Origin: Novipirellula galeiformis
Lineage (GTDB): Bacteria > Planctomycetota > Planctomycetia > Pirellulales > Pirellulaceae
Reading direction: 5' to 3'
Assembly: GCF_007860095.1 (NCBI RefSeq)
Contig: NZ_SJPT01000009.1
Span: 215,793-279,792, forward strand
Length of the DNA stretch: 64,000 nt
Below are positions 1 through 64,000 of this stretch, in pieces. The notes under the pieces are model-generated. The model did not search any database. It saw only the letters and a program-made list of their open reading frames with translations, and was not told the origin of the DNA. Each line of letters starts with the position of its first letter. Position 1 is the first letter of the stretch. A program made the position numbers and the translations under genes.

Positions 1-56
1 ACTTTTTTAACGGCAGCCAGTTTAAATTCTCGGCTGAATGTTCGACGCTTGTCCAT
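1..56 (-). CDS. 5' end of an IS3-type transposase OrfA (partial, runs off window)
   Basis: Only 18 codons lie in the window, reading MDKRRTFSREFKLAAVKK. This is the typical opening of the helix-turn-helix OrfA subunit of IS3/IS911-family transposases. The start at 54-56 has a good Shine-Dalgarno sequence (AGGAGA, 8 bases upstream), which supports real translation. Just upstream, 73-91 is a perfect foldback (TGTCAGA, 5-nt loop, TCTGACA), probably near the end of the IS. The rest of the element lies off the left edge, so I cannot see OrfB or say whether the copy is intact. Family assignment rests on a short N-terminus. Confidence 0.6.
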   Translation of the reverse strand, partial: MDKRRTFSREFKLAAVKK

Positions 57-254
57 GAATCGGATCTCCTGTCAGAGACAGTCTGACATCCGCCGGTCCA
101 CTGTCAACTTTTCGTGGGCAATTCCAGTCGCGTCGTCGACCATGCCAAGTGCGAAGTCGTTCATCATCGCGTTGAATGTTTCCGTTGGGGCCATGCAACG
201 GGTGAAGTTGTGCAGGGGCAGTGAAGTTGCGCAGCGTCAGGCTTTGTGTTTGGT

Positions 255-2320
255 GTTCACAAGTCGCGGCCAAGCGAATTGCATTGGCCAGCAGCAAACC
301 CTGTTTCAAGCGGCGCTGGCCAGGGCGTCTCGACGTTAGGGTATGGGACGCTTCCTTGCGATATCGATGCCCATTGCCACTTCCGTTCTCAACGCTCGCG
401 GAGATGCGCGGTCGGATTTAACAGGAGGTCGCAGAGTAAACGGAGATGATGGTCAATTCTGCTCTGTTCTCTCCGTTTTCTCCTGTTCATTCATTTCTTC
501 TTGCGGGGCATGGCTGCGCCGGTGGCACGATTTGTATCCATTTTGTACAAGTCGCGGCCAATCGAACTGCAATGGCCAGCAGCAAACCCTGTTTCAAGCG
601 GCGCTGGCCAGGGCGTCTCTACGTTAGGGTATGGTGCACCGTGTTGCGATATCGATGCCCATTGCCACTCCCGTTCTTAACGTTCGCGGAGATGCGCGGT
701 CGGATTTAACAGGAGGTCGCAGAGTAAACGGAGACATTGGCAGATTCTGCTCTGTTCTCTCCGTTTTCTCCTGTTCGTTCATTTCTTCTTGCGGCGAACG
801 GTCCATGCTTCAACGTGCGCGGACAAATCTTGCGCTGTCGAGACTCTTGCTCCACTACATTGCCGGCAAAAACATGTGGGGCAAAAAGATGCATCACATG
901 GGGAAAGAGTTCAGCGTCGCGATCACGCGGATCTATTCGTGATTTTTTTGCCAGACATCTTTAGTCGTCCAAGACGATCAGCACGGTCGGATTTAACAGG
1001 AGGGCACAGAGTAAACGGAGACACTGGTCAATCTTTTCTCTGTTCTCTCCGTTTCCTCCTGTTCGTTCATTTCTTCTTGCGGGGCATGGCTGCGCCGGTG
1101 TCACGCGTTGTGTCCATTTTGTAAAAGGGACGCCCAAGCGAACTGCAATGGCCAGCGGCAAACCCTGTTTCAAGCGGCGCTGGCCAGGGCGTTTCGACGT
1201 TAGGGTATGGGACGCAGTGTTGCGATCTCGATGCCCATTGCTACTTCCGTTCTTAGCGCTCGCGGAGATGCGCGGTCGGATTGAACAGGAGGTCGCAGAG
1301 TAAACGGAGACATTGGCAGATTCCCCTCTGTTCTCTCCGTTTCCTCCTGTTCGTTGATTTCTTTTTGCGGCGAACAGCCCATGCTTGAACGCGCGCGGAC
1401 AAATATTACGCTGTCGAGACTTTTTCTCCACTACATTACCGGCAAAAATATATGGGGCAAAAAGATGCATCACATGGGGAAAGAGTTCAGCGTCGCGATG
1501 GCCCGGATCTAGTCTTCATTTTTTTGCCAGGCATCTTTTTGTCGACCAAGGCGGTCAGCGCGGTCGGATTTAACAGGAGGTCGCAGAGTAAACGGAGACA
1601 TTGGCCGATTCCCCTCTGTTCTCTCCGTTTTCTCCTGTTCGTTCATTTCTTCTTGCGGCGAACAGCCCATGCTTAAACGCGCGCGGACAAATCTTGCGCT
1701 GTCGAGACTCTTTTCTCTACTACATTGCCGGCAAAAATATGTGGGGCAAAACGATGCATCACATGGGGAAAGAATTCAGCGTCGCGATCACGCGGATCTA
1801 TTCGTGATTTGTTTGCATGCCGTCTTTTTGTCGTCCAAGGCGATCCGCGCGGTCGGATTGAACAGGAGGGCACAGAGTAAACGGAGGCATTGGCCGATTC
1901 CCCTCTGTTCTCTCCGTTTCCTCCTGTTCGTTCATTTCTTCTTGCGGCGAACAGCCCATGCTTGAACGCGCGCGGACAAATCTTGCGCTGTCGAGACTCT
2001 TTCTCCACTACATTACCGGCAAAAACATGTGGGGTAAAAAGATGCATCACATGGGGAAAGAGTTCAGCGTCGCGATCGCCCGGATCTAGTCTTCATTTTT
2101 TTGCCAGACATCTTTAGTCGTCCAAGACGATCAGCGCGGTCGGATTTAACAGGAGGTCGCAGAGTAAACGGAGACATTGGCCGATTCCCCTCTGTTCTCT
2201 CCGTTTCCTCCTGTTCGTTGATTTCTTTTCGCGGGGCATGGCTGCGCCGGTGTCACGCTTTGTATCGATTTTGTACAAGGGACGCCAAGCGAATTGAAGC
2301 GTCCAACACCAAGCCACGGA
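255..2320. repeat. Mosaic tandem array, ~288-bp period, seven hairpin cores
   Basis: Seven copies of a hairpin core begin near 420, 708, 994, 1282, 1571, 1861 and 2148 (spacings 286-290). Each core is an imperfect inverted repeat: AACAGGAGG and AAACGGAGA on the left face TCTCCGTTT and CTCCTGTT on the right. The ~220-bp spacers are of two unrelated kinds but nearly equal length. Spacer type 1 (before the first core, after cores 1 and 3, start of the one after core 7) contains a stretch beginning near 'caagtcgcggccaa'. Spacer type 2 (after cores 2, 4, 5, 6) contains GGCAAAAACATG and GGCAAAAAGATG words. Open frames here are low-complexity and repeat-derived, so no genes are called. From 57 to 254 I see only the presumed IS end and unexplained sequence. 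Confidence 0.9.
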
Positions 2321-2327
2321 TTCGGAA

Positions 2328-2656
2328 ATGAAAAAAACACTCGCCTTGATCGGCGTCGCGATCGCGATCGCCGCGTTCGTCATTCCGCTACCCGATACTC
2401 GCTCGCTTCAGGCGGCGCCGCCGAAAGGCGTTGCACTGCCCGATTGTGAGAGGGGAGGCACATGGGGGTTCGCTGAATCGACAAGCGATCCCAATCGAGA
2501 ATCCGAAGATCGTTTACACGCGAAGGTGTGCGTTTTGTCGTCGGTAAACGAAAAGGGCGATTCGAGACGTTTCAAGAAACCATGTTTTCAGGCGGCGTGA
2601 CCTACATTCGCCTGCGACCGGTCAAGCTGATCCAACAAGTTCCCGAATCGCAGTAG
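2328..2656 (+). pseudogene. Small secreted protein, probably frameshifted
   Basis: The first frame (2328-2600) encodes a hydrophobic N-terminus (MKKTLALIGVAIAIAAF), which looks like a signal peptide or anchor, and stops after 90 codons. From about 2477 a different frame is open to a stop at 2654-2656 and reads like ordinary protein, including the pieces EGVRFVVGKRKGRFETFQ and GGVTYIRLRPVKLIQQ. The simplest reading is one ~105-residue secreted protein broken by an indel near 2515-2525. The gene starts immediately after the repeat array. Its Shine-Dalgarno is weak. Function is unknown. Alternatively the first frame is the real gene and the second is chance. Confidence 0.4.
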
Positions 2657-2721
2657 AGCGAAACCCAGAGGGAACGCCCGCCGACTGCGGCCTTTAAAAT
2701 AAAACTCAGGCCAGCAACACG

Positions 2722-2758
2722 AAAAAAGGGTTTCCGCTGATGAAGCGAAAACCCTTTC
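2722..2758 (-). terminator. Rho-independent terminator of tRNA-Leu
   Basis: Read on the minus strand, an AAAGGGTTTTCGC arm folds onto GCGGAAACCC across a 7-nt loop and is followed by TTTTTT. It lies about 10 bp downstream of the tRNA-Leu 3' end. Confidence 0.75.
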
Positions 2759-2768
2759 TTTGACTCAG

Positions 2769-2852
2769 TGCGGATGAGAGGACTTGAACCTCCACGCCCT
2801 TGCGGGCACTAGAACCTGAATCTAGCGCGTCTGCCAATTCCGCCACATCCGC
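2769..2852 (-). tRNA. tRNA-Leu (CAG anticodon)
   Basis: The acceptor stem is GCGGATG/CATCCGC, followed by a D-arm with GGC, an anticodon stem CTAGA/TCTAG enclosing the 7-nt loop TTCAGGT (anticodon CAG), a long class II variable arm (TGCCCGCAAGGGCG) and a T-arm with GGTTCAAGTCC. The discriminator base is A and CCA is not encoded. About 84 nt, normal for tRNA-Leu. Confidence 0.95.
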
Positions 2853-3102
2853 GATCGGCTGGGCAAACAATATCGCCTTTTTCTGCGAATCGCAAGTGGC
2901 TGTGGATATTTCCAACCATTCCCTTTTCCGCAAATTTTGCTGCCCCCCTTCGCAGTCGCTGCTGACATGCGGAATGCGGGGCTGGCGTACGCCGCTGTCT
3001 GTACCGACATGCACGGCAAGTTCGCCAAACTGGTATGCTAGAATGCGACGACTTGTGAACGAAAAATTTACGAATCCAGGATCTGAGCGAGAAACGGCAC
3101 GC

Positions 3103-3855
3103 ATGCAACTTCAATGCCTCGGTACGGTTGGCTATCATCCCAACGCCCAACGCCATACCTCGTGCTACTTCCTGCCGGAATCAGGGATTTTGTTGGATGC
3201 GGGAACGGGCATTTTTCGTTTGTCATCGCGAATTCAGTCCGATTCGCTCGATATCTTGCTCAGCCACGCACATCTCGATCACACCTGTGGTTTAACCTTT
3301 CTGTTGGATGTGTTGTTCGAAACGCCAGTCAAATCGTGCCGCATCTGGGGCGAGAAAGCAAAGCTCGACGCCGTTCGCAGCCACTTATTTTCCGATTTGA
3401 TCTTTCCTGCATCGCTCGACGCGGAGTGGATGGAGATCGATGAGCTAGACGAGTTCACGATCGGAGACTGCTTGATCTCGTATCGCACTCAAGATCATCC
3501 AGGCGGCAGCGTGGCCTATCGTTTGGAGTGGAAGAACGAGCAGAAACAATTGGTCTATGCGACGGACAATACCGGTGACACCAGCGAAGCGATGGCGGCT
3601 TGGGGCAAACGGTGTGACCTGCTGATGCAGGAATGCTATTTTCGCGATTCTGCCGCCCAGTGGGCTCAGAAAACCGGCCACTGCTGGACCAGTCGCGTCG
3701 CCGAAGTGGCGAAAGGCATGAGTCCCAAGAAATTATTGATCACGCATGTCAATCCACTCGACTTGTCCGCCGACCCGGTCGATCTCGAAACGATCCGCCA
3801 CCAAGTCGATTGCCCCGTCATTCTTGCCGAAGATGAAATGATCGTGGACTTCTAA
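3103..3855 (+). CDS. Metallo-beta-lactamase-fold hydrolase (RNase Z/PhnP-like)
   Basis: A 250-residue cytosolic protein of the metallo-beta-lactamase superfamily. The metal motif HAHLDH appears near residue 56 in 'SHAHLDHTCG', an aspartate in YATDNTGDT supplies another ligand, and a late THVNP histidine completes the site. Family knowledge suggests a di-zinc phosphodiesterase or nuclease; the substrate cannot be told from sequence. The open frame extends upstream through the antisense of tRNA-Leu, so I take the ATG at 3103 (MQLQCLGTVGYHPN), where homology-like sequence begins. It stands alone between the tRNA and the convergent nusB. Confidence 0.85.
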   Translation: MQLQCLGTVGYHPNAQRHTSCYFLPESGILLDAGTGIFRLSSRIQSDSLDILLSHAHLDHTCGLTFLLDVLFETPVKSCRIWGEKAKLDAVRSHLFSDLIFPASLDAEWMEIDELDEFTIGDCLISYRTQDHPGGSVAYRLEWKNEQKQLVYATDNTGDTSEAMAAWGKRCDLLMQECYFRDSAAQWAQKTGHCWTSRVAEVAKGMSPKKLLITHVNPLDLSADPVDLETIRHQVDCPVILAEDEMIVDF

Positions 3856-3894
3856 GCTCCCGGCTCGGCAGCGCCGCTCCCGGCACCGTAACGC

Positions 3895-4335
3895 CTAGCT
3901 GCGGGCTTCTTTGGCTTGCTGCGTTTGTTGTGCTTCGAAATCTTTGTAGAGTCGGTCGAGCACTCCATTGACGAATCGCGGGCTGTTTTTATCGCCGTAG
4001 CGTTTGGCCAACAAGATCGCTTCGTTCACGGCTACGCGTCCAGGCGTGTCGCCGTAGAGGATTTCGTAGCCTCCCAGCCGTAACACGTTCCGGTCGGTCA
4101 CGGCCATTCGGGGCAAGGTCCAATGGGTCGCAAGTTTACTGAGATGGGCATCGACATCGCTGCGATGCTCGAGGGTTCCGCTCAAAAGTTTGTAAGCAAA
4201 CTCGGTCAAGGCTTTACGTCCTTGCAAACGCGAGCGAATAAATTGCCTAGCGGAGTCATCATCGCGAGGATCGTTGACGTCCGCCTCGTAAAGCAGCTGC
4301 AATACGATCTCGCGGGCACGGCGGCGAGTGGACAT
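3895..4335 (-). CDS. nusB: Transcription antitermination factor NusB
   Basis: A 146-residue protein with the NusB opening [16 protein letters not shown] and the family signature '[27 protein letters not shown]' split here as [14 protein letters not shown] and [12 protein letters not shown]. NusB binds boxA RNA with NusE (ribosomal protein S10) in the antitermination complex on rRNA transcripts. Length is typical. In many bacteria it follows ribH; no lumazine synthase is visible upstream here. It is followed by 37 bp and then the convergent MBL gene. Confidence 0.95.
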
Positions 4336-4547
4336 GCGAACCTGACAACAAAGAGTGGGATAAATTAAAGGTAAGCCGGGATTCTATGCGGAAAAGGCGG
4401 GAGCGCCGATTGGGGAACCCAAGAAACCGTCGGGGAATCGGTCGCCGTGGTGCATCTCGCGCTTCGGCGGTCACGGTTGGCCGCGATTTCGCCAGGAATA
4501 ACGTCGTTCCGTTGCCCCCGTCGCGGGCTGGAGGTTTCTTGGCCAGT

Positions 4548-4593
4548 TTATTGCTTGGGCACGTTATTGCTTGGGCACGTTATTGCTTGGGCG
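4548..4593. repeat. 16-bp tandem repeat covering the kinase stop codon
   Basis: Units of TTATTGCTTGGGCACG at 4548-4563 and 4564-4579 and a partial third from 4580. On the minus strand the kinase stop codon (4580-4582) is the start of the third unit, so PPKQ-stop coding sequence has been duplicated downstream. The rest of the 4336-4547 gap between nusB and the kinase shows nothing recognisable. Confidence 0.85.
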
Positions 4594-6523
4594 GTTGGGG
4601 CTCTAATTCTTGCAGCCAGCGTTCCGCTTCTTCGACCGCTGGCTCGGCCCACGGCTGATCGGCATGCAGTTGGACAATCCCGCGGAGCGTCTTGATGGCG
4701 GTTTCCGGGGGTGCTGCGGTGACGGTGCGGCGAATGCGATCGAGCAATTCCTCCGCCCTGGGGTCGATCACAATCGCAGGAGCGCGCTCGGCAAGCTGTG
4801 CCGCTTCGTGCTTCGCCAACACAACCATCTCCGCCAGTTGGTTGTCGAACGGCTCATCGGGGGAGGTTTGCAGCGTGGCGGTGTCGTAGATTGCCAGCCA
4901 TTGAGTTAGGCGTGCCGCCGTCCCAGCGGGATCTTGTTGGCGATCGCTCATGGCATCGAGAAAGCCCTGCTCGGCAGCGGAGAGTGGCGAAATGCCCAGC
5001 TTGGCTTGCACCCCCAATCGTCTTAGCGTGCGTTGTAAATCCAATGATCGGTTTAACTGTTGAACCATTTCGAAGCGTGGGTCCTCAGGAAACCGCGTCA
5101 GAAATTGAGCGATTTCACGTTGAGCTTCGGCAGCGTTCTCGGATTCGGCGTGATCGGCAATGATTGCGTAGAGATCGTCCGCGGTGGGTTGCTTGGTCGC
5201 TTTGAAAAACAACAGCCCCGCAGCGATCAAGACGGCTGCCATCAACGAAATGGAGATGGCTTGTTTCCAATGATCGCTGGTCGACGCGTTGGCGGCTCCC
5301 GAGGTTTGGGGGGAGGCGACCTCGTCCTCGACCGATTGAAAGTGAGTGGGGCGGCTTGCCGTCGGAGTCGACGTCGCTTCGTCGTTTCCTGGGTCGGTCG
5401 GGCGAACCGTTGCGGCGGTATTGCGTGAGACGATCGTCGCTTCGAATCGCGAATCGGCTGGCGTGACTTTCGTCTTGTGGACCAAGTTGACGGTCTTGCG
5501 TGAATCGCTCGACGGATTCGGCGAAGCGGCTCGTGGTGGATCCGCGGCGCTGATGCCCGTCGTATCGAGATCCCCGGCGCCAGTTTTGTCCAGCAAGGCG
5601 TCCGTTTTTTCGGCGTTGGAGTGATCTGGGGCGGAGACGCCGGGCTCGGTGGGTAACGAACCGGCGTGAAGGGTTTGTTGATGTAGCAGTCCGGCCCGCA
5701 TCGCCTTCAAGCGATTCATCACCGACAGCGACGTCGGTGGCCGGTCGGCAGGATCCTTTTCAAGCAATTGGTGGACGAGCTCGACAAGCGCCTCCGGCAA
5801 TTCGGGATCGATCAATTCGAGCGGTACTGGGCGATCGCGACGCAGTGCCTCGACCACTTCGGTCGTCCGTTTGCCTGGAAAAGGAGGTCGACCGGTTAAC
5901 ATCGCGTAAGAAACGCTACCGAGTGCATACAGGTCGGTGCGCACCGAAACCCCACTGCTGTCGGCTTGCTCGGGCGCCATGTAGTCGGCGGTCCCCAGAA
6001 TCGATCCCGCCATCGTTTGTTCGCCAAAACCGAATAATTTGGCAATGCCGAAGTCGACCAGTTTGACTTTCCCGGCGTTCGACAAAATCAAATTAGCCGG
6101 TTTTAAATCGCGGTGAATGACCCCGAAATCGTGAGCGTGTTTCAGTGCCGCACAAATCTCGATCGCGATATCGATTGTGGTTTGCCAATCCAGTTTTTTC
6201 TGGCGACGAATCCGCTGTTGAAGCGACTCCCCTTCGACAAGTTCCATGGAATAGAACAATTGGCCCTGCTCTTCGCCGTAACCGATCAGCCGGACGATTC
6301 CCTCGTGGCGGAGACGTTTGAGCGTTTCCACTTCGGCATCAAAACGTCGCCGAAAGCGGGGTTCATCGGCAACGTGGGCGGCGATCAGCTTGACTGCGAC
6401 TTTTTCGCCCGTGCGTTCGTGCACGCCGACGTAAACGGCCCCCATTCCACCTCGACCCAATGTCTCTCCGACGCGATAAGGGCCAAGGAATTCAGGAGAT
6501 TTCATCGCAGCGGGGTCTAACAC
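4580..6523 (-). CDS. Transmembrane Ser/Thr protein kinase (PknB/Hanks type)
   Basis: 647 residues. The kinase domain covers roughly 15-275: glycine loop GRGGMGAVY (23-31), catalytic lysine K45 in KVAVKLI, HRDLKPAN with catalytic D139, DFG at 157-159 and APEQ at about 183. A Ser/Thr/Pro-rich linker (about 285-420) leads to one transmembrane helix (421-440), so the ~200-residue C-terminal part should be outside the cytoplasm. It is helical, Ala/Glu-rich and without a family I recognise; it may act as a sensor or tether. The first codon used is GTG; an ATG six codons later (6505) is an alternative. Large kinases of this layout are abundant in planctomycetes. Divergent from lnt. Confidence 0.92.
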   Translation of the reverse strand: MLDPAAMKSPEFLGPYRVGETLGRGGMGAVYVGVHERTGEKVAVKLIAAHVADEPRFRRRFDAEVETLKRLRHEGIVRLIGYGEEQGQLFYSMELVEGESLQQRIRRQKKLDWQTTIDIAIEICAALKHAHDFGVIHRDLKPANLILSNAGKVKLVDFGIAKLFGFGEQTMAGSILGTADYMAPEQADSSGVSVRTDLYALGSVSYAMLTGRPPFPGKRTTEVVEALRRDRPVPLELIDPELPEALVELVHQLLEKDPADRPPTSLSVMNRLKAMRAGLLHQQTLHAGSLPTEPGVSAPDHSNAEKTDALLDKTGAGDLDTTGISAADPPRAASPNPSSDSRKTVNLVHKTKVTPADSRFEATIVSRNTAATVRPTDPGNDEATSTPTASRPTHFQSVEDEVASPQTSGAANASTSDHWKQAISISLMAAVLIAAGLLFFKATKQPTADDLYAIIADHAESENAAEAQREIAQFLTRFPEDPRFEMVQQLNRSLDLQRTLRRLGVQAKLGISPLSAAEQGFLDAMSDRQQDPAGTAARLTQWLAIYDTATLQTSPDEPFDNQLAEMVVLAKHEAAQLAERAPAIVIDPRAEELLDRIRRTVTAAPPETAIKTLRGIVQLHADQPWAEPAVEEAERWLQELEPQPPKQ

Positions 6524-6666
6524 GAGTCATGAAACAAAAACAGCAGAAGGTTCGCTTCGAGTCGACATTGTAGCCGAACCGACGCGGCGTTCATGAGGCG
6601 AGTCGAGAAACGTCGGTCGCGAAAGTGCGATTTTATTGCCGCCCAGGAAACACTAAGATCCCGGCC

Positions 6667-8481
6667 ATGAATGAAAACCCACCGCGGCAGCGGGATCAAA
6701 CCCTCCGAGCCTCCACCGCACCCACTCGCTTTTGCTTGGCGATGGCCAGCATGGTGATGCTTTGGCTCTCCCAACCTCCGCTCGGGCTTTGGCTCGTGGC
6801 GTGGGTTGCGTTGTTGCCTGGATTGGGGCTCGTTTGGCAAACCTCGCCGCTGAAAAAACGCGATTTTGCCGCGATTTGGTTCGCCTCGACACTGTTTTGG
6901 CTGATATCGCTGCAAGGCATTCGTCATGCCCATCCCGCCATGTATGTTTGCTTGCTGGCGCTGGCGGGCTACCTCGGTGTCTACTTTCCCCTGTTCATCG
7001 TGCTGTGCCGCCGCAGTGCGAGATGGAACGTTCCGCTATGCGTGTCCGCCCCGGTCGCCTGGGTCGGACTAGAGTGGGTGCGGAACTACATGCTTACCGG
7101 CATTTCCGCGGTCATGCTCGGCCACACGCTGGCGGAGGTCCCCACGCTGATTCAAATCGCCGACCTGTTTGGCAGCTATGGAGTCAGTTTCATGATCGTC
7201 ACGGTGAACGTGGCGATCTACAGTGTGCTGGCTCGCTTTGTTTTCCGAAAACCACAACGCAGCAAAGCGCACGAGGAGCGTGTTGCGATCGAGGAGCGTG
7301 AAGCACGCTGGGGTCCCGTTTCGTGTGTGGTCGCAATTGCCTGTGTCGGAGGCGGTGTGTTGTATGGCCAATGGCGACTCGGCGAACCGCTGTCGGACGA
7401 ATTGGCGACCTTTGCGTTATTGCAACGTGACGAACAAGTTGAGTACCAGCAAGACGTTGAACGCGAGCTGCGCATTTTCCAGAACTACGCCAGCCAAGCG
7501 GTCCAAGCCCTCCAACGAAGTGACCAAGCGATCGACGCGGTGGTGTGGCCCGAGTCGATGTTTACCGGCGGATTGCCATGGATGGTCGTGGAACCCGATG
7601 CGGTGGTTCCCGAGCAATATCCAGGACCGCCAGAGACTTTTGTCGCCATGGTGGAGCAAAACCAAGGCTATTTCCTGGAGCGTGCCAACGAGCTGCTCGA
7701 GCATTGCAAAAACGTGAATCCCGGCCAACGGAAACCGCACTTGGTGGTCGGCTGTGGCGTGGCACGCTATGGATCGACGCCGCACGCTTATAGCGGGATG
7801 GTTCACATTTCACCCGCGGCGAAGGTGCCCGCATGGTATGGCAAAAATCACTTGGTGATGTTCGGGGAATACGTTCCCATTTTGCCGAGTCTCCCAGGCG
7901 TCCGTTCTCTCATTCCCGCGGGCTTGGGCGTTACGCCGGGGGATGGCCCCAGCGTCTTTACGGTCAACGACACAAACGTCGTGCCCTTGGTTTGTATCGA
8001 GACTGCGGTCGAACGGGTTGCGCTGAACCACATTGCGAACCTTCGCGATAATGCGGTCCGTGCGGATGTGATGGTGACCGTGACGAATGATGGTTGGTTT
8101 GATGATTCCAGTATCCTGGATCACCATCGCCGCTGTGCCCAATTGGTTGCGGTGGGAACGCGGCGTTCGGTATTGTCGTCGGCCAATAACGGTCCGACGG
8201 CGTGGATCGATAGCTGTGGCCGGTTGGTGGACGCGTTGCCCGCGGGGACGAACGGAGCGATCATCGCGACACCCCGCCGCGACCCGCGAACGAGTCTCTA
8301 TGTTCGGATGGGGGATCTGCCTGCGAAATTGCTTGGGTTGGCGTGTTTGATCGTGTTGGGGGGGATGGTCTGGGAAGCGGTGGCGCGCCGTCTCCGTCAT
8401 CGTCGAGGGCGAGCTACGGCCAAGCCCGGGGCCGATGCCGCCCCAACCGCCGCAGAGGCAATCCCTCCGCTGGACGCCTAA
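6667..8481 (+). CDS. lnt: Apolipoprotein N-acyltransferase
   Basis: About 604 residues. An N-terminal block of hydrophobic helices (roughly residues 20-210) is followed by a nitrilase-like carbon-nitrogen hydrolase domain (about 235-530) and a final membrane helix (AKLLGLACLIVLGGMVW). The catalytic triad is visible: Glu in WPESMF, Lys in YGKNHLVMFGEYVP and Cys in VPLVCIE. Lnt adds the third acyl chain to the N-terminal cysteine of lipoproteins, in the inner membrane with its active site in the periplasm. The start at 6667 (MNENPPRQ) is preferred over an upstream in-frame ATG at 6625. It is longer than the Escherichia coli enzyme (512). Confidence 0.95.
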   Translation: MNENPPRQRDQTLRASTAPTRFCLAMASMVMLWLSQPPLGLWLVAWVALLPGLGLVWQTSPLKKRDFAAIWFASTLFWLISLQGIRHAHPAMYVCLLALAGYLGVYFPLFIVLCRRSARWNVPLCVSAPVAWVGLEWVRNYMLTGISAVMLGHTLAEVPTLIQIADLFGSYGVSFMIVTVNVAIYSVLARFVFRKPQRSKAHEERVAIEEREARWGPVSCVVAIACVGGGVLYGQWRLGEPLSDELATFALLQRDEQVEYQQDVERELRIFQNYASQAVQALQRSDQAIDAVVWPESMFTGGLPWMVVEPDAVVPEQYPGPPETFVAMVEQNQGYFLERANELLEHCKNVNPGQRKPHLVVGCGVARYGSTPHAYSGMVHISPAAKVPAWYGKNHLVMFGEYVPILPSLPGVRSLIPAGLGVTPGDGPSVFTVNDTNVVPLVCIETAVERVALNHIANLRDNAVRADVMVTVTNDGWFDDSSILDHHRRCAQLVAVGTRRSVLSSANNGPTAWIDSCGRLVDALPAGTNGAIIATPRRDPRTSLYVRMGDLPAKLLGLACLIVLGGMVWEAVARRLRHRRGRATAKPGADAAPTAAEAIPPLDA

Positions 8482-8876
8482 GCAGTTGCTGCCCCGCCCT
8501 ATTGCTAAGTGATCTTGACTGCACCCCCCCCGAAGGGGATTCTTTCGGTTTGGGCTGCGTGGCGGGAGCGGTAAAACGGGGGAATGGATACGTGAGGGGC
8601 GTGTTTTAGCACATGTTAGGGGTGTGTGATCGCGTTCTTGGCACCGATGCGGAGGCTTCATCCTCCCCAAATCGAGCAATAATTAGTTCAATTTTGGGTT
8701 TGGTTGCACACGGTGACCGGGTTGTGGTTGTCGCGCTGGGGCAGTTTTGCTCACATACTACCCCGCGACGGTACTGATCGTACCGTCAACCCTCGTTTGC
8801 AGCTTGCATCCGGAACGCTCGAGCCCATGAAATCGGCGAACAGCGTTTGCACAAATGCCATAGGAAGTTAGACACA
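8482..8876. promoter_or_regulatory. Intergenic region with a perfect dyad upstream of the desaturase
   Basis: The gap between lnt and the desaturase holds one notable site: GACGGTAC-TGATC-GTACCGTC at 8767-8787, a perfect 8-5-8 inverted repeat 60-90 bp upstream of the possible starts. Its size and symmetry fit an operator for a dimeric repressor. No promoter could be assigned with confidence. Nothing else stands out. Confidence 0.5.
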
Positions 8877-9953
8877 TTGAGTGCCAATTGCATTGAATCC
8901 GATACGGCAATCGAATCGTGGCAAAATTCAGTTGCCGTTGGAAACGAAGTCCGGTCGTCCGAGGAACAGCATGCCTTGGATCGAGAGCTATTGATCGCCA
9001 GCCGTGAATTCGCGGTGGAGCAGCGCGCGAAGAGTTGGTGGCATCTAGGCACCACGCTTTTAGCCGTGCTGTTCTTTGCGAGTGTGGCCGGATTGGGACA
9101 CGCGTGGTGGTTGCGAAGCCTCGCCAGCCTGCTGACCGGTTTGACATTGGTGCGGATGTTTATCCTCTATCACGACTATCAACATCACGCCATTTTGAAG
9201 CATTCCAGATTGGCTAACTGGATTCTGAGTCTGTATGGCAACTTGATGCTCACGCCCCCGAGTGCGTGGAAACATTCACACGATTATCACCATCACCACA
9301 ATTCGAAGTTGTTTGGCGTCGACATTGGCTCGTTCCCAATCATGACGACCGAGAATTATCGAAAAGCATCCTGGTCAGACCGACTGGCTTACCGAATCTC
9401 ACGTCATCCGCTGGTGATTTTGCTGGGCTACTTTCCCGTCTTCCTTTACGGCATGTGCATTTGCACCGCGCAGCGCGATCCACGCCGGCATTGGGACGCT
9501 TTCACCTCGCTATTGATTCATTTTGGTTTCATCGCAGGCTGTGTTTGGTTCAGCGGTTGGACGACAACGATGTTCGTCTTTTTGCTGCCCACTTGGATTG
9601 CCACCTGTGCGGGAACCTACTTGTTCTACATCCAGCACAATTTTCCCGATGCGAAGATTCGTGACGGCGAAGAATGGAGCTACACCCACGCGGCGTTGCA
9701 ATCATCGAGTTTTCTCGATCTGGGTCCCGTGATGCACTGGATGACCGGTAACATTGGTTACCATCACGTGCATCATTTGAATGCGAAAATCCCTTTCTAT
9801 CGGCTTCCCGAGGCAATGCGGGCGCTTCCACCGCTGCAAGCACCGAGAAAAACGTCCCTCAAGCTTCGCGACATCATCGCTTGTTTAAATTTGAAGCTTT
9901 GGGACGAAGAGCAAGATCGCTTGATTACGTACGCCGAAGCCAAGCTGTCGTAG
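8877..9953 (+). CDS. Membrane fatty acid desaturase
   Basis: About 358 residues with the three histidine boxes of the acyl-lipid/acyl-CoA desaturase family: HDYQHH, HDYHHHHN and HHVHH (in GNIGYHHVHHLN). These bind the di-iron centre. Paired hydrophobic helices surround the boxes (LGTTLLAVLFFASVAGL, LVILLGYFPVFLYGM, and around the LLPTWIATCAG stretch). The resemblance is to Delta-12/omega-6 type enzymes, inferred only. No ATG start exists; TTG at 8877 follows AGGAAG at proper distance, while TTG at 8847 would add ten residues without a ribosome site. The dyad at 8767-8787 may control it, for example in response to temperature or fatty acids. Confidence 0.88.
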   Translation: MSANCIESDTAIESWQNSVAVGNEVRSSEEQHALDRELLIASREFAVEQRAKSWWHLGTTLLAVLFFASVAGLGHAWWLRSLASLLTGLTLVRMFILYHDYQHHAILKHSRLANWILSLYGNLMLTPPSAWKHSHDYHHHHNSKLFGVDIGSFPIMTTENYRKASWSDRLAYRISRHPLVILLGYFPVFLYGMCICTAQRDPRRHWDAFTSLLIHFGFIAGCVWFSGWTTTMFVFLLPTWIATCAGTYLFYIQHNFPDAKIRDGEEWSYTHAALQSSSFLDLGPVMHWMTGNIGYHHVHHLNAKIPFYRLPEAMRALPPLQAPRKTSLKLRDIIACLNLKLWDEEQDRLITYAEAKLS

Positions 9954-10152
9954 CGGTCCCGCGGCGGCGAAGCGGGTGCTAGCTCGGTCGCCGATTGGCG
10001 GACGTTAAACGCAGCAGGCTGTATGGGGCATCGTCGACTTCGCGCGCTGCCGCGAGCACAAACACCGTTGCCCACAAGCGCCGTTGCTCGCAAACGCCTT
10101 CGCCCCCAACCACGATCGCCCGCGTGCTTCCCGTGGTGTGCTCTAGCATGAC

Positions 10153-11646
10153 TCAGCGAGAACGACGCGCCGGAGGCGTCAAGCGATCAAGCATTTGCTT
10201 GGGCGGAAGCAGATCGAGCACGTCACGATCATGAGCATCCATTTGCTCGTAACGCTGCAGCAAGGTGCTGGCATCTTCCTCGCGAGACCATGCTTTTCGG
10301 CGCACCGTTTCCTCGGCCCAATAACGCAGCGTTACCGTTTCCATCATCGGATTGCGTGGGTCGCCGGCGATTGAATTGAGCAGGTCGCGATCGGTGTCTG
10401 ACAAGATGATCTCGATCGACGATAACTCCGCGACCGTCAAGGGAGCGGGACGATCCTGTGCATTGCCGCTGGGCGGTGAGCCCCGCCCCGACGAGCCTGG
10501 GCCCGCTGAGCCTGGGCCCGCTGAGCCTGGACCCGCTGAGCCACGGCCTCCCGGCCCACGAGCAAAGCCAAAACGCCCGTTGCGCAAATCGCCGCGTCCC
10601 ATATCGCCGAAAACGATCGCTCCAATCGTAATCATTTCAGCTCGTTTGGTGTCGGTGAATTGCGTCAAACGCGCGATCGAACGCGTCGTCGCCTGGTCTC
10701 CGTCGGCCAGTCGCTGTTTCAGGATTTGGTGCAGTGCGAAGGCAATTCGTTCGATCGAATCGTCCGACAAATTTAAACTCGATCGTTTGGAGACCGCATA
10801 TTGCGTTTGATCGATCGCTTGTTTGATGGCCTCGCGTCGCTCTTCAATCTGGTCGGATTCGATCTTGTCACGCAGGTCGCTTGACAACGTCTCACGCCAC
10901 GCCGAATACGCTTGCATTGTCTCTAGCATCGCGTCGGCGTCGGGTTGGGAGCGAACCGCATCGGCGGTCTCGCGTATGCGTTGCTGATCTGGCTCAGGCA
11001 GACTGGTGAATCGTTTCCAGCGAGAATCTAATTGCGCGCGTTCGACCAACGACAAGGTTTCGATCGCATCCTCGCGCTCGGACGTTTTGACGGTCGCAAC
11101 CATTGCTTTGGGAGGCGACAAGTCGCCGATCTCTTTCATGGCCGTGATCATTTTTGTCCATGAATCATTCAAAGCCAAATCACGCATCAATTGCAAATCG
11201 CGGCCGTAGTAATAGGCGTCGATGTTCTCGGCAATCGCCAAATCTTCGAGTTGGGATTGGTAATCCGTGGCGCGGACCGCGTAGATCGATCCTGCCGCGA
11301 CCAAGGCAGCAACCCCGCTGAGCAGCAACGTGATCAAGGGCCAGCGGAACCGAGTCACTGCGAAACGCGGTCGTGAGGTGTCGGCGTGGGGGATCGCAAG
11401 ATCCGCGACCACCAACTCCAATGTCGACTCCACCAACTTTTCACACGGAGTGGTGCTGGGAAACTCGTCCAATAAATCCCAACCTTGCTGCAGTTCCTGC
11501 AACCGACGCCGCAATCCTTCCTCGGCCAACAGACGATCTTCGAGTCGGCTGCGCAGGTCACTCTCAAGCTCGCCATCGACATAGGCAACGAGCAACTCGT
11601 CGTCAGGGTCCAGCGGCGCGTCATCGGTCAGCAGTGTCGAGATCAC
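10153..11646 (-). CDS. Anti-sigma-factor-like membrane protein
   Basis: 497 residues. The cytoplasmic N-terminus (LDPDDELLVAYVDGELESD) resembles the anti-sigma start seen in many planctomycetes ('LVAYLDGEL'). A single membrane helix follows at about 103-123 (WPLITLLLSGVAALVAAGS), then a long helical extracytoplasmic region. Near residues 375-400 is a low-complexity stretch of GPGSA repeats, encoded by 15-bp DNA repeats at about 10493-10550. The GTG start overlaps the stop of the upstream sigma gene by 4 bp (GTGA), strong evidence for translational coupling and for a cognate sigma/anti-sigma pair. No zinc-finger HxxxCxxC motif is seen. Confidence 0.75.
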   Translation of the reverse strand: MISTLLTDDAPLDPDDELLVAYVDGELESDLRSRLEDRLLAEEGLRRRLQELQQGWDLLDEFPSTTPCEKLVESTLELVVADLAIPHADTSRPRFAVTRFRWPLITLLLSGVAALVAAGSIYAVRATDYQSQLEDLAIAENIDAYYYGRDLQLMRDLALNDSWTKMITAMKEIGDLSPPKAMVATVKTSEREDAIETLSLVERAQLDSRWKRFTSLPEPDQQRIRETADAVRSQPDADAMLETMQAYSAWRETLSSDLRDKIESDQIEERREAIKQAIDQTQYAVSKRSSLNLSDDSIERIAFALHQILKQRLADGDQATTRSIARLTQFTDTKRAEMITIGAIVFGDMGRGDLRNGRFGFARGPGGRGSAGPGSAGPGSAGPGSSGRGSPPSGNAQDRPAPLTVAELSSIEIILSDTDRDLLNSIAGDPRNPMMETVTLRYWAEETVRRKAWSREEDASTLLQRYEQMDAHDRDVLDLLPPKQMLDRLTPPARRSR

Positions 11647-12275
11647 GACTCCACCTCCTTGGTGATCAGCCCCGAGTCAACGTAGGGTTGAAGGATCTCT
11701 TTTAAGTTCACTCTCGCTCGGCTGAGTAACGACTTGACCGCTTTGGGGGTCAGTTCCATCGTTTCGGCAATTTCGATGTAACTCATGTTTTCAAAACGTG
11801 ACAACATCAACGCCATTCGCTGGCGCTCGCTTAAGGACTGGACCGCTTGACGTACCATCTCGGCTCGCTCGCTTCCCTCGCTGAGGCGTGTTGGCATCAA
11901 ACCGCTCGCTTCTAGCGCGGTGGATGCGAGTAGTTGGGCATCGCTCGGGGCATCACTGCCCCGAGGGGCATCCACCTCGTTGACTTCGCGGCGACGGGAC
12001 AGCGTTCGAGTTGAATTCCGCGCCACATTACCTGCGATTGTAAATAACCATGTGGAAAATTTTGCGCCCGGTTCGTACCGCTTTCGAGCGCGATAAACGC
12101 GTAAAAAGATTTCTTGGGTCAAGTCCTCGGCCAATTGATGACTGGGGCCGAGCGTGTGCATCAATCGCACCAATCTTGCCTCGTATCGACGCACCAATTC
12201 TTCAAACGCTCCAGCGTCATCGTCGCGAACGCGCAGCATCAAACGAACGTCCGGATCGGACTGTTGATAACGCAT
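11643..12275 (-). CDS. ECF-type RNA polymerase sigma factor
   Basis: About 210 residues. Region 2 appears as DAGAFEELVRRYEARLVRL ... AEDLTQEIFLRVYRARKRY ... FSTWLFTIAGNVARN, and region 4 as ERQRMALMLSRFENMSYI ... TPKAVKSLLSRARVNLK. It directs RNA polymerase to a small regulon and is probably held inactive by the downstream membrane protein, with which it shares a 4-bp GTGA overlap. I prefer the ATG at 12275 (MRYQQSDPDVR) to the in-frame TTG at 12299. Target genes cannot be told from the sequence. Confidence 0.93.
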   Translation of the reverse strand: MRYQQSDPDVRLMLRVRDDDAGAFEELVRRYEARLVRLMHTLGPSHQLAEDLTQEIFLRVYRARKRYEPGAKFSTWLFTIAGNVARNSTRTLSRRREVNEVDAPRGSDAPSDAQLLASTALEASGLMPTRLSEGSERAEMVRQAVQSLSERQRMALMLSRFENMSYIEIAETMELTPKAVKSLLSRARVNLKEILQPYVDSGLITKEVES

Positions 12276-12788
12276 CGCGGTGGAATCGCTAACTGCCAAA
12301 CAAACGTTTCGAGAAAGAGAGGGCGTTACGGAAAAGAGAGGAACGGCGACCGCAGCAAACGGTTCTGTTTAGTCTAGTGTTTTAGGGATCAATGGGGATC
12401 GATACGATCATCCCCACTTCAATTAACCCGGATTTTAACCCGAAGTTTCGTGAAAACTTTGCCGCGCAATCGGGGCAGCATTCCGCAATGCTTGCGTTCG
12501 TTAACGCTTCGTCGGATTTTCAACCGCCGCGACTATTATTCAGTCGCGACCGCATTGGGCTCCGCCGTCCTGCTCTCGGCGTACCCATTTCTGGGGGTGA
12601 AGCGTGCCGAGGCCCGAAGTGCCAGCGTTTTATCCGCTAAAACGCTGTTCTTTTCGCTGGAAATGAGCTTTGTATCGTCGTCTGGTGCTTTGGCACACCC
12701 TTTGCCAATACCTCTGGATCAGCAGATTGATGAGGCATGTCGATGCCATTGGCGAAATTTTTTTGGCAAGTGGAGATAGGAGACTTTC
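12276..12788. other. Gap upstream of the sigma gene; no convincing gene
   Basis: A GTG-started frame at 12450-12779 (109 codons) has one hydrophobic stretch (SVATALGSAVLLSAYPFLG) but no ribosome site, and I do not call it. At 12860-12911 there is a degenerate ~15-bp repeat (CTCCAAAATC-type words), just inside the next small gene. The sigma promoter should lie in 12300-12400, but I see no clear boxes. Confidence 0.4.
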
Positions 12789-12986
12789 GTGAGATTACAA
12801 TGGAACGTTGCTGAAACTTATCCCCTCGCGTTCGAGCGATCCGGCCAGCCCGTTTGCGGCCTCACGCTCCAAAATCATACGCTCCAAAATCCTGCGCCCC
12901 AAAATCCTGCTTTTCAGAACCTTGACGCCGTTCCTGTCGTAAGGACGGTTCTCGATGCGACCGGTCATCGGGGAGTGTTTTTGTGA
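12789..12986 (+). CDS. Possible small protein, coupled to the next gene
   Basis: A 65-codon frame starting with GTG at 12789, with a good ribosome site (AGGAG, 6-7 bases upstream). Its stop overlaps the GTG start of the next frame (GTGA at 12983-12986), an arrangement used elsewhere in this window for coupled genes. The protein has no hydrophobic segment and contains the repeat LQNHTLQNPAPQNPAFQN, encoded by short tandem DNA repeats. No family is recognised. It may be a leader whose translation sets that of the downstream gene. Confidence 0.4.
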   Translation: MRLQWNVAETYPLAFERSGQPVCGLTLQNHTLQNPAPQNPAFQNLDAVPVVRTVLDATGHRGVFL

Positions 12987-13255
12987 ATCACACCAAGAAA
13001 ATCAACCGTGCCTCTCGCAACGGTCAACGTGAACTTCCTTGGCAAGTTCCGTTTGCAGCCGCGGCACACCTCAATCACTGTCCGTCCCCCTCTTTTAAAA
13101 AAAACACTCGTGAACAGGAGGCGAGTGATCGAGAGCTGCAACCGCTCTCTGCTCAAGTCGATCGCGGACTTCGGGGACTGCGTTGGTTCCTGATGATGTT
13201 GGTCGGCGGCTGCCTCACGCTCGGAGCCATTGTTTGGTGGCGACTGCTCCATTGA
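12983..13255 (+). CDS. Small C-terminally anchored membrane protein
   Basis: 90 codons from GTG. The N-terminal two thirds are basic and polar; the C-terminus is a single hydrophobic helix (WFLMMLVGGCLTLGAIVWW) followed by RLLH-stop, which looks like a tail anchor. It overlaps the upstream small frame by 4 bp and lies 84 bp before the HPF-like gene. No function can be assigned. Confidence 0.5.
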   Translation: MNHTKKINRASRNGQRELPWQVPFAAAAHLNHCPSPSFKKNTREQEASDRELQPLSAQVDRGLRGLRWFLMMLVGGCLTLGAIVWWRLLH

Positions 13256-13339
13256 GTCATCACCATCGGATCGCTTCGCTGTGTGTCCAGAAGAACTTTC
13301 GTTAGTCGTTTCGTTATCCCGGTACAAAGGATCAAACAG

Positions 13340-13759
13340 ATGAAGTTAGATATCAGCAGCAATCGAATCGTGATTGGTAACTCCCTTCGCAACCACATTG
13401 AGGAACGGCTCAATCAATCGTTTCAAAGGTTGGAACGGTGGGTGCAAAAGGTTTCGATTTGTCTGGATGACATCAATGGTCCTCGCGGCGGAGTGTGCAA
13501 GCAATGTCGCGTCGTCGTGACGCTCAACGGCGTCGAGTCGGTGGTTGTCACCGAAACGGGGGACAGCGTAGGGGCGTCGTTATCCCAAGCGATTCGACGT
13601 GCCGGATATGCGCTGAAGCGACGTGTGAAGTCAAAGCAGCACCGCCGAACCAAGCAAGTCAAACGACTCCATTCGGATCCCATCGTATTGGCCGCAAGTG
13701 TCGTTGACAGCGAGTTGGGGGAGTTGGCTGAACCGACGGAACTTCACAAAGTGGAGTGA
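13340..13759 (+). CDS. Ribosome hibernation-promoting factor-like protein
   Basis: About 139 residues of the HPF/YfiA (ribosomal subunit interface, sigma-54 modulation) family: N-terminal MKLDISSNRIVIGNSLRNHIEERL with the beta-alpha-beta pattern, KVSICLDDINGPRGG, the VVVTLNG strand and helix SVGASLSQAIRRAGYALKRRV. Such proteins bind the 30S decoding region and idle ribosomes in slow growth. The start at 13340 has AAAGG upstream; a longer in-frame start at 13283 adds unmatched residues. The C-terminal tail is short and acidic, so the long-HPF dimerisation domain is absent. The stop codon lies in a 16-bp tandem repeat. Confidence 0.8.
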   Translation: MKLDISSNRIVIGNSLRNHIEERLNQSFQRLERWVQKVSICLDDINGPRGGVCKQCRVVVTLNGVESVVVTETGDSVGASLSQAIRRAGYALKRRVKSKQHRRTKQVKRLHSDPIVLAASVVDSELGELAEPTELHKVE

Positions 13760-13800
13760 TGACACCTCGGAGTGATGACACCTCGGAGTGGTGACACTTC
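13753..13800. repeat. 16-bp tandem repeat on the HPF-like stop codon
   Basis: Three units of GGAGTGATGACACCTC (13753-13768, 13769-13784, and a variant at 13785-13800). The stop codon TGA (13757-13759) is inside the first unit. Confidence 0.85.
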
Positions 13801-13890
13801 GAGTGACGCGACTCGACGGTAACTGACTTGGGAATCTCCTCGGCAACCCGGATATTGAGAGCCGGGCGCCGAGGGAGGGATTGGATGCCG

Positions 13891-15342
13891 CTAGTTTTCG
13901 CGGTCCCTGTCGTTCCGGAGCCGTTTTTCAAATGTCAGCCCCAGATCTGCGATCTTGGTTCTCAGCGTGCTGCGGGCAATGCCCAAGATTTCACTCGCTT
14001 GGGCTTGGTTTCCTCCCGCATATTGCAACGTTTCGGGTAACAAGATGCGATCGATTTCGCCGTGCAGTTTCTGATACAAACTGGGATGTCCCTGGGAAAG
14101 TAATTCGTGAATGAATTGGCGAATGTTTTCGACATCCAAGGCTGAGGTGGTGTGATCTTCGCCGGCCAGCACCTCCCCGCGACACGTTGCCGGGAGCGAA
14201 GCGGCCGATAGCACTTCGCCTACGTTTCGCACCAACGCATGCTTCACTGCGTTTTGCAGTTCCCGTACATTTCCTGGCCAACGGTATTGCTCGAGCATGG
14301 TCATCGCCTCGGGGGCGATGGATCGGATCTGTTTTTGCAAGTCGGCACTGAACAGCTTGATGAAGTGTTCAACGAAGATGGGGATGTCATCGACACGCTC
14401 TCGCAGCGGAGGTAATTGGATCGCGAACACGCTGAGCCGATAATAAAGGTCTTCGCGGAACGTCCCCTCGTTGACCATCTCGAGCAAGTGGCGGTTGGTC
14501 GCCGCAATCACTCGCACGTCGACCTGGATTGTTTCGTTGCTGCCCACGCGTTCAAAGCTTCCGTCTTGTAATAGGCGTAGCACTTTTGCTTGCGTCGTGG
14601 AGGTCATGTCACCGATCTCGTCGAGGAAAATGGTCCCCTTGTCGACCTGTTCAAACTTTCCGATCCGACGTTTGTCGGCTCCTGTGAAGGCGCCACGTTC
14701 ATGCCCGAACAGTTCACTCTCGAGTAAGTTTTCGGGTAACGCCGCGCAATTGATCGCCAAAAAGGGACGCTCCGCGCGACGACTGTGTTGGTAGATCGCG
14801 CGTGCCACCATCTCCTTGCCGGTCCCGGTCTCGCCGAGGATCAAGGCATTGACATCTTGAGGGGCCACTTGGCCGATCGATTTGTAGACCTCCTGCATCG
14901 CTGGAGAACGACCCACGATCTGGTCCGCATTCGCGTCGCCGTCCCCCGCGATTTCAAACCGGGCGGGCACTCGGCTCATGCGACTGATCTCGAGCGCACG
15001 ATGGATGGTGGATAACAAATTTTCAAACTCAACCGGCTTCAACAGATACTCAAAGGCTCCACGTTTCATCGCCTCAATCGCCGTTTCACTCGTCGAGTAG
15101 GCGGTGATGATAATGACTGGAATTCGGGCGTCGATTTCGTGAATACAATGGAACGCGTCGAGCCCCGACATGTCGGGCAACCGTACGTCGAGAAGCACCG
15201 CATCGGGACGATGTTCTCGGACGGCGGCAATCCCACTTTCCGCCGTGCCCGCCGTGATCACTTCGAGGGAGTCGGTTTCCAGACTTTTCTTGAGCGAGTA
15301 GAGCAGGTTGGGTTCGTCATCAATGATGATTAGTTTGGGCAC
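13891..15342 (-). CDS. NtrC-family sigma-54-dependent response regulator
   Basis: 483 residues in three domains. The receiver (about 1-120) has the acidic pair DDE at 8-10, phospho-acceptor D52 in LLDVRLPDMSG and a conserved Lys in LLKPVEFENLL. The AAA+ domain (about 145-380) carries Walker A GETGTGKE, the sigma-54 contact loop GAFTGA and Walker B IFLDEIGDM. A Fis-type helix-turn-helix ends the protein (NQAQASEILGIARSTLRTKI). It should activate sigma-54 promoters once phosphorylated by the kinase encoded just upstream. The start is GTG at 15340-15342, after a weak ribosome site. Confidence 0.95.
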   Translation of the reverse strand: MPKLIIIDDEPNLLYSLKKSLETDSLEVITAGTAESGIAAVREHRPDAVLLDVRLPDMSGLDAFHCIHEIDARIPVIIITAYSTSETAIEAMKRGAFEYLLKPVEFENLLSTIHRALEISRMSRVPARFEIAGDGDANADQIVGRSPAMQEVYKSIGQVAPQDVNALILGETGTGKEMVARAIYQHSRRAERPFLAINCAALPENLLESELFGHERGAFTGADKRRIGKFEQVDKGTIFLDEIGDMTSTTQAKVLRLLQDGSFERVGSNETIQVDVRVIAATNRHLLEMVNEGTFREDLYYRLSVFAIQLPPLRERVDDIPIFVEHFIKLFSADLQKQIRSIAPEAMTMLEQYRWPGNVRELQNAVKHALVRNVGEVLSAASLPATCRGEVLAGEDHTTSALDVENIRQFIHELLSQGHPSLYQKLHGEIDRILLPETLQYAGGNQAQASEILGIARSTLRTKIADLGLTFEKRLRNDRDREN

Positions 15343-15353
15343 TTCGGGTTCCA

Positions 15354-15455
15354 GGTCAGGTCAGATGAGGTCAGATGAGGTCAGATGAGGTCAGATGAGG
15401 TCAGATGGGGTCAGATGAGGTCAGATGGGGTCAGATGGGGTCAGGTCAGATGGGG
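15354..15455. repeat. 10-bp variable tandem repeat between kinase and regulator genes
   Basis: About ten head-to-tail units of GGTCAGATGA or its G variant (GGTCAGATGG), with one interrupted copy near 15441-15446. The repeat fills nearly the whole gap between the kinase stop (15441-15443) and the regulator start, and also encodes the last residues of the kinase (HLT-stop). Confidence 0.95.
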
Positions 15456-16964
15456 TAACGCGGTTCCAACGGCCAACGGCAATCGCACCTTGAATTCGGT
15501 GCCGCCGCCGCTGCGAGCTTCCGCTAGGAGCTGGCCTTCGTGAGCATCAATGATTCGCCGCGAGACGGCGAGGCCGAGCCCCACGCCGGGATCTTTGGTG
15601 CTAAAGAACGGCTCGAAAATTCGCTCGAGTTGCTCCATGGGTAAACCACAGCCGTTATCAATGACGCTCAAGCATACCCATTCGGGTCGTCCAGCGGGCG
15701 ATGCCTCGTTGTCTGAATCGATGCCTTGTCGCTCAACGATCACTGAAATCTCTCCGCCATTGGGCACTGCATCAAATGCATTGAGTAGCAGATTCAGCAG
15801 CACTTGTCGCAACTGTGACGCATCGCCTTGCACCACCATTGATTCATTTGGCAATTGGGTGTCGAGTTGAATGTGTCGAGTTTCCGCGCGGCTTGCCACA
15901 AGCCCCATCGTTTGACGGACGATGGCGGCCAGCTCAACGGGTTTAGATTCCAGTTCCGCGGGGCGAGCAAAATCGAGAAAGGTTTGTAGCAGATTGTCGA
16001 GTCGCGTTATTTCTTCGTCTAAAATGGCCAAGTCGGTCGCGTTCAAGTTCGTCGAAGGGGGATCCCGGCGGGCCGATTGCACGAGTGTCTTCATGCACAT
16101 CAACGGGTTTCGTAGTTCGTGGGCCAAGCCGGCCGCTAGTTGTCCCACCGCAGCCAATTGATCGGCGCGAATCACTTCATGCTGTTTCACTTGCAATTGT
16201 TCAACCACCGTGGCGACGCGACTGGCGACCGTTTCGAGCACGATTTGTAAGTCCTGTAGACTTGGGTCCGCCGATACTTCGACCGGTCCAACGACCATGT
16301 CCAACTTGCCTACGACATCACGAATCGGAACCGAGAGCATGAACATGGAACGGTTGATCGCTCGGGACACCCCGTACCCAGCTTCCAAGCCGACCACCGC
16401 GCCGCAGGCGCCTAGCAATACCATCACCAATGCCAATTTATGAGCCAATGACTGGTTTTGTAGGTTGCTTTGTTCGAGCTCATTTTCGTTCAGCTTGAGA
16501 TAGTGGTGAGCTCTTTGTAAAACGTGGTCCGACAGAATGGCTCCGCGTAGTTGTTCGATATCCGTGGACGAAATTGGTGTCGTCCGGTCATCGACAAGTT
16601 GGTGCAATTGGATGAAATAATCCTGTAAACCCCCACGCAGTTCTGCCAATACCGTTCGCTCTTCGGTGGTCGCCGATAACGCGGTGGCCTGAGAGAGCCA
16701 TTGATTGACGTCACGTTCCTGTTCGACCGCGACATCGAGGTGTGCTGGTTCGTGGGTCAGTGAGAACATACCGAGCTCATGTCGCATCTCATGAACGAGC
16801 AACTCCAATTCCTCCGCCGCTCGGATGCTCGCCACATTGACATCGAGGAGTTGCGAGTTTTGCCGTTGCAACTCAAGCACATACCACGCTCCTGAAAAAC
16901 CGAGGCACAGCAACGCGAAGCCGCTGACGGATAGAAAAACCCCCAGTTTGTTTCGTAGCTTCAT
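15441..16964 (-). CDS. Sensor histidine kinase (NtrB/ZraS-like partner)
   Basis: 507 residues. Two membrane helices (about 9-30 and 176-200) enclose a ~145-residue helical, probably periplasmic, sensor region. A dimerisation/phosphotransfer domain has H282 in AHELRNPLMCMKTL, and the ATPase domain shows the N box LNLLLNAFDAV, VIDNGCGL and GLGLAVSRRIID. It should phosphorylate the regulator encoded immediately downstream. The helical sensor between two helices resembles four-helix-bundle sensors; the signal is unknown. Its final codons fall in the 10-bp tandem repeat, so changes in repeat number could alter the C-terminus. Confidence 0.94.
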   Translation of the reverse strand: MKLRNKLGVFLSVSGFALLCLGFSGAWYVLELQRQNSQLLDVNVASIRAAEELELLVHEMRHELGMFSLTHEPAHLDVAVEQERDVNQWLSQATALSATTEERTVLAELRGGLQDYFIQLHQLVDDRTTPISSTDIEQLRGAILSDHVLQRAHHYLKLNENELEQSNLQNQSLAHKLALVMVLLGACGAVVGLEAGYGVSRAINRSMFMLSVPIRDVVGKLDMVVGPVEVSADPSLQDLQIVLETVASRVATVVEQLQVKQHEVIRADQLAAVGQLAAGLAHELRNPLMCMKTLVQSARRDPPSTNLNATDLAILDEEITRLDNLLQTFLDFARPAELESKPVELAAIVRQTMGLVASRAETRHIQLDTQLPNESMVVQGDASQLRQVLLNLLLNAFDAVPNGGEISVIVERQGIDSDNEASPAGRPEWVCLSVIDNGCGLPMEQLERIFEPFFSTKDPGVGLGLAVSRRIIDAHEGQLLAEARSGGGTEFKVRLPLAVGTALPHLT

Positions 16965-17433
16965 TAAAAGTGACTCGCCAGTGGTGGATGAAATTCAGTC
17001 GGCAACGATGAAAATCGACAAGAAAATTGAATCTGCCGCGTTGGGGGCCGGACGCGTTGGTTCAAGGGGGCATGCGAGCAGACGGCTGCCGCATTTGTTG
17101 CCCGCTTTCTACGTTGCCCGCTTTGTTGCTTGACACGCTCATTGGCAAACGCTGTGCCTTCGCCAGCCAAGCTTATTCGTTGAAGCACGCGGCTCCGCTT
17201 TGAAACGATAGCCTGATATCGGGGCTGCACGCGTTGAAGGTTCGCCTCAAGTGCATTGCTCGCCGCGAGTGCATGACGCGTCTCGAATAGCGTCCACCGC
17301 AGAAACCTTTGCTATATTGAATTTTACCGTGTCGCACAAGCGTTAGGCTCCGGCGGTGGTGTTCAGTCGGTTTCGCTTCGTTCGATTCCCTTTGTTCAAT
17401 TCCCACAACCTCCCACGCGGAAGTGAGTGACCC
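16965..17433. other. Intergenic, divergent promoters
   Basis: Lies between the divergent kinase and HEAT-repeat genes. A possible -10 box TATATT is at about 17313, for the HEAT gene. Otherwise I see nothing recognisable. Confidence 0.4.
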
Positions 17434-17943
17434 ATGAATTCCAATGAAATTAAATTGGCGGTGAAGCAACTTGCTTCGGCGGATGGCGTTGACCGCGAGA
17501 AAGCTCGCCAGTCATTGGTCGATGCAAACAGCCACGAAGTGATCCAGGCGGTGATTGCCGAATTGGTGGACCCCCGCCGTCAAGTTCGTTGGGAAGCGGC
17601 CAAAGCGTTGTCGCAAATAGCCGAGCCGATTGCCGCGCTGCCGTTGGTGCACGCCATGGACGATGAAGACCACGACGTTGCCTGGGTCGCCGCGGAGGGC
17701 GTGGCCGAGATGGGCGAAGCCGGATTGGAAGCGGTGCTCAGTGGGCTGACGCGGTCGAGTCGCTCGGGATCGTTTTACAAAGTCGCCCACCATGCACTCA
17801 AGCAAATCCGCAAGCACGGCAGGCATCGACAGCTCATTGCGACGGTGATGGAGTCGTTAGAGGGGGTTGAACCCCGTTTGTCAGCACCGATCGCGGCCTA
17901 TCACGCCTTGCAACAACTTCGCGGTGACGGAGTGCCAAGCTGA
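17434..17943 (+). CDS. HEAT-repeat protein
   Basis: 169 residues made of helical repeats of the HEAT/PBS-lyase type, for example VDPRRQVRWEAAKALSQIAE and DEDHDVAWVAAEGVAEMG, each about 30 residues. Such proteins act as scaffolds or protein-binding modules. There is no signal peptide, so it should be cytosolic. It starts at ATG 17434 with a weak ribosome site and stands alone. No substrate or partner can be inferred. Confidence 0.8.
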   Translation: MNSNEIKLAVKQLASADGVDREKARQSLVDANSHEVIQAVIAELVDPRRQVRWEAAKALSQIAEPIAALPLVHAMDDEDHDVAWVAAEGVAEMGEAGLEAVLSGLTRSSRSGSFYKVAHHALKQIRKHGRHRQLIATVMESLEGVEPRLSAPIAAYHALQQLRGDGVPS

Positions 17944-18348
17944 CCGATTTCCACGCTCCCGCATCCGTTCGATCTCGGCATGTTGGATAACCCGAAGCGT
18001 AAGCGAGGGAATGATCACCGTTGACTCGGTCCCCCGGTCCCCCGGTCCCCCGCTCCCTCGCTGACGCGTCGGGTTGTGATTTTGAGTTTTTTTGCATCGT
18101 TCAAAATTCCTTACGCCTTGTTAACTAAACGGTCAAAATGTGTTTAGTCGCTCGGATGCAATATCGACGCTAGCCGATGCGATCGGGGCAAATTGCCGCT
18201 GTGGGAGTTCTTGCCGCGCAGCTCGACCCTGGCCCCTCCATTGGCCCCACCGGCGTTTGCGGGACGATTTGGCAGTCCAATCCCTTTGGCACAGCGTATG
18301 CAATGCAGTGCAGTGACGCATACGCATGAGTTTAGGGAGATTGTTTTG
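17944..18348. other. Intergenic with short G/C-rich tandem repeat
   Basis: Contains a repeat of about 8 bp (CGGTCCCC words) at 18026-18056 and a small dyad, CTAAAC at 18125-18130 facing GTTTAG at 18142-18147. A frame open from 18193 runs into the protease but lacks a ribosome site. No gene is called. Confidence 0.5.
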
Positions 18349-19176
18349 ATGATGAGGGCATGGCATTTAGGACGATTGGCGGGGATCGACGTACGGATTC
18401 ACTGGACGTTTCTGCTCGTTCCATTGTGGGTCTATTTTTCGAGCCTGGCGGCGGGCAGCGGTATCGCCAGCGCCGCCCTTTCGGTTTTGTTCGTGCTCAC
18501 GATTTTTGCTTGCGTGTTATGTCATGAGTACGGGCACGCGTTGATGGCACGCTACTTTGGTATTCCCACACGTGATATCACCTTGTTGCCGATCGGCGGC
18601 GTGGCGAGTCTACAACGCATGCCTCGTCGGCCGGGCCAGGAGTTGGCGATTGCCCTGGCGGGCCCCGCCGTGAACGTGGGCATCGCCGCTGTGATTTTCG
18701 CGGGAATCGTATTCTTGAATCCAGCCTCGGGGGCCGTTGCGTTGTTCGCCACGCAATTGGCGATTGTCAACGTCGCCTTGGTTGTGTTCAACATGTTGCC
18801 GGCGTTCCCGATGGACGGTGGCCGTGTATTGCGATCGCTGCTTGCCATGTGGATGCCCTACGCATCGGCGACTCGGATCGCAGCCACAATCGGGCAAATC
18901 ACCGCGATGGGGTTCGGTTTACTTGGATTGATCACTGGCAATTGGATACTGGTCCTTGTCGCTGGCTTTATTTTTCTTGCCGCTCGCGGCGAAGCGATGA
19001 TGGCCAGTAAAGCAGCTCCTTCGCACGAGCTTCCGTTTGAGCAGGACTCAAGCAGTGAAGTTAAAGCGAGGTTGATGAATCACCGGGGATCGTATGTCCC
19101 CCCGCGACGTTCGCAACCGATCGTGATCATGCCGATCCGTTTTTACAATCGGAATCGATCCCAGCATTCGGCTTAG
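18349..19176 (+). CDS. Site-2 protease family zinc metalloprotease (M50)
   Basis: About 275 residues with five or six hydrophobic segments. The zinc-binding HEYGH lies in a membrane helix (VLCHEYGHALMARYFG) and the third ligand is in FNMLPAFPMDGGRVLR. These are the two signatures of membrane-embedded M50 proteases such as SpoIVFB, which cut transmembrane anti-sigma factors and other membrane proteins. There are no CBS domains; the C-terminus is a short polar tail. I choose ATG 18349, preceded by AGGGAGA at 8 bases. Its substrate is unknown; anti-sigma proteins such as the one at 10153-11646 are possible targets, by inference only. Confidence 0.9.
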   Translation: MMRAWHLGRLAGIDVRIHWTFLLVPLWVYFSSLAAGSGIASAALSVLFVLTIFACVLCHEYGHALMARYFGIPTRDITLLPIGGVASLQRMPRRPGQELAIALAGPAVNVGIAAVIFAGIVFLNPASGAVALFATQLAIVNVALVVFNMLPAFPMDGGRVLRSLLAMWMPYASATRIAATIGQITAMGFGLLGLITGNWILVLVAGFIFLAARGEAMMASKAAPSHELPFEQDSSSEVKARLMNHRGSYVPPRRSQPIVIMPIRFYNRNRSQHSA

Positions 19177-19186
19177 TGAGTTGCCG

Positions 19187-19537
19187 CTAGGGTGCCAATG
19201 GCTCGGCGAAACTCAACGGGTGCCCGTCGGGATCGCGGATGTGAAAGTAGCGTTCGCCCCATTCTGCATCGCGTGGTTCAAATTCGGGGTGTAAGCCTCG
19301 TTCCAATAACAGGCGATGCATTTTATCGACGTCGTTGACCCCAAAGATCACCAGCGTCGTGCTCGGCGGTGCCGACGCGGATTCGAGCAATCGCAAATTC
19401 AAGTGATGCTTGCCCACCGAAAACGTCGTGAACGTCGCGGACTCACCACCACGATGTAGCTCAAAGCCAAGGCGTTTGTAAAAGTCAACCGCCGTCGACA
19501 TGCAAGTCGTCGCTAGGGTGACTGCCGAAATCCTCAT
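19187..19537 (-). CDS. VOC (glyoxalase/bleomycin resistance) family protein
   Basis: 116 residues, the length of a single VOC domain pair. Sequence features are the opening strand with TLATTCMSTAVDFYKRLGFEL, DVDKMHRLLLERG and the terminal HIRDPDGHPLSFAEP. VOC enzymes use a metal to act on small substrates, or simply bind them; the substrate cannot be told. Convergent with the protease gene, 10 bp away. Confidence 0.85.
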   Translation of the reverse strand: MRISAVTLATTCMSTAVDFYKRLGFELHRGGESATFTTFSVGKHHLNLRLLESASAPPSTTLVIFGVNDVDKMHRLLLERGLHPEFEPRDAEWGERYFHIRDPDGHPLSFAEPLAP

Positions 19538-19764
19538 CTACCGGTCCTCCTCTACGCGTGTTCGTCCACTTATTCTTATCCAGATGCTTCTCTCGAGGGG
19601 GCAACGGGAAACACTGTCCCATTCCCGCTCTCGCTCATCCATGATGGTATGGCGTGTTGGTTGCACTGCAAAGCGATCTGCCGGGTGGGGGCTACGGTGA
19701 TCGGGGGTGTCTTTGTTAATGTGGCCTCGCTGGCTTCCCCTTTCTTGTTAATGAGACTCATTGA

Positions 19765-20574
19765 ATGATCGACCGCAATCGACTTTTACAGACCGCCGCC
19801 CGTGCTGCTCGCATGGGGGGCGAAGTGCTGATGCGTTATTTTCGCGAGGGGGTCGTGATCCGAAATAAATCCGAATCCGGAGGCAAAACGTACGACTTGG
19901 TCAGCGATGCGGACCTCGAAAGCGAGCAGACGATTGCCCAGTTTTTGCGATCTCGATTTCCCGGTCATGAATTGCTCGGCGAAGAATCGCTCGCTGGTGG
20001 GGCCACGGACGCCGAACACCTGTGGATCATTGACCCTTTGGATGGCACCAATAACTTCGCCCACCGCCTGCCCCATTTTGCGGTTTCGATTGCGTATTAC
20101 CATCATGGCCAACCCATCGTGGGAGTGGTCTATAACCCTGTGCGTGAGGAGATGTACACGGCGACCCAAGGGGGCGGTGCCTTTCTGAACGGCGAGTCGG
20201 TTTCGGTTTGCGATTCGCAAACGCTTTCCCAGACCTTGGTTGGTTGCGGTTTCTATTACGACCGAGGCGACATGATGCGGAGCACGTTGGCTGCGATCGA
20301 AGAATTTTTTGGACATGACATTCACGGCATTCGTCGATTTGGAACTGCATCGCTCGATTTATGCCAAGTCGGTTGCGGTCAATTCGGGGGCTTCTTCGAA
20401 TACCAACTTTCGCCTTGGGACTTTGCCGCAGGACGGTTGTTTGTTACCGAAGCCGGAGGCCAAGTGACCGAGGGGCATGGTCAACCGTTACCGCTGAAAA
20501 CGACCAGCCTCGTCGCCAGTAATTCGCGGCTGCATGACGCCATGATCGAAATCACCAAGCGACATCACCCGTGA
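19765..20574 (+). CDS. Inositol monophosphatase family protein
   Basis: 269 residues with the family motifs GEES (metal), IDPLDGTNNFAHRLP (motif A) and SPWDFAAGRLFVTEAGG (motif B). These are Mg-dependent sugar-phosphate/inositol phosphatases. The most likely reaction is hydrolysis of inositol-1-phosphate or a related phosphate such as histidinol or 3'-phosphoadenosine phosphate; sequence alone does not decide. ATG at 19765, no strong ribosome site. Convergent with cmoB. Confidence 0.92.
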   Translation: MIDRNRLLQTAARAARMGGEVLMRYFREGVVIRNKSESGGKTYDLVSDADLESEQTIAQFLRSRFPGHELLGEESLAGGATDAEHLWIIDPLDGTNNFAHRLPHFAVSIAYYHHGQPIVGVVYNPVREEMYTATQGGGAFLNGESVSVCDSQTLSQTLVGCGFYYDRGDMMRSTLAAIEEFFGHDIHGIRRFGTASLDLCQVGCGQFGGFFEYQLSPWDFAAGRLFVTEAGGQVTEGHGQPLPLKTTSLVASNSRLHDAMIEITKRHHP

Positions 20575-20648
20575 TTCTTGCTCATCGCTAGGCGACCGTC
20601 CCACGCCGTTTGCGTCCTAAAATCCCGCAATGGATCCCAAACGGCGGA

Positions 20649-21623
20649 TTACGATTTCGTTGCCACCACAATGGCGCGAACGGGGGCGGGATAGCCTTCG
20701 ATCGTACGCGAAGCATCATGCGGATCAAGAAAGTCCGCCAACGAGTGAAACGTCATCCAGGGCGTCGAACGCTGTTCCGATGGCGTGGTCGCCGTCACGT
20801 CGATGACCTCGATGTTGCCGAACCCGGTGCGGTCTAACCACCGTGTTAACATCGGCACCGATGGAATGAACCAAACGTTGCGCATCTTGGCATAGCGATC
20901 CTTGGGCACCAGCGTGTTCGCTTCGGGTGAATCGATCACGAGTGTTTCCATGACCACTTGCCCACCGGGTTTGAGAGTTTCGGCGAGCGTTTGTAAATGG
21001 TCGATCGGACTTGTGCGGTGATACAACACCCCCATCGACAACGTTACATCAAACGCGCCCAATCGCGGCGGCAGATCGGTATCCGCCAACGGGACAATGA
21101 AATGCTTCTGTGACTCGGCCGCATAACGACGCAACACTTCGAACTGCATCACGTACAACAAATACGGATCGCACCCGAGTACCAAATCGGCCCCGCCGGC
21201 GAGCATTTTCCAGCCGTAATAACCGTTGCCACAACCGACATCCAAGACGGCTTTGCCACGGAAATCGATTGCCGACGCTAAACGATCCCATTTCAAGTTG
21301 GATCGCCATTCGGTGTCGATCGGGATCCCAAATAGCTCAAACGGTCCTTTTCGCCAGGGATGAAATTGCATCAACGACTGTGCTAGCGATGCAACTGAGG
21401 CGTCATCGAGTGTCCCCTCCACGGTGACGGCATCGCCGTGGGCGTGCAATAGTGCATCCACGCAATCGGGCAGCGCTTGCCAAGCCTGCTGCCATTTTTC
21501 GAGATTTCCATGTTTCGCCGGATGAAACCGCTCGTCACAGAGTCGCCGTAGCTCAGATGCCCAATCGGCAAGCTCGCGGCGACGCAGTTCCTCGAACAAG
21601 GGCTCGCGATCAAACAGAGTCAC
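20649..21623 (-). CDS. cmoB: tRNA U34 carboxymethyltransferase CmoB
   Basis: 324 residues from GTG at 21621-21623. It follows the enterobacterial CmoB closely: MPWRKGPFELFG-type motif (FHPWRKGPFELFGIPIDTEW), VLDVGCGNGYYGWKM SAM site, SMGVLYHRTSPIDHL, MRNVWFIPS and SLADFLDPHDASRT. CmoB uses carboxy-SAM to convert 5-hydroxyuridine at the wobble position into 5-oxyacetyluridine. The start overlaps the cmoA stop (GTGA, 21620-21623), which fixes it and rules out the longer frame to 21671. The pair forms one pathway: CmoA makes the cofactor and CmoB uses it. Confidence 0.96.
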   Translation of the reverse strand: MTLFDREPLFEELRRRELADWASELRRLCDERFHPAKHGNLEKWQQAWQALPDCVDALLHAHGDAVTVEGTLDDASVASLAQSLMQFHPWRKGPFELFGIPIDTEWRSNLKWDRLASAIDFRGKAVLDVGCGNGYYGWKMLAGGADLVLGCDPYLLYVMQFEVLRRYAAESQKHFIVPLADTDLPPRLGAFDVTLSMGVLYHRTSPIDHLQTLAETLKPGGQVVMETLVIDSPEANTLVPKDRYAKMRNVWFIPSVPMLTRWLDRTGFGNIEVIDVTATTPSEQRSTPWMTFHSLADFLDPHDASRTIEGYPAPVRAIVVATKS

Positions 21624-22456
21624 GGTGCCGCCCCCGCTTTGACAGCCAAGATGGACACGAAGTTGAAACACTGGAACCAGGGGACGACACAGTCAAATCC
21701 TGCCGCGTAAAGTCGGTCCACATGAGTCTTCATCGTTTCGGGCAGCAAACGGTTTTCGAGTGCCGTACGTTTCTGAGCGATTTCCAAATCACTGTATCCA
21801 TTAGCACGCTTGAAATCATGATGCAAATCATTGAGCAACGATTGTTGTTTCGCGTCTTCGAAACAAATCTTCTCCGACACCAGCAGCGCACCGCCAGGGA
21901 CGAGAGCATCGGCGACCGCGTTCAACAGCGTCGCTCGTTGTTCCGTCGCAATGAATTGTAGCGTTAGGTTTAGCACGACAAACGAAGCATTTGTCATCGG
22001 GAATTCGCACACATCCGCTTGGTGAACTTCGACCGTCCCTTGGTTCGGATCGGGCAGTGTCGCTTGGAGTTTCAAACGAAGCCGATCGATCATCGCTGGC
22101 GCATTATCGACCGCGTGAATGGTGCAATCGCGAGGCACTTGTCGTTGCATTAACAGGGTCGCTGCGCCGAGGGAGCAGCCCAGGTCGTAGACATTCGTGT
22201 GGGGCTGGACAAAGCGTCCGGCCAACTGTTCGATCATCGATAGAATCGAGGCATAGCCGGGCACCGAGCGCGCGATCATGTCGGGAAACACTTCGACGAC
22301 CTGTTCGTCAAAAGTGAAGTCGCCGACGCGTCCATGGGGCAACGAATAGATTCGGTCGCGTTTCATTGGCGGTTGCTGGTTTTCCACACGGCCCATGGGG
22401 TCAGGCCCGGTCGTATTGAGGTTTGCGTTATCAGGAGAAGCGAATCCGAAACTCAT
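21620..22456 (-). CDS. cmoA: Carboxy-S-adenosyl-L-methionine synthase CmoA
   Basis: 278 residues. Diagnostic stretches are GDFTFDEQVVEVFPDMIARS, VYDLGCSLGAATLLMQ, VVLNLTLQFI, LVSEKICFEDAK and HHDFKRANGYSDLEIAQKR. CmoA makes carboxy-SAM from SAM and prephenate. The ATG at 22456 (MSFGFASPD) gives about 45 extra residues compared with the enterobacterial protein and overlaps the acylphosphatase gene by 26 bp; ATG codons at 22396 and 22366 are alternatives that avoid the overlap. It is coupled by 4 bp to cmoB. Confidence 0.96.
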   Translation of the reverse strand: MSFGFASPDNANLNTTGPDPMGRVENQQPPMKRDRIYSLPHGRVGDFTFDEQVVEVFPDMIARSVPGYASILSMIEQLAGRFVQPHTNVYDLGCSLGAATLLMQRQVPRDCTIHAVDNAPAMIDRLRLKLQATLPDPNQGTVEVHQADVCEFPMTNASFVVLNLTLQFIATEQRATLLNAVADALVPGGALLVSEKICFEDAKQQSLLNDLHHDFKRANGYSDLEIAQKRTALENRLLPETMKTHVDRLYAAGFDCVVPWFQCFNFVSILAVKAGAAP

Positions 22457-22715
22457 CCGGTCGATCCTCCGACGGTAATTTTTCGGTTTCCTGGTAATCG
22501 ATATTGGGTTTCATCGAGGCTTCGATTCTGGCCACCAACTCACGCAAATCGCGTTCAACACCAACCACATCCAACTGCACCGATCCGTCGCTTTCGTTGC
22601 GAACGAACCCACGCACCGCAAGTCCGGCGCTTTGGGAAAGCGCGTTGGCACGAAAGCCGACCCCTTGAACCTCGCCGTGAAACCGCACCACATAGCGGAC
22701 CGTCGGAATGTTCAT
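22431..22715 (-). CDS. Acylphosphatase
   Basis: 94 residues. Catalytic Arg is in VQGVGFRANA and catalytic Asn in GFVRNESDGSVQL, the two residues that define acylphosphatase. It hydrolyses the carboxyl-phosphate bond of acyl phosphates such as carbamoyl phosphate or 1,3-bisphosphoglycerate. It overlaps cmoA by 26 bp if cmoA starts at 22456 and lies 3 bp after the phosphatase gene stop, so all four genes (22719-24485 through 20649) may be one operon. Confidence 0.92.
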   Translation of the reverse strand: MNIPTVRYVVRFHGEVQGVGFRANALSQSAGLAVRGFVRNESDGSVQLDVVGVERDLRELVARIEASMKPNIDYQETEKLPSEDRPDEFRIRFS

Positions 22716-22718
22716 ACG

Positions 22719-24485
22719 CTAGGCTCCCGTGTCGATTTCGTCGTCGTACGGATCGTAGTCCACCGTGTCGGTCGCCTTCGCGATCGCTTGACCGGGCGCT
22801 GCAATCCGTTCGATCACCACCAAACACATATCGTCAAAGGGCGGGGCATCGCCCACATGCTCCAAGACGGCGTCAACCAAACTGTCCTTGATCTCCTCCG
22901 CATTTCCCCCCGCCGCGGTAAGTTGACGGACGCGATCGATACCAAATTCGTGGTCGTCGATATCCATCGCTTCGTTGATGCCGTCGGTATACATCACCGC
23001 GACATCCCCGACGGCCATTGGAAACTCCACCGCTTCGTAGGTCATGCCGTCATCGATCGCGATCGGCAACCCCGATTCTTCCTGACCCGGTTCGACGATC
23101 GAGCCATCGCTTGCTAAGCGGACGACCGGTGCCATGTGGCCCGCGTTGACGATCGTCACTGTCTCGCTGTTAGGATTGATCACGATCAACAAGAATGTGA
23201 CAAACCGCTCGACGTGCAACCGACTCATCCGATCGTTCAATCGCTCGGTGGCCCGCGCCACATTGGAATCACTTGCTAAGCAAAATCGTGTTTCGGCAGA
23301 CAATTTTGCCATGAACATTGCCGCCGCGACTCCGTGCCCGACCACGTCGGCGACCACGATCCCGACGCGTCCGTCCGAGAAGTGGATGTAGTCAAAATAG
23401 TCGCCGCCAATGTGGTTCGCCGCTCGATAGAAACTGCACACGCGATAGCCAGGAGCGTCGGGTGGCGATTGGGGCAAGAATGCCTGCTGGACCTCGGTCG
23501 CTAACTTCAAGTCCTGTTCCACTTCACGCTGAACCAACGCTTGTTCGTGCAAACGCGCGTTGTTGATCACCACTCCCGCCTGGGCCGCCACGCCACTGAG
23601 CAAGTCGGTGTCCTCTTCGCGAAATTGGCCGCGTCCTTTGAGTGAGTCGATTTGTAACGCCCCGAAGGCTTGACCGCTGCCATCGATCAGCGGCGCACAG
23701 ATCATCGAGCGGATCGAAAAGTCCGCGATCGATTGACTGCTGTCAAATCGCGTGTCTTCGGATGCATCGAGCGACAAAATTGCCTCGCCCGTGTTCATCA
23801 CTTCGCGAATGATCGTTCGGCTGATGCGAACCGTCTCGCTCTCATCACGCGGCTGACGCGTCTTCACCCAGCGTGGAATCAAGTTCCCCTTGGCGTCTTC
23901 CATGACCACAAAGCCGCGGTCGGCGGCAGGGAAAATGGCAAACAAACTATTGAGCACTTTGGGCAACACTTCATCGAGCCCCAGTGCATTGCTAAGGTTG
24001 CTATTGATTCGCATCAAAGCTTCGAGCTTGGCTTCGGGCGTTGCCGATAGCTTGAGCCCTTCGCTGCTGCTGCGGAATTCCACCTTCGAGGAGCTGATTT
24101 TCTCGGTTTCATTCTCTTCGACCATCATGATGCCGAAGTTCGAACCGTCGAAGGTCATTTGATTTTGAACACGAGCGAATTCGGGAACCACGTCTTGGTG
24201 AAACACCAGTTCGACGTCACTAATGCGGACCCGGTCGCCCTCGCGCAGGACCTCGGGCTCGGTCAGCAATTGTCCATTGAGGAACGTGCCATTGCGGCTA
24301 CCGGAATCTTCGACGAGAAAATCGTCGTTGCGCTGGACCACTTTGGCGTGATAGCGACTGACCGCCCCCGCATCGACGACGATGTGACAATCCGGATGTC
24401 GTCCGATAATGGTCTCGCCGTCTTGCAATCGATAACGCTCGGCGCTGCCATCATCTCCAATCGAGCTGGTCGACAAGAAAGCCAT
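22719..24485 (-). CDS. FHA-GAF-SpoIIE (PP2C) Ser/Thr phosphatase
   Basis: About 588 residues. An FHA domain (about 1-100: DGETIIGRHPDCHIVVDAG, SRYHAKV, DSGSRNGTFLNG) binds phosphothreonine. A GAF domain (about 150-305) and a PP2C-type SpoIIE domain (about 330-555) follow, with metal residues in GGDYFDY and VVADVVGHGVAAA and YTDGINEA. It should dephosphorylate Ser/Thr-phosphorylated proteins, possibly anti-sigma antagonists, and may balance kinases such as that at 4580-6523 (inference). Start chosen at ATG 24485, with AGGGA 8 bases upstream; a longer frame reaches 24527. Confidence 0.93.
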   Translation of the reverse strand: MAFLSTSSIGDDGSAERYRLQDGETIIGRHPDCHIVVDAGAVSRYHAKVVQRNDDFLVEDSGSRNGTFLNGQLLTEPEVLREGDRVRISDVELVFHQDVVPEFARVQNQMTFDGSNFGIMMVEENETEKISSSKVEFRSSSEGLKLSATPEAKLEALMRINSNLSNALGLDEVLPKVLNSLFAIFPAADRGFVVMEDAKGNLIPRWVKTRQPRDESETVRISRTIIREVMNTGEAILSLDASEDTRFDSSQSIADFSIRSMICAPLIDGSGQAFGALQIDSLKGRGQFREEDTDLLSGVAAQAGVVINNARLHEQALVQREVEQDLKLATEVQQAFLPQSPPDAPGYRVCSFYRAANHIGGDYFDYIHFSDGRVGIVVADVVGHGVAAAMFMAKLSAETRFCLASDSNVARATERLNDRMSRLHVERFVTFLLIVINPNSETVTIVNAGHMAPVVRLASDGSIVEPGQEESGLPIAIDDGMTYEAVEFPMAVGDVAVMYTDGINEAMDIDDHEFGIDRVRQLTAAGGNAEEIKDSLVDAVLEHVGDAPPFDDMCLVVIERIAAPGQAIAKATDTVDYDPYDDEIDTGA

Positions 24486-24838
24486 AGAACAATCCCTAAA
24501 ACCTAATTTTGCAAACGAAAGGGGCACTCGCGGGGTGGGGCAGCATAATTAGGTTTTGCCTTGTGTTGCCAGAGAGACTTGTGTTGCCAGAGAGAATCAG
24601 TGGAGGGAGTTCGGGTTGCAGTTCCCCCCCCTCTTTGCTGCGGAAGCCCCTCTGGATCCCACGTCTGGAATCCACGCCGCTAGCACATTCTATGCCGTGG
24701 GAGCTCTGGCAACAACGAAGGGAGAAACGAAGGGATCTTGACTGCGTGACAAAAAACGCTCCAAATACGCTGGCGGAGGCGTTACAGCGAGTAGCGAAAG
24801 TCACAATTAAGTTTATGATACGCTTCCCGCGTGAGCAC
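24486..24838. promoter_or_regulatory. Phosphatase upstream region with 11-bp inverted repeat and 18-bp duplication
   Basis: AAAACCTAATT (24498-24508) faces AATTAGGTTTT (24547-24557), a perfect 11-bp inverted repeat straddling the 5' side of the phosphatase gene. CTTGTGTTGCCAGAGAGA occurs twice in tandem at 24560-24577 and 24578-24595. No gene is seen between these and tRNA-Gln. Confidence 0.6.
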
Positions 24839-26150
24839 TGCCCCATAGTGTAATTGGCAACACGACAGATTCTGACTCTGTTATTCTAGGTTCAAGTCCT
24901 AGTGGGGCAGCTAACGCCGTTATACACGGTGTTTCTGAGTCATCCACAGCCGGAAACGTGCTGTTTTCGACCGTCGATATCTCCGTGAGGCACGGGGATT
25001 CAGCATGATTTACACCCCTAGTTACACCCCGTTCCCAGTGTTCGTCAGTGACCTGCAAATAATGCTTTGCGGCTGTCTTGCTGGAGTGACCTAGCCAAGC
25101 GTTTATCACATGGTCCGGGTGCTGTTCTTGCAACTCCGTCCGACGCGTAGACCGTAGGTTCTGAAACGTCTTTACCCAAGGCGTCACGCCTGCCGACTCG
25201 ATGACTCGGTTTAATTGCGTCCCAAGGTTCGCAAGTCGATGGTATCGGTGAATGCAGCGGGTCGACCCCTCAGGCCTCTGATCGGACGCCTGTTTGAGAT
25301 ACGGCAATAACTCAGGAAAGATCGGGCACTCTCGCACGCCTGTCTTTGGCGAGTCGATACGCAACCGCCCCTGATTCCACAGTACGTCGTCCCAATTCAG
25401 GGATAGGATCTCACACCGCCGGAGTCCAGCGAATCGAGCAAGGGCGAAGATCAACCGCCACTGAGGGTCAGGGCAGGCCTTCAACACTTTCTTAGCGGTT
25501 GCCGGAGTGATGAAGTGATCCCGATCCCGGTTGACTTCCCCACCTGCCTTGATGTCCTCAAAGGGACTCTCAGTGATCAGGCGAGACTTGACGGCGTGCT
25601 TGAAGATTGTCTTGGCTCTCTTAACCAGCTTCGATACGGTTGATTCTGCCATCGTCTTGGTGGTATTGCCGTCATCGTCCCAAGCAACCGGTCGGGCTAA
25701 TAGCCATCGTCTCCATTGCTCAGCGTCGGCAACCGTGATAGCTGCAATCGGCTTGTGTTCTCCGAAGTGCTCTACCAAGTAGTCTCGGGCGTACTCGTAT
25801 GCATCGACCGTAGACTGTGCGATATCGGTTCGGTCTTCAATATAGGAATCCACAAACGGCTTCAGAAGCCGTGCGGCGTCTCCGTTGACTCGCTTAGCGT
25901 CTATCAAACCGACACGCACCAGCCGCTCGTGTAGCGTACCACTCAAATCGTTAGCCCAGAGAGCGGTCGATGGTTCCGGTTGTCCAGCCGATCGCTTCGC
26001 ACGTACTAACTCTTCAATGTGACGCTTAACGTTCTCGGCACGTCGTTTCTGGTTGTCGGTTAGCCGGATCGAGTGACGCTTACCCTCGTACAGAAACTGC
26101 AGACGCCAATTGATAATCCCGTTGCGTTTTTCCTTACTGATCGACGCCAT
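24813..26150 (-). CDS. Tyrosine recombinase/integrase, tail read through the tRNA gene
   Basis: 445 residues: N-terminal arm-binding part, core-binding SAM-like domain (about 85-190) and catalytic domain (about 205-365). Catalytic residues visible are Arg in FAGLRRCEILSL, Lys in SPKTGV, Arg in FQNLRSTRRTE, His in WLGHSSKTAA and Tyr in KHYLQV. The first His of the usual HxxR box is replaced by Gln (QNLR), as I recall seeing in other planctomycete integrases. The last 27 residues, after APLG, are encoded antisense through tRNA-Gln and host flank. The natural tail is probably the frame at 29916-30112. The start overlaps the excisionase stop by 17 bp. Confidence 0.93.
   Translation of the reverse strand: MASISKEKRNGIINWRLQFLYEGKRHSIRLTDNQKRRAENVKRHIEELVRAKRSAGQPEPSTALWANDLSGTLHERLVRVGLIDAKRVNGDAARLLKPFVDSYIEDRTDIAQSTVDAYEYARDYLVEHFGEHKPIAAITVADAEQWRRWLLARPVAWDDDGNTTKTMAESTVSKLVKRAKTIFKHAVKSRLITESPFEDIKAGGEVNRDRDHFITPATAKKVLKACPDPQWRLIFALARFAGLRRCEILSLNWDDVLWNQGRLRIDSPKTGVRECPIFPELLPYLKQASDQRPEGSTRCIHRYHRLANLGTQLNRVIESAGVTPWVKTFQNLRSTRRTELQEQHPDHVINAWLGHSSKTAAKHYLQVTDEHWERGVTRGVNHAESPCLTEISTVENSTFPAVDDSETPCITALAAPLGLEPRITESESVVLPITLWGSAHAGSVS
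24839..24910 (+). tRNA. tRNA-Gln (CTG anticodon), host attachment site
   Basis: Acceptor TGCCCCA/TGGGGCA, D-arm with AATTGGC, anticodon stem ACAGA/TCTGT around loop TTCTGAC (anticodon CTG), T-arm CTAGGTTCAAGTCCTAG and discriminator G; no encoded CCA. 72 nt. Its last 13 nt belong to the 16-bp att core, so they are supplied by the integrated element. Confidence 0.95.
24898..24913. repeat. attL core (16 bp)
   Basis: CCTAGTGGGGCAGCTA, overlapping the T-stem and acceptor stem of tRNA-Gln plus 3 bp. Identical to 30097-30112. Confidence 0.85.
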
Positions 26151-26400
26151 TCTGTTTCCTCAATGCTGCGACTACTTCGGACGGTTCGTACAATCGCCGG
26201 GTGCCGACTTGGATACTCGGGATTTTGCCTTCACTGCGAAGGCGGTCAATAAAGGGTTTGCTGATCCCTAGCATAGTTGCCAGTTTGGTTGAACTCACCA
26301 GCAAGTGCTGTGTAGCTGGTGGCTCTGGACGCGGTGGCAGCTTCGCAAGGATGGCTTCTGCTATCGCTTCTGCCAATGCTTCTGTGTCGATACTGATCAC
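26134..26400 (-). CDS. Excisionase-like helix-turn-helix protein
   Basis: 88 residues. An N-terminal amphipathic helix (EALAEAIAEAILAKL) is followed by a winged MerR-like DNA-binding domain of the helix_turn_helix_17 type: STKLATMLGISKPFIDRLRSEGKIP and the wing VGTRRLYEPSEVVAAL. Such proteins bind near att sites and steer integrases toward excision, or act as small repressors. It overlaps the integrase start by 17 bp and the upstream gene stop by 4 bp, so the three are co-translated. Confidence 0.85.
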   Translation of the reverse strand: MISIDTEALAEAIAEAILAKLPPRPEPPATQHLLVSSTKLATMLGISKPFIDRLRSEGKIPSIQVGTRRLYEPSEVVAALRKQNGVDQ

Positions 26401-27167
26401 GCCGACACCATCCTTTCGACCGCTTCGATGTCCTTGGCAAGATCCGTAACGCGAACGATGGCGTTTTCACCAATCTTCAATTCCGGCCGATCGCAAAAAC
26501 GAGATTTCATCCTTTTCGGGCCCTTCAAAAACACCGCGTTTTCCGCACTCAAACGGCTCTCGGGATTTTGAATTGTTACACAGCCAGCAGACCCTGGTGT
26601 ATCTACACCAAGAATGGTGTTCGCTCGATTTTCGATCGCTTTCAGACGCTCTCGTTTTGCCTCATTGGCTTTGTCCAGATTGGCACGGCTAGCCGTCGCA
26701 GGCATACGGACGTGAAGCAGGCCGACGTCGAATGAGTCAACCCAAGTCATCGCTCTGACGACTTCAATCGTGACCGCCACCAACGCTCTTGCATGGCGGT
26801 TCCCTACTGTCTTGTGGAAGTTGATCTCGATTCGGTCGAGAGACGAACGGCGACCACTGACGCGGTCTAGCCATCGATCAACGTCAATCGAGGAAGGTGG
26901 GGCACATTCGAGGATATCCAAGCAGCAACAACAGAGGTTGCTGGCTCGAAGGGCGGCGTCAATGCGGCGGGTAGCCGACCGGCTGGCTTTAGCTTCGGTT
27001 TGCTTTTGTAGCCAAGTGAGGTTGGCTTGAAGATTAGACAGGGTTTGTTTACGCGATAGCACTGAATCGGATTCCAGAGAGAGAACCCACAACGACGAAA
27101 TTGTCTGTGGGTTCTCGTCCGATTCGTCAGACGTCCGTCTGTACGCGAGAAGTTTTAGCAATAGCAT
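26397..27167 (-). CDS. Unknown element-encoded protein
   Basis: 256 codons, coupled to the excisionase by a 4-bp ATGA overlap. I do not recognise the family. It has a run of four cysteines (SNLCCCCLDILEC near residue 95), a basic region before it and a KANEAKRERLKAIENRAN helix that may be a coiled coil. No membrane segment. The upstream start at 27167 is the first ATG and has only a weak ribosome site, so a shorter protein is possible. Position suggests a regulator or replication-linked protein, without support from motifs. Confidence 0.65.
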   Translation of the reverse strand: MLLLKLLAYRRTSDESDENPQTISSLWVLSLESDSVLSRKQTLSNLQANLTWLQKQTEAKASRSATRRIDAALRASNLCCCCLDILECAPPSSIDVDRWLDRVSGRRSSLDRIEINFHKTVGNRHARALVAVTIEVVRAMTWVDSFDVGLLHVRMPATASRANLDKANEAKRERLKAIENRANTILGVDTPGSAGCVTIQNPESRLSAENAVFLKGPKRMKSRFCDRPELKIGENAIVRVTDLAKDIEAVERMVSA

Positions 27168-27972
27168 CGGCCATCGCAGGTGGTCAAATTCTAACCGTCT
27201 CCGACGGATGCCGAGATGGCACGAAGGCTTAACCCTATAGGGGATGAACGCTCAATCTCGATAGACCCCAGTATAGTCCGCGAACAATCGATTGCAACAG
27301 ATTCCTAGCCTCTTACAGCAGCTTGTTGTACCGGAGCCCCTTCAACCTGAATTACTGATGCAACCCGCAACGAGAGACTGAAGCCGGAGTCTGCAGCCGG
27401 GAGCCTTTAGGGAAAACAACAAGCCGTTACAGTCAGTTTCACGTGTTTTGCAGGCTAAATCGAGATTAGGGCCGATTTTCGCAAAACAAGTCCCTCTATA
27501 AAAGATCTCTCTACTACTTACTAACTTTCCTACCGTAGGTTTATTTGAAGAAAACACCCCAAAACGGGATCTAGACCGCAAATTACGTGAAACGCGTTTT
27601 GACGATTTTGCCCTCCTTGTAGGGGGCTTGCGGCGATTCTCGCCAGCTTCTCTAGGGCCGAACTATTAACTTGTTCGCGACTGCTGCGGTTTTGGACGAG
27701 AATCTTGCGAAATTCAAAATATATTTCTGAGTCACCGGAGCCCCTGAGCCTAATGGTCCTGGGAACGCCGGACTGGATGCCCCTCTTGAGGGTGGCTTGA
27801 TCCCCGTGGTGCATGTGACTCCGGCAACTCTCTCACGGTTAGGCCGACCGTAGTCCATAGACTTTAACGCAGCCGCTGCCTCCCCTATCAATTTCAAGAA
27901 TTCTCGATTTATTTCAATGCTCACGAACAAGTTGTAGTTAGAGAAATAACAACACACTATTCGGGAATTTAA
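27168..27972. other. 805-bp divergent control region of the element
   Basis: Lies between leftward int-xis genes and rightward small genes, the usual place for a genetic switch and perhaps an origin. AT-richer than the host. Open frames on the minus strand here (for example 27652-27978) have no ribosome site or recognisable domain. I cannot define promoters or operators. Confidence 0.5.
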
Positions 27973-28428
27973 ATGCAACGAGTACTAACGATCGACGGAG
28001 ACCCAAAGTCTCTTGCTCAATGGGCATATGCAACGGGTAACTCATACGGGTTGATCTACAATCGACTGCTAGCCGGTTGGACCGACAAGGACGCGGTCTA
28101 CGGGAAGCAGACCGGGCCGAAACTCACAGTAGACGGTGTCACGCATTCCGTCTCTGAATGGGCGAAAATTACAGGGACTGATTACAAAACGATCTACTGC
28201 CGATCGTACCAAGGCTGGAACGACAAGGACGCAGTCTACGGTAAGGATCAACCAAAACACGCTCTCACAATCAACGGCGTGACGCGATCAATCGTAGAAT
28301 GGGCGAAGATCTCAGGCCAGAGTTACGGCCTGATTCACTCGCGAGTCCGCGCAGGCTGGAACGACGAAGACGCGGTCTGTGGGAAGGGCCGCAAGCTGAG
28401 CGTCGAAACCCTACTGGGAGCTAAGTGA
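27973..28428 (+). CDS. Three-repeat, probably DNA-binding, phage-type protein
   Basis: 151 residues made of three ~46-residue repeats, each of the pattern LTIDG-x-SL-x-WA-x-TG-x-SY-x-IYxR-x-GW-x-DAVYGK. Visible copies are LAQWAYATGNSYGLIYNRLL, VSEWAKITGTDYKTIYCRSY and IVEWAKISGQSYGLIHSRVR. The eWa..tG...tI..R...Gw pattern occurs in many phage proteins and looks like a helix-turn-helix, often found with homing endonucleases. Three in tandem suggest binding to a repeated or long DNA site. First gene of a two-gene rightward operon; next start is 4 bp after its stop. Confidence 0.75.
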   Translation: MQRVLTIDGDPKSLAQWAYATGNSYGLIYNRLLAGWTDKDAVYGKQTGPKLTVDGVTHSVSEWAKITGTDYKTIYCRSYQGWNDKDAVYGKDQPKHALTINGVTRSIVEWAKISGQSYGLIHSRVRAGWNDEDAVCGKGRKLSVETLLGAK

Positions 28429-28431
28429 GTT

Positions 28432-28677
28432 ATGACGGAACCAAAGTACACTTTGCTGAGTGACCAAGCCAAGGCCGATGCAGCTGCAGCCGCTGAGGCT
28501 GCCGCTGAGAAAGCTTTCAGGGAGCGTATATCCCGCCAAGAGAAAGCGAAAGCCGTGTCCCGTCGTACGGCTCTTGAGCGAGCCGAAACGTGTTCAATGG
28601 AGGAATACCTCGCGAATCGTTCGCAGTTCCGCAGAGACATCGGCTGCAATGACAATGACTACGGGTTGCGTCAATAA
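28432..28677 (+). CDS. Small Ala-rich helical protein
   Basis: 81 residues. It contains KADAAAAAEAAAEKAFRERI and KAKAVSRRTALERAETCSM, strongly helical and likely coiled coil. No family recognised. It starts 4 bp after the repeat protein and must be translated with it. Typical of small accessory proteins of phages and satellites. Confidence 0.6.
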   Translation: MTEPKYTLLSDQAKADAAAAAEAAAEKAFRERISRQEKAKAVSRRTALERAETCSMEEYLANRSQFRRDIGCNDNDYGLRQ

Positions 28678-29416
28678 TCGGTGCCTGTTTCCTAAGCAAT
28701 TCATATTGCCCAAGCGGGCAACACGTTAAACGCAACGTTTCTTGCCTATCCGGTGCAACGTAGCGCAAGTTATCGGACGTTGACAGACTGCCCAACACGT
28801 TCCGGCCTCCCAATCGGCAGTGTCAACGCATCCGGGAATGCCAGAAGAGGGAATATTCAGCTCAGGATATCGCCTTGGTGACAAGGTATCTCAATCTACA
28901 ATCCGCCTTCCCCGTTGCAGTGTCCCAGACCCGCCGTGACGCAGCGAGAAACCCGTCATTGTCCCATGTTGCTGCTATCCGGAACCGCACGAAACCCTAC
29001 GGCCGTAGGTTTCCGTTCTCCCACTTGCAACGCCCCTGCAGTTATCCCAAGCGTTGCCGCTGCGTCCGCTGCTCGGGCGATACGGATTGCTTGTGTGATC
29101 CGGGCAGGCCTAGTTGAACCGCCGTTCCAACCGGATACCACAGATACGCAAATTGCCACTTCAGTACGAACAGAAGGACCCATCCGGCTGCCGGTGCGGC
29201 CGTGCTTCCCGTGCCGGCTGCCCCGCTAACGGTTCAGCGGTGTTCGGCCTTGCGTGCTGTAGCGGGTGGACGGGTCGGGGTGCTCGTAGGGGGCGGGAGG
29301 GTTTTGAAGGCGGGGTGATGTGAACCGGCATCCTGTGGCATAAGGGCGGCCGTACCCTCTCACGAGTATGGCTACCGATTCGCTAATCACAGAACTATCG
29401 CGACCTCTACAAAAGA
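28678..29416. other. 739-bp non-coding stretch inside the element
   Basis: Contains a perfect 14-bp palindrome CCTACGGCCGTAGG at 28996-29009, flanked by GAAA and TTTC. Several frames are open but rich in Cys/Arg/Pro and without ribosome sites. No gene is called. Confidence 0.5.
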
Positions 29417-29800
29417 CTAGTTCTCGCCACCTGTTTCCCCCGTCCAAGAATCGAGAACGGCTCTACCGAAATTTGTAGATATTCGGATTGCGAAAAGCTC
29501 TCGTCCATAATCTTTGGACGATGCTAGACAATTGGAGATACCTCTCGAAAGATTCACCCCTTCGGCCATGGTTTCGAAAGAGCCATAGGTCACCTCTTTA
29601 TATTCGTTGGGCGAACCAAGCGTTAGTTGATCAGGACGAATGATGGAATCCCAACGCTCGCAATTTGCATCTCGGAAATCGGAGTGACGATAACCTGTGC
29701 CGAAGCCGAGATTGTAGGGGTAGCTCTGGGTGAGCGGCTTCCAAACACTTGGAGGAAGAAGTACCTCGACGTAGAACGCATCGCTTCTGTTTTCTGCCAT
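29417..29800 (-). CDS. Unknown protein near the right end of the element
   Basis: 127 residues from ATG at 29798-29800, which has a strong ribosome site (AGGAG, 8 bases upstream) that decides the start over an upstream ATG at 29923. Begins MAENRSDAFYVEVLLPPS. It is soluble, with no membrane helix, and contains WDSIIRPDQLTLGSPNEYK and RELFAIRISTNFGRAVLD. No family recognised. A gene with its own strong start beside the att site is in the usual cargo position. Confidence 0.65.
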   Translation of the reverse strand: MAENRSDAFYVEVLLPPSVWKPLTQSYPYNLGFGTGYRHSDFRDANCERWDSIIRPDQLTLGSPNEYKEVTYGSFETMAEGVNLSRGISNCLASSKDYGRELFAIRISTNFGRAVLDSWTGETGGEN

Positions 29801-29915
29801 TTTATTGGCTCCTGTCGTATGCGTCCCCCACCAAGACGTATACATGCTGAAAATTCTACCTGTGGATGAGGGATTACGCAAGCTCTTGGAACTTGCCATG
29901 CGAAATGGGGGGATT

Positions 29916-30112
29916 CTAGCCATTTGTTGTAGGCTTATTCTTTGCGGCGAATTGTCGAGCGGTTGCTAGTACGTGAGCTTGTTCAGGTGCAGACAGACGC
30001 TTCCAGATCGCGAGCAACTCAGACAATGACACCCCAGAGTACACCCCAGAATCCGGAAACCGCCAAAAACACGGGCTTTTTGGTGATTGTTCGCTCCCTA
30101 GTGGGGCAGCTA
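29916..30112 (-). other. Orphan C-terminal tail of the integrase (attP side)
   Basis: An open frame continuous with the integrase frame if the element is circularised through its 16-bp core. It reads from the core as LGSEQSPKSPCFWRFPDSG and then LSELLAIWKRLSAPEQAHVL ATARQFAAKNKP, ending at 29916. Here it has no proper start of its own (an ATG at 30137 lies in host-side sequence). The helical ELLAIWKRLS-type ending looks like real protein. See findings. Confidence 0.7.
30097..30112. repeat. attR core (16 bp)
   Basis: CCTAGTGGGGCAGCTA, identical to 24898-24913 and exactly 5199 bp from it. Confidence 0.85.
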
Positions 30113-30363
30113 GCCGAAATCCCGTTAAGGGCCACAAGTCGGCATAACACGTCTTTTGCCGCGTTTTCCAGCGTGTCTTTCGAAAGGCCCTCTGCCCTTA
30201 AAGAGTCCTGAAGACTCTTGATGTCGGAAATCGGGTGTAGATTCTGGTGTAACTTCTCGCCCTTTACACCACCCCAGACCCCCGTTGCCCCCTCTCGGCT
30301 CGCCCCCCTCTCGGCTCGCCCGCTCGAAAGAGTCTTCCTTTGCCATAGCGTCGTGCTTCATGG
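30113..30363 (-). pseudogene. Host-side gene broken by a 16-bp tandem duplication
   Basis: The N-terminal frame (MKHDAMAKEDSFERASREG from about 30363) and the downstream frame (GEKLHQNLHPISDIKSLQDS, AEGLSKDTLENAAKDVLCRL, VALNGIS) differ by one base. Between them CCTCTCGGCTCGCCCC is duplicated in tandem (30291-30306, 30307-30322). Removing one 16-bp copy joins the two frames into one plausible protein. The gene runs toward the att site; before integration it would have ended in the antisense of tRNA-Gln. No family recognised. Confidence 0.45.
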
Positions 30364-30749
30364 CCACGGGGTCACTGTTTCTGATCCTGCTTGCAACAGG
30401 AAGCGTCCCAATCATTGTTGAAAGATGGTCTCCCGGAGAGCTGACTCTGCCTCTCCGCAACTTTCCAATTTTCGTCGGCTGCAACCGACGGGGAGACCAT
30501 CATGAATGAAGTTAGTCTTTTAGAATCACTCGGGCAAGTTTCAGCCTCGGTGAACCGATCAAAAGGTTTCCGGACTGAATCACGAGTCACCGGCACGATA
30601 CCCTAGAGTGAAGCGGCGTTGGCAGAGTCCGCCGCAGCGGGCTTTTTCTGTTACCAGGAAGTCCGCCACATTCTTCGGTAAGATGGCGGCACTCCATATT
30701 CACCGTGCATACTTCCACGCATCGGAGCGAAGCGACTTCTCATGTGCAT
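30364..30749. other. Intergenic before the hairpin array
   Basis: No gene recognised. Mixed-composition sequence leading into the tandem array. Confidence 0.4.
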
Positions 30750-31672
30750 GGGTTTGGCAGAATGATTGTTCGGCAAAATGATTTCCAAGATGGAGGCGGC
30801 TTGGGTTTTAAATCATTTTGCCCGTCAATCATTTTGCCAACTTTCATCGCCGTAAGTGGTCATCCGCGGTTCTCGTATGCGTGGGTTTGGCAGAATGATT
30901 GTTCGGCAAAATGATTTCCAGGATCGACGCGGTCGGGTCTAAAATCATTTTGCCCGTCAAACATTTTGCCAACTTTCATCGCCGTAAGTGGTCATCCGCG
31001 GTTCTCGTGTGCGTGGGTTTGGCAGGATGATTGTTCGGCAAAATGATTTCCAGGATCGAGCGGCTTGGGTTTTAAATCATTTTGCCCGTCAATCATTTTG
31101 CCAACTTTCATCGCCGTAAGTGGTCATCCGCGTTTCTCGTGTGCATGGGTTTGGCAGAATGATTATTCGGCAAAATGATTTCCAGGATGGAGGCGGCTTG
31201 GGTCTAAAATTATTTTGCCCGTCAATCATTTTGCCAACTTTCATCGCCGTAAGTGGTCATCCGCGGTTCTCGTGTGCATGGGTTTGGCAGAATGATTATT
31301 CGGCAAAATGATTTCCAGGATCGAGGCGGTTGGGTTTTAAATCGTTTTGCCCGTCAATCATTTTGCCAACTTTCATCGCCGTAAGTGGTCATCCGCGGTT
31401 CTCGTGTGCGTGGGTTTGGCAGAATGATTGTTCGGCAAAATGATTTCCAGGATCGAGGCGGTCGGGTCTAAAATCATTTTGCCCGTCGATCATTTTGCCA
31501 ACTTTCATCGCCGTAAGTGGTCATCCGCGGTTCTCATGTGCATGGGTTTGGCAGAATGATTATTCGGCAAGATGATTTCCAGGATGGAGGCGGCTTGGGT
31601 TTTAAATCATTTTGCCCGCCAATCATTTTGCCAATTTTCATTACCGCAAGTGGTCATCCACGGTTCTCATGT
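30750..31672. repeat. Seven-unit 132-bp tandem array of nested hairpins
   Basis: Units begin (at GGGTTTGGCAGAATGAT or variants) near 30750, 30883, 31015, 31147, 31280, 31412 and 31544, period 132-133. In each, TTGGCAGAATGATT and GGCAAAATGATTT on the left face AAATCATTTTGCC and AATCATTTTGCCAA on the right, with matching 4-nt interruptions (gttc/cgtc). This gives a foldback with ~31-nt arms and a ~25-nt loop. The rest of the unit (CTTTCATCGCCGTAAGTGG...) is conserved but not folded. ATG-started frames inside are repeat translations and are not called. Confidence 0.95.
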
Positions 31673-31723
31673 GGAGCGGAAAAAGGGGCAGGAGCCGATT
31701 TGGCACACGGTTGCCATTGGAAT

Positions 31724-32011
31724 TTATCGATCTGATCGAGATGTGAACGCAGAGTAAACCCCAGAAACTAACGCTGCAGCTGCGATGCAAATCAGGGCGT
31801 AGATCAGTCCTGGGATCCAACCGGCCACGATCGATAAACCTGGAGCCAAACTGTTGTATTGCGAGTCACTGGCAAGGTTGTATTGTCCGGCTGTCACCAT
31901 CAGCAACCAAAACCAGATGGTGCCCCACAGGATCGCCCGAGTCTTGCTGCGAATCGTGAAAGCAAAAACGGCGGGCACGGAAAACGACAGTATCGCGAAT
32001 GCAGTATCCAA
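31724..32011 (-). CDS. Small membrane protein
   Basis: 95 residues with three hydrophobic segments (MDTAFAILSFSVPAVFAFTI, ILWGTIWFWLLMVTAG, WIPGLIYALICIAAAALVSG). No family recognised. It is 3 bp after the esterase stop and reads the same way, so it is probably co-transcribed with it. Confidence 0.6.
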   Translation of the reverse strand: MDTAFAILSFSVPAVFAFTIRSKTRAILWGTIWFWLLMVTAGQYNLASDSQYNSLAPGLSIVAGWIPGLIYALICIAAAALVSGVYSAFTSRSDR

Positions 32012-32014
32012 TGG

Positions 32015-33058
32015 CTAACCTTCGCTAGCGTCGTCCGACGATGCATTGCTGGCTGCCGGTTTGCGGCCATGACTCTCAAAAAAGTCCCATATCACTTCGA
32101 ATCCATCGATATCCTGATTCGTTTTTCCAACGATGTTTTCTGGCATGCGGATGTCGCGTCCCGGCAACGAGTGTCCTCCGCCAACGACTTTGTAAAGTGC
32201 GACGTTCGTATCTCGCTTTCCGCCAGACCAAAAAGATCTTTCGATCGAACAACCGTCGGATGCGTCTTTGTCCGCGAGCTTGGTAACCGCAGCTTGATTT
32301 GCAATACCGTTTTGCTTCAACCAAAGCTCGATGGCCTCGTCGGTCGAAATGCAATGACCACGACTCTTGCTTGGCTTCGAACTGAACTTCGCGAGCCTGG
32401 GGAAGAGGTTGATCACCACTTCGCCACCGTCGTAGGGAACGATGGGATCCATCGTTCCATTTAGATAAAGGATGGAGACTGGATGGTTTGGAGCAAATGA
32501 TTCTTTGAGTGGTTTTGCCATAGTAGCGATCACGATTGCCACTGCCGAGAACGTTTCCGAATGTTCGATCGCAAGTCGCTGGGTCATGAATCCACCATTG
32601 GAAATGCCCATCGAAAAGATTCGATCCGAATCAATCGTGTATTCGTCCTTGACTCGATTAATCACCGCCATCGCGAACGCAACATCGTCAATCGAATTGT
32701 CATGCTCAACGAATAGCTCCGACTCGCGACCGTCGTTCCAATGTTTATTGATCGCATTCGGATAAACGACGATGAACCCCTTCTTTTTTGCAAATTGCGT
32801 CAAACCCATTGCGGACGCCTGATCATCGCTGCCTCCTCCGCCGTGAAAACAGAGGACTAGCGGTGTCGTGGTGTTATCGTTGTAGCGCTCGGGAACAAAA
32901 ATTCGATACTGTCGTTCTCGCCCTTCATGAGTAAAGAGGACTCTCTCGCCTGTTGGATCAGGACGCTGCCATTGCGAATAAGCGATGCCGGTAATCGTAA
33001 AGAGAATGATTACCGAAGCACCCAAGACAGTAATTCCTTTGCCTTTGTTTGAACTCAT
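32015..33058 (-). CDS. Secreted/anchored esterase of the PHB depolymerase (LpqC) family
   Basis: About 347 residues from MSSNKGKG. One N-terminal hydrophobic segment (GITVLGASVIILFTITG) acts as signal or anchor. The alpha/beta-hydrolase fold shows the oxyanion motif CFHGGGG, nucleophile in GISNGG, acid in NGTMDPIVPY and His in GGGHSLPG. This family includes feruloyl and acetyl-xylan esterases and polyhydroxybutyrate depolymerases, so a role outside the cytoplasm on a polymer ester is likely. A longer frame begins at 33109. Followed closely by a small membrane protein. Confidence 0.85.
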   Translation of the reverse strand: MSSNKGKGITVLGASVIILFTITGIAYSQWQRPDPTGERVLFTHEGRERQYRIFVPERYNDNTTTPLVLCFHGGGGSDDQASAMGLTQFAKKKGFIVVYPNAINKHWNDGRESELFVEHDNSIDDVAFAMAVINRVKDEYTIDSDRIFSMGISNGGFMTQRLAIEHSETFSAVAIVIATMAKPLKESFAPNHPVSILYLNGTMDPIVPYDGGEVVINLFPRLAKFSSKPSKSRGHCISTDEAIELWLKQNGIANQAAVTKLADKDASDGCSIERSFWSGGKRDTNVALYKVVGGGHSLPGRDIRMPENIVGKTNQDIDGFEVIWDFFESHGRKPAASNASSDDASEG

Positions 33059-33527
33059 CGACTTCGCTGCCTCGTACATTGCTTGTGCATTGCATCTCAA
33101 TCGGATCAATGACGCGTATCCTAAACGTCACCGACGTCCGGCGTCGGCCACGTAGAACGGTGTTTTTCGAAGTTTAGAATACGCTTTGTGTTCCCGGTTT
33201 GCAAAACCTTCTTCCCGCACCCAACGCCGCACCAAGACCATCGAGATTGTTAGAAGTCCCTTCGATTCGCGGCCGATCCCGCAAGTGCAAAATTGCCTGC
33301 CAATCACGCGAATGAAAAGTGCAGGCTAGCCGCGGTAGCGGCGACAGGCTGTTACCAGTAAGTCGTGGAAGATTCAAAATAGATGATGCCCCCCCAGGCC
33401 CCACACCGATGTGGAGCATTCTTTGTCCGATATCGACAATGATCAGCGAGGACCGGCGGACGAGCTACCATCAGGCGACGCATTTTCAAGGAATCGGAGG
33501 CACCACTTGATTCTGGCTGTTTGGGGC
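33059..33527. other. Intergenic, no gene
   Basis: Contains a small foldback CCACA-CCGA-TGTGG near 33403-33416. No convincing coding region. Confidence 0.4.
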
Positions 33528-34770
33528 CGGGTGTTGACCCGAGCATCAGAAAAGTGCACTCCAAAAGGATACCAGTGTTCGATCGTCAGCGCAAGATTTT
33601 TCCACGAACGATGGAGCGTGGGCTGTTCGCGACAAGAAGAAATGAACGAACAGGAGGAAACGGAGAGAACAGAGCAGAATGGACCAGCGTCTCCGTGTCC
33701 TCTGCGGCCTCCTGTTCAATCCGACCGCGTTGATCGTCTTGGGCGACAAAAAGATGTCTGGCAAAAAGATGAAGAATAGATCCTGGTGATCGCGACACTG
33801 AGCTTTTTTCCCACGTCACGCATCTTTTTGTCCCACATGTTTTTGCCAGTCATTTAATGGAGAAAAAGTCTCGACGGGGCGGCGTGCAATTCAAAACGTC
33901 TGCGACGTCCAACGATTTCGAGCGTTGACGGTACCAACGCGAACCACGGGATCGACCTCGCGATTTCTTCCATGCCAGAACGGTGGTGGTCACCCGATCC
34001 AAGCGGACGAGCCACCGTCAGAAATAAGTACTCCCCCAAAAACGATACCAGTGTTCGATCGGCGGCGCAAGATTTGGCCGCGAACGATGGAGCGTGGGCT
34101 GTTCGCGACAAGAAGAAGTGAACGAACAGGAGGAAACGGAGAGAGGAGAGGAGGATGGACCAGCGTCTCCGTGTCCTCTGCGCCCTCCTGTTCAATCCGA
34201 CCGCGCTGATCGACTTGGTGCCAAAGGGGGCAGTGCCAACGGGTGCCAACGGGGACAGAGCATCTTGACCAATTTGTTTTTGCAGCAGCAATGCGGGACG
34301 CCGGACAGGCAGGTTAGAAAATAGAGGGTTAGAAGATGTGGGGAGCAGATGTCGGCCAGCAAATATCCAAGCGTTCGGAAGAACTGGCGGCGTTTTAGGG
34401 CAAACAATCGGTCAAACAAAACAGACGAGAATGGACCAGCGTCTCCGTGTCCTCTGCGCCCTCCTGTTCAATCCGACCGCGTTGATCGTCTTGGACGACA
34501 ACAAGATGTTTGGCAAAAAAATGAAGAATAGATTTGGGGCGATCGCGACACTGAGCTTTTTTCCCACGTCACGCATCTCTTTTTCCCACATGTTTTTGCC
34601 AGTCATGTAATGGAGAAAAAGTCTCGACGGGGCGGCGTCCAATTCAAAACGTCTGCGGTGTCCAACGATTTCGAGCGTTGACGGTACCAACGCGAACCAC
34701 GGGATCGGCCTCGCGATTTCTTCCATGCCAGAACGGTGGTGGTCACCCGGCGGTGACCCACGAGAGTCCG
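33528..34770. repeat. Inverted relatives of the 288-bp family, in ~500-bp direct repeats
   Basis: Hairpin cores of the first array recur in the opposite direction at about 33649-33717 and 34125-34193, with a truncated one at 34425-34470. They are flanked by GACAAAAAGATG / GGCAAAAAGATG facing CATCTTTTTGTC / CATGTTTTTGCC (33750-33853 and a variant at 34495-34610). A ~150-bp direct repeat (33859-34008 and 34612-34760) follows two of them. About 34208-34260 carries short GGGGACAGAGC-type words also seen near 40550-40700. Open frames here are repeat translations. Confidence 0.9.
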
Positions 34771-34940
34771 CTTGCCAACTCGCTGCCGCGCGGCATGCAT
34801 CCCGTTGTTAATGGACGTGAGGGGCAGGAATCGATGAGCCGCGAGAACGCCGGAAATAATTTCGAGCGAATGCGGGCCACCCCAGTCCAGTCGCCAGAAT
34901 CGAAGAGACCAGCGCCAGGTAGACGAACAATGAGACGAAG

Positions 34941-35300
34941 TCACCAATCCGGGCAGGAACGCGATAGAAAACAATCGAGAAAAACGGGAAGCAATAAGAC
35001 GAGCCGGAGCATCACGACACGTTTGGAGAAGAATACCGTGGTGAATGCGAATAGCAGAAACAAGGGAGTAAGAAGGTTTGCCAACCGGGCAATGGCCACA
35101 AACGCGTAGATGTCGTCAAAGCGGCTTGCAAGTACCCTGGCAAGCGAAGGTGTGAATTGCGAGTAGCGGTCCGCGTACAGAATGCACGCGAGTAGTGCAA
35201 CGGAAGCGTTCCAGGCAATTCGTTTCCGGGACGGCACTAGGCGCAGACGGAGGGAGCGGCGAGGTGGCGGAACGGCAGGTGCAGATTCGTATGGGTTCAC
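34941..35300 (-). CDS. 'MNPYES' small membrane protein
   Basis: 119 residues, beginning MNPYESAPAVPPPRRS, an N-terminus common to many small planctomycete membrane proteins. Three hydrophobic segments follow (WNASVALLACILYA, ARLANLLTPLFLLFAFTTVFF, VVMLRLVLLLPVFLDCFL). Function unknown. It sits alone at the edge of the repeats. Confidence 0.65.
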   Translation of the reverse strand: MNPYESAPAVPPPRRSLRLRLVPSRKRIAWNASVALLACILYADRYSQFTPSLARVLASRFDDIYAFVAIARLANLLTPLFLLFAFTTVFFSKRVVMLRLVLLLPVFLDCFLSRSCPDW

Positions 35301-35843
35301 GGCATGCCACGGATCGCGTCAGCGGGATCTCGATTTGCCATCACTGAGATCGCATCGTACGGCATCGATGTCAAAAAACGCGTCATCGCGATCTTCGTAT
35401 GAATGTCATGATTAGGCGCGACTTGTGATGCGGCAAAGTCTTGGGGTGTATTGAGTCGTTGAATCTAACGGCCACGCAATACGAAATACAAGTTCGGCGG
35501 ACCGTCCGAGCACGATCCACGCAAGATGGATCCCGTCGTGGATGTTCGCGAAGTCGAAAAGCGACTGCCAGCCGATCGAAGGTGTTTCAATGGTTTCATG
35601 ACTCTGTGCACTTATTTCTTATACATGAGGCGGCTTTCGTCATCACGATCGTGGTGCATTGTGGAAAGGTCAAAGGCCTGTATCGCAATGTTTGGGAAGG
35701 CATGCCGAGTTTGTTGCGCAGTCACGCGAGACCGAGGTGCTAAGCACCTCGGCAGAAGTCTTTCGGCATAAATCCTCAAAGCGGCGAAGCTGCAAAACGT
35801 AGCCTAGGCAACGTTAAGCCCAATGAGGTGTGCGGAGGTGCTG
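35301..35843. other. Intergenic with a 10-bp perfect hairpin
   Basis: CCGAGGTGCT-A-AGCACCTCGG at 35732-35752 is a perfect foldback with almost no loop, without a T-run. GCTTAAC (minus strand, near 35815) resembles an attC R'' box downstream of the DUF1559-like gene but I could not find its partner. No gene called. Confidence 0.5.
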
Positions 35844-36605
35844 CTAATACGCAGCGGGGATTCCCGGTATGCTGAATCTGTCTGATTGGTCCTTCGTAAT
35901 GTACGACCGAAGGTCCGCTGGAGAAACGGCGTCAGAGACAAAGTGAACGCCACCATCACAACTGACTGTCATAAAACCGTTTGAACTAAAGCCGCCAAAC
36001 CGAGGAATAACCGTGTCGGCCGAATAGGCAATGTCGATGGGTTTTGTCCACGGCTCCCGACTGCGCGATTCGGCCAGCATTAAAGTGGTGCCGGGCCACG
36101 CTCTGATATCGGTGTAGGTGGATGTCACGTTGGGATCAAAGGCCGTGCCACTGCCAACGATCGCGTAAAAGGCGGAATGATTTGATTCGGGGGCATCGCT
36201 GGGATGCCTGTAGACGGCAGGCATGGCATTGAGGATCTCCCGGTTTGGCTCCGAGTCCCACGGTTGATCGATGTCGTAACCGCATGCTTTGATCAATGCG
36301 GCATACTGCTCACGAGTGGTATTGGCGTTCAGTGCATCATTGTCGATGCCGTCAACGTAGTGCTTAAGGACGGGCAACAGTTCGACGCGCCAACTGTACT
36401 TGGTTTTGCCGTCGGGAGCGTAAAGCACAGCAGGCGGAAAGCGGCCAAAAATGTCGTGGTATCCATGCATCGCAATCCCGAGCCTTTGCAGGTTCGTAAA
36501 CCCGGCGGGATGTTTAGCCTGCTTCGCTGGATCAGGATCGTCACTGAAAGCCAACGAGGTAACGGAAAGTAAAGCAAATGCGAACGCGATAACTCGGTAT
36601 TGCAT
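35844..36605 (-). CDS. DUF1559-like secreted protein
   Basis: About 253 residues. N-terminal signal peptide (MQYRVIAFAFALLSVTSLAFS). The body has the DUF1559 pattern: QRLGIAMHGYHDIFGRFPPA, YSWRVELLPVLKHY, PNREILNAMPAVYRHPSD and CDGGVHFVSDAVSP near the end. These proteins are abundant in planctomycetes and usually carry a type IV pilin-like N-terminus; here it is a plain signal peptide. Function unknown. ATG at 36605 follows AGGAG. Confidence 0.85.
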   Translation of the reverse strand: MQYRVIAFAFALLSVTSLAFSDDPDPAKQAKHPAGFTNLQRLGIAMHGYHDIFGRFPPAVLYAPDGKTKYSWRVELLPVLKHYVDGIDNDALNANTTREQYAALIKACGYDIDQPWDSEPNREILNAMPAVYRHPSDAPESNHSAFYAIVGSGTAFDPNVTSTYTDIRAWPGTTLMLAESRSREPWTKPIDIAYSADTVIPRFGGFSSNGFMTVSCDGGVHFVSDAVSPADLRSYITKDQSDRFSIPGIPAAY

Positions 36606-37115
36606 CAGAGTCTCCTGTGCTGGGGTGTAGTCGTCCAAAGACGATCATGCGAGGGGTAAGGTCTGTCTGCCGATTCGCTGTGTAACGTGTGAATTCACTG
36701 GGCAACGGGAATTGACCTTCGGCTTCGAACCGTGTTGCCACCGACGCTCCAGTGCAGTTTTGGGGTTGTCCGCCGGGCCGGACTGTTTCGCGGTATCCCG
36801 CATCGTATCTGCGATCTTCCGCACAGTGGTTGTCACTCGCAAACCACGTTCGCCCGTTTCATCGGTAGTTGGCCTCAGAACCGTCGCGTGTTCCGAACGT
36901 ACATTTTACGTCCCAACGTCAAACGCATAAGTTGCCGAGCTAGGTTGTGAAGGATCGACAGCAAGAACGGTAGACGATGCGAATCGAACTGCGAGTAATG
37001 CAAAGCGTTCCAGCGTGGCGACGGTACTCGTTTGATATCAGACGGGTAGCGTTTGCTATAACCGGGATCGCCCAAGGTGGCAGCCATTTGAAATCTCGCC
37101 ATGGCGGTCTCCGGT
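36606..37115. other. Gap between small accessory genes
   Basis: A minus-strand frame (about 36875-37101, starting MARFQMAATLGDPGYSKR) is open but basic and without clear features. No attC-like foldback could be defined with confidence here. Confidence 0.35.
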
Positions 37116-37613
37116 TTATGATGCGGTGCTGCCATTTTTGCGGCGCCGAACCGGTTTGCCATCACCGTGGGATTCCAAGGCAAGGGCATTGGCGGATACT
37201 GACGCAAGCAATACTCCGTCCAGCACGACGAGCGCAAAAGTCACGATACCACATAAGGAATTTGCGATGTCAAATTGAGTCGCAGTGGTTGCTGTTCGCC
37301 ACAGAAAGAACACCACGATCGATTGAAGAATTCCGATCGCCGCAGCAGACATGAAAACGCAGCTCGCAGGTGAGAATCCGTATCGAAAAGGAATCAAGTT
37401 TGGATTGCCGTCCGTTTCCTGAGAACCAGCCATATGTGGCACCAAGAAGAAATGCTCCGGCATCATTGCCATACCGATCATGATTCCATTAAAGCCAAGT
37501 GATTCAGGCCCGAACGGCGTACTGCTCGGAAGCGTTCCATCGATGAAAAAAGCCAATGCGAACGCGGTGACGACACAAGCAAGTGCGTAAATGCAGACGC
37601 CAAGAAAAACCAT
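37116..37613 (-). CDS. Four-helix membrane protein, unknown
   Basis: 165 residues with hydrophobic segments MVFLGVCIYALACVVTAFAL, GFNGIMIGMAMMPEHFFLV, VFMSAAAIGILQSIVVFFLW and SLCGIVTFALVVLDGVLLAS. No family recognised. Same direction as the neighbouring small genes, separated from the next by an attC-like foldback (37658-37726). Confidence 0.65.
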   Translation of the reverse strand: MVFLGVCIYALACVVTAFALAFFIDGTLPSSTPFGPESLGFNGIMIGMAMMPEHFFLVPHMAGSQETDGNPNLIPFRYGFSPASCVFMSAAAIGILQSIVVFFLWRTATTATQFDIANSLCGIVTFALVVLDGVLLASVSANALALESHGDGKPVRRRKNGSTAS

Positions 37614-37657
37614 TGTGTTACGTCATTCCGTTGATGGGATTCGATGGCAGAACGACC

Positions 37658-37726
37658 GCGATCAGCGGCCGCGACGAATGAAAGTCCATTGCCAAACTGA
37701 CCGGCTTCGCGGCGCCGGTGCATCGC
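37658..37726 (-). repeat. attC-like foldback (weak)
   Basis: GCGAT and GCCGCGA on the left face TCGCGGC and ATCGC on the right, with unequal spacers (5 and 8 nt). It fits the two-box arm layout of an attC site, but outer boxes match the consensus poorly. Confidence 0.4.
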
Positions 37727-37751
37727 ATTGGTATTCGGTATTTTCGTAGTC

Positions 37752-38228
37752 TCATTCGTTTTGTTTCATAGGATTCGTTCGGGTCTCTGGCTGACCAAGC
37801 TGTTGAGCAAGACCGATCAGAATTCCCTTAGGGCCGCGAATGTAGCATAGCCGGTATCTGTCCTGGTAGTTGACGACTTCATCGACCACCGTCGCGCCAA
37901 GTTTGCCGATCCGCGAGAGCGTGTCGTCAAGGTCGTCAACCGCGAACATGACACGCAGATATCCAAGCGAGTTCACAGGAGCTGTGCGGTGATCGGATTT
38001 AATGGCCGGGGCGTCAAAGCGAGAGAGCTCCAATCGACTGTGGCCGTCAGGTGTGCACCTCATTGCAATTTCGACACGCTGGCCACGCAAGCCGGTGACG
38101 CGGCCGGCCCATTCATCCTCGATTGTCATCCGGCCTTCGAGAGCAAGGCCCAGCTCCGTGAAGAATATGACGGCGGTGTCGATGTCTTCCACCACGATGC
38201 CGACGTTGTCCATGCGTTTGATTGTCAT
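37752..38228 (-). CDS. VOC (glyoxalase-like) protein
   Basis: 158 residues. VOC features: MDNVGIVVEDIDTAVIFFTELGL (split into its halves MDNVGIVVEDIDT and FFTELGLAL), GQRVEIAMRCTPDG, LRVMFAVDDLDDTLSRI and the ending YIRGPKGILIGLAQQLG. Likely a metal-dependent isomerase, lyase or small-molecule binding protein. Proteins of this sort are common as mobile gene cassettes. Both sides carry attC-like foldbacks. Confidence 0.8.
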   Translation of the reverse strand: MTIKRMDNVGIVVEDIDTAVIFFTELGLALEGRMTIEDEWAGRVTGLRGQRVEIAMRCTPDGHSRLELSRFDAPAIKSDHRTAPVNSLGYLRVMFAVDDLDDTLSRIGKLGATVVDEVVNYQDRYRLCYIRGPKGILIGLAQQLGQPETRTNPMKQNE

Positions 38229-38242
38229 GATGTCTCTCTGGC

Positions 38243-38347
38243 GAATAACGACCAGCGTAACCGGGCAGCGAAGTTAAGCGTTGGCTTGAAAATTCGCCGA
38301 ATTCGCCGCTCCGGTTCAGACGCTCCGGTTCAGGCAATCGTTAGGCA
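38243..38347 (-). repeat. attC-like site B
   Basis: TAACGA, 7-nt spacer, AACCGG and AGCG on one arm pair with CGCT, CCGGTT, 7-nt spacer and TCGTTA on the other. The outer box on the gene side, GCCTAAC (minus strand), fits RYYYAAC and includes the stop codon TAA of the gene at 38341-38820, as in integron cassettes. The far box fits GTTRRRY poorly. Confidence 0.55.
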
Positions 38348-38820
38348 TATCTCTCAGGGTTCCTATAGCGGTCGGCTTCATCGTTATCGAATGGCTGAAT
38401 TCCACCAAGGCGCAGTGCAGCACATTCGGCGTTGATGACCAAGTCCCCGTTTTGGCGTAATTCCAGCATCACGCCGTCGAATTCTCTCTCGTTAAACTTA
38501 CCTTCACGCCATTCAACGCCTTTCATCTTGCAGTCAATTGTTTCAAGCGACGTTTCGCAGAAAAAGGCCGGCGCGTTGATGTTCAAGCGATTTGTGGAAC
38601 CGATTAGCCGCAGACGCGTGCCTCCATCCAGGCCCTTCGGCCATTTGGGGGCGGTTCGCAATGGAGCGGTGAATGAAACTAATTCAAAATCAAGCGATCG
38701 CGAGTCGTAATGCAGGTTGATGAGGAATAGAGGTTCAAGATCTGCGCTGGCGTCAAAGTGACGAAGGATCCCTTCACCGCCCTGCACGCGGTCACACCAG
38801 ACGCCTGTTGAGTGCATCAT
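38341..38820 (-). CDS. Unknown soluble protein (possible gene cassette)
   Basis: 159 residues, no signal or membrane segment. Features are HFDASADLEPLFLINLHYDS, WPKGLDGGTRLRLIGSTNRL and the end RYRNPERYA. It has the look of small immunity-type proteins but I cannot place it in a family. Its stop codon falls inside attC-like site B and its start lies just after attC-like site A. Confidence 0.6.
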   Translation of the reverse strand: MMHSTGVWCDRVQGGEGILRHFDASADLEPLFLINLHYDSRSLDFELVSFTAPLRTAPKWPKGLDGGTRLRLIGSTNRLNINAPAFFCETSLETIDCKMKGVEWREGKFNEREFDGVMLELRQNGDLVINAECAALRLGGIQPFDNDEADRYRNPERYA

Positions 38821-38830
38821 TTAAATCTAC

Positions 38831-38924
38831 GCCTAATGGTCGTGATGTGCAGGTGGCGGGAGTTAACTTGCAAGCTGGCGGAACAGCGTGCCACCGCTGC
38901 TCCGTCACGATCGCATGGTTAGGT
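38831..38924 (-). repeat. attC-like site A
   Basis: GCCTAA, TCGTGA and GGTGGC on one arm pair with GCCACC, TCACGA and TTAGGT on the other. In cassette direction the first box is ACCTAAC (fits RYYYAAC) and carries the TAA stop of the lipoprotein gene; the last is ATTAGGC, one base off GTTRRRY. Length about 95 bp, normal for attC. Confidence 0.6.
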
Positions 38925-39356
38925 GCCGTCTGGCCGCGTCACCTTAAAGCGACAAGGTGCCGCATCCGTTTCGTCGACCGTAATCGTGCGTGGTTTCGTT
39001 ATTGACATGGACTGTCCATGTTCAAGTGTCACTGCGATTACCTGTTTATTTGGCGCAAGATAGATCAACGCATCATTGTCAACGACGACAACCTCCCCGA
39101 TCACTTCACCCTCTTCAAATAGATCCGCGCCGGGGAAGGACACGACGCACTTGCTCATTGCTTCGAGCTGCGTATTTGCGGGCAGCAAAAATGGCACGTG
39201 TGGATCGAGCGATGCGACACTGTCAGCCGCCACGTTTAAGGGCTTGGGAGCCGGTCCCCCACATCCCGATGCACCCAATATGAAGTAAACCAATAGGATC
39301 CCGCCGATACCCGACGGGAGTCGCTTGGCGGTCATAAGCATTGCAGATAGTGTCAT
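38919..39356 (-). CDS. Small lipoprotein, unknown
   Basis: Up to 145 residues. A signal peptide ends in a lipobox (FILGASGCGG), so the mature protein should be a lipid-anchored protein of about 115 residues. It has no recognised domain. In-frame ATGs at 39356, 39341 and 39335 all precede the signal peptide. The stop codon lies in attC-like site A. Confidence 0.7.
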   Translation of the reverse strand: MTLSAMLMTAKRLPSGIGGILLVYFILGASGCGGPAPKPLNVAADSVASLDPHVPFLLPANTQLEAMSKCVVSFPGADLFEEGEVIGEVVVVDNDALIYLAPNKQVIAVTLEHGQSMSITKPRTITVDETDAAPCRFKVTRPDGT

Positions 39357-39682
39357 TATTTAACTTGTTTCACGTAGGCACAAAAGGCAGTTATCAGCGA
39401 GGACGGACGGTTGAGTCTCCATCGGTCATTTCGCGACAGCCGTCCTTCGTTGTGCGGCATGGTTCGCTGCATAATAGAACAAATTCAAGTATCAGTTCGC
39501 CACTCATGTCCAGGCATGGACCTCGCCATAAGCCTCAGCCCGCGACTTCGGTTCAAGCGATGGTTCAAGTAAGCCGCTATCGCGGCGGGGTGGTTGGGTT
39601 TTTCGATCGTTAGTTTAGCAGGTGCTCACGGCGCAGGCATGTTTCCTTGTTGTTTTCTTTACCCTCTCAACAAGGTTCCACC
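39357..39682. other. Gap upstream of the accessory genes
   Basis: No gene or recognised attI site. The leftward genes may be transcribed from here. Confidence 0.4.
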
Positions 39683-40294
39683 ATGGTCAACTACGACAAC
39701 CTCCCTGCCGCTTCTCCCTACTTCGACGGCAAGCTCTATCAGAACATGAACGAAGACCTGCAGCTTGCCGGTATGAGCAAACGCACCGTGCACGGCTATC
39801 TGCGAGCCGTGCGACAACTGGCCGACTACTGCGAAAAACGCCCCAACCGAATCACCGAAGCCGAACTGCGGCGATACTTCCTGTACCTCAAGAACGAAAA
39901 ACAATTCGCGTACGGTTCCATTCGTGTAGCCTTCTCAGGTATCAAGTTCTTCTACTCGCGAACCTGCAAGCGGAACTGGCAGACGCTCGCCACGATGAAG
40001 CTGCAGCGGTCCAAAACGATGCCGGAGGTGCTTACCATCGAACAGGTGCACCGCATCATCGACGCCTGCCGAGTCGAGCGGATTGCAGCCTTCTTTTGGA
40101 CGACCTACTCGATGGGCTTGCGGCTCGAGGAAGCTCGCAACCTGCAAGTCGGTGACATTGATTCCCAGCGGATGAGCCTGTTTTGCACGGTTGCGGGTCG
40201 ACCCGAGCGTGTCGATTCGATGCGTAGTCATCGGACGCACCGCCGCTACCATCTCCGGCGGCGGGCGCGTGAGCTGTTGACGAGTGCTTCGTAG
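39683..40294 (+). pseudogene. Truncated tyrosine recombinase
   Basis: The first ~155 codons match the XerC-like integrases often found with IS91-type transposases: LAGMSKRTVHGYLRAVRQLA, ITEAELRRYFLYLKNEKQF, GIKFFYSRTCKRNWQTL, MPEVLTIEQVHRIIDACR and the first catalytic Arg in YSMGLRLEEARNLQVGDID. After SQRM the sequence no longer resembles the family, and the HxxR and Tyr parts are missing. The frame is therefore a fragment without activity. It lacks the IntI-specific region, so it is not an integron integrase. Confidence 0.8.
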
Positions 40295-40772
40295 CTAGCA
40301 CGTAATATTTCTTTTGGGTTCTAGCGAGCAGGTGCCCACGACGGTGGGTTGCAGCTGTATTTTGCCATTGCCATTGCCATTGCCATTGCCATTGCCCATT
40401 GCCCATTGCCCATTGCCCATTGCCGGCCGCTTCGCGCGAGCGGTGGGGCACTCATCGCTCCATCTTGGCGTCCGCAACCGTCTGAAGATGCGGATCCTCA
40501 GCGTCCAATCGACCGAGCTAGAGCCACGCACCCCGGCCAAATGCTCTGTCCCCTCTTGGAGGTTCTCACTGAGGGACAGAGCGCTTTTGCGGGGGGATGG
40601 CTATCGAGGTTCGCTTGCCGCCAGCAAAGTGCTCTGTCCCCAATGGGATGCGTCCAGTCGACGGAGGTAGAACCACGTGCCCCAGCAAGATGCTCTGTCC
40701 CTTTGCTTTGTTGATGCTAGTAAGGACAAGTGCGTGGCGCTGTTCCTGTGTCGTGATGCGTGATTTGTATGA
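40295..40772. other. Intergenic with microsatellite and dispersed words
   Basis: A microsatellite is at 40363-40424 (separate entry). From 40540 to 40710 three copies of a GCTCTGTCCCC word occur, one facing its inverse (GGGACAGAGC near 40573). No gene called. Confidence 0.6.
40363..40424. repeat. Hexamer-to-heptamer microsatellite
   Basis: About five CCATTG units followed by four CCCATTG units, head to tail. Confidence 0.95.
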
Positions 40773-43700
40773 TCATTTTCCAACGTGCTCACAGACGGAC
40801 CTGCGCGCGACTTCGGCAAAACATTTCTCAATGGTTGACCTCAATTGAGTCGGTTCGAATGGCTTTGCAAGGTAATCATCCATCCCCGCATTGAGACATC
40901 GTTCCCGGTCGCCTTGAATGGCATTGGCGGTGAGAGCAACGATGACTAGGGGAGTATCCTTCCCGTTCTTTTTCTTTGCTTCCGATTCGCGAATTTTTTT
41001 CGTCGTCACAAATCCGTCCATCGTCGGCATCTGGCAATCCATCAACACGATGTCGTAAGATTTGCCCGCTAACGCCTTGAGTACCTCAAGGCCGTTTTCC
41101 ACCACATCACAATTCCAACCAAAACGGGACAGCATCTCGCGTGTAAAGAGTTGGTTGATTTTGTTGTCTTCGGCTAACAGGATACGGGTTCCAGACGCTT
41201 TCTTTTCCATCGCTGGTTTCGGCACAAGCGAGGCTTCATCGAGTGCGGGCAAATCCCCCGCTTCGCACAAGCGGAAGTTGGCAGTAAACCAAAACCGAGA
41301 ACCAACGCCTTCACGACTCTCGACGCCGATTTGTCCCCCCATTTTTTCGACGATCGCTTTGCAGATCGAAAGGCCAAGTCCCGAGCCACCGTATTTTCGA
41401 TTGATGGAGCTATCGACCTGTGAAAACGACTGAAACAACCGATTCAGGCGATCGGCAGGGATGCCAATTCCTGTATCGGTGATCGAGAAGAGTAGGGTGA
41501 CGCCACGCTCCGATTGTTCTTGGTGTTCGACTCGTAGGTTGATTTCTCCCCGATCGGTAAATTTAATCGCGTTGCTCAACAGATTCACAAAGACTTGACG
41601 CAAGCGATGGCTGTCGCCCACAAGACGCAACGCGATGGCGGGGTCGATCGAATGGCTGAGTTGCACACTTTTGTCTTCCAATCGTGGCGGCATGCTGCGC
41701 ACCACGTCTTCAAGTAACTGAGGAAGATCAAAGGGGTGCTGTTCTAGTTCCATGGAGCCCGCTTCGATTTTAGAAAAATCAAGAATGTCGCTGATCAACG
41801 CCAGCAATGCCTTGCCGCTACTTTGGCAAGCGCTAACGAAGCGACGCTGTCGATCATCCAGTGGAGAATCGGCAAGCAATTCCGTCATGCCAATGACACC
41901 GTTTAGAGGCGTTCGCAACTCGTGACTCATGCTTGCCAAAAACTCGCTCTTCGCACTGCTCGCTCGCTCGGCTTCCACCTTCGCTGCAATCAGCGCCTGC
42001 TGATTCTCTCGGCGTTGCGTAATGTCAATCTGGGTCGCAATGAAATTGCACAACTCGCCGGCACTATCAAACACCGGGTCAATCTTCAGGTCGATCCAAT
42101 GCCCATCGCCTGACTTTTTGTAATTGAAAATTTCGACCGCAATACTTTCTCGTCGCTCAATTTTTTGGCGAATTGTACGAATGGTTTCGGAATCTGAATC
42201 GGGACCAATCAAGAAATCCATGGGGCGTCGCCCGACCACCTCGTCCGACTCGTATTGACTCATTTGCGTAAACGCTTCGTTCACCCACTCGATACGACAG
42301 CTAGAGTCCATGATGAACACGGCATGCTGTGTCTTGCTGGCGACCAACGAGAGTTTCGAAATCTGACGATGAGTCTGCTGTAACTCGTCTTCCGCCCGCT
42401 TGCGTTCGACAAAAACGCCAATGGTGTCGGCGATCGAGGCCAGTGATTCGAGCGTGTTGACTTTCAAAGGGTGCTCACTAAACAATGCCAATACGCCAAC
42501 GACGTGCTCACCGACGATCAACGGATAGCCGGCAAAGGCGACCAAGTTTTCATGCTTGGCCCACAGCGGATCCTCAAGTTCCATGTCGTTTTGCAAGTCA
42601 TTGGTCGAATACGGCAAGCCACGCTGAGCCACGCGTCCCACGCAGCGCTGCCCGACGGGAATGCGTGAATGGACTCCGTCGCGGTGGGTGTACAATCCCG
42701 CACTGGCTTGCAGTTCCAAGACGGACTGCGTCGGATCCATGGTCCAGATCCTCGCGAGCGATACTTGCAATCGGTTGACCATGGACTGGCAACACTCTTG
42801 TAAGCCAGACTCCAGTGCAACCGCGCGTGACAACGCCACCCCGACATCCGCAGTCAACATCGCCAACCGATTGCGTTCAGCAAGAACCGCCTCATTTTCT
42901 TTGCGTTCGGAGATATCTCGGACAACGGTGACTAAGCGAGAGGGTTCGTCGTCTGGTGCAATGTATTGCACAAAAAGATCGACAGGGACATCTCGCCCGT
43001 CTTTTCGCCGCACGACCGTCTCAACGCGTTGCATCGGTTTTTCGCCAGACAAAAGGCTCGCCACCATTCGCTGCAACGCGTCCGCTGACATTCCGACATC
43101 GACATCCCGGGGGCCCAATTGGCACAATTCCATCGCGGAATAGCCAAGCAGTTTGGTGGCTCCTTGGTTGACATAGTAAAAACGAAGGGTCTGAGGGTTC
43201 AACATGAAGACCGAATCATGGGTCTGGTCAAGCGTGGTTTTAAATTGATTCAGCTCAATTTCATGTTGTTTCCATTGGGTCAGATCGACGTGACTGCCCA
43301 CCACGCGATTCGGATGCGTGTCTCCATCGCGGCAAACGGTAAAGCAGCGAGAGAGCACGTGCACGTAGTGGTGGTCTTTGTGCAGGATGCGACATTCAAC
43401 TTCATATTTCTCTAATTCTCCGCGAACGTATTGATCGAGCTTGGTGGAGACATTGTCTCGGTCGTCGGGATGCACCAGCTGAAGCGCCGCGTCAGCGTCA
43501 TCGCCAATGTCTTCGCGATTGTAGCCCAACATGTCCAGGAATCGTGGCGAAAAGAACACCTTGTTCGTTTCTAAATTCCATTCGAAAATGCCGTCGTTGC
43601 ACCCGAGCATCAGCACGTTAAACTGCTCGCGGCTAACATCCAGCTCCTTTTCCAAAGCGTCTTGTTTGGCCAGTTGCTCTTCGACTTTCAACTTTTCTTG

Positions 43701-44846
43701 ATTCAGATCCGCCGTCCGTCCCACCACCAATCGTTCCACCAGTTCCGTTCTGCGGAACAGGTAAGCAACAAATGCACTGACGATTCCAGAGGTCAGTATT
43801 CCGAGTAGCAACATGGTACGCGGAGTCGAATCGCGGCGAATTGCCACATAATCCGCGTTCGCTGTGCAGTGCAGCGTCCACGTTCGTCCAGCGCGTTCAA
43901 CAAACCCGTCGAAATGGAGCGATGCAGTCGGTTTTTCACCAAACAATCCAATGGATTTCGTTTCCGCCGATGGATGTTCGTGGAGACGCGACCTATGCAG
44001 GTAGGCGTGGCGTGCATCGAGTGACGCACTATTCTCAAACAACCGGATTTCGATTCCCGCATGATCTAGCGGTGCGAGTGCATTCTCAAGCACTTGATCT
44101 AAGCGTAACTGCCCGACAATAAATCCCCTCAACTTTTCTGGGGAGGGCGTCTGAGAACGATCCTCGGGTTTCTCAAAAACCGCAGACACCAGCAGCACCT
44201 GAAGCCCCGCTCCTTCCTCTTGACGTGGCAGCGCAGGCGACGCGGTGATGCGCTTCGTTGACTTCGCGACCGCAAACGTATCGTGCAAGCGAGGATCTGC
44301 ATTTAAATCTTCGCCGAGCTCGATTCGTGAATTGTTGGGCGGATACTTGTAGGTTACCGGCAAATATTCCGGGCGATGTGAGGCAGGTTGCAGTTGACCC
44401 TCCGCGGTTCGCTGCAGAATCCCTTGTTCAGAGACCGATTCACCCTGCTCGTACGCAATCCGCTGTGATTCGTCCACGTGGCTGACCCACGTGATCGCAT
44501 TGAATCCAATGGTTTGCGGTTTCATTCCATTGATGAAGCTGTGGAATTCGCGTCGATTGACGCTTTGTGAACTGCGGTACAGCGACTCGATTCCGCGGAT
44601 GAGATCAATCGGTCTGGCAAATTCGGATTCGAATACCGCGACCCGCTCTTCGGCTGACCGGCGAAAACCCTTTTCGATCGCTTTTTGATCAAGCGTGCGC
44701 ATCAGATGATAGAGATAGATGCTTCCGATCACGCCTGCGACAAGCATCAGTAATGGCAAGTACCATTTCATCGAGCGAATTTGCAGGATTGGCATAAAGA
44801 GGGAGCGTCCTGAAGCGACAGTCATTGTCTTGATGCCAATGGTCAA
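40773..44846 (-). CDS. CHASE-PAS-PAS-GAF-PAS hybrid histidine kinase
   Basis: 1357 residues. Membrane helices at about 28-47 and 344-364 bracket a CHASE sensor (about 75-300, with [15 protein letters not shown] and [14 protein letters not shown]). Then come PAS domains (about 405-525, 535-650), a GAF domain (about 660-815), a third PAS (830-945), the phosphotransfer domain with H975 in [13 protein letters not shown], the ATPase domain (N box [14 protein letters not shown]-type [14 protein letters not shown]) and a receiver (about 1221-1345, phospho-acceptor D1270 in [11 protein letters not shown]). No output domain; signal should pass to a separate phosphotransfer protein or regulator, none of which is nearby. 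Solitary gene. Confidence 0.95.
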
Positions 44847-45814
44847 GCGATTGTTCAGAAACCTTTCGGACTCATTGTATCGTGATACGTGAAGCCGCGA
44901 TCAACGACCGACCACAGTGGCACCGCGTTATTTTCGACCGCGAAGCCCGCTCGCGATCGATCGACATTTCACGATGAATCTTAATGGTTTCACATTCGCT
45001 ATTCTACTACATTTACGATGGGAAACAGTGTCAGACGTCGCGGGGACCCAAATGATCGCGTCACCCCCGCTTGAGCTTGTTGCTTCAAAACAGGGGCGTG
45101 CTTAAGGCCACGATTCCCTTGCATCGGTAAATCGCCCCCCAGCAAACCGACCACCGGTGTCAGGGGCGGATCGAGTTCCCATGCGTTTTCAGCGATCCGC
45201 TCTCATACGCCATCGCTTGCAGATTGAGTGGGGCAAGCCTTCCGGCAATCCGATTCAACAAAAATGCGATAGAGACAGGCTACTTCGTCTGGGTAGCGTC
45301 GTCCAGCTGATACAAACGCTCGCCGCCCGCCTCGGTATGGCTCGGTCCCCGTATCAAGACACCTCGTCTCGCTTACAACGCGGTTCGGATCGTGAACCGA
45401 GCCCAAACGCAAAGCTAGCAAATTGCCGGTGAAAGGCCTTCGCTACTGCCGATTGGGGGGGCGCCGCCCCGCTTTTTCCAGAGCGGTTACTCTTCTAGCA
45501 AAAAAGTGACTCTTTTGGCCCCGAGAAACGCGATCGGTGTAGAGCAAATCGGGCATTTTGCGTATTTCAAAGGGTGCCGTCTTCCACCGCGGCCTGGCTT
45601 AAGCCTACTCCGTTTGCGGTGCTAGTTCCAAAGCCGCCCCCGTCTCAGATCAGCGAGCGGTCATGGGGAGCCACGCACTCGGAATCGGACGCAATTAGCT
45701 GAGGCCATTTTACTTCTCGTCCCCGCCGCGATGCGTTGAGCGGAGGGGCGGAAACAGGTGGCCAGTATCGCTTAAGATTCCCAAGCGTTCCTGTACTGAA
45801 TCAATCCCACGTTA
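44847..45814. other. ~970-bp intergenic region
   Basis: No gene recognised on either strand. A G/C-rich stretch at about 45456-45480 (GGCGCCGCCCCGCTTTTT) could be a weak terminator. Promoters of the divergent kinase and channel genes should be here but are not evident. Confidence 0.4.
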
Positions 45815-48800
45815 GTGACAGCCACCACCATGATGCTCGGTACACGATTCGTCATTTGCGAAATATTGCTCGTTTCAGCAGTGTTGATAGGTTCAACGTG
45901 CAGTCATTGCTTGGGGCAAGTTTTCAACGCTCCGCATCCGTATCAGGCTCCGTACTCCCATCCCACGACGAGTTATCCCACGGGGTCTTATCCGGTTGAG
46001 TCGGCCTCCCGCTACGGTGAGCCGCAACGGTACTGGAATTCGGAAGGATCGACTTCGGCTGGGAACTCGTCTGCGTCAGCGTTCCACCGCGATTCGGGTT
46101 CACGGACCGCCACCGCCGCTTCGAGGGAAAGTCGGGATGCTGCATCGAATCGGTCTTCCGCTTCGGCGTTTCAAGCGACACCGGTTGTTCCTGAGAACGC
46201 ATTTGAAACGACTCCGTCGGCGTCTCCATCGGGCTACTCCAGTCTCGATTCCGGATCCGAGACACGGCGTGACGGCGTTATCCGTTTCGCAAGCACTCGG
46301 CCATTGAATTCCAATCCTCCCTTTGGAAACGGTGAACTTGCTAACTCGAGTCGATCCGACGTTGGTCCCGTAGCGTTCGTTACACCGTACACGCAAACGC
46401 GAATTCAATCGGCACGAGAAAGTGTGTCGCAGTACCGGCGGATGGGAATGTCGATACCAGCAGTCGCGGCAAAGGTTGCTGGCGAAAACGCTAACTATGC
46501 AGAGCAATGGGCCAATGTGGCCGAAGATTATCAAGCCTTAAACGAGCGAGTCAGCGCCGTCGCGGCGAAGCTGAACACGACGAAGAGTGACCTTGACGAC
46601 GTTCGATCAAAACTTGAGCACTATGGTTTGACTCCTACCGTCGGTTTGCTTCTGCGGCACAAAAAGGAACAGCTCGACGCATGGCAGGGCAACGGTTCCG
46701 TGACACTCTTTGTAACGGAAGAACTCGGACGCGCGCGTCAGAAGCAGCTTGAAGTGGAGATGGTCCGCTACAACGGCGCCGACGCCAGCGGCCAAACCAC
46801 TGAAATTTTGGCCGAAGCTGGATTGGATGCAGCAAGTGTTCAGAGCATGGTGTTGGCATCCCAGGTCAGGGCGTTGTTAGATCAGCGACGTGAATGGTTA
46901 GCCGCACTCCAACAGGGCTATCATGATTACCAACGAAAATTGGCCGAGCTCGATTCGACGACCACGGAATTGGCGAAACTGACTCGCGAATATCGAACGT
47001 TGATCGATCGTCATGTGACTTGGATTCGCAGTGGCGATCCGATTCGGATCGACGACCTGCGAAATTTGGGAGCCGGTTTGGGAGCGTTGTTTGATTTCCG
47101 TCGCAGCTCCGACTTGGGATACTCGATCAAGCGCAAATGGCAAGCGAATGCGATCGCTGGAATCGGATTGTTGGTTTCGATCGTTTTGTTTTTGCTGATG
47201 CGTTGGCGAACCAAATCATGGTTGGTTGATATTGGCAGTCGCAAACGGATGCGTGAGGCGACGGCGGACACGCGAAAGTTGGCTGCGGGGGTTTTAACCA
47301 CCTTCGTTGCGCTAGCGTTTCCGGGGGTTTTGTACGTGTTAGCTCGCTGGTTGGGCACTGGCGTCGTGTCCGAATCGACGTTGCACGCATCGAGTGGGTT
47401 GTACGCAGCGAGCTTGGTAGCGTTGATGGTTGAAGTGCCCCGGCAATTGCTTCGTAAACACGGTTACATGGAAAAACATGTGGCGGTAGAACTGCCGCAC
47501 CGCGAACGAGCGACCGCGTTCTTGACGCTGGTTGGGTTCGGGTTGGTTTGGGCAGCGTATGTGATCACGCTGATGAATTTGGTTGAGCACGGGATGTGGC
47601 GTGACTCGGTGTCGCGATTCGGCTTGATGGCAGCGATGTTGATGGTCGCGTTGACCGCTCATCTGACCTTTCGTCCGACCGGCGGTTTCCTTGAACCGTG
47701 GATTGCCAAATTCGGCGGCAGCGTGATCCATCGAGTGCGGTTTATAATCTACTTGGCGGGGATCGGTTTCCCCTTGGCGATGCTGGTGCTCGCCGCGCTC
47801 GGCTATGGGTACACGTCAACCGAGTTGATACGACGCGCGATCATCACGTTGGTGTCTGTAATGGTTGCGGCGACATTATGGTCTGGCGTGAAGATCGTTT
47901 CGGCCAATATTTGGCAGATGCTAACCGGCACGATGCCGTCGCCTCAATACGACGAATACGGACGAATTAACACGGGCAGTTCCTCGGGATCTCAGGTAAG
48001 CGGCGTTCTAGGCGAACATTTTCTCGAACTGAAGCACCACCTCGCGTTCCTGTGTCAATGTGGATTGGTGGTGGGGGCAATCGTTGCATTCGGTTCGCTT
48101 TGGATCGATGTCTTTCCCAATGTGCGGATGGGAAATCCCGTCGTTTGGACGGTGCAGGACACGGTCACCCAAAGCTCGGTTGATGCTTCGGGTCAAACAA
48201 TCACGAGCTCCGTCATGGAATCGACGCCCGTAACGGCGCTCCATCTTTTATTGGCGGCCGCGACATTGTTTGTCGCGTTTCAATTGGCAAAATTGCTGCC
48301 CGCACTGTTTGATGCTTTGGTTTTACAACGTGTCTCATTCGATGAAGGGATGGAGCACTTCTTCTTGGTGCTCGGGCGTGTGTTATTGTTTGGCGTGGGG
48401 TGTTTGGTCGCTTGTAAGTGGGTCGGTGTCCGCTGGCAAACGATTCAGTGGCTGGCGGTGGGGCTGACGATCGGCTTAGGCTTTGGATTGCAAGACATGG
48501 TGCGAAACCTATTTGGTGGACTGGTCGTGCTGTTTGAGAAACCTGCGAGATTGGGAGACTTGATTACCGTAGGACGTGTCACCGGACGTGTTGCGGCACA
48601 GAAATTTCGCACGACGGTGTTGTCCGATGACGAGGGACGCGAAGTCATTATCCCGAATAAGAATTTTGTCAGCGAAGATGTGGTGAATTGGATGGGCGCA
48701 GGGCGATTGAATGTGATTCCGATCGAAGTCGCAGTCAGTCGAGATGAGCGGCCCGCCGATCTTTGTCGTACGCTACAAGAACTTGTGATTGCACAACCGG

Positions 48801-49072
48801 ACGTTCTGTTGGCGCCCGCCCCGCAAGCTACTTTGGTGTGTGTAGGCCAAGCGTCTCAAAGGATCGAGGTCCGCGCATGGATCGAAGAAGGGCAGGACCC
48901 CGCTCGTTTCCGCGATGGGTTATTGAAGATCGTCAGCAAGTTTTTGCGAGAGCATGAGTTGCTCGCCGCTGTGCAACCCACGCAACCATTGATGCGTGAA
49001 GCCACCGAGGACGAAATGCTAAGCGGAAATTTCCGATCACGCAGCAGTCGCACTCGCAAACGTTCTGCATAG
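45815..49072 (+). CDS. Large MscS-family mechanosensitive channel
   Basis: 1085 residues. Signal-like N-terminus, then a Ser/Pro/Tyr-rich region (about 35-190), a helical, probably coiled-coil periplasmic part (about 200-410), about ten hydrophobic segments, and the C-terminal MscS module: pore helix LTIGLGFGLQDMVRNLFGGLV, beta domain ARLGDLITVGRVTGRVAAQK, DDEGREVIIPNKNFVSEDV and the alpha/beta end. The layout is that of MscK/MscM-type channels, which release solutes on hypo-osmotic shock. The frame starts with GTG at 45815; ATG codons at 45830 and 45833 are alternatives. Solitary gene. Confidence 0.9.
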   Translation: MTATTMMLGTRFVICEILLVSAVLIGSTCSHCLGQVFNAPHPYQAPYSHPTTSYPTGSYPVESASRYGEPQRYWNSEGSTSAGNSSASAFHRDSGSRTATAASRESRDAASNRSSASAFQATPVVPENAFETTPSASPSGYSSLDSGSETRRDGVIRFASTRPLNSNPPFGNGELANSSRSDVGPVAFVTPYTQTRIQSARESVSQYRRMGMSIPAVAAKVAGENANYAEQWANVAEDYQALNERVSAVAAKLNTTKSDLDDVRSKLEHYGLTPTVGLLLRHKKEQLDAWQGNGSVTLFVTEELGRARQKQLEVEMVRYNGADASGQTTEILAEAGLDAASVQSMVLASQVRALLDQRREWLAALQQGYHDYQRKLAELDSTTTELAKLTREYRTLIDRHVTWIRSGDPIRIDDLRNLGAGLGALFDFRRSSDLGYSIKRKWQANAIAGIGLLVSIVLFLLMRWRTKSWLVDIGSRKRMREATADTRKLAAGVLTTFVALAFPGVLYVLARWLGTGVVSESTLHASSGLYAASLVALMVEVPRQLLRKHGYMEKHVAVELPHRERATAFLTLVGFGLVWAAYVITLMNLVEHGMWRDSVSRFGLMAAMLMVALTAHLTFRPTGGFLEPWIAKFGGSVIHRVRFIIYLAGIGFPLAMLVLAALGYGYTSTELIRRAIITLVSVMVAATLWSGVKIVSANIWQMLTGTMPSPQYDEYGRINTGSSSGSQVSGVLGEHFLELKHHLAFLCQCGLVVGAIVAFGSLWIDVFPNVRMGNPVVWTVQDTVTQSSVDASGQTITSSVMESTPVTALHLLLAAATLFVAFQLAKLLPALFDALVLQRVSFDEGMEHFFLVLGRVLLFGVGCLVACKWVGVRWQTIQWLAVGLTIGLGFGLQDMVRNLFGGLVVLFEKPARLGDLITVGRVTGRVAAQKFRTTVLSDDEGREVIIPNKNFVSEDVVNWMGAGRLNVIPIEVAVSRDERPADLCRTLQELVIAQPDVLLAPAPQATLVCVGQASQRIEVRAWIEEGQDPARFRDGLLKIVSKFLREHELLAAVQPTQPLMREATEDEMLSGNFRSRSSRTRKRSA

Positions 49073-49582
49073 TGGGTCGCATTAGGCAATCGAGCGAGGG
49101 GTTGTTGCAAACGCTCACCAAGTTGGGGACGTGTGGTGTGAGCGTTAAGGCGGTAGCCAATCGATTGGGATCATCGGGCAACCGTTACGCTTTCCCTTCA
49201 TGCTGTGCGAGCAGTTTGGACCGCGGGAGGCAATCTGCCCATTAACGCGTCGATGATCGCGATGGCAACCAATCACCCGACGAGGGGGAAGTCAACGTGG
49301 CGTGGTGTATGGCATGGTGGTGTGCGGCCAGCGGAGGTCGCGGTCCGAACGCTAGCGGAAGCAACCACGATGGCGGGCCAACGTGAATGGAATGGTGAAT
49401 TATAAATCGCATTTCAAAGGTCGCTCCCACGTCAGTGACGAAGACCAAGCTGGTGTGAGGAGCAAGCCTCCGGAGAACCAACGTGGGAACGGTGTCAGCG
49501 GAGATCGAGACCGCTAGGAGAGCCAGCGAAGGCAACCTGGGGTGCAGCGTCTACCGCGATTAAAATGCAACGATCGAGATAC
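49073..49582. other. Intergenic, no gene seen
   Basis: Small frames on both strands lack ribosome sites. Nothing recognisable. Confidence 0.4.
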
Positions 49583-50242
49583 TCACCGAGAGGCGAGTCG
49601 AAGCGAGCTTCGGTAGTGCCAAGGCACAGGCGGATCGGGAGCGTAAGAGAGTGAGATGGGGCGCAGGTGATCGTTTGTAAACGAGTACAGCAACGGCGGG
49701 GCGATCTTTGTGGGGACGGGCGACGGAGGGTCGACGACCGCGTGCGCAATGGTCACCCACCACGACGAGATGCCGTGGCACTTCGCGGCGTCCTCGAGCC
49801 GGATGATTCGGATCGTCGGTTTGTCCTTGACGGCCGAACCACACGATCGCCGGGGTTCGGCAACGCCGTCGTGGCACGACGATGACGTTTCAGTGCAGCG
49901 TGTATTCTGGGGACAGCAAGAACTCGCGCTGGGCGGCGTGTCGTGACTGCGTGAAACGAACGCGATCGGATTGGATGGAGATCGTTCTTTGACGCGAGCG
50001 ACAAGAAAGGATGGCGCCGCGACCGCGTTGGTGTTCGCCCAGCGAAGCTTCTCGGCATCGGTATGGCAACAGCATTGGTCCCAACAATACGCGGCCGTCG
50101 CGCATCCGCAGGAGCATGTTTCGCAAGGAAAACGCCCTTCTTTTGCGGGTGAGGGAGCCGTCAACGGTAGTCCTACCAGCCCACACGACAACATCACTAG
50201 CAATAAAATGCTAACGAAGCATCGGCATCGGCGAGATACCAT
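49583..50242 (-). CDS. Cys-rich secreted protein
   Basis: About 219 residues. Signal peptide (CFVSILLLVMLSCGLVGL) followed by the cluster CETCSCGCATAAYCWDQCCC and HTDAEKLRWANTN. From memory this CxCGC..A..CW..CCC.t..EKl.WA pattern recurs in planctomycete proteins found near metal-efflux genes; no efflux genes are adjacent here. A second Cys group (SSCCPQNTRCTETSSSC) follows. Metal binding outside the cytoplasm is a reasonable guess, not shown. An upstream in-frame ATG lies at 50269. Confidence 0.7.
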   Translation of the reverse strand: MVSRRCRCFVSILLLVMLSCGLVGLPLTAPSPAKEGRFPCETCSCGCATAAYCWDQCCCHTDAEKLRWANTNAVAAPSFLVARVKERSPSNPIAFVSRSHDTPPSASSCCPQNTRCTETSSSCHDGVAEPRRSCGSAVKDKPTIRIIRLEDAAKCHGISSWWVTIAHAVVDPPSPVPTKIAPPLLYSFTNDHLRPISLSYAPDPPVPWHYRSSLRLASR

Positions 50243-50690
50243 CGACGGTTGGAAAAAGAACGACAACAAAGTTAGGCCAACGCCTCAAAAACGGACCGCA
50301 AACGGCTCGCTCCTCACGGCTGGGATTCTAGTCGGGAGTCGCGCGGTGGTAAAGTCACTTTCGGGTCATCGAGAACGCGGTTTGCGGTTGGAAAAGGCCA
50401 ACCCACGCGTCCCGACATTGCCGATAGTTTGTTCAAAAACGATGGTGCTAATTGGGAAGATGACGCCCCGGTTTCAGAGTGCTCTATATGCTGTGATTTG
50501 TCACCGGGACGACGAATGTTTATACACGCCGTGACTACCTTGGGCATTGCCGGAGCGTATTGAAGGCTCGATCACATGCCGAGAAGAACCATCACGATTC
50601 GGTGGTCCGCGGCTCCCATGAACAAACAAGGTTCAAGATGAAGTCCGCCGAATGGATTGCAGTGGCCGACGATTTGGTTACTCGATTGGG
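50243..50690. other. Intergenic, no gene seen
   Basis: Nothing recognisable beyond fragments antisense to the Cys-rich gene. Confidence 0.4.
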
Positions 50691-52169
50691 TTACTCGTCA
50701 AACTTGAACGAGTACAAGTCAGCGTCTTTGAATACAAATCGCAGGCGTACGGGGGTGTTGGAGAGAGACCCGACATCGCTGCCCTTTTTCCACGAGACCA
50801 CTCGCCGGATCTCGTTGCCAATTTGTTCATTTGCATCGTCGAGGGTAAAGCCAGGGATGGGCTTGCCTAAAAGATCTTGGATCTCGACTTGAATGCTGCC
50901 AGCTGCGGAGGTACTGAAATTGATTGCCAGTTCACGGCCCTTGAACTTCAACGGTTTCGTAATCAATTCTCCTCCGGCGTAAGGGGCCTGTGCCGAAGCA
51001 AACCCATCCAATCGCATCGAGTATCTTCGCAAGTGCGATGTTGGCTGGGCGTAGTCTTGATTCAGATAAACCGACATCTCCGAGGGACCGGTTTGCACGA
51101 CGTTCAAGGCGGGGTAATTGGTTCGCGAAACCCAGTTTTTGGCGCCAATCCCGGGACGAACGTAGCCGCTCAGGAACGTGCGGTCGTAGTACTCTCCGCC
51201 ACGCGAAGTCATCAATACGGCATCGGACGTATCTTTGAAATACGCGGGCGATACATTGATCGCCTCGGCTTGTTCCTTGGAAAGTACCTGACGACCGGGC
51301 ATGAAGCGAGCAGCGATTGCAACATACAAATGGGAAGCACGAAAGTAAGGGTGGGTTTGATTCGTGTAAAGATGCTCGATTGGCGCTTCACCCTCTCCAT
51401 GACGATACTCCATCAACACAGGGGGCGACCAATTTAGGAAATCGTTGCTCGTGGTGCGACAGATGCGGCGGACTCCGTCTGCGAAAACTCGGAAAAAACA
51501 GACGTATGATTTTTCAACGTCTGACCAAAAGGCGACGTTCTGAGAATCAAACATGTAGTCGAAAGGAACCATCTCCTTGGGGATGACTGCTTGCTCGCGA
51601 AGTTTTTTCCAGTGAATCCCATCCGCGGACGTCATCGCCACCAGACCACTGGTCATTGTTCCGCCGATTGCTTTGTAACGCTGGTCGGGTGAAACCCCTG
51701 GACGCGTATCAAGCAGCGGAGAGAAGTTGTGGGTCAGCGGAGCGGCATTGGCGAGCACGATATTGTTCGTTTCATGCCCCGGAATTTCGAACTGAGTGAA
51801 TTCGGGCTTCGTCCACTTGATGCCGTATTTCGATTCTGCGTAACAGTACACTTCACCAGTATTGCCGTCCGCTCCCGCTTTCGGATTGCCTCGATAGTAC
51901 AGACGATATAGATCACCATCCTTGATCACTGTGCAATAACCGCTGAACGGTCCTTCCCACGGCTTATCGAACTTCAACACGATCCCTTCATCTCGCGGCC
52001 GATTAAGCACCAAGCGAACATTGTTGAGTTTTTCGATTAGCAAGTGGTCGACTAACAGTTCACGTCGACTGCCGATATCGATCACGTCCACGTCAGCGCC
52101 TAGGGACGAGTGCACCGCGGTAGTGAGTTGCACGGCGAGCAGAAAACAAACCACAGTCAAGCAACGCAT
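50691..52169 (-). CDS. Secreted beta-propeller-like protein (glycosidase fold)
   Basis: 492 residues with a signal peptide (LTVVCFLLAVQLTTAVHS). The sequence has repeated propeller-blade features typical of the GH32/43/62-like planctomycete group: GPFSGYCTVIKDGDLYRLYY, CYAESKYGIKWTKPEF, MTSADGIHWKKL, AFWSDVEKSYVCFFR and RTTSNDFLNWSPP. The C-terminal ~110 residues look like a beta-sandwich. A role in carbohydrate breakdown is inferred; catalytic residues are not evident. The next secreted gene downstream also has carbohydrate-related domains but reads separately (about 280 bp away). Confidence 0.75.
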   Translation of the reverse strand: MRCLTVVCFLLAVQLTTAVHSSLGADVDVIDIGSRRELLVDHLLIEKLNNVRLVLNRPRDEGIVLKFDKPWEGPFSGYCTVIKDGDLYRLYYRGNPKAGADGNTGEVYCYAESKYGIKWTKPEFTQFEIPGHETNNIVLANAAPLTHNFSPLLDTRPGVSPDQRYKAIGGTMTSGLVAMTSADGIHWKKLREQAVIPKEMVPFDYMFDSQNVAFWSDVEKSYVCFFRVFADGVRRICRTTSNDFLNWSPPVLMEYRHGEGEAPIEHLYTNQTHPYFRASHLYVAIAARFMPGRQVLSKEQAEAINVSPAYFKDTSDAVLMTSRGGEYYDRTFLSGYVRPGIGAKNWVSRTNYPALNVVQTGPSEMSVYLNQDYAQPTSHLRRYSMRLDGFASAQAPYAGGELITKPLKFKGRELAINFSTSAAGSIQVEIQDLLGKPIPGFTLDDANEQIGNEIRRVVSWKKGSDVGSLSNTPVRLRFVFKDADLYSFKFDE

Positions 52170-52407
52170 GAGCGAATTCCCATTTTTGGAGTAACGGACG
52201 CTGTCAGCATTCTACGATGATCGCTCACGCGATGCGTGACGGAGGCGCAACGTTTTGGGCCGCAACACGGTGGCGATCGGCAGCGCCGGGCTTTGAGGGT
52301 TCGCGTAAATCATAACCCGACGCATCAGCGGAGGGGGGGGAGTCAAGCGGTATATCCCCACGCTTACGCTTGGGGTAATTAAGAACTCACCCGAATAAGA
52401 ACGAAGC

Positions 52408-52436
52408 CATTGGGGCCCCAATGATGAGCCCCAATG
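52408..52436 (-). terminator. Probable terminator after the DUF1080 gene
   Basis: CATTGGGG faces CCCCAATG across a 13-nt loop, 15 bp downstream of the stop at 52452 on the minus strand. The T-run is poor. Confidence 0.5.
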
Positions 52437-52451
52437 GCAATGCCAAGAAGG

Positions 52452-54005
52452 TTACTTGGTTTGCTGCGGCGCTGGAGCGTAAAGCTCTTTGACGCCGTTT
52501 TTCAAGCCGTAGAGTTGCGTTACTTCTTCGCCGCTAAGCACGCGATCGAAGACGGCCAAATCATCCATGTGACCAACATAAGATGCGCCCAAGACCATCA
52601 GCACGGATGCGGGATCCCAATCGAACGTCAAATCCCAGTCTTCGATGGCCCCCATCGACTTGCCATTCATATACAAACGCCCCGATGGCTTGGCGTCCTT
52701 GTTATTGATGTTCTCGAGCGTGAACACCACGTGCGTCCAGGAGTCACTTGAAAATTGCGGTTTCTCCACTTGAACCATCGGACGTTTATTGAAAGGGAGT
52801 TCACCCCAACCGACGTTGTTGGGGTCCCAAATCGAAGTCAGTGGACGAATCGCGTAACGGAAATATCGTGGCGTTTCATCTTTGGAGAACTCCAGGAAAA
52901 TGAACCCTTTGGCACTGCTGTCTCCGACGATTTGGATGGGATCGCAATAGCCCGGTTCGAGATCCTTATCAGGATTGAGCCTCAACCAAACCGAAACCGT
53001 TGAACTCCAGTCTTTCGCGTTGTAGTCGAGTACGCCGGAGTTTTTGAATATTGGCTGAAAACGGCTCTTCTTTGTGAAATGAAGTGCTCCGCCGTAACGA
53101 CCCGACTCGGGTTCAAGTTTTCCATCGTCATTGGCCTCAGCGTGGTGCATTTCTTTTCCAGCGCGGACATAACACGTTCGGTCGCCGCGAGAAAAATCGG
53201 CATCCAATCCTTGGTCAAAGGAGGCGTGCAATGTTAACGCGGTGGCCAGTTTTGACTTGGGCTCGTCGACGGACTTCAGGATCTCGGCCGCTTCGTCCGC
53301 TGGGATTTCGCGCACAAACAGATTCCGCCAGCGAATTTCACCGCCGTGTGTTTGCAACATGATGGGGCCGGTTGCGGGGAGCGTTTGATTGCGATCCCAG
53401 AAATTCTCCATTACCGCATCATCGACAACCAACAAGTCGTTCAACCAAACCCAGGTGCGGTCACCAATTTGGCGGATACGGACCTGATTCCACTCGCCCA
53501 ATGGTTTATCGGCGAACACCAACGGGTCGCGACCCGAATTGCCCGGCGTGTTATTGAAAAGTGCACCGGACCCGAGGTGGGGTTTTCGGGTGGGCCTCTT
53601 GGGATCGAAGGGTTGATGCCAGTCCCAGATCTGCACCTGGGGCGTGCCCCGCAAATAAATACCGCTGTCGGCCTTGGCGACCGTTTTGTACTCAACGAGG
53701 AACTCAATGTCGCCAAACTCTTCTTCGCTGGTTGCATAGGCACCGTGCCCGTCGTTGACGAGTTCTCCGTTTTCCACGCTCCAGTGCTGGGAAAACTCGT
53801 CTCGCTGCGTCTTCAAACTTGCTTCTTTTTTCTCACCCGTCAGTTTAACCGCAAGGTGGGGGTTCAAGCCGTACCATCCGGATAGGTCCTGTCCGTTAAA
53901 GATCGCTCGAAAGCCTTCGGGTGGCTTGGGCTCGGCGGCGCGGATAGTAGGGGATGCGATAATGACAGCGATCGCCACCATTAGCCATGCAGAATTGCGA
54001 GTCAT
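52452..54005 (-). CDS. Secreted DUF1080 (3-keto-disaccharide hydrolase) + LamG protein
   Basis: 517 residues with a signal peptide (WLMVAIAVIIASPTIRA). The first ~210 residues are a DUF1080 domain: GFRAIFNGQDLSGWYG, NGELVNDGHGAYATSEEFGD-type region, FLVEYKTVAKADSGIYLRG and GGEIRWRNLFVRE. A LamG/concanavalin-like domain fills the C-terminal half (LTLHASFDQGLDADFS, SRYGGALHF-type, WSSTVSVWLRLNPD, GHMDDLAVFDRVLSGEEV). DUF1080 proteins include hydrolases of 3-keto-glycosides; LamG probably binds carbohydrate. Likely used in polysaccharide use. Confidence 0.9.
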   Translation of the reverse strand: MTRNSAWLMVAIAVIIASPTIRAAEPKPPEGFRAIFNGQDLSGWYGLNPHLAVKLTGEKKEASLKTQRDEFSQHWSVENGELVNDGHGAYATSEEEFGDIEFLVEYKTVAKADSGIYLRGTPQVQIWDWHQPFDPKRPTRKPHLGSGALFNNTPGNSGRDPLVFADKPLGEWNQVRIRQIGDRTWVWLNDLLVVDDAVMENFWDRNQTLPATGPIMLQTHGGEIRWRNLFVREIPADEAAEILKSVDEPKSKLATALTLHASFDQGLDADFSRGDRTCYVRAGKEMHHAEANDDGKLEPESGRYGGALHFTKKSRFQPIFKNSGVLDYNAKDWSSTVSVWLRLNPDKDLEPGYCDPIQIVGDSSAKGFIFLEFSKDETPRYFRYAIRPLTSIWDPNNVGWGELPFNKRPMVQVEKPQFSSDSWTHVVFTLENINNKDAKPSGRLYMNGKSMGAIEDWDLTFDWDPASVLMVLGASYVGHMDDLAVFDRVLSGEEVTQLYGLKNGVKELYAPAPQQTK

Positions 54006-54276
54006 GCTTTTGTTCCTAAGCGGTTCTTGTGAAGTCGTACGTGTAGAAAATAAGGATGCGGAGTTGCGTTCGCGTCGACGGTTCCGTGGAGGCGTCGTAA
54101 TCGATCGTGGATGAGCGAGTGCACCACGCGGCGACTCCGCTGGATCGCGAGCGAGTCATTGTACTGTAACTTGAAACCGAGTGGCATTCGTAGTCGGAGT
54201 GGACAATGAGAAATGTTGGGACGCGTTGAGAGCCAAGAAGTTCAGCCGGGAACGACAAAAACGGCCTCAAGAAGCA

Positions 54277-55113
54277 TTACGGACAGCGGCGTAGCAGGAG
54301 CAGATCTGCGGCCAAAGTCACCTTCATCGCGGCCAAAGACTCCATTCGAGTCTGCTGGGAATGTCGCATGCCGCGGTAGGTCATCGCGAGGGCGTCAGCG
54401 ATCGCGTCGGGTTCGAGTTCGACCTGCTGCTGCCAATGTTTTCGCGCGTCACACTGCAGCCCGGAACTCGTCATCTCCTCTACGATGATTTCCCAGCGGC
54501 TGCGGCGATGTCCCGCTTGCTGGACCTGTTCTCGAAGTTCAATCAAATCTTCTTCGCCAGGCACCGCGATGATGCAGGTGCCCTGAGGAGCGAGAACGCG
54601 GCTGATTTCCTGCACCGGACGACGTCCGAACAGCGATATCACGCGGTCAACACTCGCATCGGCCGCTGGCAAAATACGATCTGCATTGGCCAGCACCCAG
54701 GTGGCTGAAGGCCAACCGCGAGCGGCGAGTTTGATCGCGCGTTTGGACAGGTCGATGCCACAATATCCGTCGGCATCGGCGGTGAACAAGGCCGGGCCAA
54801 ACGAGCCCTCGCCGCAGCCGAGATCAAGCGTGCGCAGCGGCACCTCCGCGTCGATACGTTGCTGGTCCGTGATCCACGGTTGAAGTGTTTCGATCAGTCC
54901 GGCCGCATGGCCGCGTTTCAGCCAGCGATGCCGAGCAAGCACCGCTGCATCGGCGTCACCGGGATTGCGTGATTTCCGATCCTGGGGTTGCAACAGACTC
55001 CAGTACCCCTCTTTGGCTCGGTCAAAGTGGTGGCCGGCCGCGCAAAAAAGACCGTTCTCACGCTGGTGAAGCGGTTCTTGGCAATCTCGGACGGTGCAAC
55101 GAAGTTCAAACAT
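54277..55113 (-). CDS. RlmA-like 23S rRNA guanine methyltransferase
   Basis: 278 residues. The N-terminal zinc site has C-x-x-x-x-C and C-x-x-x-H ligands (LRCTVRDCQEPL, LFCAAGHHFDRAKEGYWSLL), and the SAM-binding domain has LDLGCGEGSFGPAL and CGIDLSKRAIKLAA. Together these define the RlmA family, which methylates G745 or G748 in helix 35 of 23S rRNA. Two of its members give resistance to macrolides such as tylosin. Solitary gene, ATG at 55113. Confidence 0.85.
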   Translation of the reverse strand: MFELRCTVRDCQEPLHQRENGLFCAAGHHFDRAKEGYWSLLQPQDRKSRNPGDADAAVLARHRWLKRGHAAGLIETLQPWITDQQRIDAEVPLRTLDLGCGEGSFGPALFTADADGYCGIDLSKRAIKLAARGWPSATWVLANADRILPAADASVDRVISLFGRRPVQEISRVLAPQGTCIIAVPGEEDLIELREQVQQAGHRRSRWEIIVEEMTSSGLQCDARKHWQQQVELEPDAIADALAMTYRGMRHSQQTRMESLAAMKVTLAADLLLLRRCP

Positions 55114-55188
55114 TGCGGCATTCTAAGAGCTCTCAAGCAGAGCAAAAGGGGACGCGTCCCAAACATCCTTGGATGCGGCTTGACCGAT

Positions 55189-56457
55189 CTATTTACGTTG
55201 CGAGCTAGTTGCCGAAGCTAGGGCCATGGTGAGCATCATGGTTCCCGCCAGCGTGCTGAGTGCCACACGCAGACTGACCCACTCGGAAAGGAAGCCGATC
55301 AGCGGCGGTCCAAGCAAAAAGCCAAAGTACCCGATCGTGGAAACCGTCGCCAGCGCGACGCCGGGTGAATTGCCTGGTAGTCTGCCGCAAGCGCTGAAGA
55401 CGGCGGGAACAATCGTCGCCAAACCCGCACCGATTAGAGTGAAGCCAGCGAGCGCCACGAAAAGCTGAGTGGATGTTACCACGATTAGGACTCCGGCCAT
55501 CGCGATCAGGGCACTGATGCGCACTTGTTTAGTGGGGCCCAATCTCGCGGATAAGCTATCTCCGGCGAAGCGACCGATCGCCATTGCAATCGCGAATGTT
55601 GCGTACCCCATTGCTGCGACCCCTTCGCCGATGCCAAGCGATTGATGCAAGAGCACCGCGCTCCAATCGGCCATGGCTCCTTCGCTGGCCATCACGCAGA
55701 ACGCGATCACGCCGAGCAGAATCGTCACCCCGCGCGGCGCACGCTCGTGGTCCTCTCGGCTGCGTTGCTGAGGCTCGGACTCCCCGCGGATTTCGCAATC
55801 CGTGTTGGGCTTGCACGGTCGCGTCTTTTCGTCGTGGAAACCGTGGTCGCGACCGGCTCGGTCGGCTAACAGCCGAGAGACAATGGGGACGCTCGCCAAT
55901 GCCAACGCGGTAGCCACGATTCCAAAGTGCCAACGAACGTCCAAGCCTCCAATCGCAATCAGACTTCCCGCCAAGGCGCCGGCCAGTCCGCCCATGCTCC
56001 ACAAAGCGTGAATCGACGAATTGACCTGCTTTTTCAATCGACGCTCGACCTCCAACGCTTGCAAATTCATGGAAACATCGAGCATGCCATGGCCGACACC
56101 GAATACGAATAACGCCGCGATCAACGAACCCAGGTTGAGCATCACTGAGATCGTTGGCAGCCCCAATAGGTACAGTACGAGGCTGAGGGCAACGATCCGA
56201 CGACTACCGACACGGGAGCAAAGCCAACCCGCACTGGGCATCGCCACCACCGCTCCTGTCGCCACGACCATCAGAGCTAGGCCCAGACTTCCATTGGAAA
56301 GTTGGAACTGCGACTGAATCGCAGGTATCCGGGTCGCCCAGGTTGCATACAGAAAACCATTTAAGCAGAACAGTCCACGCACCGCCCATAGCGACGCGTT
56401 CAAGGAAAACGCAGCGGGCTGACGAGTCAGTGGTTGCTGGAGTATTGCGTTTGCCAT
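55189..56457 (-). CDS. MFS transporter (12 helices)
   Basis: About 422 residues from MANAILQQPLTRQ. Twelve hydrophobic segments in two halves, with the MFS-type loop WLCSRVGSRRIVALSLVL between helices 2 and 3 and GVGHGMLDVSMNLQ. A charged central loop (HDEKTRPCKPNTDCEIRG region) separates the halves. It resembles the YhjX/FucP-like groups only loosely, so the substrate is unknown. A longer frame reaches 56559 but adds a non-membrane sequence. Confidence 0.85.
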   Translation of the reverse strand: MANAILQQPLTRQPAAFSLNASLWAVRGLFCLNGFLYATWATRIPAIQSQFQLSNGSLGLALMVVATGAVVAMPSAGWLCSRVGSRRIVALSLVLYLLGLPTISVMLNLGSLIAALFVFGVGHGMLDVSMNLQALEVERRLKKQVNSSIHALWSMGGLAGALAGSLIAIGGLDVRWHFGIVATALALASVPIVSRLLADRAGRDHGFHDEKTRPCKPNTDCEIRGESEPQQRSREDHERAPRGVTILLGVIAFCVMASEGAMADWSAVLLHQSLGIGEGVAAMGYATFAIAMAIGRFAGDSLSARLGPTKQVRISALIAMAGVLIVVTSTQLFVALAGFTLIGAGLATIVPAVFSACGRLPGNSPGVALATVSTIGYFGFLLGPPLIGFLSEWVSLRVALSTLAGTMMLTMALASATSSQRK

Positions 56458-56601
56458 GTGGTTCGTATTCAGACGATGGTATTCAGACGATGATTGCGGT
56501 TGGTGGATTGCGCCGGCAATCCGTCCTGGGTATCGCAGCGGGGGGCGAAGCCACGCCAAACCGCTTGGTTTGAAAAGGGGGGGAGCGGCTTTGCAGAGGG
56601 C

Positions 56602-57516
56602 TCAGCAATATTCCCTTTGCAGCCCCTGTGATTCCAGTTTGGCGGGGACGATCGCCATTCGGTCGACTTGCGTCTTCTCCCAGCCCTGGACATCGAGACC
56701 ATGTTTGTCGAACAGCTCTCGCACTTTTGCTCGATCCGTCCAACCGATGACGTCTTCGAGCATCGGAATTAGCACACTGAACGCGTTGTCGCTAAGCACC
56801 GTGCGACGTGCGATCGGAGCGAGGTGTTTGTTCTCTGATACGGCGATCGTATAGCCGTCACAGCGGTTGACGTGCAACATCACGTGCACGTCGGAGCTGC
56901 CATCGCCAACGTAAACGATTCGGTCCCACGGAATACCGAGCTGTTCTTGCAGCTCGTCCATCACCGTCACCTTTCCGTAACCAGCCGTCAACTTCGACAC
57001 CGAGGTGATTTCACCCGTCTCGGGGTGATAGTTCAGTCGAGTTCCCAAAATCCGCTCCGGTGGCACGATGCCTTCAAGCGCCGAACGCACCACCTCTTCG
57101 GGCGACGCGGAGACCACATAGAACGTGAAGCGGTGACCATCGATCCCTTGTTGTAGCAACTCCATCAGCGGAGCCAGATTCTTCTTCAGACGAATCCGCT
57201 TCCCTGCTTCCCAAAGATGATCGCGGCGGACTTGTCGATAGTCGGGATCGTGCAGCAAGAGGTAGGTCAACTCGCCACCCTGCTGGACGAGATGCGAGTT
57301 GGCCAGTCCGCTGACTTTTGATTCAAAGTCAGACAATCCCAGCATCTCGCTGAGCTCGACTCCGGTATCGTTGAAGCTGAGCGTTTGATCGAAGTCGCTG
57401 GCGATCAGGTAGTGCTTTCTGCGCGACGGCGAGTTCAGATCATTGAGATCGTCGAAGGAACTCGTCGGGTTGACTGAACTATGAGCCGAGAACGTTTGGT
57501 GCATGTTCGTTTCCAT
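56602..57516 (-). CDS. HAD-superfamily phosphatase (phosphoserine phosphatase-like)
   Basis: 304 residues. Nucleophile Asp in the motif DFDQT, motif II Ser in [10 protein letters not shown], and motif III/IV in [12 protein letters not shown]. The IB-type cap lies between motifs I and II. Substrates may be phosphoserine, phosphosugars or thiamine phosphates; none is indicated. A polar N-terminal extension of 35 residues precedes the domain. Divergent from the regulator at 57786, so they may be functionally linked. Confidence 0.85.
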
Positions 57517-57785
57517 TTTGCTCTAAAAGAATCATTTTAAAGGTGACTTTGTTGAAGCAGACGCCAATGTTTCTGAAGGCCGCCTTCGCCTTGCTCTACT
57601 TGGCCAATCCTAGGGACCGGGGATTCGATGGTATAGACAGATTGTCTGAAAACGACAAAATAGCTGTAAGCATTCACTTGCATGTTGTTAGTGACAAGCC
57701 GCTGATGTCTCGCTATGGAGGAATTTCCACCGTACAACGGCTGACATCATTAGGTTTATTCATATATCAAATTCGTTAGGGGAAA

Positions 57786-59000
57786 ATGGCTGCTCCGAAG
57801 TACAAGCAAATTGCTCAGGAATTGATGGCGGAGATTACATCCGGTCATTATCAACCGACTGGGCGATTACCTAGCGAAGCGCAACTTGTAAAGCGGTTTG
57901 ATGTCTCTCGGCCGACGGCGGCGATGGCGCTGCGGATGCTGCAAGATCAAGGCTTAATCGTACGTCGTGCCGGATCGGGAACCTTCGTGCGGCAACAATC
58001 CGTTGCCGTTGACAACGGGCAACGAAAAATTGGGTTGCTGGTACCGGAGATTAACGAGACCGAGATTCTCGAAGCGATTTGTGGTGACTTAGCTCGCTTG
58101 GCTCGATTGCACGACTTCAGCCTGTTGTGGTGCGCAGGAATCGATGATGAGTCTGGCGAGAGGTCGCCCCGAGCGACAAGTTTGCCCAGTACAAGCGACC
58201 CGGCGACATCGCAATCTAGCGAAGAGAGTTCCCCTTCCGCAAACGCCCTGTCGGACAGCAGCGAGGACCTTGACCCGATCCGAGTGGCCAGCAAGATTTG
58301 CAAACCCTTTCTTGATCAAAGTGTCAGCGGAGTGTTTTTTGCTCCTTTCGAACATCATGAGAAGAGTCGTGAGTTGAACCTTCGGATCACCGACCTGCTG
58401 CGCCAGGCTGGGGTTTCGATTGTCTTGCTTGATCATGACATTCACCCCTTTCCGACTCGCAGCGAATTCGACTTGGTGGGAATCAATAATCTTGCCAGCG
58501 GTTACGTCGCAGCGACCCACTTGCTGAAGCTCGGGTGCAAGCGGCTATGCTTCCTCGCGCCGCCGTTGGCGGCACCGACCATTACTCATCGAATTGCTGG
58601 AGCGCGAGAAGGGGCGTTTACGCATGAAGATCAACTTGCGGAGTTCCAAGTCCATCGTCTGCAACCCGATAACGACGCAGCGATAAAGCCGATCGCGGAA
58701 TCGTCGGACGCAATCATTTGTTCGAACGACCGCGTGGCAGCGACATTGATGCAAACACTCGCGAGGCTCGGTATCGCAGTGCCTTCGGACATCCGGTTGG
58801 TTGGATTTGACGACGTCAACTACGCCCAACTGCTGACCGTGCCGTTAACCACCATCCATCAACCGTGTCGTGACATTGCGGTGGTTGCTTTCCGAGCGAT
58901 GCTCGACAGCATTGAAAAGATCGTTGTGCCCGCGCGGCATTACCTGTTGCCCGGCCAATTGGTCGTACGGGAATCTTGTGGTGCTTATCAAAAACGCTAA
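57786..59000 (+). CDS. GntR/LacI-type transcriptional regulator (AraR-like layout)
   Basis: 404 residues: an N-terminal GntR winged helix (about 1-70: YKQIAQELMAEITSGHY, GRLPSEAQLVKRFDVSRPTAAMALRMLQDQG) joined by a linker to a LacI-like sugar-binding domain (about 80-395: KIGLLVPEINETEILEAICGD, VAATHLLKLGCKRLCFLA, SDAIICSNDRVAATLMQTL, LVGFDDVNYAQLLTVPLTTI). About 50 residues of Ser-rich insert near residue 125. This combination is known from AraR of Bacillus subtilis, a sugar-responsive repressor. The operator may be the dyad TGATGTC (57703) / GACATCA (57743) upstream. Start follows AGGGG closely. Confidence 0.9.
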   Translation: MAAPKYKQIAQELMAEITSGHYQPTGRLPSEAQLVKRFDVSRPTAAMALRMLQDQGLIVRRAGSGTFVRQQSVAVDNGQRKIGLLVPEINETEILEAICGDLARLARLHDFSLLWCAGIDDESGERSPRATSLPSTSDPATSQSSEESSPSANALSDSSEDLDPIRVASKICKPFLDQSVSGVFFAPFEHHEKSRELNLRITDLLRQAGVSIVLLDHDIHPFPTRSEFDLVGINNLASGYVAATHLLKLGCKRLCFLAPPLAAPTITHRIAGAREGAFTHEDQLAEFQVHRLQPDNDAAIKPIAESSDAIICSNDRVAATLMQTLARLGIAVPSDIRLVGFDDVNYAQLLTVPLTTIHQPCRDIAVVAFRAMLDSIEKIVVPARHYLLPGQLVVRESCGAYQKR

Positions 59001-59166
59001 GCGATGCTGGGACGAACGGTGAAACGTTGCCTGCATTCCCCCGTTGGTCCGAGGTTCTTCAGCGGGCAACCTCGAGTTCACAAAAGGCTCGCAGTAGAAC
59101 TCCAATAGCACCGCCGTCCTTTGTGAGAGTCGTGGTCAATCGCAGTGGCGTCTCGCGAACGGCCCC

Positions 59167-60159
59167 TTAAGGCGCGACGGACGATTCAGGCAATTCGATT
59201 TTCTCGGGGACGTTGTCCATCGCCCAGTACTGGTGTTGGATCTTCGTTTCATCCACGATCACGATGCGAAAACCGGAAGGGTCTTTGCCCAGCGGTCGCC
59301 CAACGGGGCCGGTCGTGATCATCTCCATCGCCCCGGCGCGACCGTAGGCGTTGCGGTGGTAATGGCCCGCGAACATGGCTCGGACATCCGCTTGCTTCAG
59401 TTGTTCCAAGAGGGGCGTTCTGCGTACGAGCGGAATGTTGAAGTATTCATCGGGTTCATCTTCTTGCGATAGAAACAGCGGGTGATGCTGGAATAACAAG
59501 ATATGCTTGGCCTTGGCGGCCTTGGCATTTTGGAGTTGTGCGTCGAGCCATGTTTGCTGAGCGGCGAGCACTTCCGGGGCCCCACTCGGATCTTTCAGAA
59601 CGCTGGAATTCAGGACGACATTGCAGACGCCTCCAACCCAGAATGAAAAGTAGTCGTCCCCAAAGTTCTGCTGATAGCTGGCGATCGATTCGCGAGTCGG
59701 TCGATTGCCAATGTCGTGGTTACCGCACACGCAGACGAGCGGGATCTCGGGGTCCACGTTAGAGAAATCTTGCTGAAACTGGGAAACCTGAGCTTGATAA
59801 CGAGCGTGATTCGGAGTGGCATTCGTCAGATCACCACACACGATCACAAACCGAGGCCGCAGTCGATTGATATGTTTTACAGCCTGCTCAACGAGAGCGA
59901 CTTCTTGGTCGAAGCCCTTGTTTCCGCTGAACATGCCGTATTGAGTGTCGGCAAGTTGCATAAAGAAGAAGGGGCGTTGCCACGTCTGTTCTTGTTCTGG
60001 ATTAAAAGCCTTGAACGTTCGATTGGCCGCCTGCGTGAAACGTGGCTCCACCTTGCTGGAGAGCTCGTCCTCCGCGGTTGCGTTGGCCATCAATGTAATC
60101 GTTGCGACAATGAACAGGATTGATTTTAAGTAGGTTTGCGCTCGCATGGTGTTCGTCAA
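59167..60159 (-). CDS. Secreted calcineurin-like metallophosphoesterase
   Basis: 330 residues with a signal peptide (ILFIVATITLMANATA). The five metallophosphoesterase blocks are present: LADTQYG (D-x-H replaced by D-x-Q), GDLTNATP, GNHDIGN, FQHHPLF and GHYHRNA. This variant D-x-Q is also seen in the CPPED1/CSTP1-like group. It should hydrolyse a phosphate ester outside the cytoplasm. Start may be the second Met, at 60147. Confidence 0.88.
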   Translation of the reverse strand: MTNTMRAQTYLKSILFIVATITLMANATAEDELSSKVEPRFTQAANRTFKAFNPEQEQTWQRPFFFMQLADTQYGMFSGNKGFDQEVALVEQAVKHINRLRPRFVIVCGDLTNATPNHARYQAQVSQFQQDFSNVDPEIPLVCVCGNHDIGNRPTRESIASYQQNFGDDYFSFWVGGVCNVVLNSSVLKDPSGAPEVLAAQQTWLDAQLQNAKAAKAKHILLFQHHPLFLSQEDEPDEYFNIPLVRRTPLLEQLKQADVRAMFAGHYHRNAYGRAGAMEMITTGPVGRPLGKDPSGFRIVIVDETKIQHQYWAMDNVPEKIELPESSVAP

Positions 60160-60444
60160 TCTCGAAGAGCTGGAGGTTCGATTGCGGTTGGATTCAGAGT
60201 CTGTAGTAACGATGTTACTTGATGGCCGCGCGGTGTGTCGCCACTGGCGTCCACTATAGCCGCTGCCACCGACGGCGAGTGGTTCTTCCCGAGGGCAAGG
60301 ACGTGTACACCATCGAGTGTGCGAAGCAAAACGCGTGGCAATACGTGTGGGGACATCGCACGTTCGTTGTTGCCTGCGAATTTTTTAACCTTCCATTTTT
60401 TAGCCATGTTCTCATGGCGGGCGAGATCGCGTTGACTCGCTTCT

Positions 60445-61704
60445 TCACGTCGCCGGTCGTTCTAGCTTGGGCAAGAATGCGGCGATGATGCCCATCAACG
60501 GCAGGTAGGCACAGCCATGAAAGACGTGCTCCAGACTCGTCCGATCGGCCCACTCGCCGAGCACCGCAGCGGCGATCGCACTGATCCCAAACGCGAAGCC
60601 GAAGAACAATCCCGCCACGGTGCCCACCCGGCCTGGCAGCAACTCTTGGGCGAATACCAGGATTGCCGAGAAGGCCGACGCCAGGATCATCCCGATAAAG
60701 ACTGTCAGCACGATCGTCCCAACCAAACTCGCGTGCGGCAACGCTAACGCGAACGGCGCCACGCCTAAGATCGAAAACCAAATCACAACCTTCCGCCCAA
60801 AGCGATCTCCTAATGGCCCGCCCGCAAACGTGCCCACCGCGACGGCGAACAGGAAAGCAAACGAACACAACTGCGACTGCTGCTTGCTGATGTCGAACTT
60901 TGACTCCATATAAAGGGCGTAGTAGCTGGTGAAGCACACCAAGTAGATGTATTTCGACAACACTAACGCCACTAGCACCCCGATCGCGCCACCGACTTGG
61001 CGGCGGTTAAGGTAGGCGTGCCGCTGTGGCTTGGACGTATTTCCCTTTGCCACGCAACTGGCCAGCTTGGCGGTATACCACGCTCCGACTTTCGTTAAAA
61101 CGGCGATCCCTAAGAGCGCGATCAACGCAAACCAAGCGATCGAGCCTTGCCCATAAGGAAAGATGATCGCGGCTGCCAATAACGGCCCCAGCGACGTGCC
61201 AAAGTTGCCGCCGACCTGGAACAGCGACTGCGCAAACCCATGTCGCCCCCCCGCGGCCATATGGGCCATTCGCGATGCCTCGGGGTGGAAGATGCTGGAA
61301 CCCGTGCCGATCAGCGCAGCCGACGCCATTAACGTCGCCAGCGTTTGCGACTGAGAAAACAACAGCAATCCAATGAGGGTCATGCTCATCCCGATCGCCA
61401 GCGAATAGGGCTTCGGCTTGCGATCGGTATACAGTCCCACGACCGGTTGCAGCAGCGACGCGGTGAGTTGGAACGCGAACGTGATCAGACCGATGTCGCC
61501 ATAGCTGAGTTTCAGCGAGTCACGTAGCAGTGGATAAGTTGCGGGGATCAACGACTGGATGATGTCGTTCAGCATGTGAGCGACGCTAAGCGACGCCAGC
61601 ACCGTCACGGCGGTCTGTTCGACGTCAGGATTGGGATGGAAAGACTCCTCGGGCGTCGATGGAGGAGCCTCACGGGGGACTTCGGGAACGGCGGGGCTAC
61701 TCAT
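60445..61704 (-). CDS. MFS transporter, fosmidomycin-resistance (Fsr) type
   Basis: 419 residues with twelve hydrophobic segments. The signature of the Fsr family is visible: SVAHMLNDIIQSLIPATYPLL, LTASLLQPVVGLYTDRKPKP, GTGSSIFHPEASRMAHMAAG and GRHGFAQSLFQVGGNFGTSLG. Members export fosmidomycin or sugars/antibiotics; the substrate is not determined here. The C-terminal motif GDRFGRKVV is the usual inter-helix loop. Solitary, facing the DUF1501 gene in the same direction. Confidence 0.9.
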   Translation of the reverse strand: MSSPAVPEVPREAPPSTPEESFHPNPDVEQTAVTVLASLSVAHMLNDIIQSLIPATYPLLRDSLKLSYGDIGLITFAFQLTASLLQPVVGLYTDRKPKPYSLAIGMSMTLIGLLLFSQSQTLATLMASAALIGTGSSIFHPEASRMAHMAAGGRHGFAQSLFQVGGNFGTSLGPLLAAAIIFPYGQGSIAWFALIALLGIAVLTKVGAWYTAKLASCVAKGNTSKPQRHAYLNRRQVGGAIGVLVALVLSKYIYLVCFTSYYALYMESKFDISKQQSQLCSFAFLFAVAVGTFAGGPLGDRFGRKVVIWFSILGVAPFALALPHASLVGTIVLTVFIGMILASAFSAILVFAQELLPGRVGTVAGLFFGFAFGISAIAAAVLGEWADRTSLEHVFHGCAYLPLMGIIAAFLPKLERPAT

Positions 61705-61888
61705 AGGGGGGCTCAGTTGGTTGGGCGGCTACCGCGAGGCGACGTCACCAGGGAGGTCCAAACTTAAGTCAACTAAGACCAGTCGTCTATTGGCTTGGTT
61801 CGCGCTCAAACCGACAGGGTGCTTCGGTAGTGTCACAGCCTGGAAAGGCGGACGTCCTTGGGCGAGCGAGGTTGCCGCCCTGCAGCGG

Positions 61889-63250
61889 TTAAACCAGGAT
61901 TTCCTTGACGACGCGGCCGTGGACATCGGTCAGTCGGAAGTCGCGACCGGCGTGACGGTAGGTCAAGCGAGTGTGATCGATGCCCATTTGATGCAGGATC
62001 GTAGCGTGCAGATCGTGAACATCGACTTTGTCACGCACGATTGATTTGCCAATGTCATCGGTTTCCCCGTGCACGATGCCGCCCTTGACTCCGCCGCCGG
62101 CCAGCCACATCGAAAAGCAATCGCCGTGGTGCCCGCGTCCGAATTTGCCCTCTTTTGTCGGCGTGCGTCCAAACTCGGTGGCCCATACGATCAGCGTGTC
62201 TTCCAACATCCCCCGCTGCTTCAAATCAGCGATTAGGGCCGCCAGCGGTTGGTCGGCGGCTTTGGCCAGGGGCTCGTGTTCCTTCATGTCACCGTGCGAA
62301 TCCCAGTTTGGGCGTGACCCGCTGTCGACCAGTTCGATAAAGCGGACGCCCCGTTCGGCCAATCGCCGCGCGACGATGCATTGCCAGGCGAAACTCTTGG
62401 TATCGCCACGTTTCAGCCCGTACATGGCCAGCGTCTTGTCGTCTTCAGCGTTCACGTCGAAGGCTTCCGGGCCAGACGTTTGCATTTGGAACGCGGTCTC
62501 GTAGCTTTTGATTCGCGCCGCCAATCGTGAATCATCGTGACGACCTTGCAGATGATGTTGATTCAGCGCAGCGGCGAGGCCTAATTCCTGTCGCTGAATC
62601 CGTTCGGTTTCGGTGCGAGCCACCAGATTGGCGATCGGCTGTGTCCCAGGGATCACGCGGGTGCCCTGATGATAGGCCGGCAGAAAATCACTGGCGTAGA
62701 CCTGCGTTCCTCCGTAAGGCAGGTGCGGTGCGATCACAATAAACGACGGCAGATTTTGGTTGACCGTCCCGAGCCCATAGCTGAGCCAAGACCCCATGCT
62801 GGGTCTTGTGAACGTGGCTGATCCGGTGTGCATTCCCACCGCCGCTTCGGTGTGATCGAAATGTGCGGACTTCATCGAGCGAATCACGCAGATGTCTTCC
62901 ATTGAATCACGCAGATGCGGAAAGAGATCACTGACCTCGGTGCCACATTTCTGATTCGCACTCGACGAGAATACGCTGCCCATCAATTTGTCTTTGCCGT
63001 TACCGTCGCGTCCTTTGCCGGACGGTTTCGGGTCGAAGGTGTCGATGTGCGAGACGCCTCCGGTCGCAAACACCATGATCACCCGCTTGGCTTTGGCGGC
63101 GAACTGTGGCGGCTTGGCGGCCAACGGTCCAAGCGGCGACGTTGCGGGTTGCTCCGCCGCGAGTAACTCGCAGAGTATTGCGGGAAACAGCATCGAACCA
63201 CCGATCAGCGAACGCAGGGTATGGCGACGAGAAAGCGATGTGGGATTCAT
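61889..63250 (-). CDS. DUF1501 protein (sulfatase-like, secreted)
   Basis: 453 residues. The N-terminus has SRRHTLRSLIGGSMLFPAIL, a signal resembling a Tat type. DUF1501 stretches follow: KAKRVIMVFATGGVSHIDTFD, MKSAHFDHTEAAVGMHTGS, PSMGSWLSYGLG, WATEFGRTPTKEGKFGRGHH and VRDKVDVHDLHATILHQMG. DUF1501 proteins are distant alkaline-phosphatase/sulfatase relatives and in planctomycetes are nearly always paired with a DUF1549/DUF1553 protein, as here. Function unproven. Lies 25 bp after its partner in one operon. Confidence 0.93.
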   Translation of the reverse strand: MNPTSLSRRHTLRSLIGGSMLFPAILCELLAAEQPATSPLGPLAAKPPQFAAKAKRVIMVFATGGVSHIDTFDPKPSGKGRDGNGKDKLMGSVFSSSANQKCGTEVSDLFPHLRDSMEDICVIRSMKSAHFDHTEAAVGMHTGSATFTRPSMGSWLSYGLGTVNQNLPSFIVIAPHLPYGGTQVYASDFLPAYHQGTRVIPGTQPIANLVARTETERIQRQELGLAAALNQHHLQGRHDDSRLAARIKSYETAFQMQTSGPEAFDVNAEDDKTLAMYGLKRGDTKSFAWQCIVARRLAERGVRFIELVDSGSRPNWDSHGDMKEHEPLAKAADQPLAALIADLKQRGMLEDTLIVWATEFGRTPTKEGKFGRGHHGDCFSMWLAGGGVKGGIVHGETDDIGKSIVRDKVDVHDLHATILHQMGIDHTRLTYRHAGRDFRLTDVHGRVVKEILV

Positions 63251-63275
63251 CGATCAACAACAGGGTTAGATGGGT

Positions 63276-64000
63276 TTATTCAACGTACAAAAACTCGTTA
63301 GTCCGCAGCATCGTTCGCGCGAACGCACTCCACGCGGCTCGTTCGCGGTCGTTACTTGCGTCATGAGTCGTTTTTAATTCTTCGTTCATCGACCGCATCC
63401 ACTGCGTGACCTGTTCACGTTCGGCCTCATGCGGCGGTCGACCGAACGTCGATTCAAAGGCGTACGTTAAGCGTTCGTTGTGATCTTTGCTGACTTGCAT
63501 CCAACGGTCGCCCATTTTCGCCGCAGTGGCATGCACCCCTTCATCGTTCAACAAGTACAGCGACTGAACCGTCGTCACGCTACTATCGCGAGTCGCCGAA
63601 CTCGCGTTGGCGTCGGCACCATCAAAGGTTGTAAAGAACGGCCGAGCGTTCAATCGGGCCATCATCAAATACACGCTCCGCCGATTTGAATCGTAACTAT
63701 CGCGAAACGGATGATGTTGGGTGTACTTCCACTTGTCTGCCGCTGGAAAGGGATGCGGCTGGCGTGGCGTTCCGAGTTCCAGTTCACCGCTAAGCCACAG
63801 CAGCGTGTCTCGCAACGATTCGGCATCGAGTTGTTGGCGATTGAAACGCCAGTGCCAATCGTTATTGGGATCGCTTTGCAGCGCGACGGGATTGTCTTCA
63901 CCCTGGGAACTCAATCGATAGGTGCGTGAGAGCATGATGCGACGATGCAGTTTTTTCAGCGACCAACCATCGGCGACAAATCGCGAGGCCATCCAGTCCA
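63276..64000 (-). CDS. C-terminal part of a DUF1549/DUF1553 protein (cut by window end)
   Basis: The last 241 codons; the frame continues off the right edge as LDWMASRFVADGWSLKKLHR, so the ATG at 63992 is not the start. DUF1553 features are MLSRTYRLSSQ, FNRQQLDAESLRDTLLWLSG, DSNRRSVYLMMARLNARPFF, FDGADAN and LRTNEFLYVE at the end. These are large secreted planctomycete proteins (often about 800-1100 residues, with a cytochrome c-like N-terminus), transcribed with DUF1501. Confidence 0.92.
   Translation of the reverse strand, partial: DWMASRFVADGWSLKKLHRRIMLSRTYRLSSQGEDNPVALQSDPNNDWHWRFNRQQLDAESLRDTLLWLSGELELGTPRQPHPFPAADKWKYTQHHPFRDSYDSNRRSVYLMMARLNARPFFTTFDGADANASSATRDSSVTTVQSLYLLNDEGVHATAAKMGDRWMQVSKDHNERLTYAFESTFGRPPHEAEREQVTQWMRSMNEELKTTHDASNDRERAAWSAFARTMLRTNEFLYVE

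Follow-up and report, generated by a model that had tools for sequence, protein, structure and literature searches.

A conserved integrase tail that appears to be parted from its gene when a planctomycete element integrates at tRNA-Gln

The closest precedent for the arrangement considered here is the Myxococcus phage Mx8, whose integrase has lower activity in its integrated form. The attP of Mx8 lies inside int, and integration gives the gene a new 3′ end without inactivating Int (PMC6070905). Mx9 is reported to follow a like principle, and a review states that the specificity of Mx8 Int is modified by integration. The "suicidal" archaeal integrases of the SSV type also have their att site inside the gene, often at a tRNA gene, and integration splits this gene; the 2021 review that describes them calls self-disrupting recombinases exclusively archaeal (PMC8371274). 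The initial annotation of this locus cited the SSV type as a precedent and did not name Mx8.

The window, that is, the whole stretch of 64,000 nucleotides analysed, appears to hold a small integrative element inserted at a tRNA-Gln gene (Table 1). Its att cores are two 16-bp copies of CCTAGTGGGGCAGCTA spaced 5199 bp apart. With up to two mismatches allowed, CCTAGTGGGGCAGCTA had 2 matches in the whole window (shuffled-sequence mean 0.02), and in the 7.4-Mb assembly the first 14 bp of the core were found at those two att places only. Two congeners carry the same tRNA-Gln(CTG) (97.6-97.7% identity), and the flanks on its left are similar too. An exact empty site of the 5.2-kb element was not found; one congener has a tRNA-Gln without the element, where the left side alone matches the window. 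Positions 29418-30036 are 85.8% identical in DNA to a decayed copy in a congener. The copy G001:C33 (L040) turned out to be a decayed remnant.

Table 1. Positions of the features in the window
Feature	Position	Strand	Basis
Tyrosine integrase ORF, integrated form, 445 aa; invariant Tyr is residue 364, before the core	24813..26150	-	ORF + Pfam
Integrase end, 28 residues, antisense through tRNA-Gln and preceding DNA (host-derived)	24813..24897	-	frame reading
tRNA-Gln(CTG), target gene; the core is its 3′ end	24839..24911	+	tRNA call
attL core (16 bp)	24898..24913	.	repeat search
Weak hairpin and T-rich stretch immediately downstream of tRNA-Gln, within integrase ORF (other strand)	24915..24939	+	shuffles
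Putative P-arm pair, two GGGGTGT repeats, 12-bp period, within integrase ORF	25012..25030	-	repeat search
HTH_17/excisionase-like ORF, overlaps integrase start	26134..26400	-	ORF + Pfam/PHROG search
ORF within element, like phage HNH-endonuclease family phrog_3377 (1e-24)	27973..28428	+	PHROG match
ORF immediately inside attR, no Pfam or PHROG match	29417..29923	-	ORF list + searches
Stranded coding sequence of circle-form tail, conserved module	29916..30096	-	frame reading + profile
Putative P′-arm pair, two GGGGTGT repeats, 12-bp period, within tail coding sequence	30029..30047	-	repeat search
attR core (16 bp), right end of element	30097..30112	.	repeat search

The integrase matches Phage_integrase (PF00589, E 9.6e-12), which passes the Pfam cut-off. 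Residues R244, K269, R333 and Y364, which we take to be catalytic, are invariant across 15 aligned integrases, and the protein thus meets the definition of a tyrosine recombinase (R, K, R and Y all conserved in the catalytic domain). Its frame crosses the attL core and continues through and beyond the antisense tRNA-Gln. The initial annotation had placed the core inside this frame and its copies 5199 bp apart, and we confirm both positions and the frame; it had also recognised the antisense reading, giving the end 27 residues where we count 28, the longest of 34 such ends (median 8 residues). Its reading of the circle held as well: 29916-30112 shares the integrase frame through the second core and terminates ...LATARQFAAKNKPTTNG, and if the circle is closed at the core this frame adds 60 residues up to its stop, against at most 25 in either of the others. 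The remark that 5199 is an exact multiple of the codon length is correct as a number but irrelevant, since the circle frame is set only by position within the core. As for two full-length forms with different tails, the C-termini do differ, but the antisense end is short and not conserved and cannot be called a second functional tail. The inserted form is therefore better called a truncation, integration removing a domain rather than swapping two.

On sequence evidence alone, no circular junction having been observed for the element in the window, we put at about 0.87 the probability that integration at tRNA-Gln parts a conserved tail from the integrase, attP being in the 3′ part of the gene. 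The locus has the core of attP inside the int frame, as an Mx8-type switch demands, and on the same evidence the free and integrated forms differ at the C-terminus while the catalytic part stays whole, both in the window and in a natural pair described below. Unlike the SSV type, where two inactive parts arise and the catalytic domain lies in the C-terminal one, the window integrase keeps this domain whole; the core comes after Tyr 364 of 445, and the catalytic domain is not parted from the N-terminal part as the SSV type requires.

The likeness to Mx8 has further points. In the sequence record of Mx8 the annotated start of int overlaps with uoi, a MerR-like gene; by our own reading, Int has a tRNA-like TGLEP core stretch, and a paired direct repeat with an 11-bp period lies in the coding sequence before it. 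BLASTP of Mx8 Int against the window, L201 and L207 integrases gave no match below E 0.05 (best 0.099). The tail profile did not match the Mx8 tail, and its only match to Mx8 Int was weak, at residues 105-118 (whole-protein E 0.017, domain E 0.061). The system can be called like Mx8 in its working, but relatedness beyond the superfamily is not shown. In contrast to Mx8, the planctomycete integrases use many tRNA genes, and the detached part is a module conserved across the phylum. The best Foldseek matches of the fused L201 model are Tn1549 Int and lambda Int, which sequence profiles match too; to our knowledge, their att sites have not been described as crossing the 3′ end of int into a detachable domain.

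How general is the arrangement? A search of genome contigs with the window integrase alone confirmed no relatives; they were confirmed once an alignment of 15 integrases served as query, and the resulting loci include those of Rhodopirellula solitaria and Roseimaritima sediminicola. The integrases that turned up in plasmid and phage collections were all distant, with identities of 33% or less. Overlap between the integrase ORF and an antisense tRNA was seen in 68 of the 81 ORFs examined and in 68/80 named loci, two sets that share some genomes. A single fixed integrase frame for all tRNA ends had to be rejected, since the overlaps split 35, 26 and 7 over the three frames (ARAGORN tRNA ends). 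Att pairs were absent in 43/81 loci, 8 of them without a tRNA call and 35 without a repeat of at least 13 bp in the stretch examined.

At the protein level the tail forms a conserved module, ELLaIWerLd...RadLLavARgl, with the helical motif SLSELLAIWKRL.... Among 38 att pairs, window included, leave-one-out profiles (E<1e-3) recognised the tail in 32, and in any of the five other frames in 2. An att core of different extent, breaking the frame, would have overturned the proposal of the initial annotation; beyond the attR core, 35/38 pairs keep the integrase frame open over at least 40 residues (other two frames, 13/76). The search for the tail peptide in relatives, which the initial annotation had proposed, finds it in related elements at their far end and on the integrase strand. 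For 39 of the best 79 listed tail-profile matches, an integrase is also listed within 40 kb; 37 of these matches are upstream and 2 directly downstream, all of them on the strand of the integrase, and none is on the opposite strand. The leave-one-out test was failed by L078, L115, L116, L119, L136 (narrowly, E 0.0012) and L147; in L078, L116, L119 and L147 the integrase frame ends before the core. Further loci do not fit: the module lies beside the integrase but out of frame in L214 and L319 and on the opposite strand in L235, while L199 and L203 continue past a core-like stretch into ends that the tail profile does not recognise.

Natural fused forms exist in viral contigs, where integrase and tail share one ORF (L201/L202 and L207/L208). 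The DNA of L206 and L208 is 81.8% identical as far as the final base of their core, GGGATTCGAACC, after which L206 reads into tRNA-Ser and L208 into the tail. In the AlphaFold model of fused L201, residues 387-458 have pLDDT below 50, and three C-terminal helices are predicted between 454 and 489 (block means 46, 61, 73 and 70), with low to moderate confidence. The contig G177:C118 (L183), in which a decayed integrase end is followed by a tRNA-Gln-like core and then the tail, gives weak support only. Long open frames near other tail matches were rejected as fused integrases: the one in G202 is a protein kinase, and those of G112 and G051 belong to no Pfam family. The counterpart frame of G201 has an end near-identical to that of the G202 kinase frame (the Pfam scan covered G202, not G201).

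It may be asked whether the tail is conserved as DNA only, as the P′ arm of attP that stays open by chance, integration trimming a dispensable end incidentally. Paired 9-bp repeats do occur in the initial portion of the tail in 31/38 cases, and the tail pair matches its own pre-core pair over at least 11 bp in 26 of 38 (cross pairs, 55/1406). From such paired repeats on both sides of the core, which we infer to be arm sites, attP seems to lie inside the integrase gene. Moreover, 28 of 40 viral relatives have at most 60 residues past the catalytic Tyr, and thus not all integrases need the tail. However, the helical motif sits beyond the repeats, protein profiles recognise the tail even when it is left out of them, and the tail differences fall mostly at third codon positions (60/46/106 at positions 1/2/3, 8 pairs). 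The tail dN/dS is 0.15-0.67 (9 computable of 10 pairs); the values of 0.59 and 0.66 in the two nearest pairs indicate mild constraint only. We regard conservation as DNA alone as unlikely, while keeping it in view.

Much less plausible is an independent small gene at attR, for example an excision factor, that has lost its start in this copy. Most listed genome matches are indeed free-standing short frames, commonly of 60-200 aa, but integration itself predicts these. The earlier proposal would have been refuted if the tail were a gene by itself in relatives, with a start of its own, but this was not seen: an ATG Met occurs within the first 25 post-core residues in 2/34 tails (GTG and TTG were left out), and viral contigs carry the fused ORFs. 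Ordinary tRNA-gene integration with a chance, meaningless read-through can hardly be maintained. A tRNA-facing integrase can indeed end nearby, as in E. coli DLP12, where the intD stop lies ~15 bp from argU, but here overlap is the rule, a conserved continuation at attR is unexpected by chance, and none of 3 E. coli K-12 prophages overlaps, a baseline that amounts to a single case since only the DLP12 integrase points at its tRNA.

Returning to the parting of the tail by integration, we propose that attP is located close to the 3′ end of the gene of a lambda-type tyrosine integrase. In the circle this gene would encode a catalytic domain, a disordered linker and a small helical C-terminal module, the linker DNA comprising the P-arm pair, the tRNA-derived core and the P′-arm pair. 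Recombination at the 3′ end of tRNA-Gln would cut the gene in the linker, leaving the catalytic domain at attL, ended by antisense tRNA sequence, and the module stranded at attR; excision would rejoin them. The att cores, both frames, the conservation of the module, the natural fused forms and the recurrence at many tRNA genes can be read from the sequences, while the production of both proteins is inferred without expression data. The recurrence of the same arrangement in many related elements suggests that the form of the enzyme records the state of the element, free or inserted. Any effect of tail loss on activity, direction or stability, as the initial annotation had suggested, is inference: by analogy with Mx8, and in the absence of activity data, there is perhaps an even chance that the full form favours integration and that the truncated one is less active or acts differently. 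More tentative still, and slightly short of even odds, is a phylum-wide version, in which the detachable domain of planctomycete integrases is a state sensor: the full enzyme, present only in the circle, would promote tRNA-gene capture, and loss of the domain on integration would leave a quieter or excision-biased enzyme. The linker would then combine the roles of peptide and of attP, its core and two arms included, and for many elements also that of an opposite-strand replacement terminator of the invaded tRNA gene. The hairpin of Table 1 does not stand above chance, as 4 of 20 shuffles score equally high.

A DNA rearrangement that rewrites its own enzyme has, as bacterial precedents found, the phages Mx8 and Mx9; attP within the integrase gene of planctomycetes was unreported among the literature titles and abstract openings listed, most subscription papers lying outside this scope. 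Such rewriting is the norm among the integrases examined here, which come from many Planctomycetota; it recurs at many tRNA genes, and the module that can be removed is conserved. Integrase directionality can thereby be tested on natural pairs of tail-plus and tail-minus forms. If the proposal is true, many planctomycete integrases in genomes are truncated forms, and a lone tail marks attR and gives a handle for locating element ends. The window's own genome contains two further such elements, one of 22,981 bp at tRNA-Arg and one of 5,290 bp at a tRNA-Leu-like core, and for both the circle tail comes to 64 residues.

The window carries a 5.2-kb element seated in the 3′ end of tRNA-Gln(CTG) (Table). 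Its 16-bp core has two matches in the window and no others even with two mismatches, against 0.02 expected. The integrase frame crosses the core at the left end (attL) and continues for 28 residues antisense to tRNA-Gln and beyond. The initial annotation held that in a circle closed at the core this frame would enter the stretch beside the right-hand core (attR), and the computed read agrees, going on for 60 residues into 29916-30096; this part is called the tail here. The significance attached to the 5199-bp spacing, a multiple of three, had to be dropped, because it has no bearing on the circle frame.

Table. Features of the tRNA-Gln element in the window
Feature	Position	Strand	Remark
tRNA-Gln(CTG)	24839-24911		target gene
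att core copies	24898-24913 and 30097-30112		16-bp perfect repeat, element ends
Integrase ORF, 445 aa	24813-26150	minus	Phage_integrase family
HTH_17, excisionase-like ORF	26134-26400		overlaps integrase start
GGGGTGT pairs	25012 and 25024; 30029 and 30041

No circular form of the window's element was seen. In the proposed comparison with unoccupied tRNA-Gln genes of relatives, the left flank of a congener's tRNA-Gln without an element resembles that of the window, but its right flank has no match; the exact empty site was not found.

How general is the tail? An integrase search of 241 same-family genomes gave matches in 202, and we analyzed the window together with 80 loci taken among 150 integrase places listed (up to 20 kb each; the choice favoured high rank and long contigs). 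A second core copy of 13 bp or more lies upstream in 38 of these 81 loci; the other 43 gave no att pair, 8 for lack of a tRNA call and 35 for lack of a repeat of at least 13 bp in the sequence examined. Past the attR core the integrase frame is open for at least 40 residues in 35 of the 38 pairs, window included (median 61.5), and the remaining two frames are so in 13 cases of 76. With a leave-one-out profile the tail was recognised at E<1e-3 in 32/38, whereas at least one of the five remaining frames was recognised in 2/38; only the pair L079/L099 was removed jointly, other relatives being kept in the profile. It missed L078, L115, L116, L119, L136 (E 0.0012) and L147; the integrase ends before the core in L078, L116, L119 and L147. 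Tail dN/dS was 0.15-0.67 (9 computable of 10 similar pairs), and codon positions 1, 2 and 3 differed 60, 46 and 106 times (DNA-level alignment, 8 pairs); judged by these substitution patterns, the tail evolves as coding sequence. We conclude that it is a real protein module.

The tail fused to the C-termini of related integrases, which the initial annotation proposed to look for, was indeed found in IMG/VR, where 40 loci carrying related integrases were examined. Four of them, representing two distinct integrases (L201/L202 and L207/L208), have integrase and tail in a single ORF. A stretch of 7540 bp is 100% identical between L207 and L208 but lies at different positions in their contigs (35,729 and 35,701 bp), which suggests, from sequence alone, a circularly permuted, free genome. 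The DNA of another locus, L206, is 81.8% identical to L208 over 1300 bp, the alignment ending at the last base of GGGATTCGAACC, beyond which L208 reads into the tail and L206 into tRNA-Ser(GCT). L206 is the integrated-state cousin of L208. In addition to the six missed by the profile, several loci do not fit the model: the tail module is out of frame in L214 and L319 and on the other strand in L235, and L199 and L203 have other ends. In the AlphaFold model of the natural fused L201, most of the body is confident; a disordered linker (387-458), encoded by the att DNA, leads to three short helices at the C-terminus, predicted with low to moderate confidence. The best structural matches of the model are the Tn1549 and lambda integrases.

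In the proposed mechanism, integration would split the integrase gene 3′ of the catalytic Tyr (residue 364), so that the catalytic domain would stay whole in both states. Two full-length forms with swapped tails had been envisaged earlier. However, of the 34 integrated ends counted, 33 extend 1-28 residues beyond the core (median 8), and the single negative value comes from an integrase that ends ahead of the core; since this end is not conserved, integration is a truncation. The tail-less enzyme can plausibly work, as 28 of the 40 viral relatives have at most 60 residues after the Tyr. As the likeliest consequence, the intact enzyme would promote integration, and its truncated form would be less active or act in another way, although this is not shown here.

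The integrated form of Int of the Myxococcus phage Mx8 reportedly has lower activity. A review states that integration does not inactivate this Int and modifies its specificity (PMC6070905), and another source that the integrases of Mx8 and the archaeal SSV viruses reach across attP (PMC4383910). The principle of an integrase extending across attP is thus already known. As in the window, a small HTH gene overlaps Mx8 int and a paired repeat lies in the 3′ part of the gene; in contrast, BLASTP of Mx8 Int against the three integrases tested gave nothing below E 0.05, and no match for the tail turned up. A review of archaeal recombinases calls self-disrupting recombinases exclusively archaeal (PMC8371274). 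Among the entries that the literature searches listed, no report of this integrase arrangement in planctomycetes was found.

Direct repeats of 9 bp occur in pairs, with a period of 12 bp, on both sides of the core; apart from exceptions they are mostly found 105-145 bp in front of it and 40-70 bp beyond it. At 8 of 9 matches or better they occur before the core in 30/38 elements and after it in 31/38 (period 13 in two per set). Within one element the two sides share a match of at least 11 bp in 26/38, and sides of different elements do so in 55/1406; the window's longest match is 8 bp, under this threshold. We infer that the repeat pairs are arm-type sites, so that attP seems to be contained in the integrase gene. 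A hairpin followed by T residues on the tRNA strand exceeded all 20 mononucleotide shuffles in 41 of 68 tRNA-overlapping integrase ORFs, the window not among them. These strong terminator-like hairpins with T-runs (L069-L148, for example L070, L072, L076 and L081) sit within integrase coding sequence, and many begin some 25-50 nt beyond the downstream end of the tRNA. Such hairpins may replace the displaced tRNA terminator, being supplied by the element.

The integrase 3′ end has an antisense tRNA in 73 of the 81 loci, with ORF overlap in 68; targets include Gln, Glu, Lys, Arg, Val, Met, Asn, Leu and Ser genes. Among 80 named genome loci (best 80 of 388, sharing some genomes with the 81), 68 have an integrase ORF that overlaps an antisense tRNA; in 3 the ORF stops shortly before one, in 7 it does neither and in 2 it runs off the contig. 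A profile check found no fused integrase-tail ORF in this set. Rhodopirellula, Roseimaritima, Stieleria, Rubripirellula, Adhaeretor and Lacipirellula all contribute loci to it, as do Phycisphaerae MAGs, among others. The baseline for the rarity of overlap was three E. coli prophages, none with overlap; DLP12 intD alone points at its tRNA. In another genome of the genus (L006, L010; G002:C511) an integrase 34% identical to the window's adjoins the same tRNA-Gln, so different elements seem to use this site.

A profile built from 28 tails matched 125 of 241 family genomes (E<=0.01) and 48 of 392 drawn across the phylum (E<=1e-5), the majority of matches listed being short free-standing frames. 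Among the top 79 family matches, 32 lie on contigs without a listed integrase and 8 lie more than 40 kb from any; the other 39 have one within that distance. The tail is upstream on the same strand in 37 of these 39 and just downstream, also on the same strand, in two (a tandem arrangement in genome G146, a separate frame in G075). This positioning agrees with the integrase-splitting model.

In L072 (G146:C3, 957-2840) a 627-aa integrase frame continues past the tail of an apparent neighbouring tandem element, in a different frame. The window's genome has two further elements with 64-residue circle tails: one spans 22,981 bp in tRNA-Arg on contig 2, with a 14-bp core, and the other 5,290 bp on contig 5, with a 55-bp core; we read the latter core as tRNA-Leu-like, where ARAGORN made no call. 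It also holds lone DVSEAVGA-type tails at L184 (G000:C12:117632-117796) and L186 (G000:C2:668829-668987), with no integrase recognised in the 20 kb examined. The C-terminal peptide of a 498-aa protein kinase (L180, 7331-8824; G202) resembles the integrase tail, and the end of a 488-aa frame (L181, 8394-9857; G201) is near-identical to that of the kinase; the helical module may therefore not be limited to integrases. Window positions 29418-30036 have a decayed copy, 85.8% identical, in another genome of the genus (L040, 1001-1618), where the tail has an internal stop and no integrase is on the contig among the matches listed. Just outside attR, 30737-31000 contains repeats of 66 nt (95% identical) and 63 nt (90% identical) spaced 132-133 bp apart, and inverted repeats of 31 nt.
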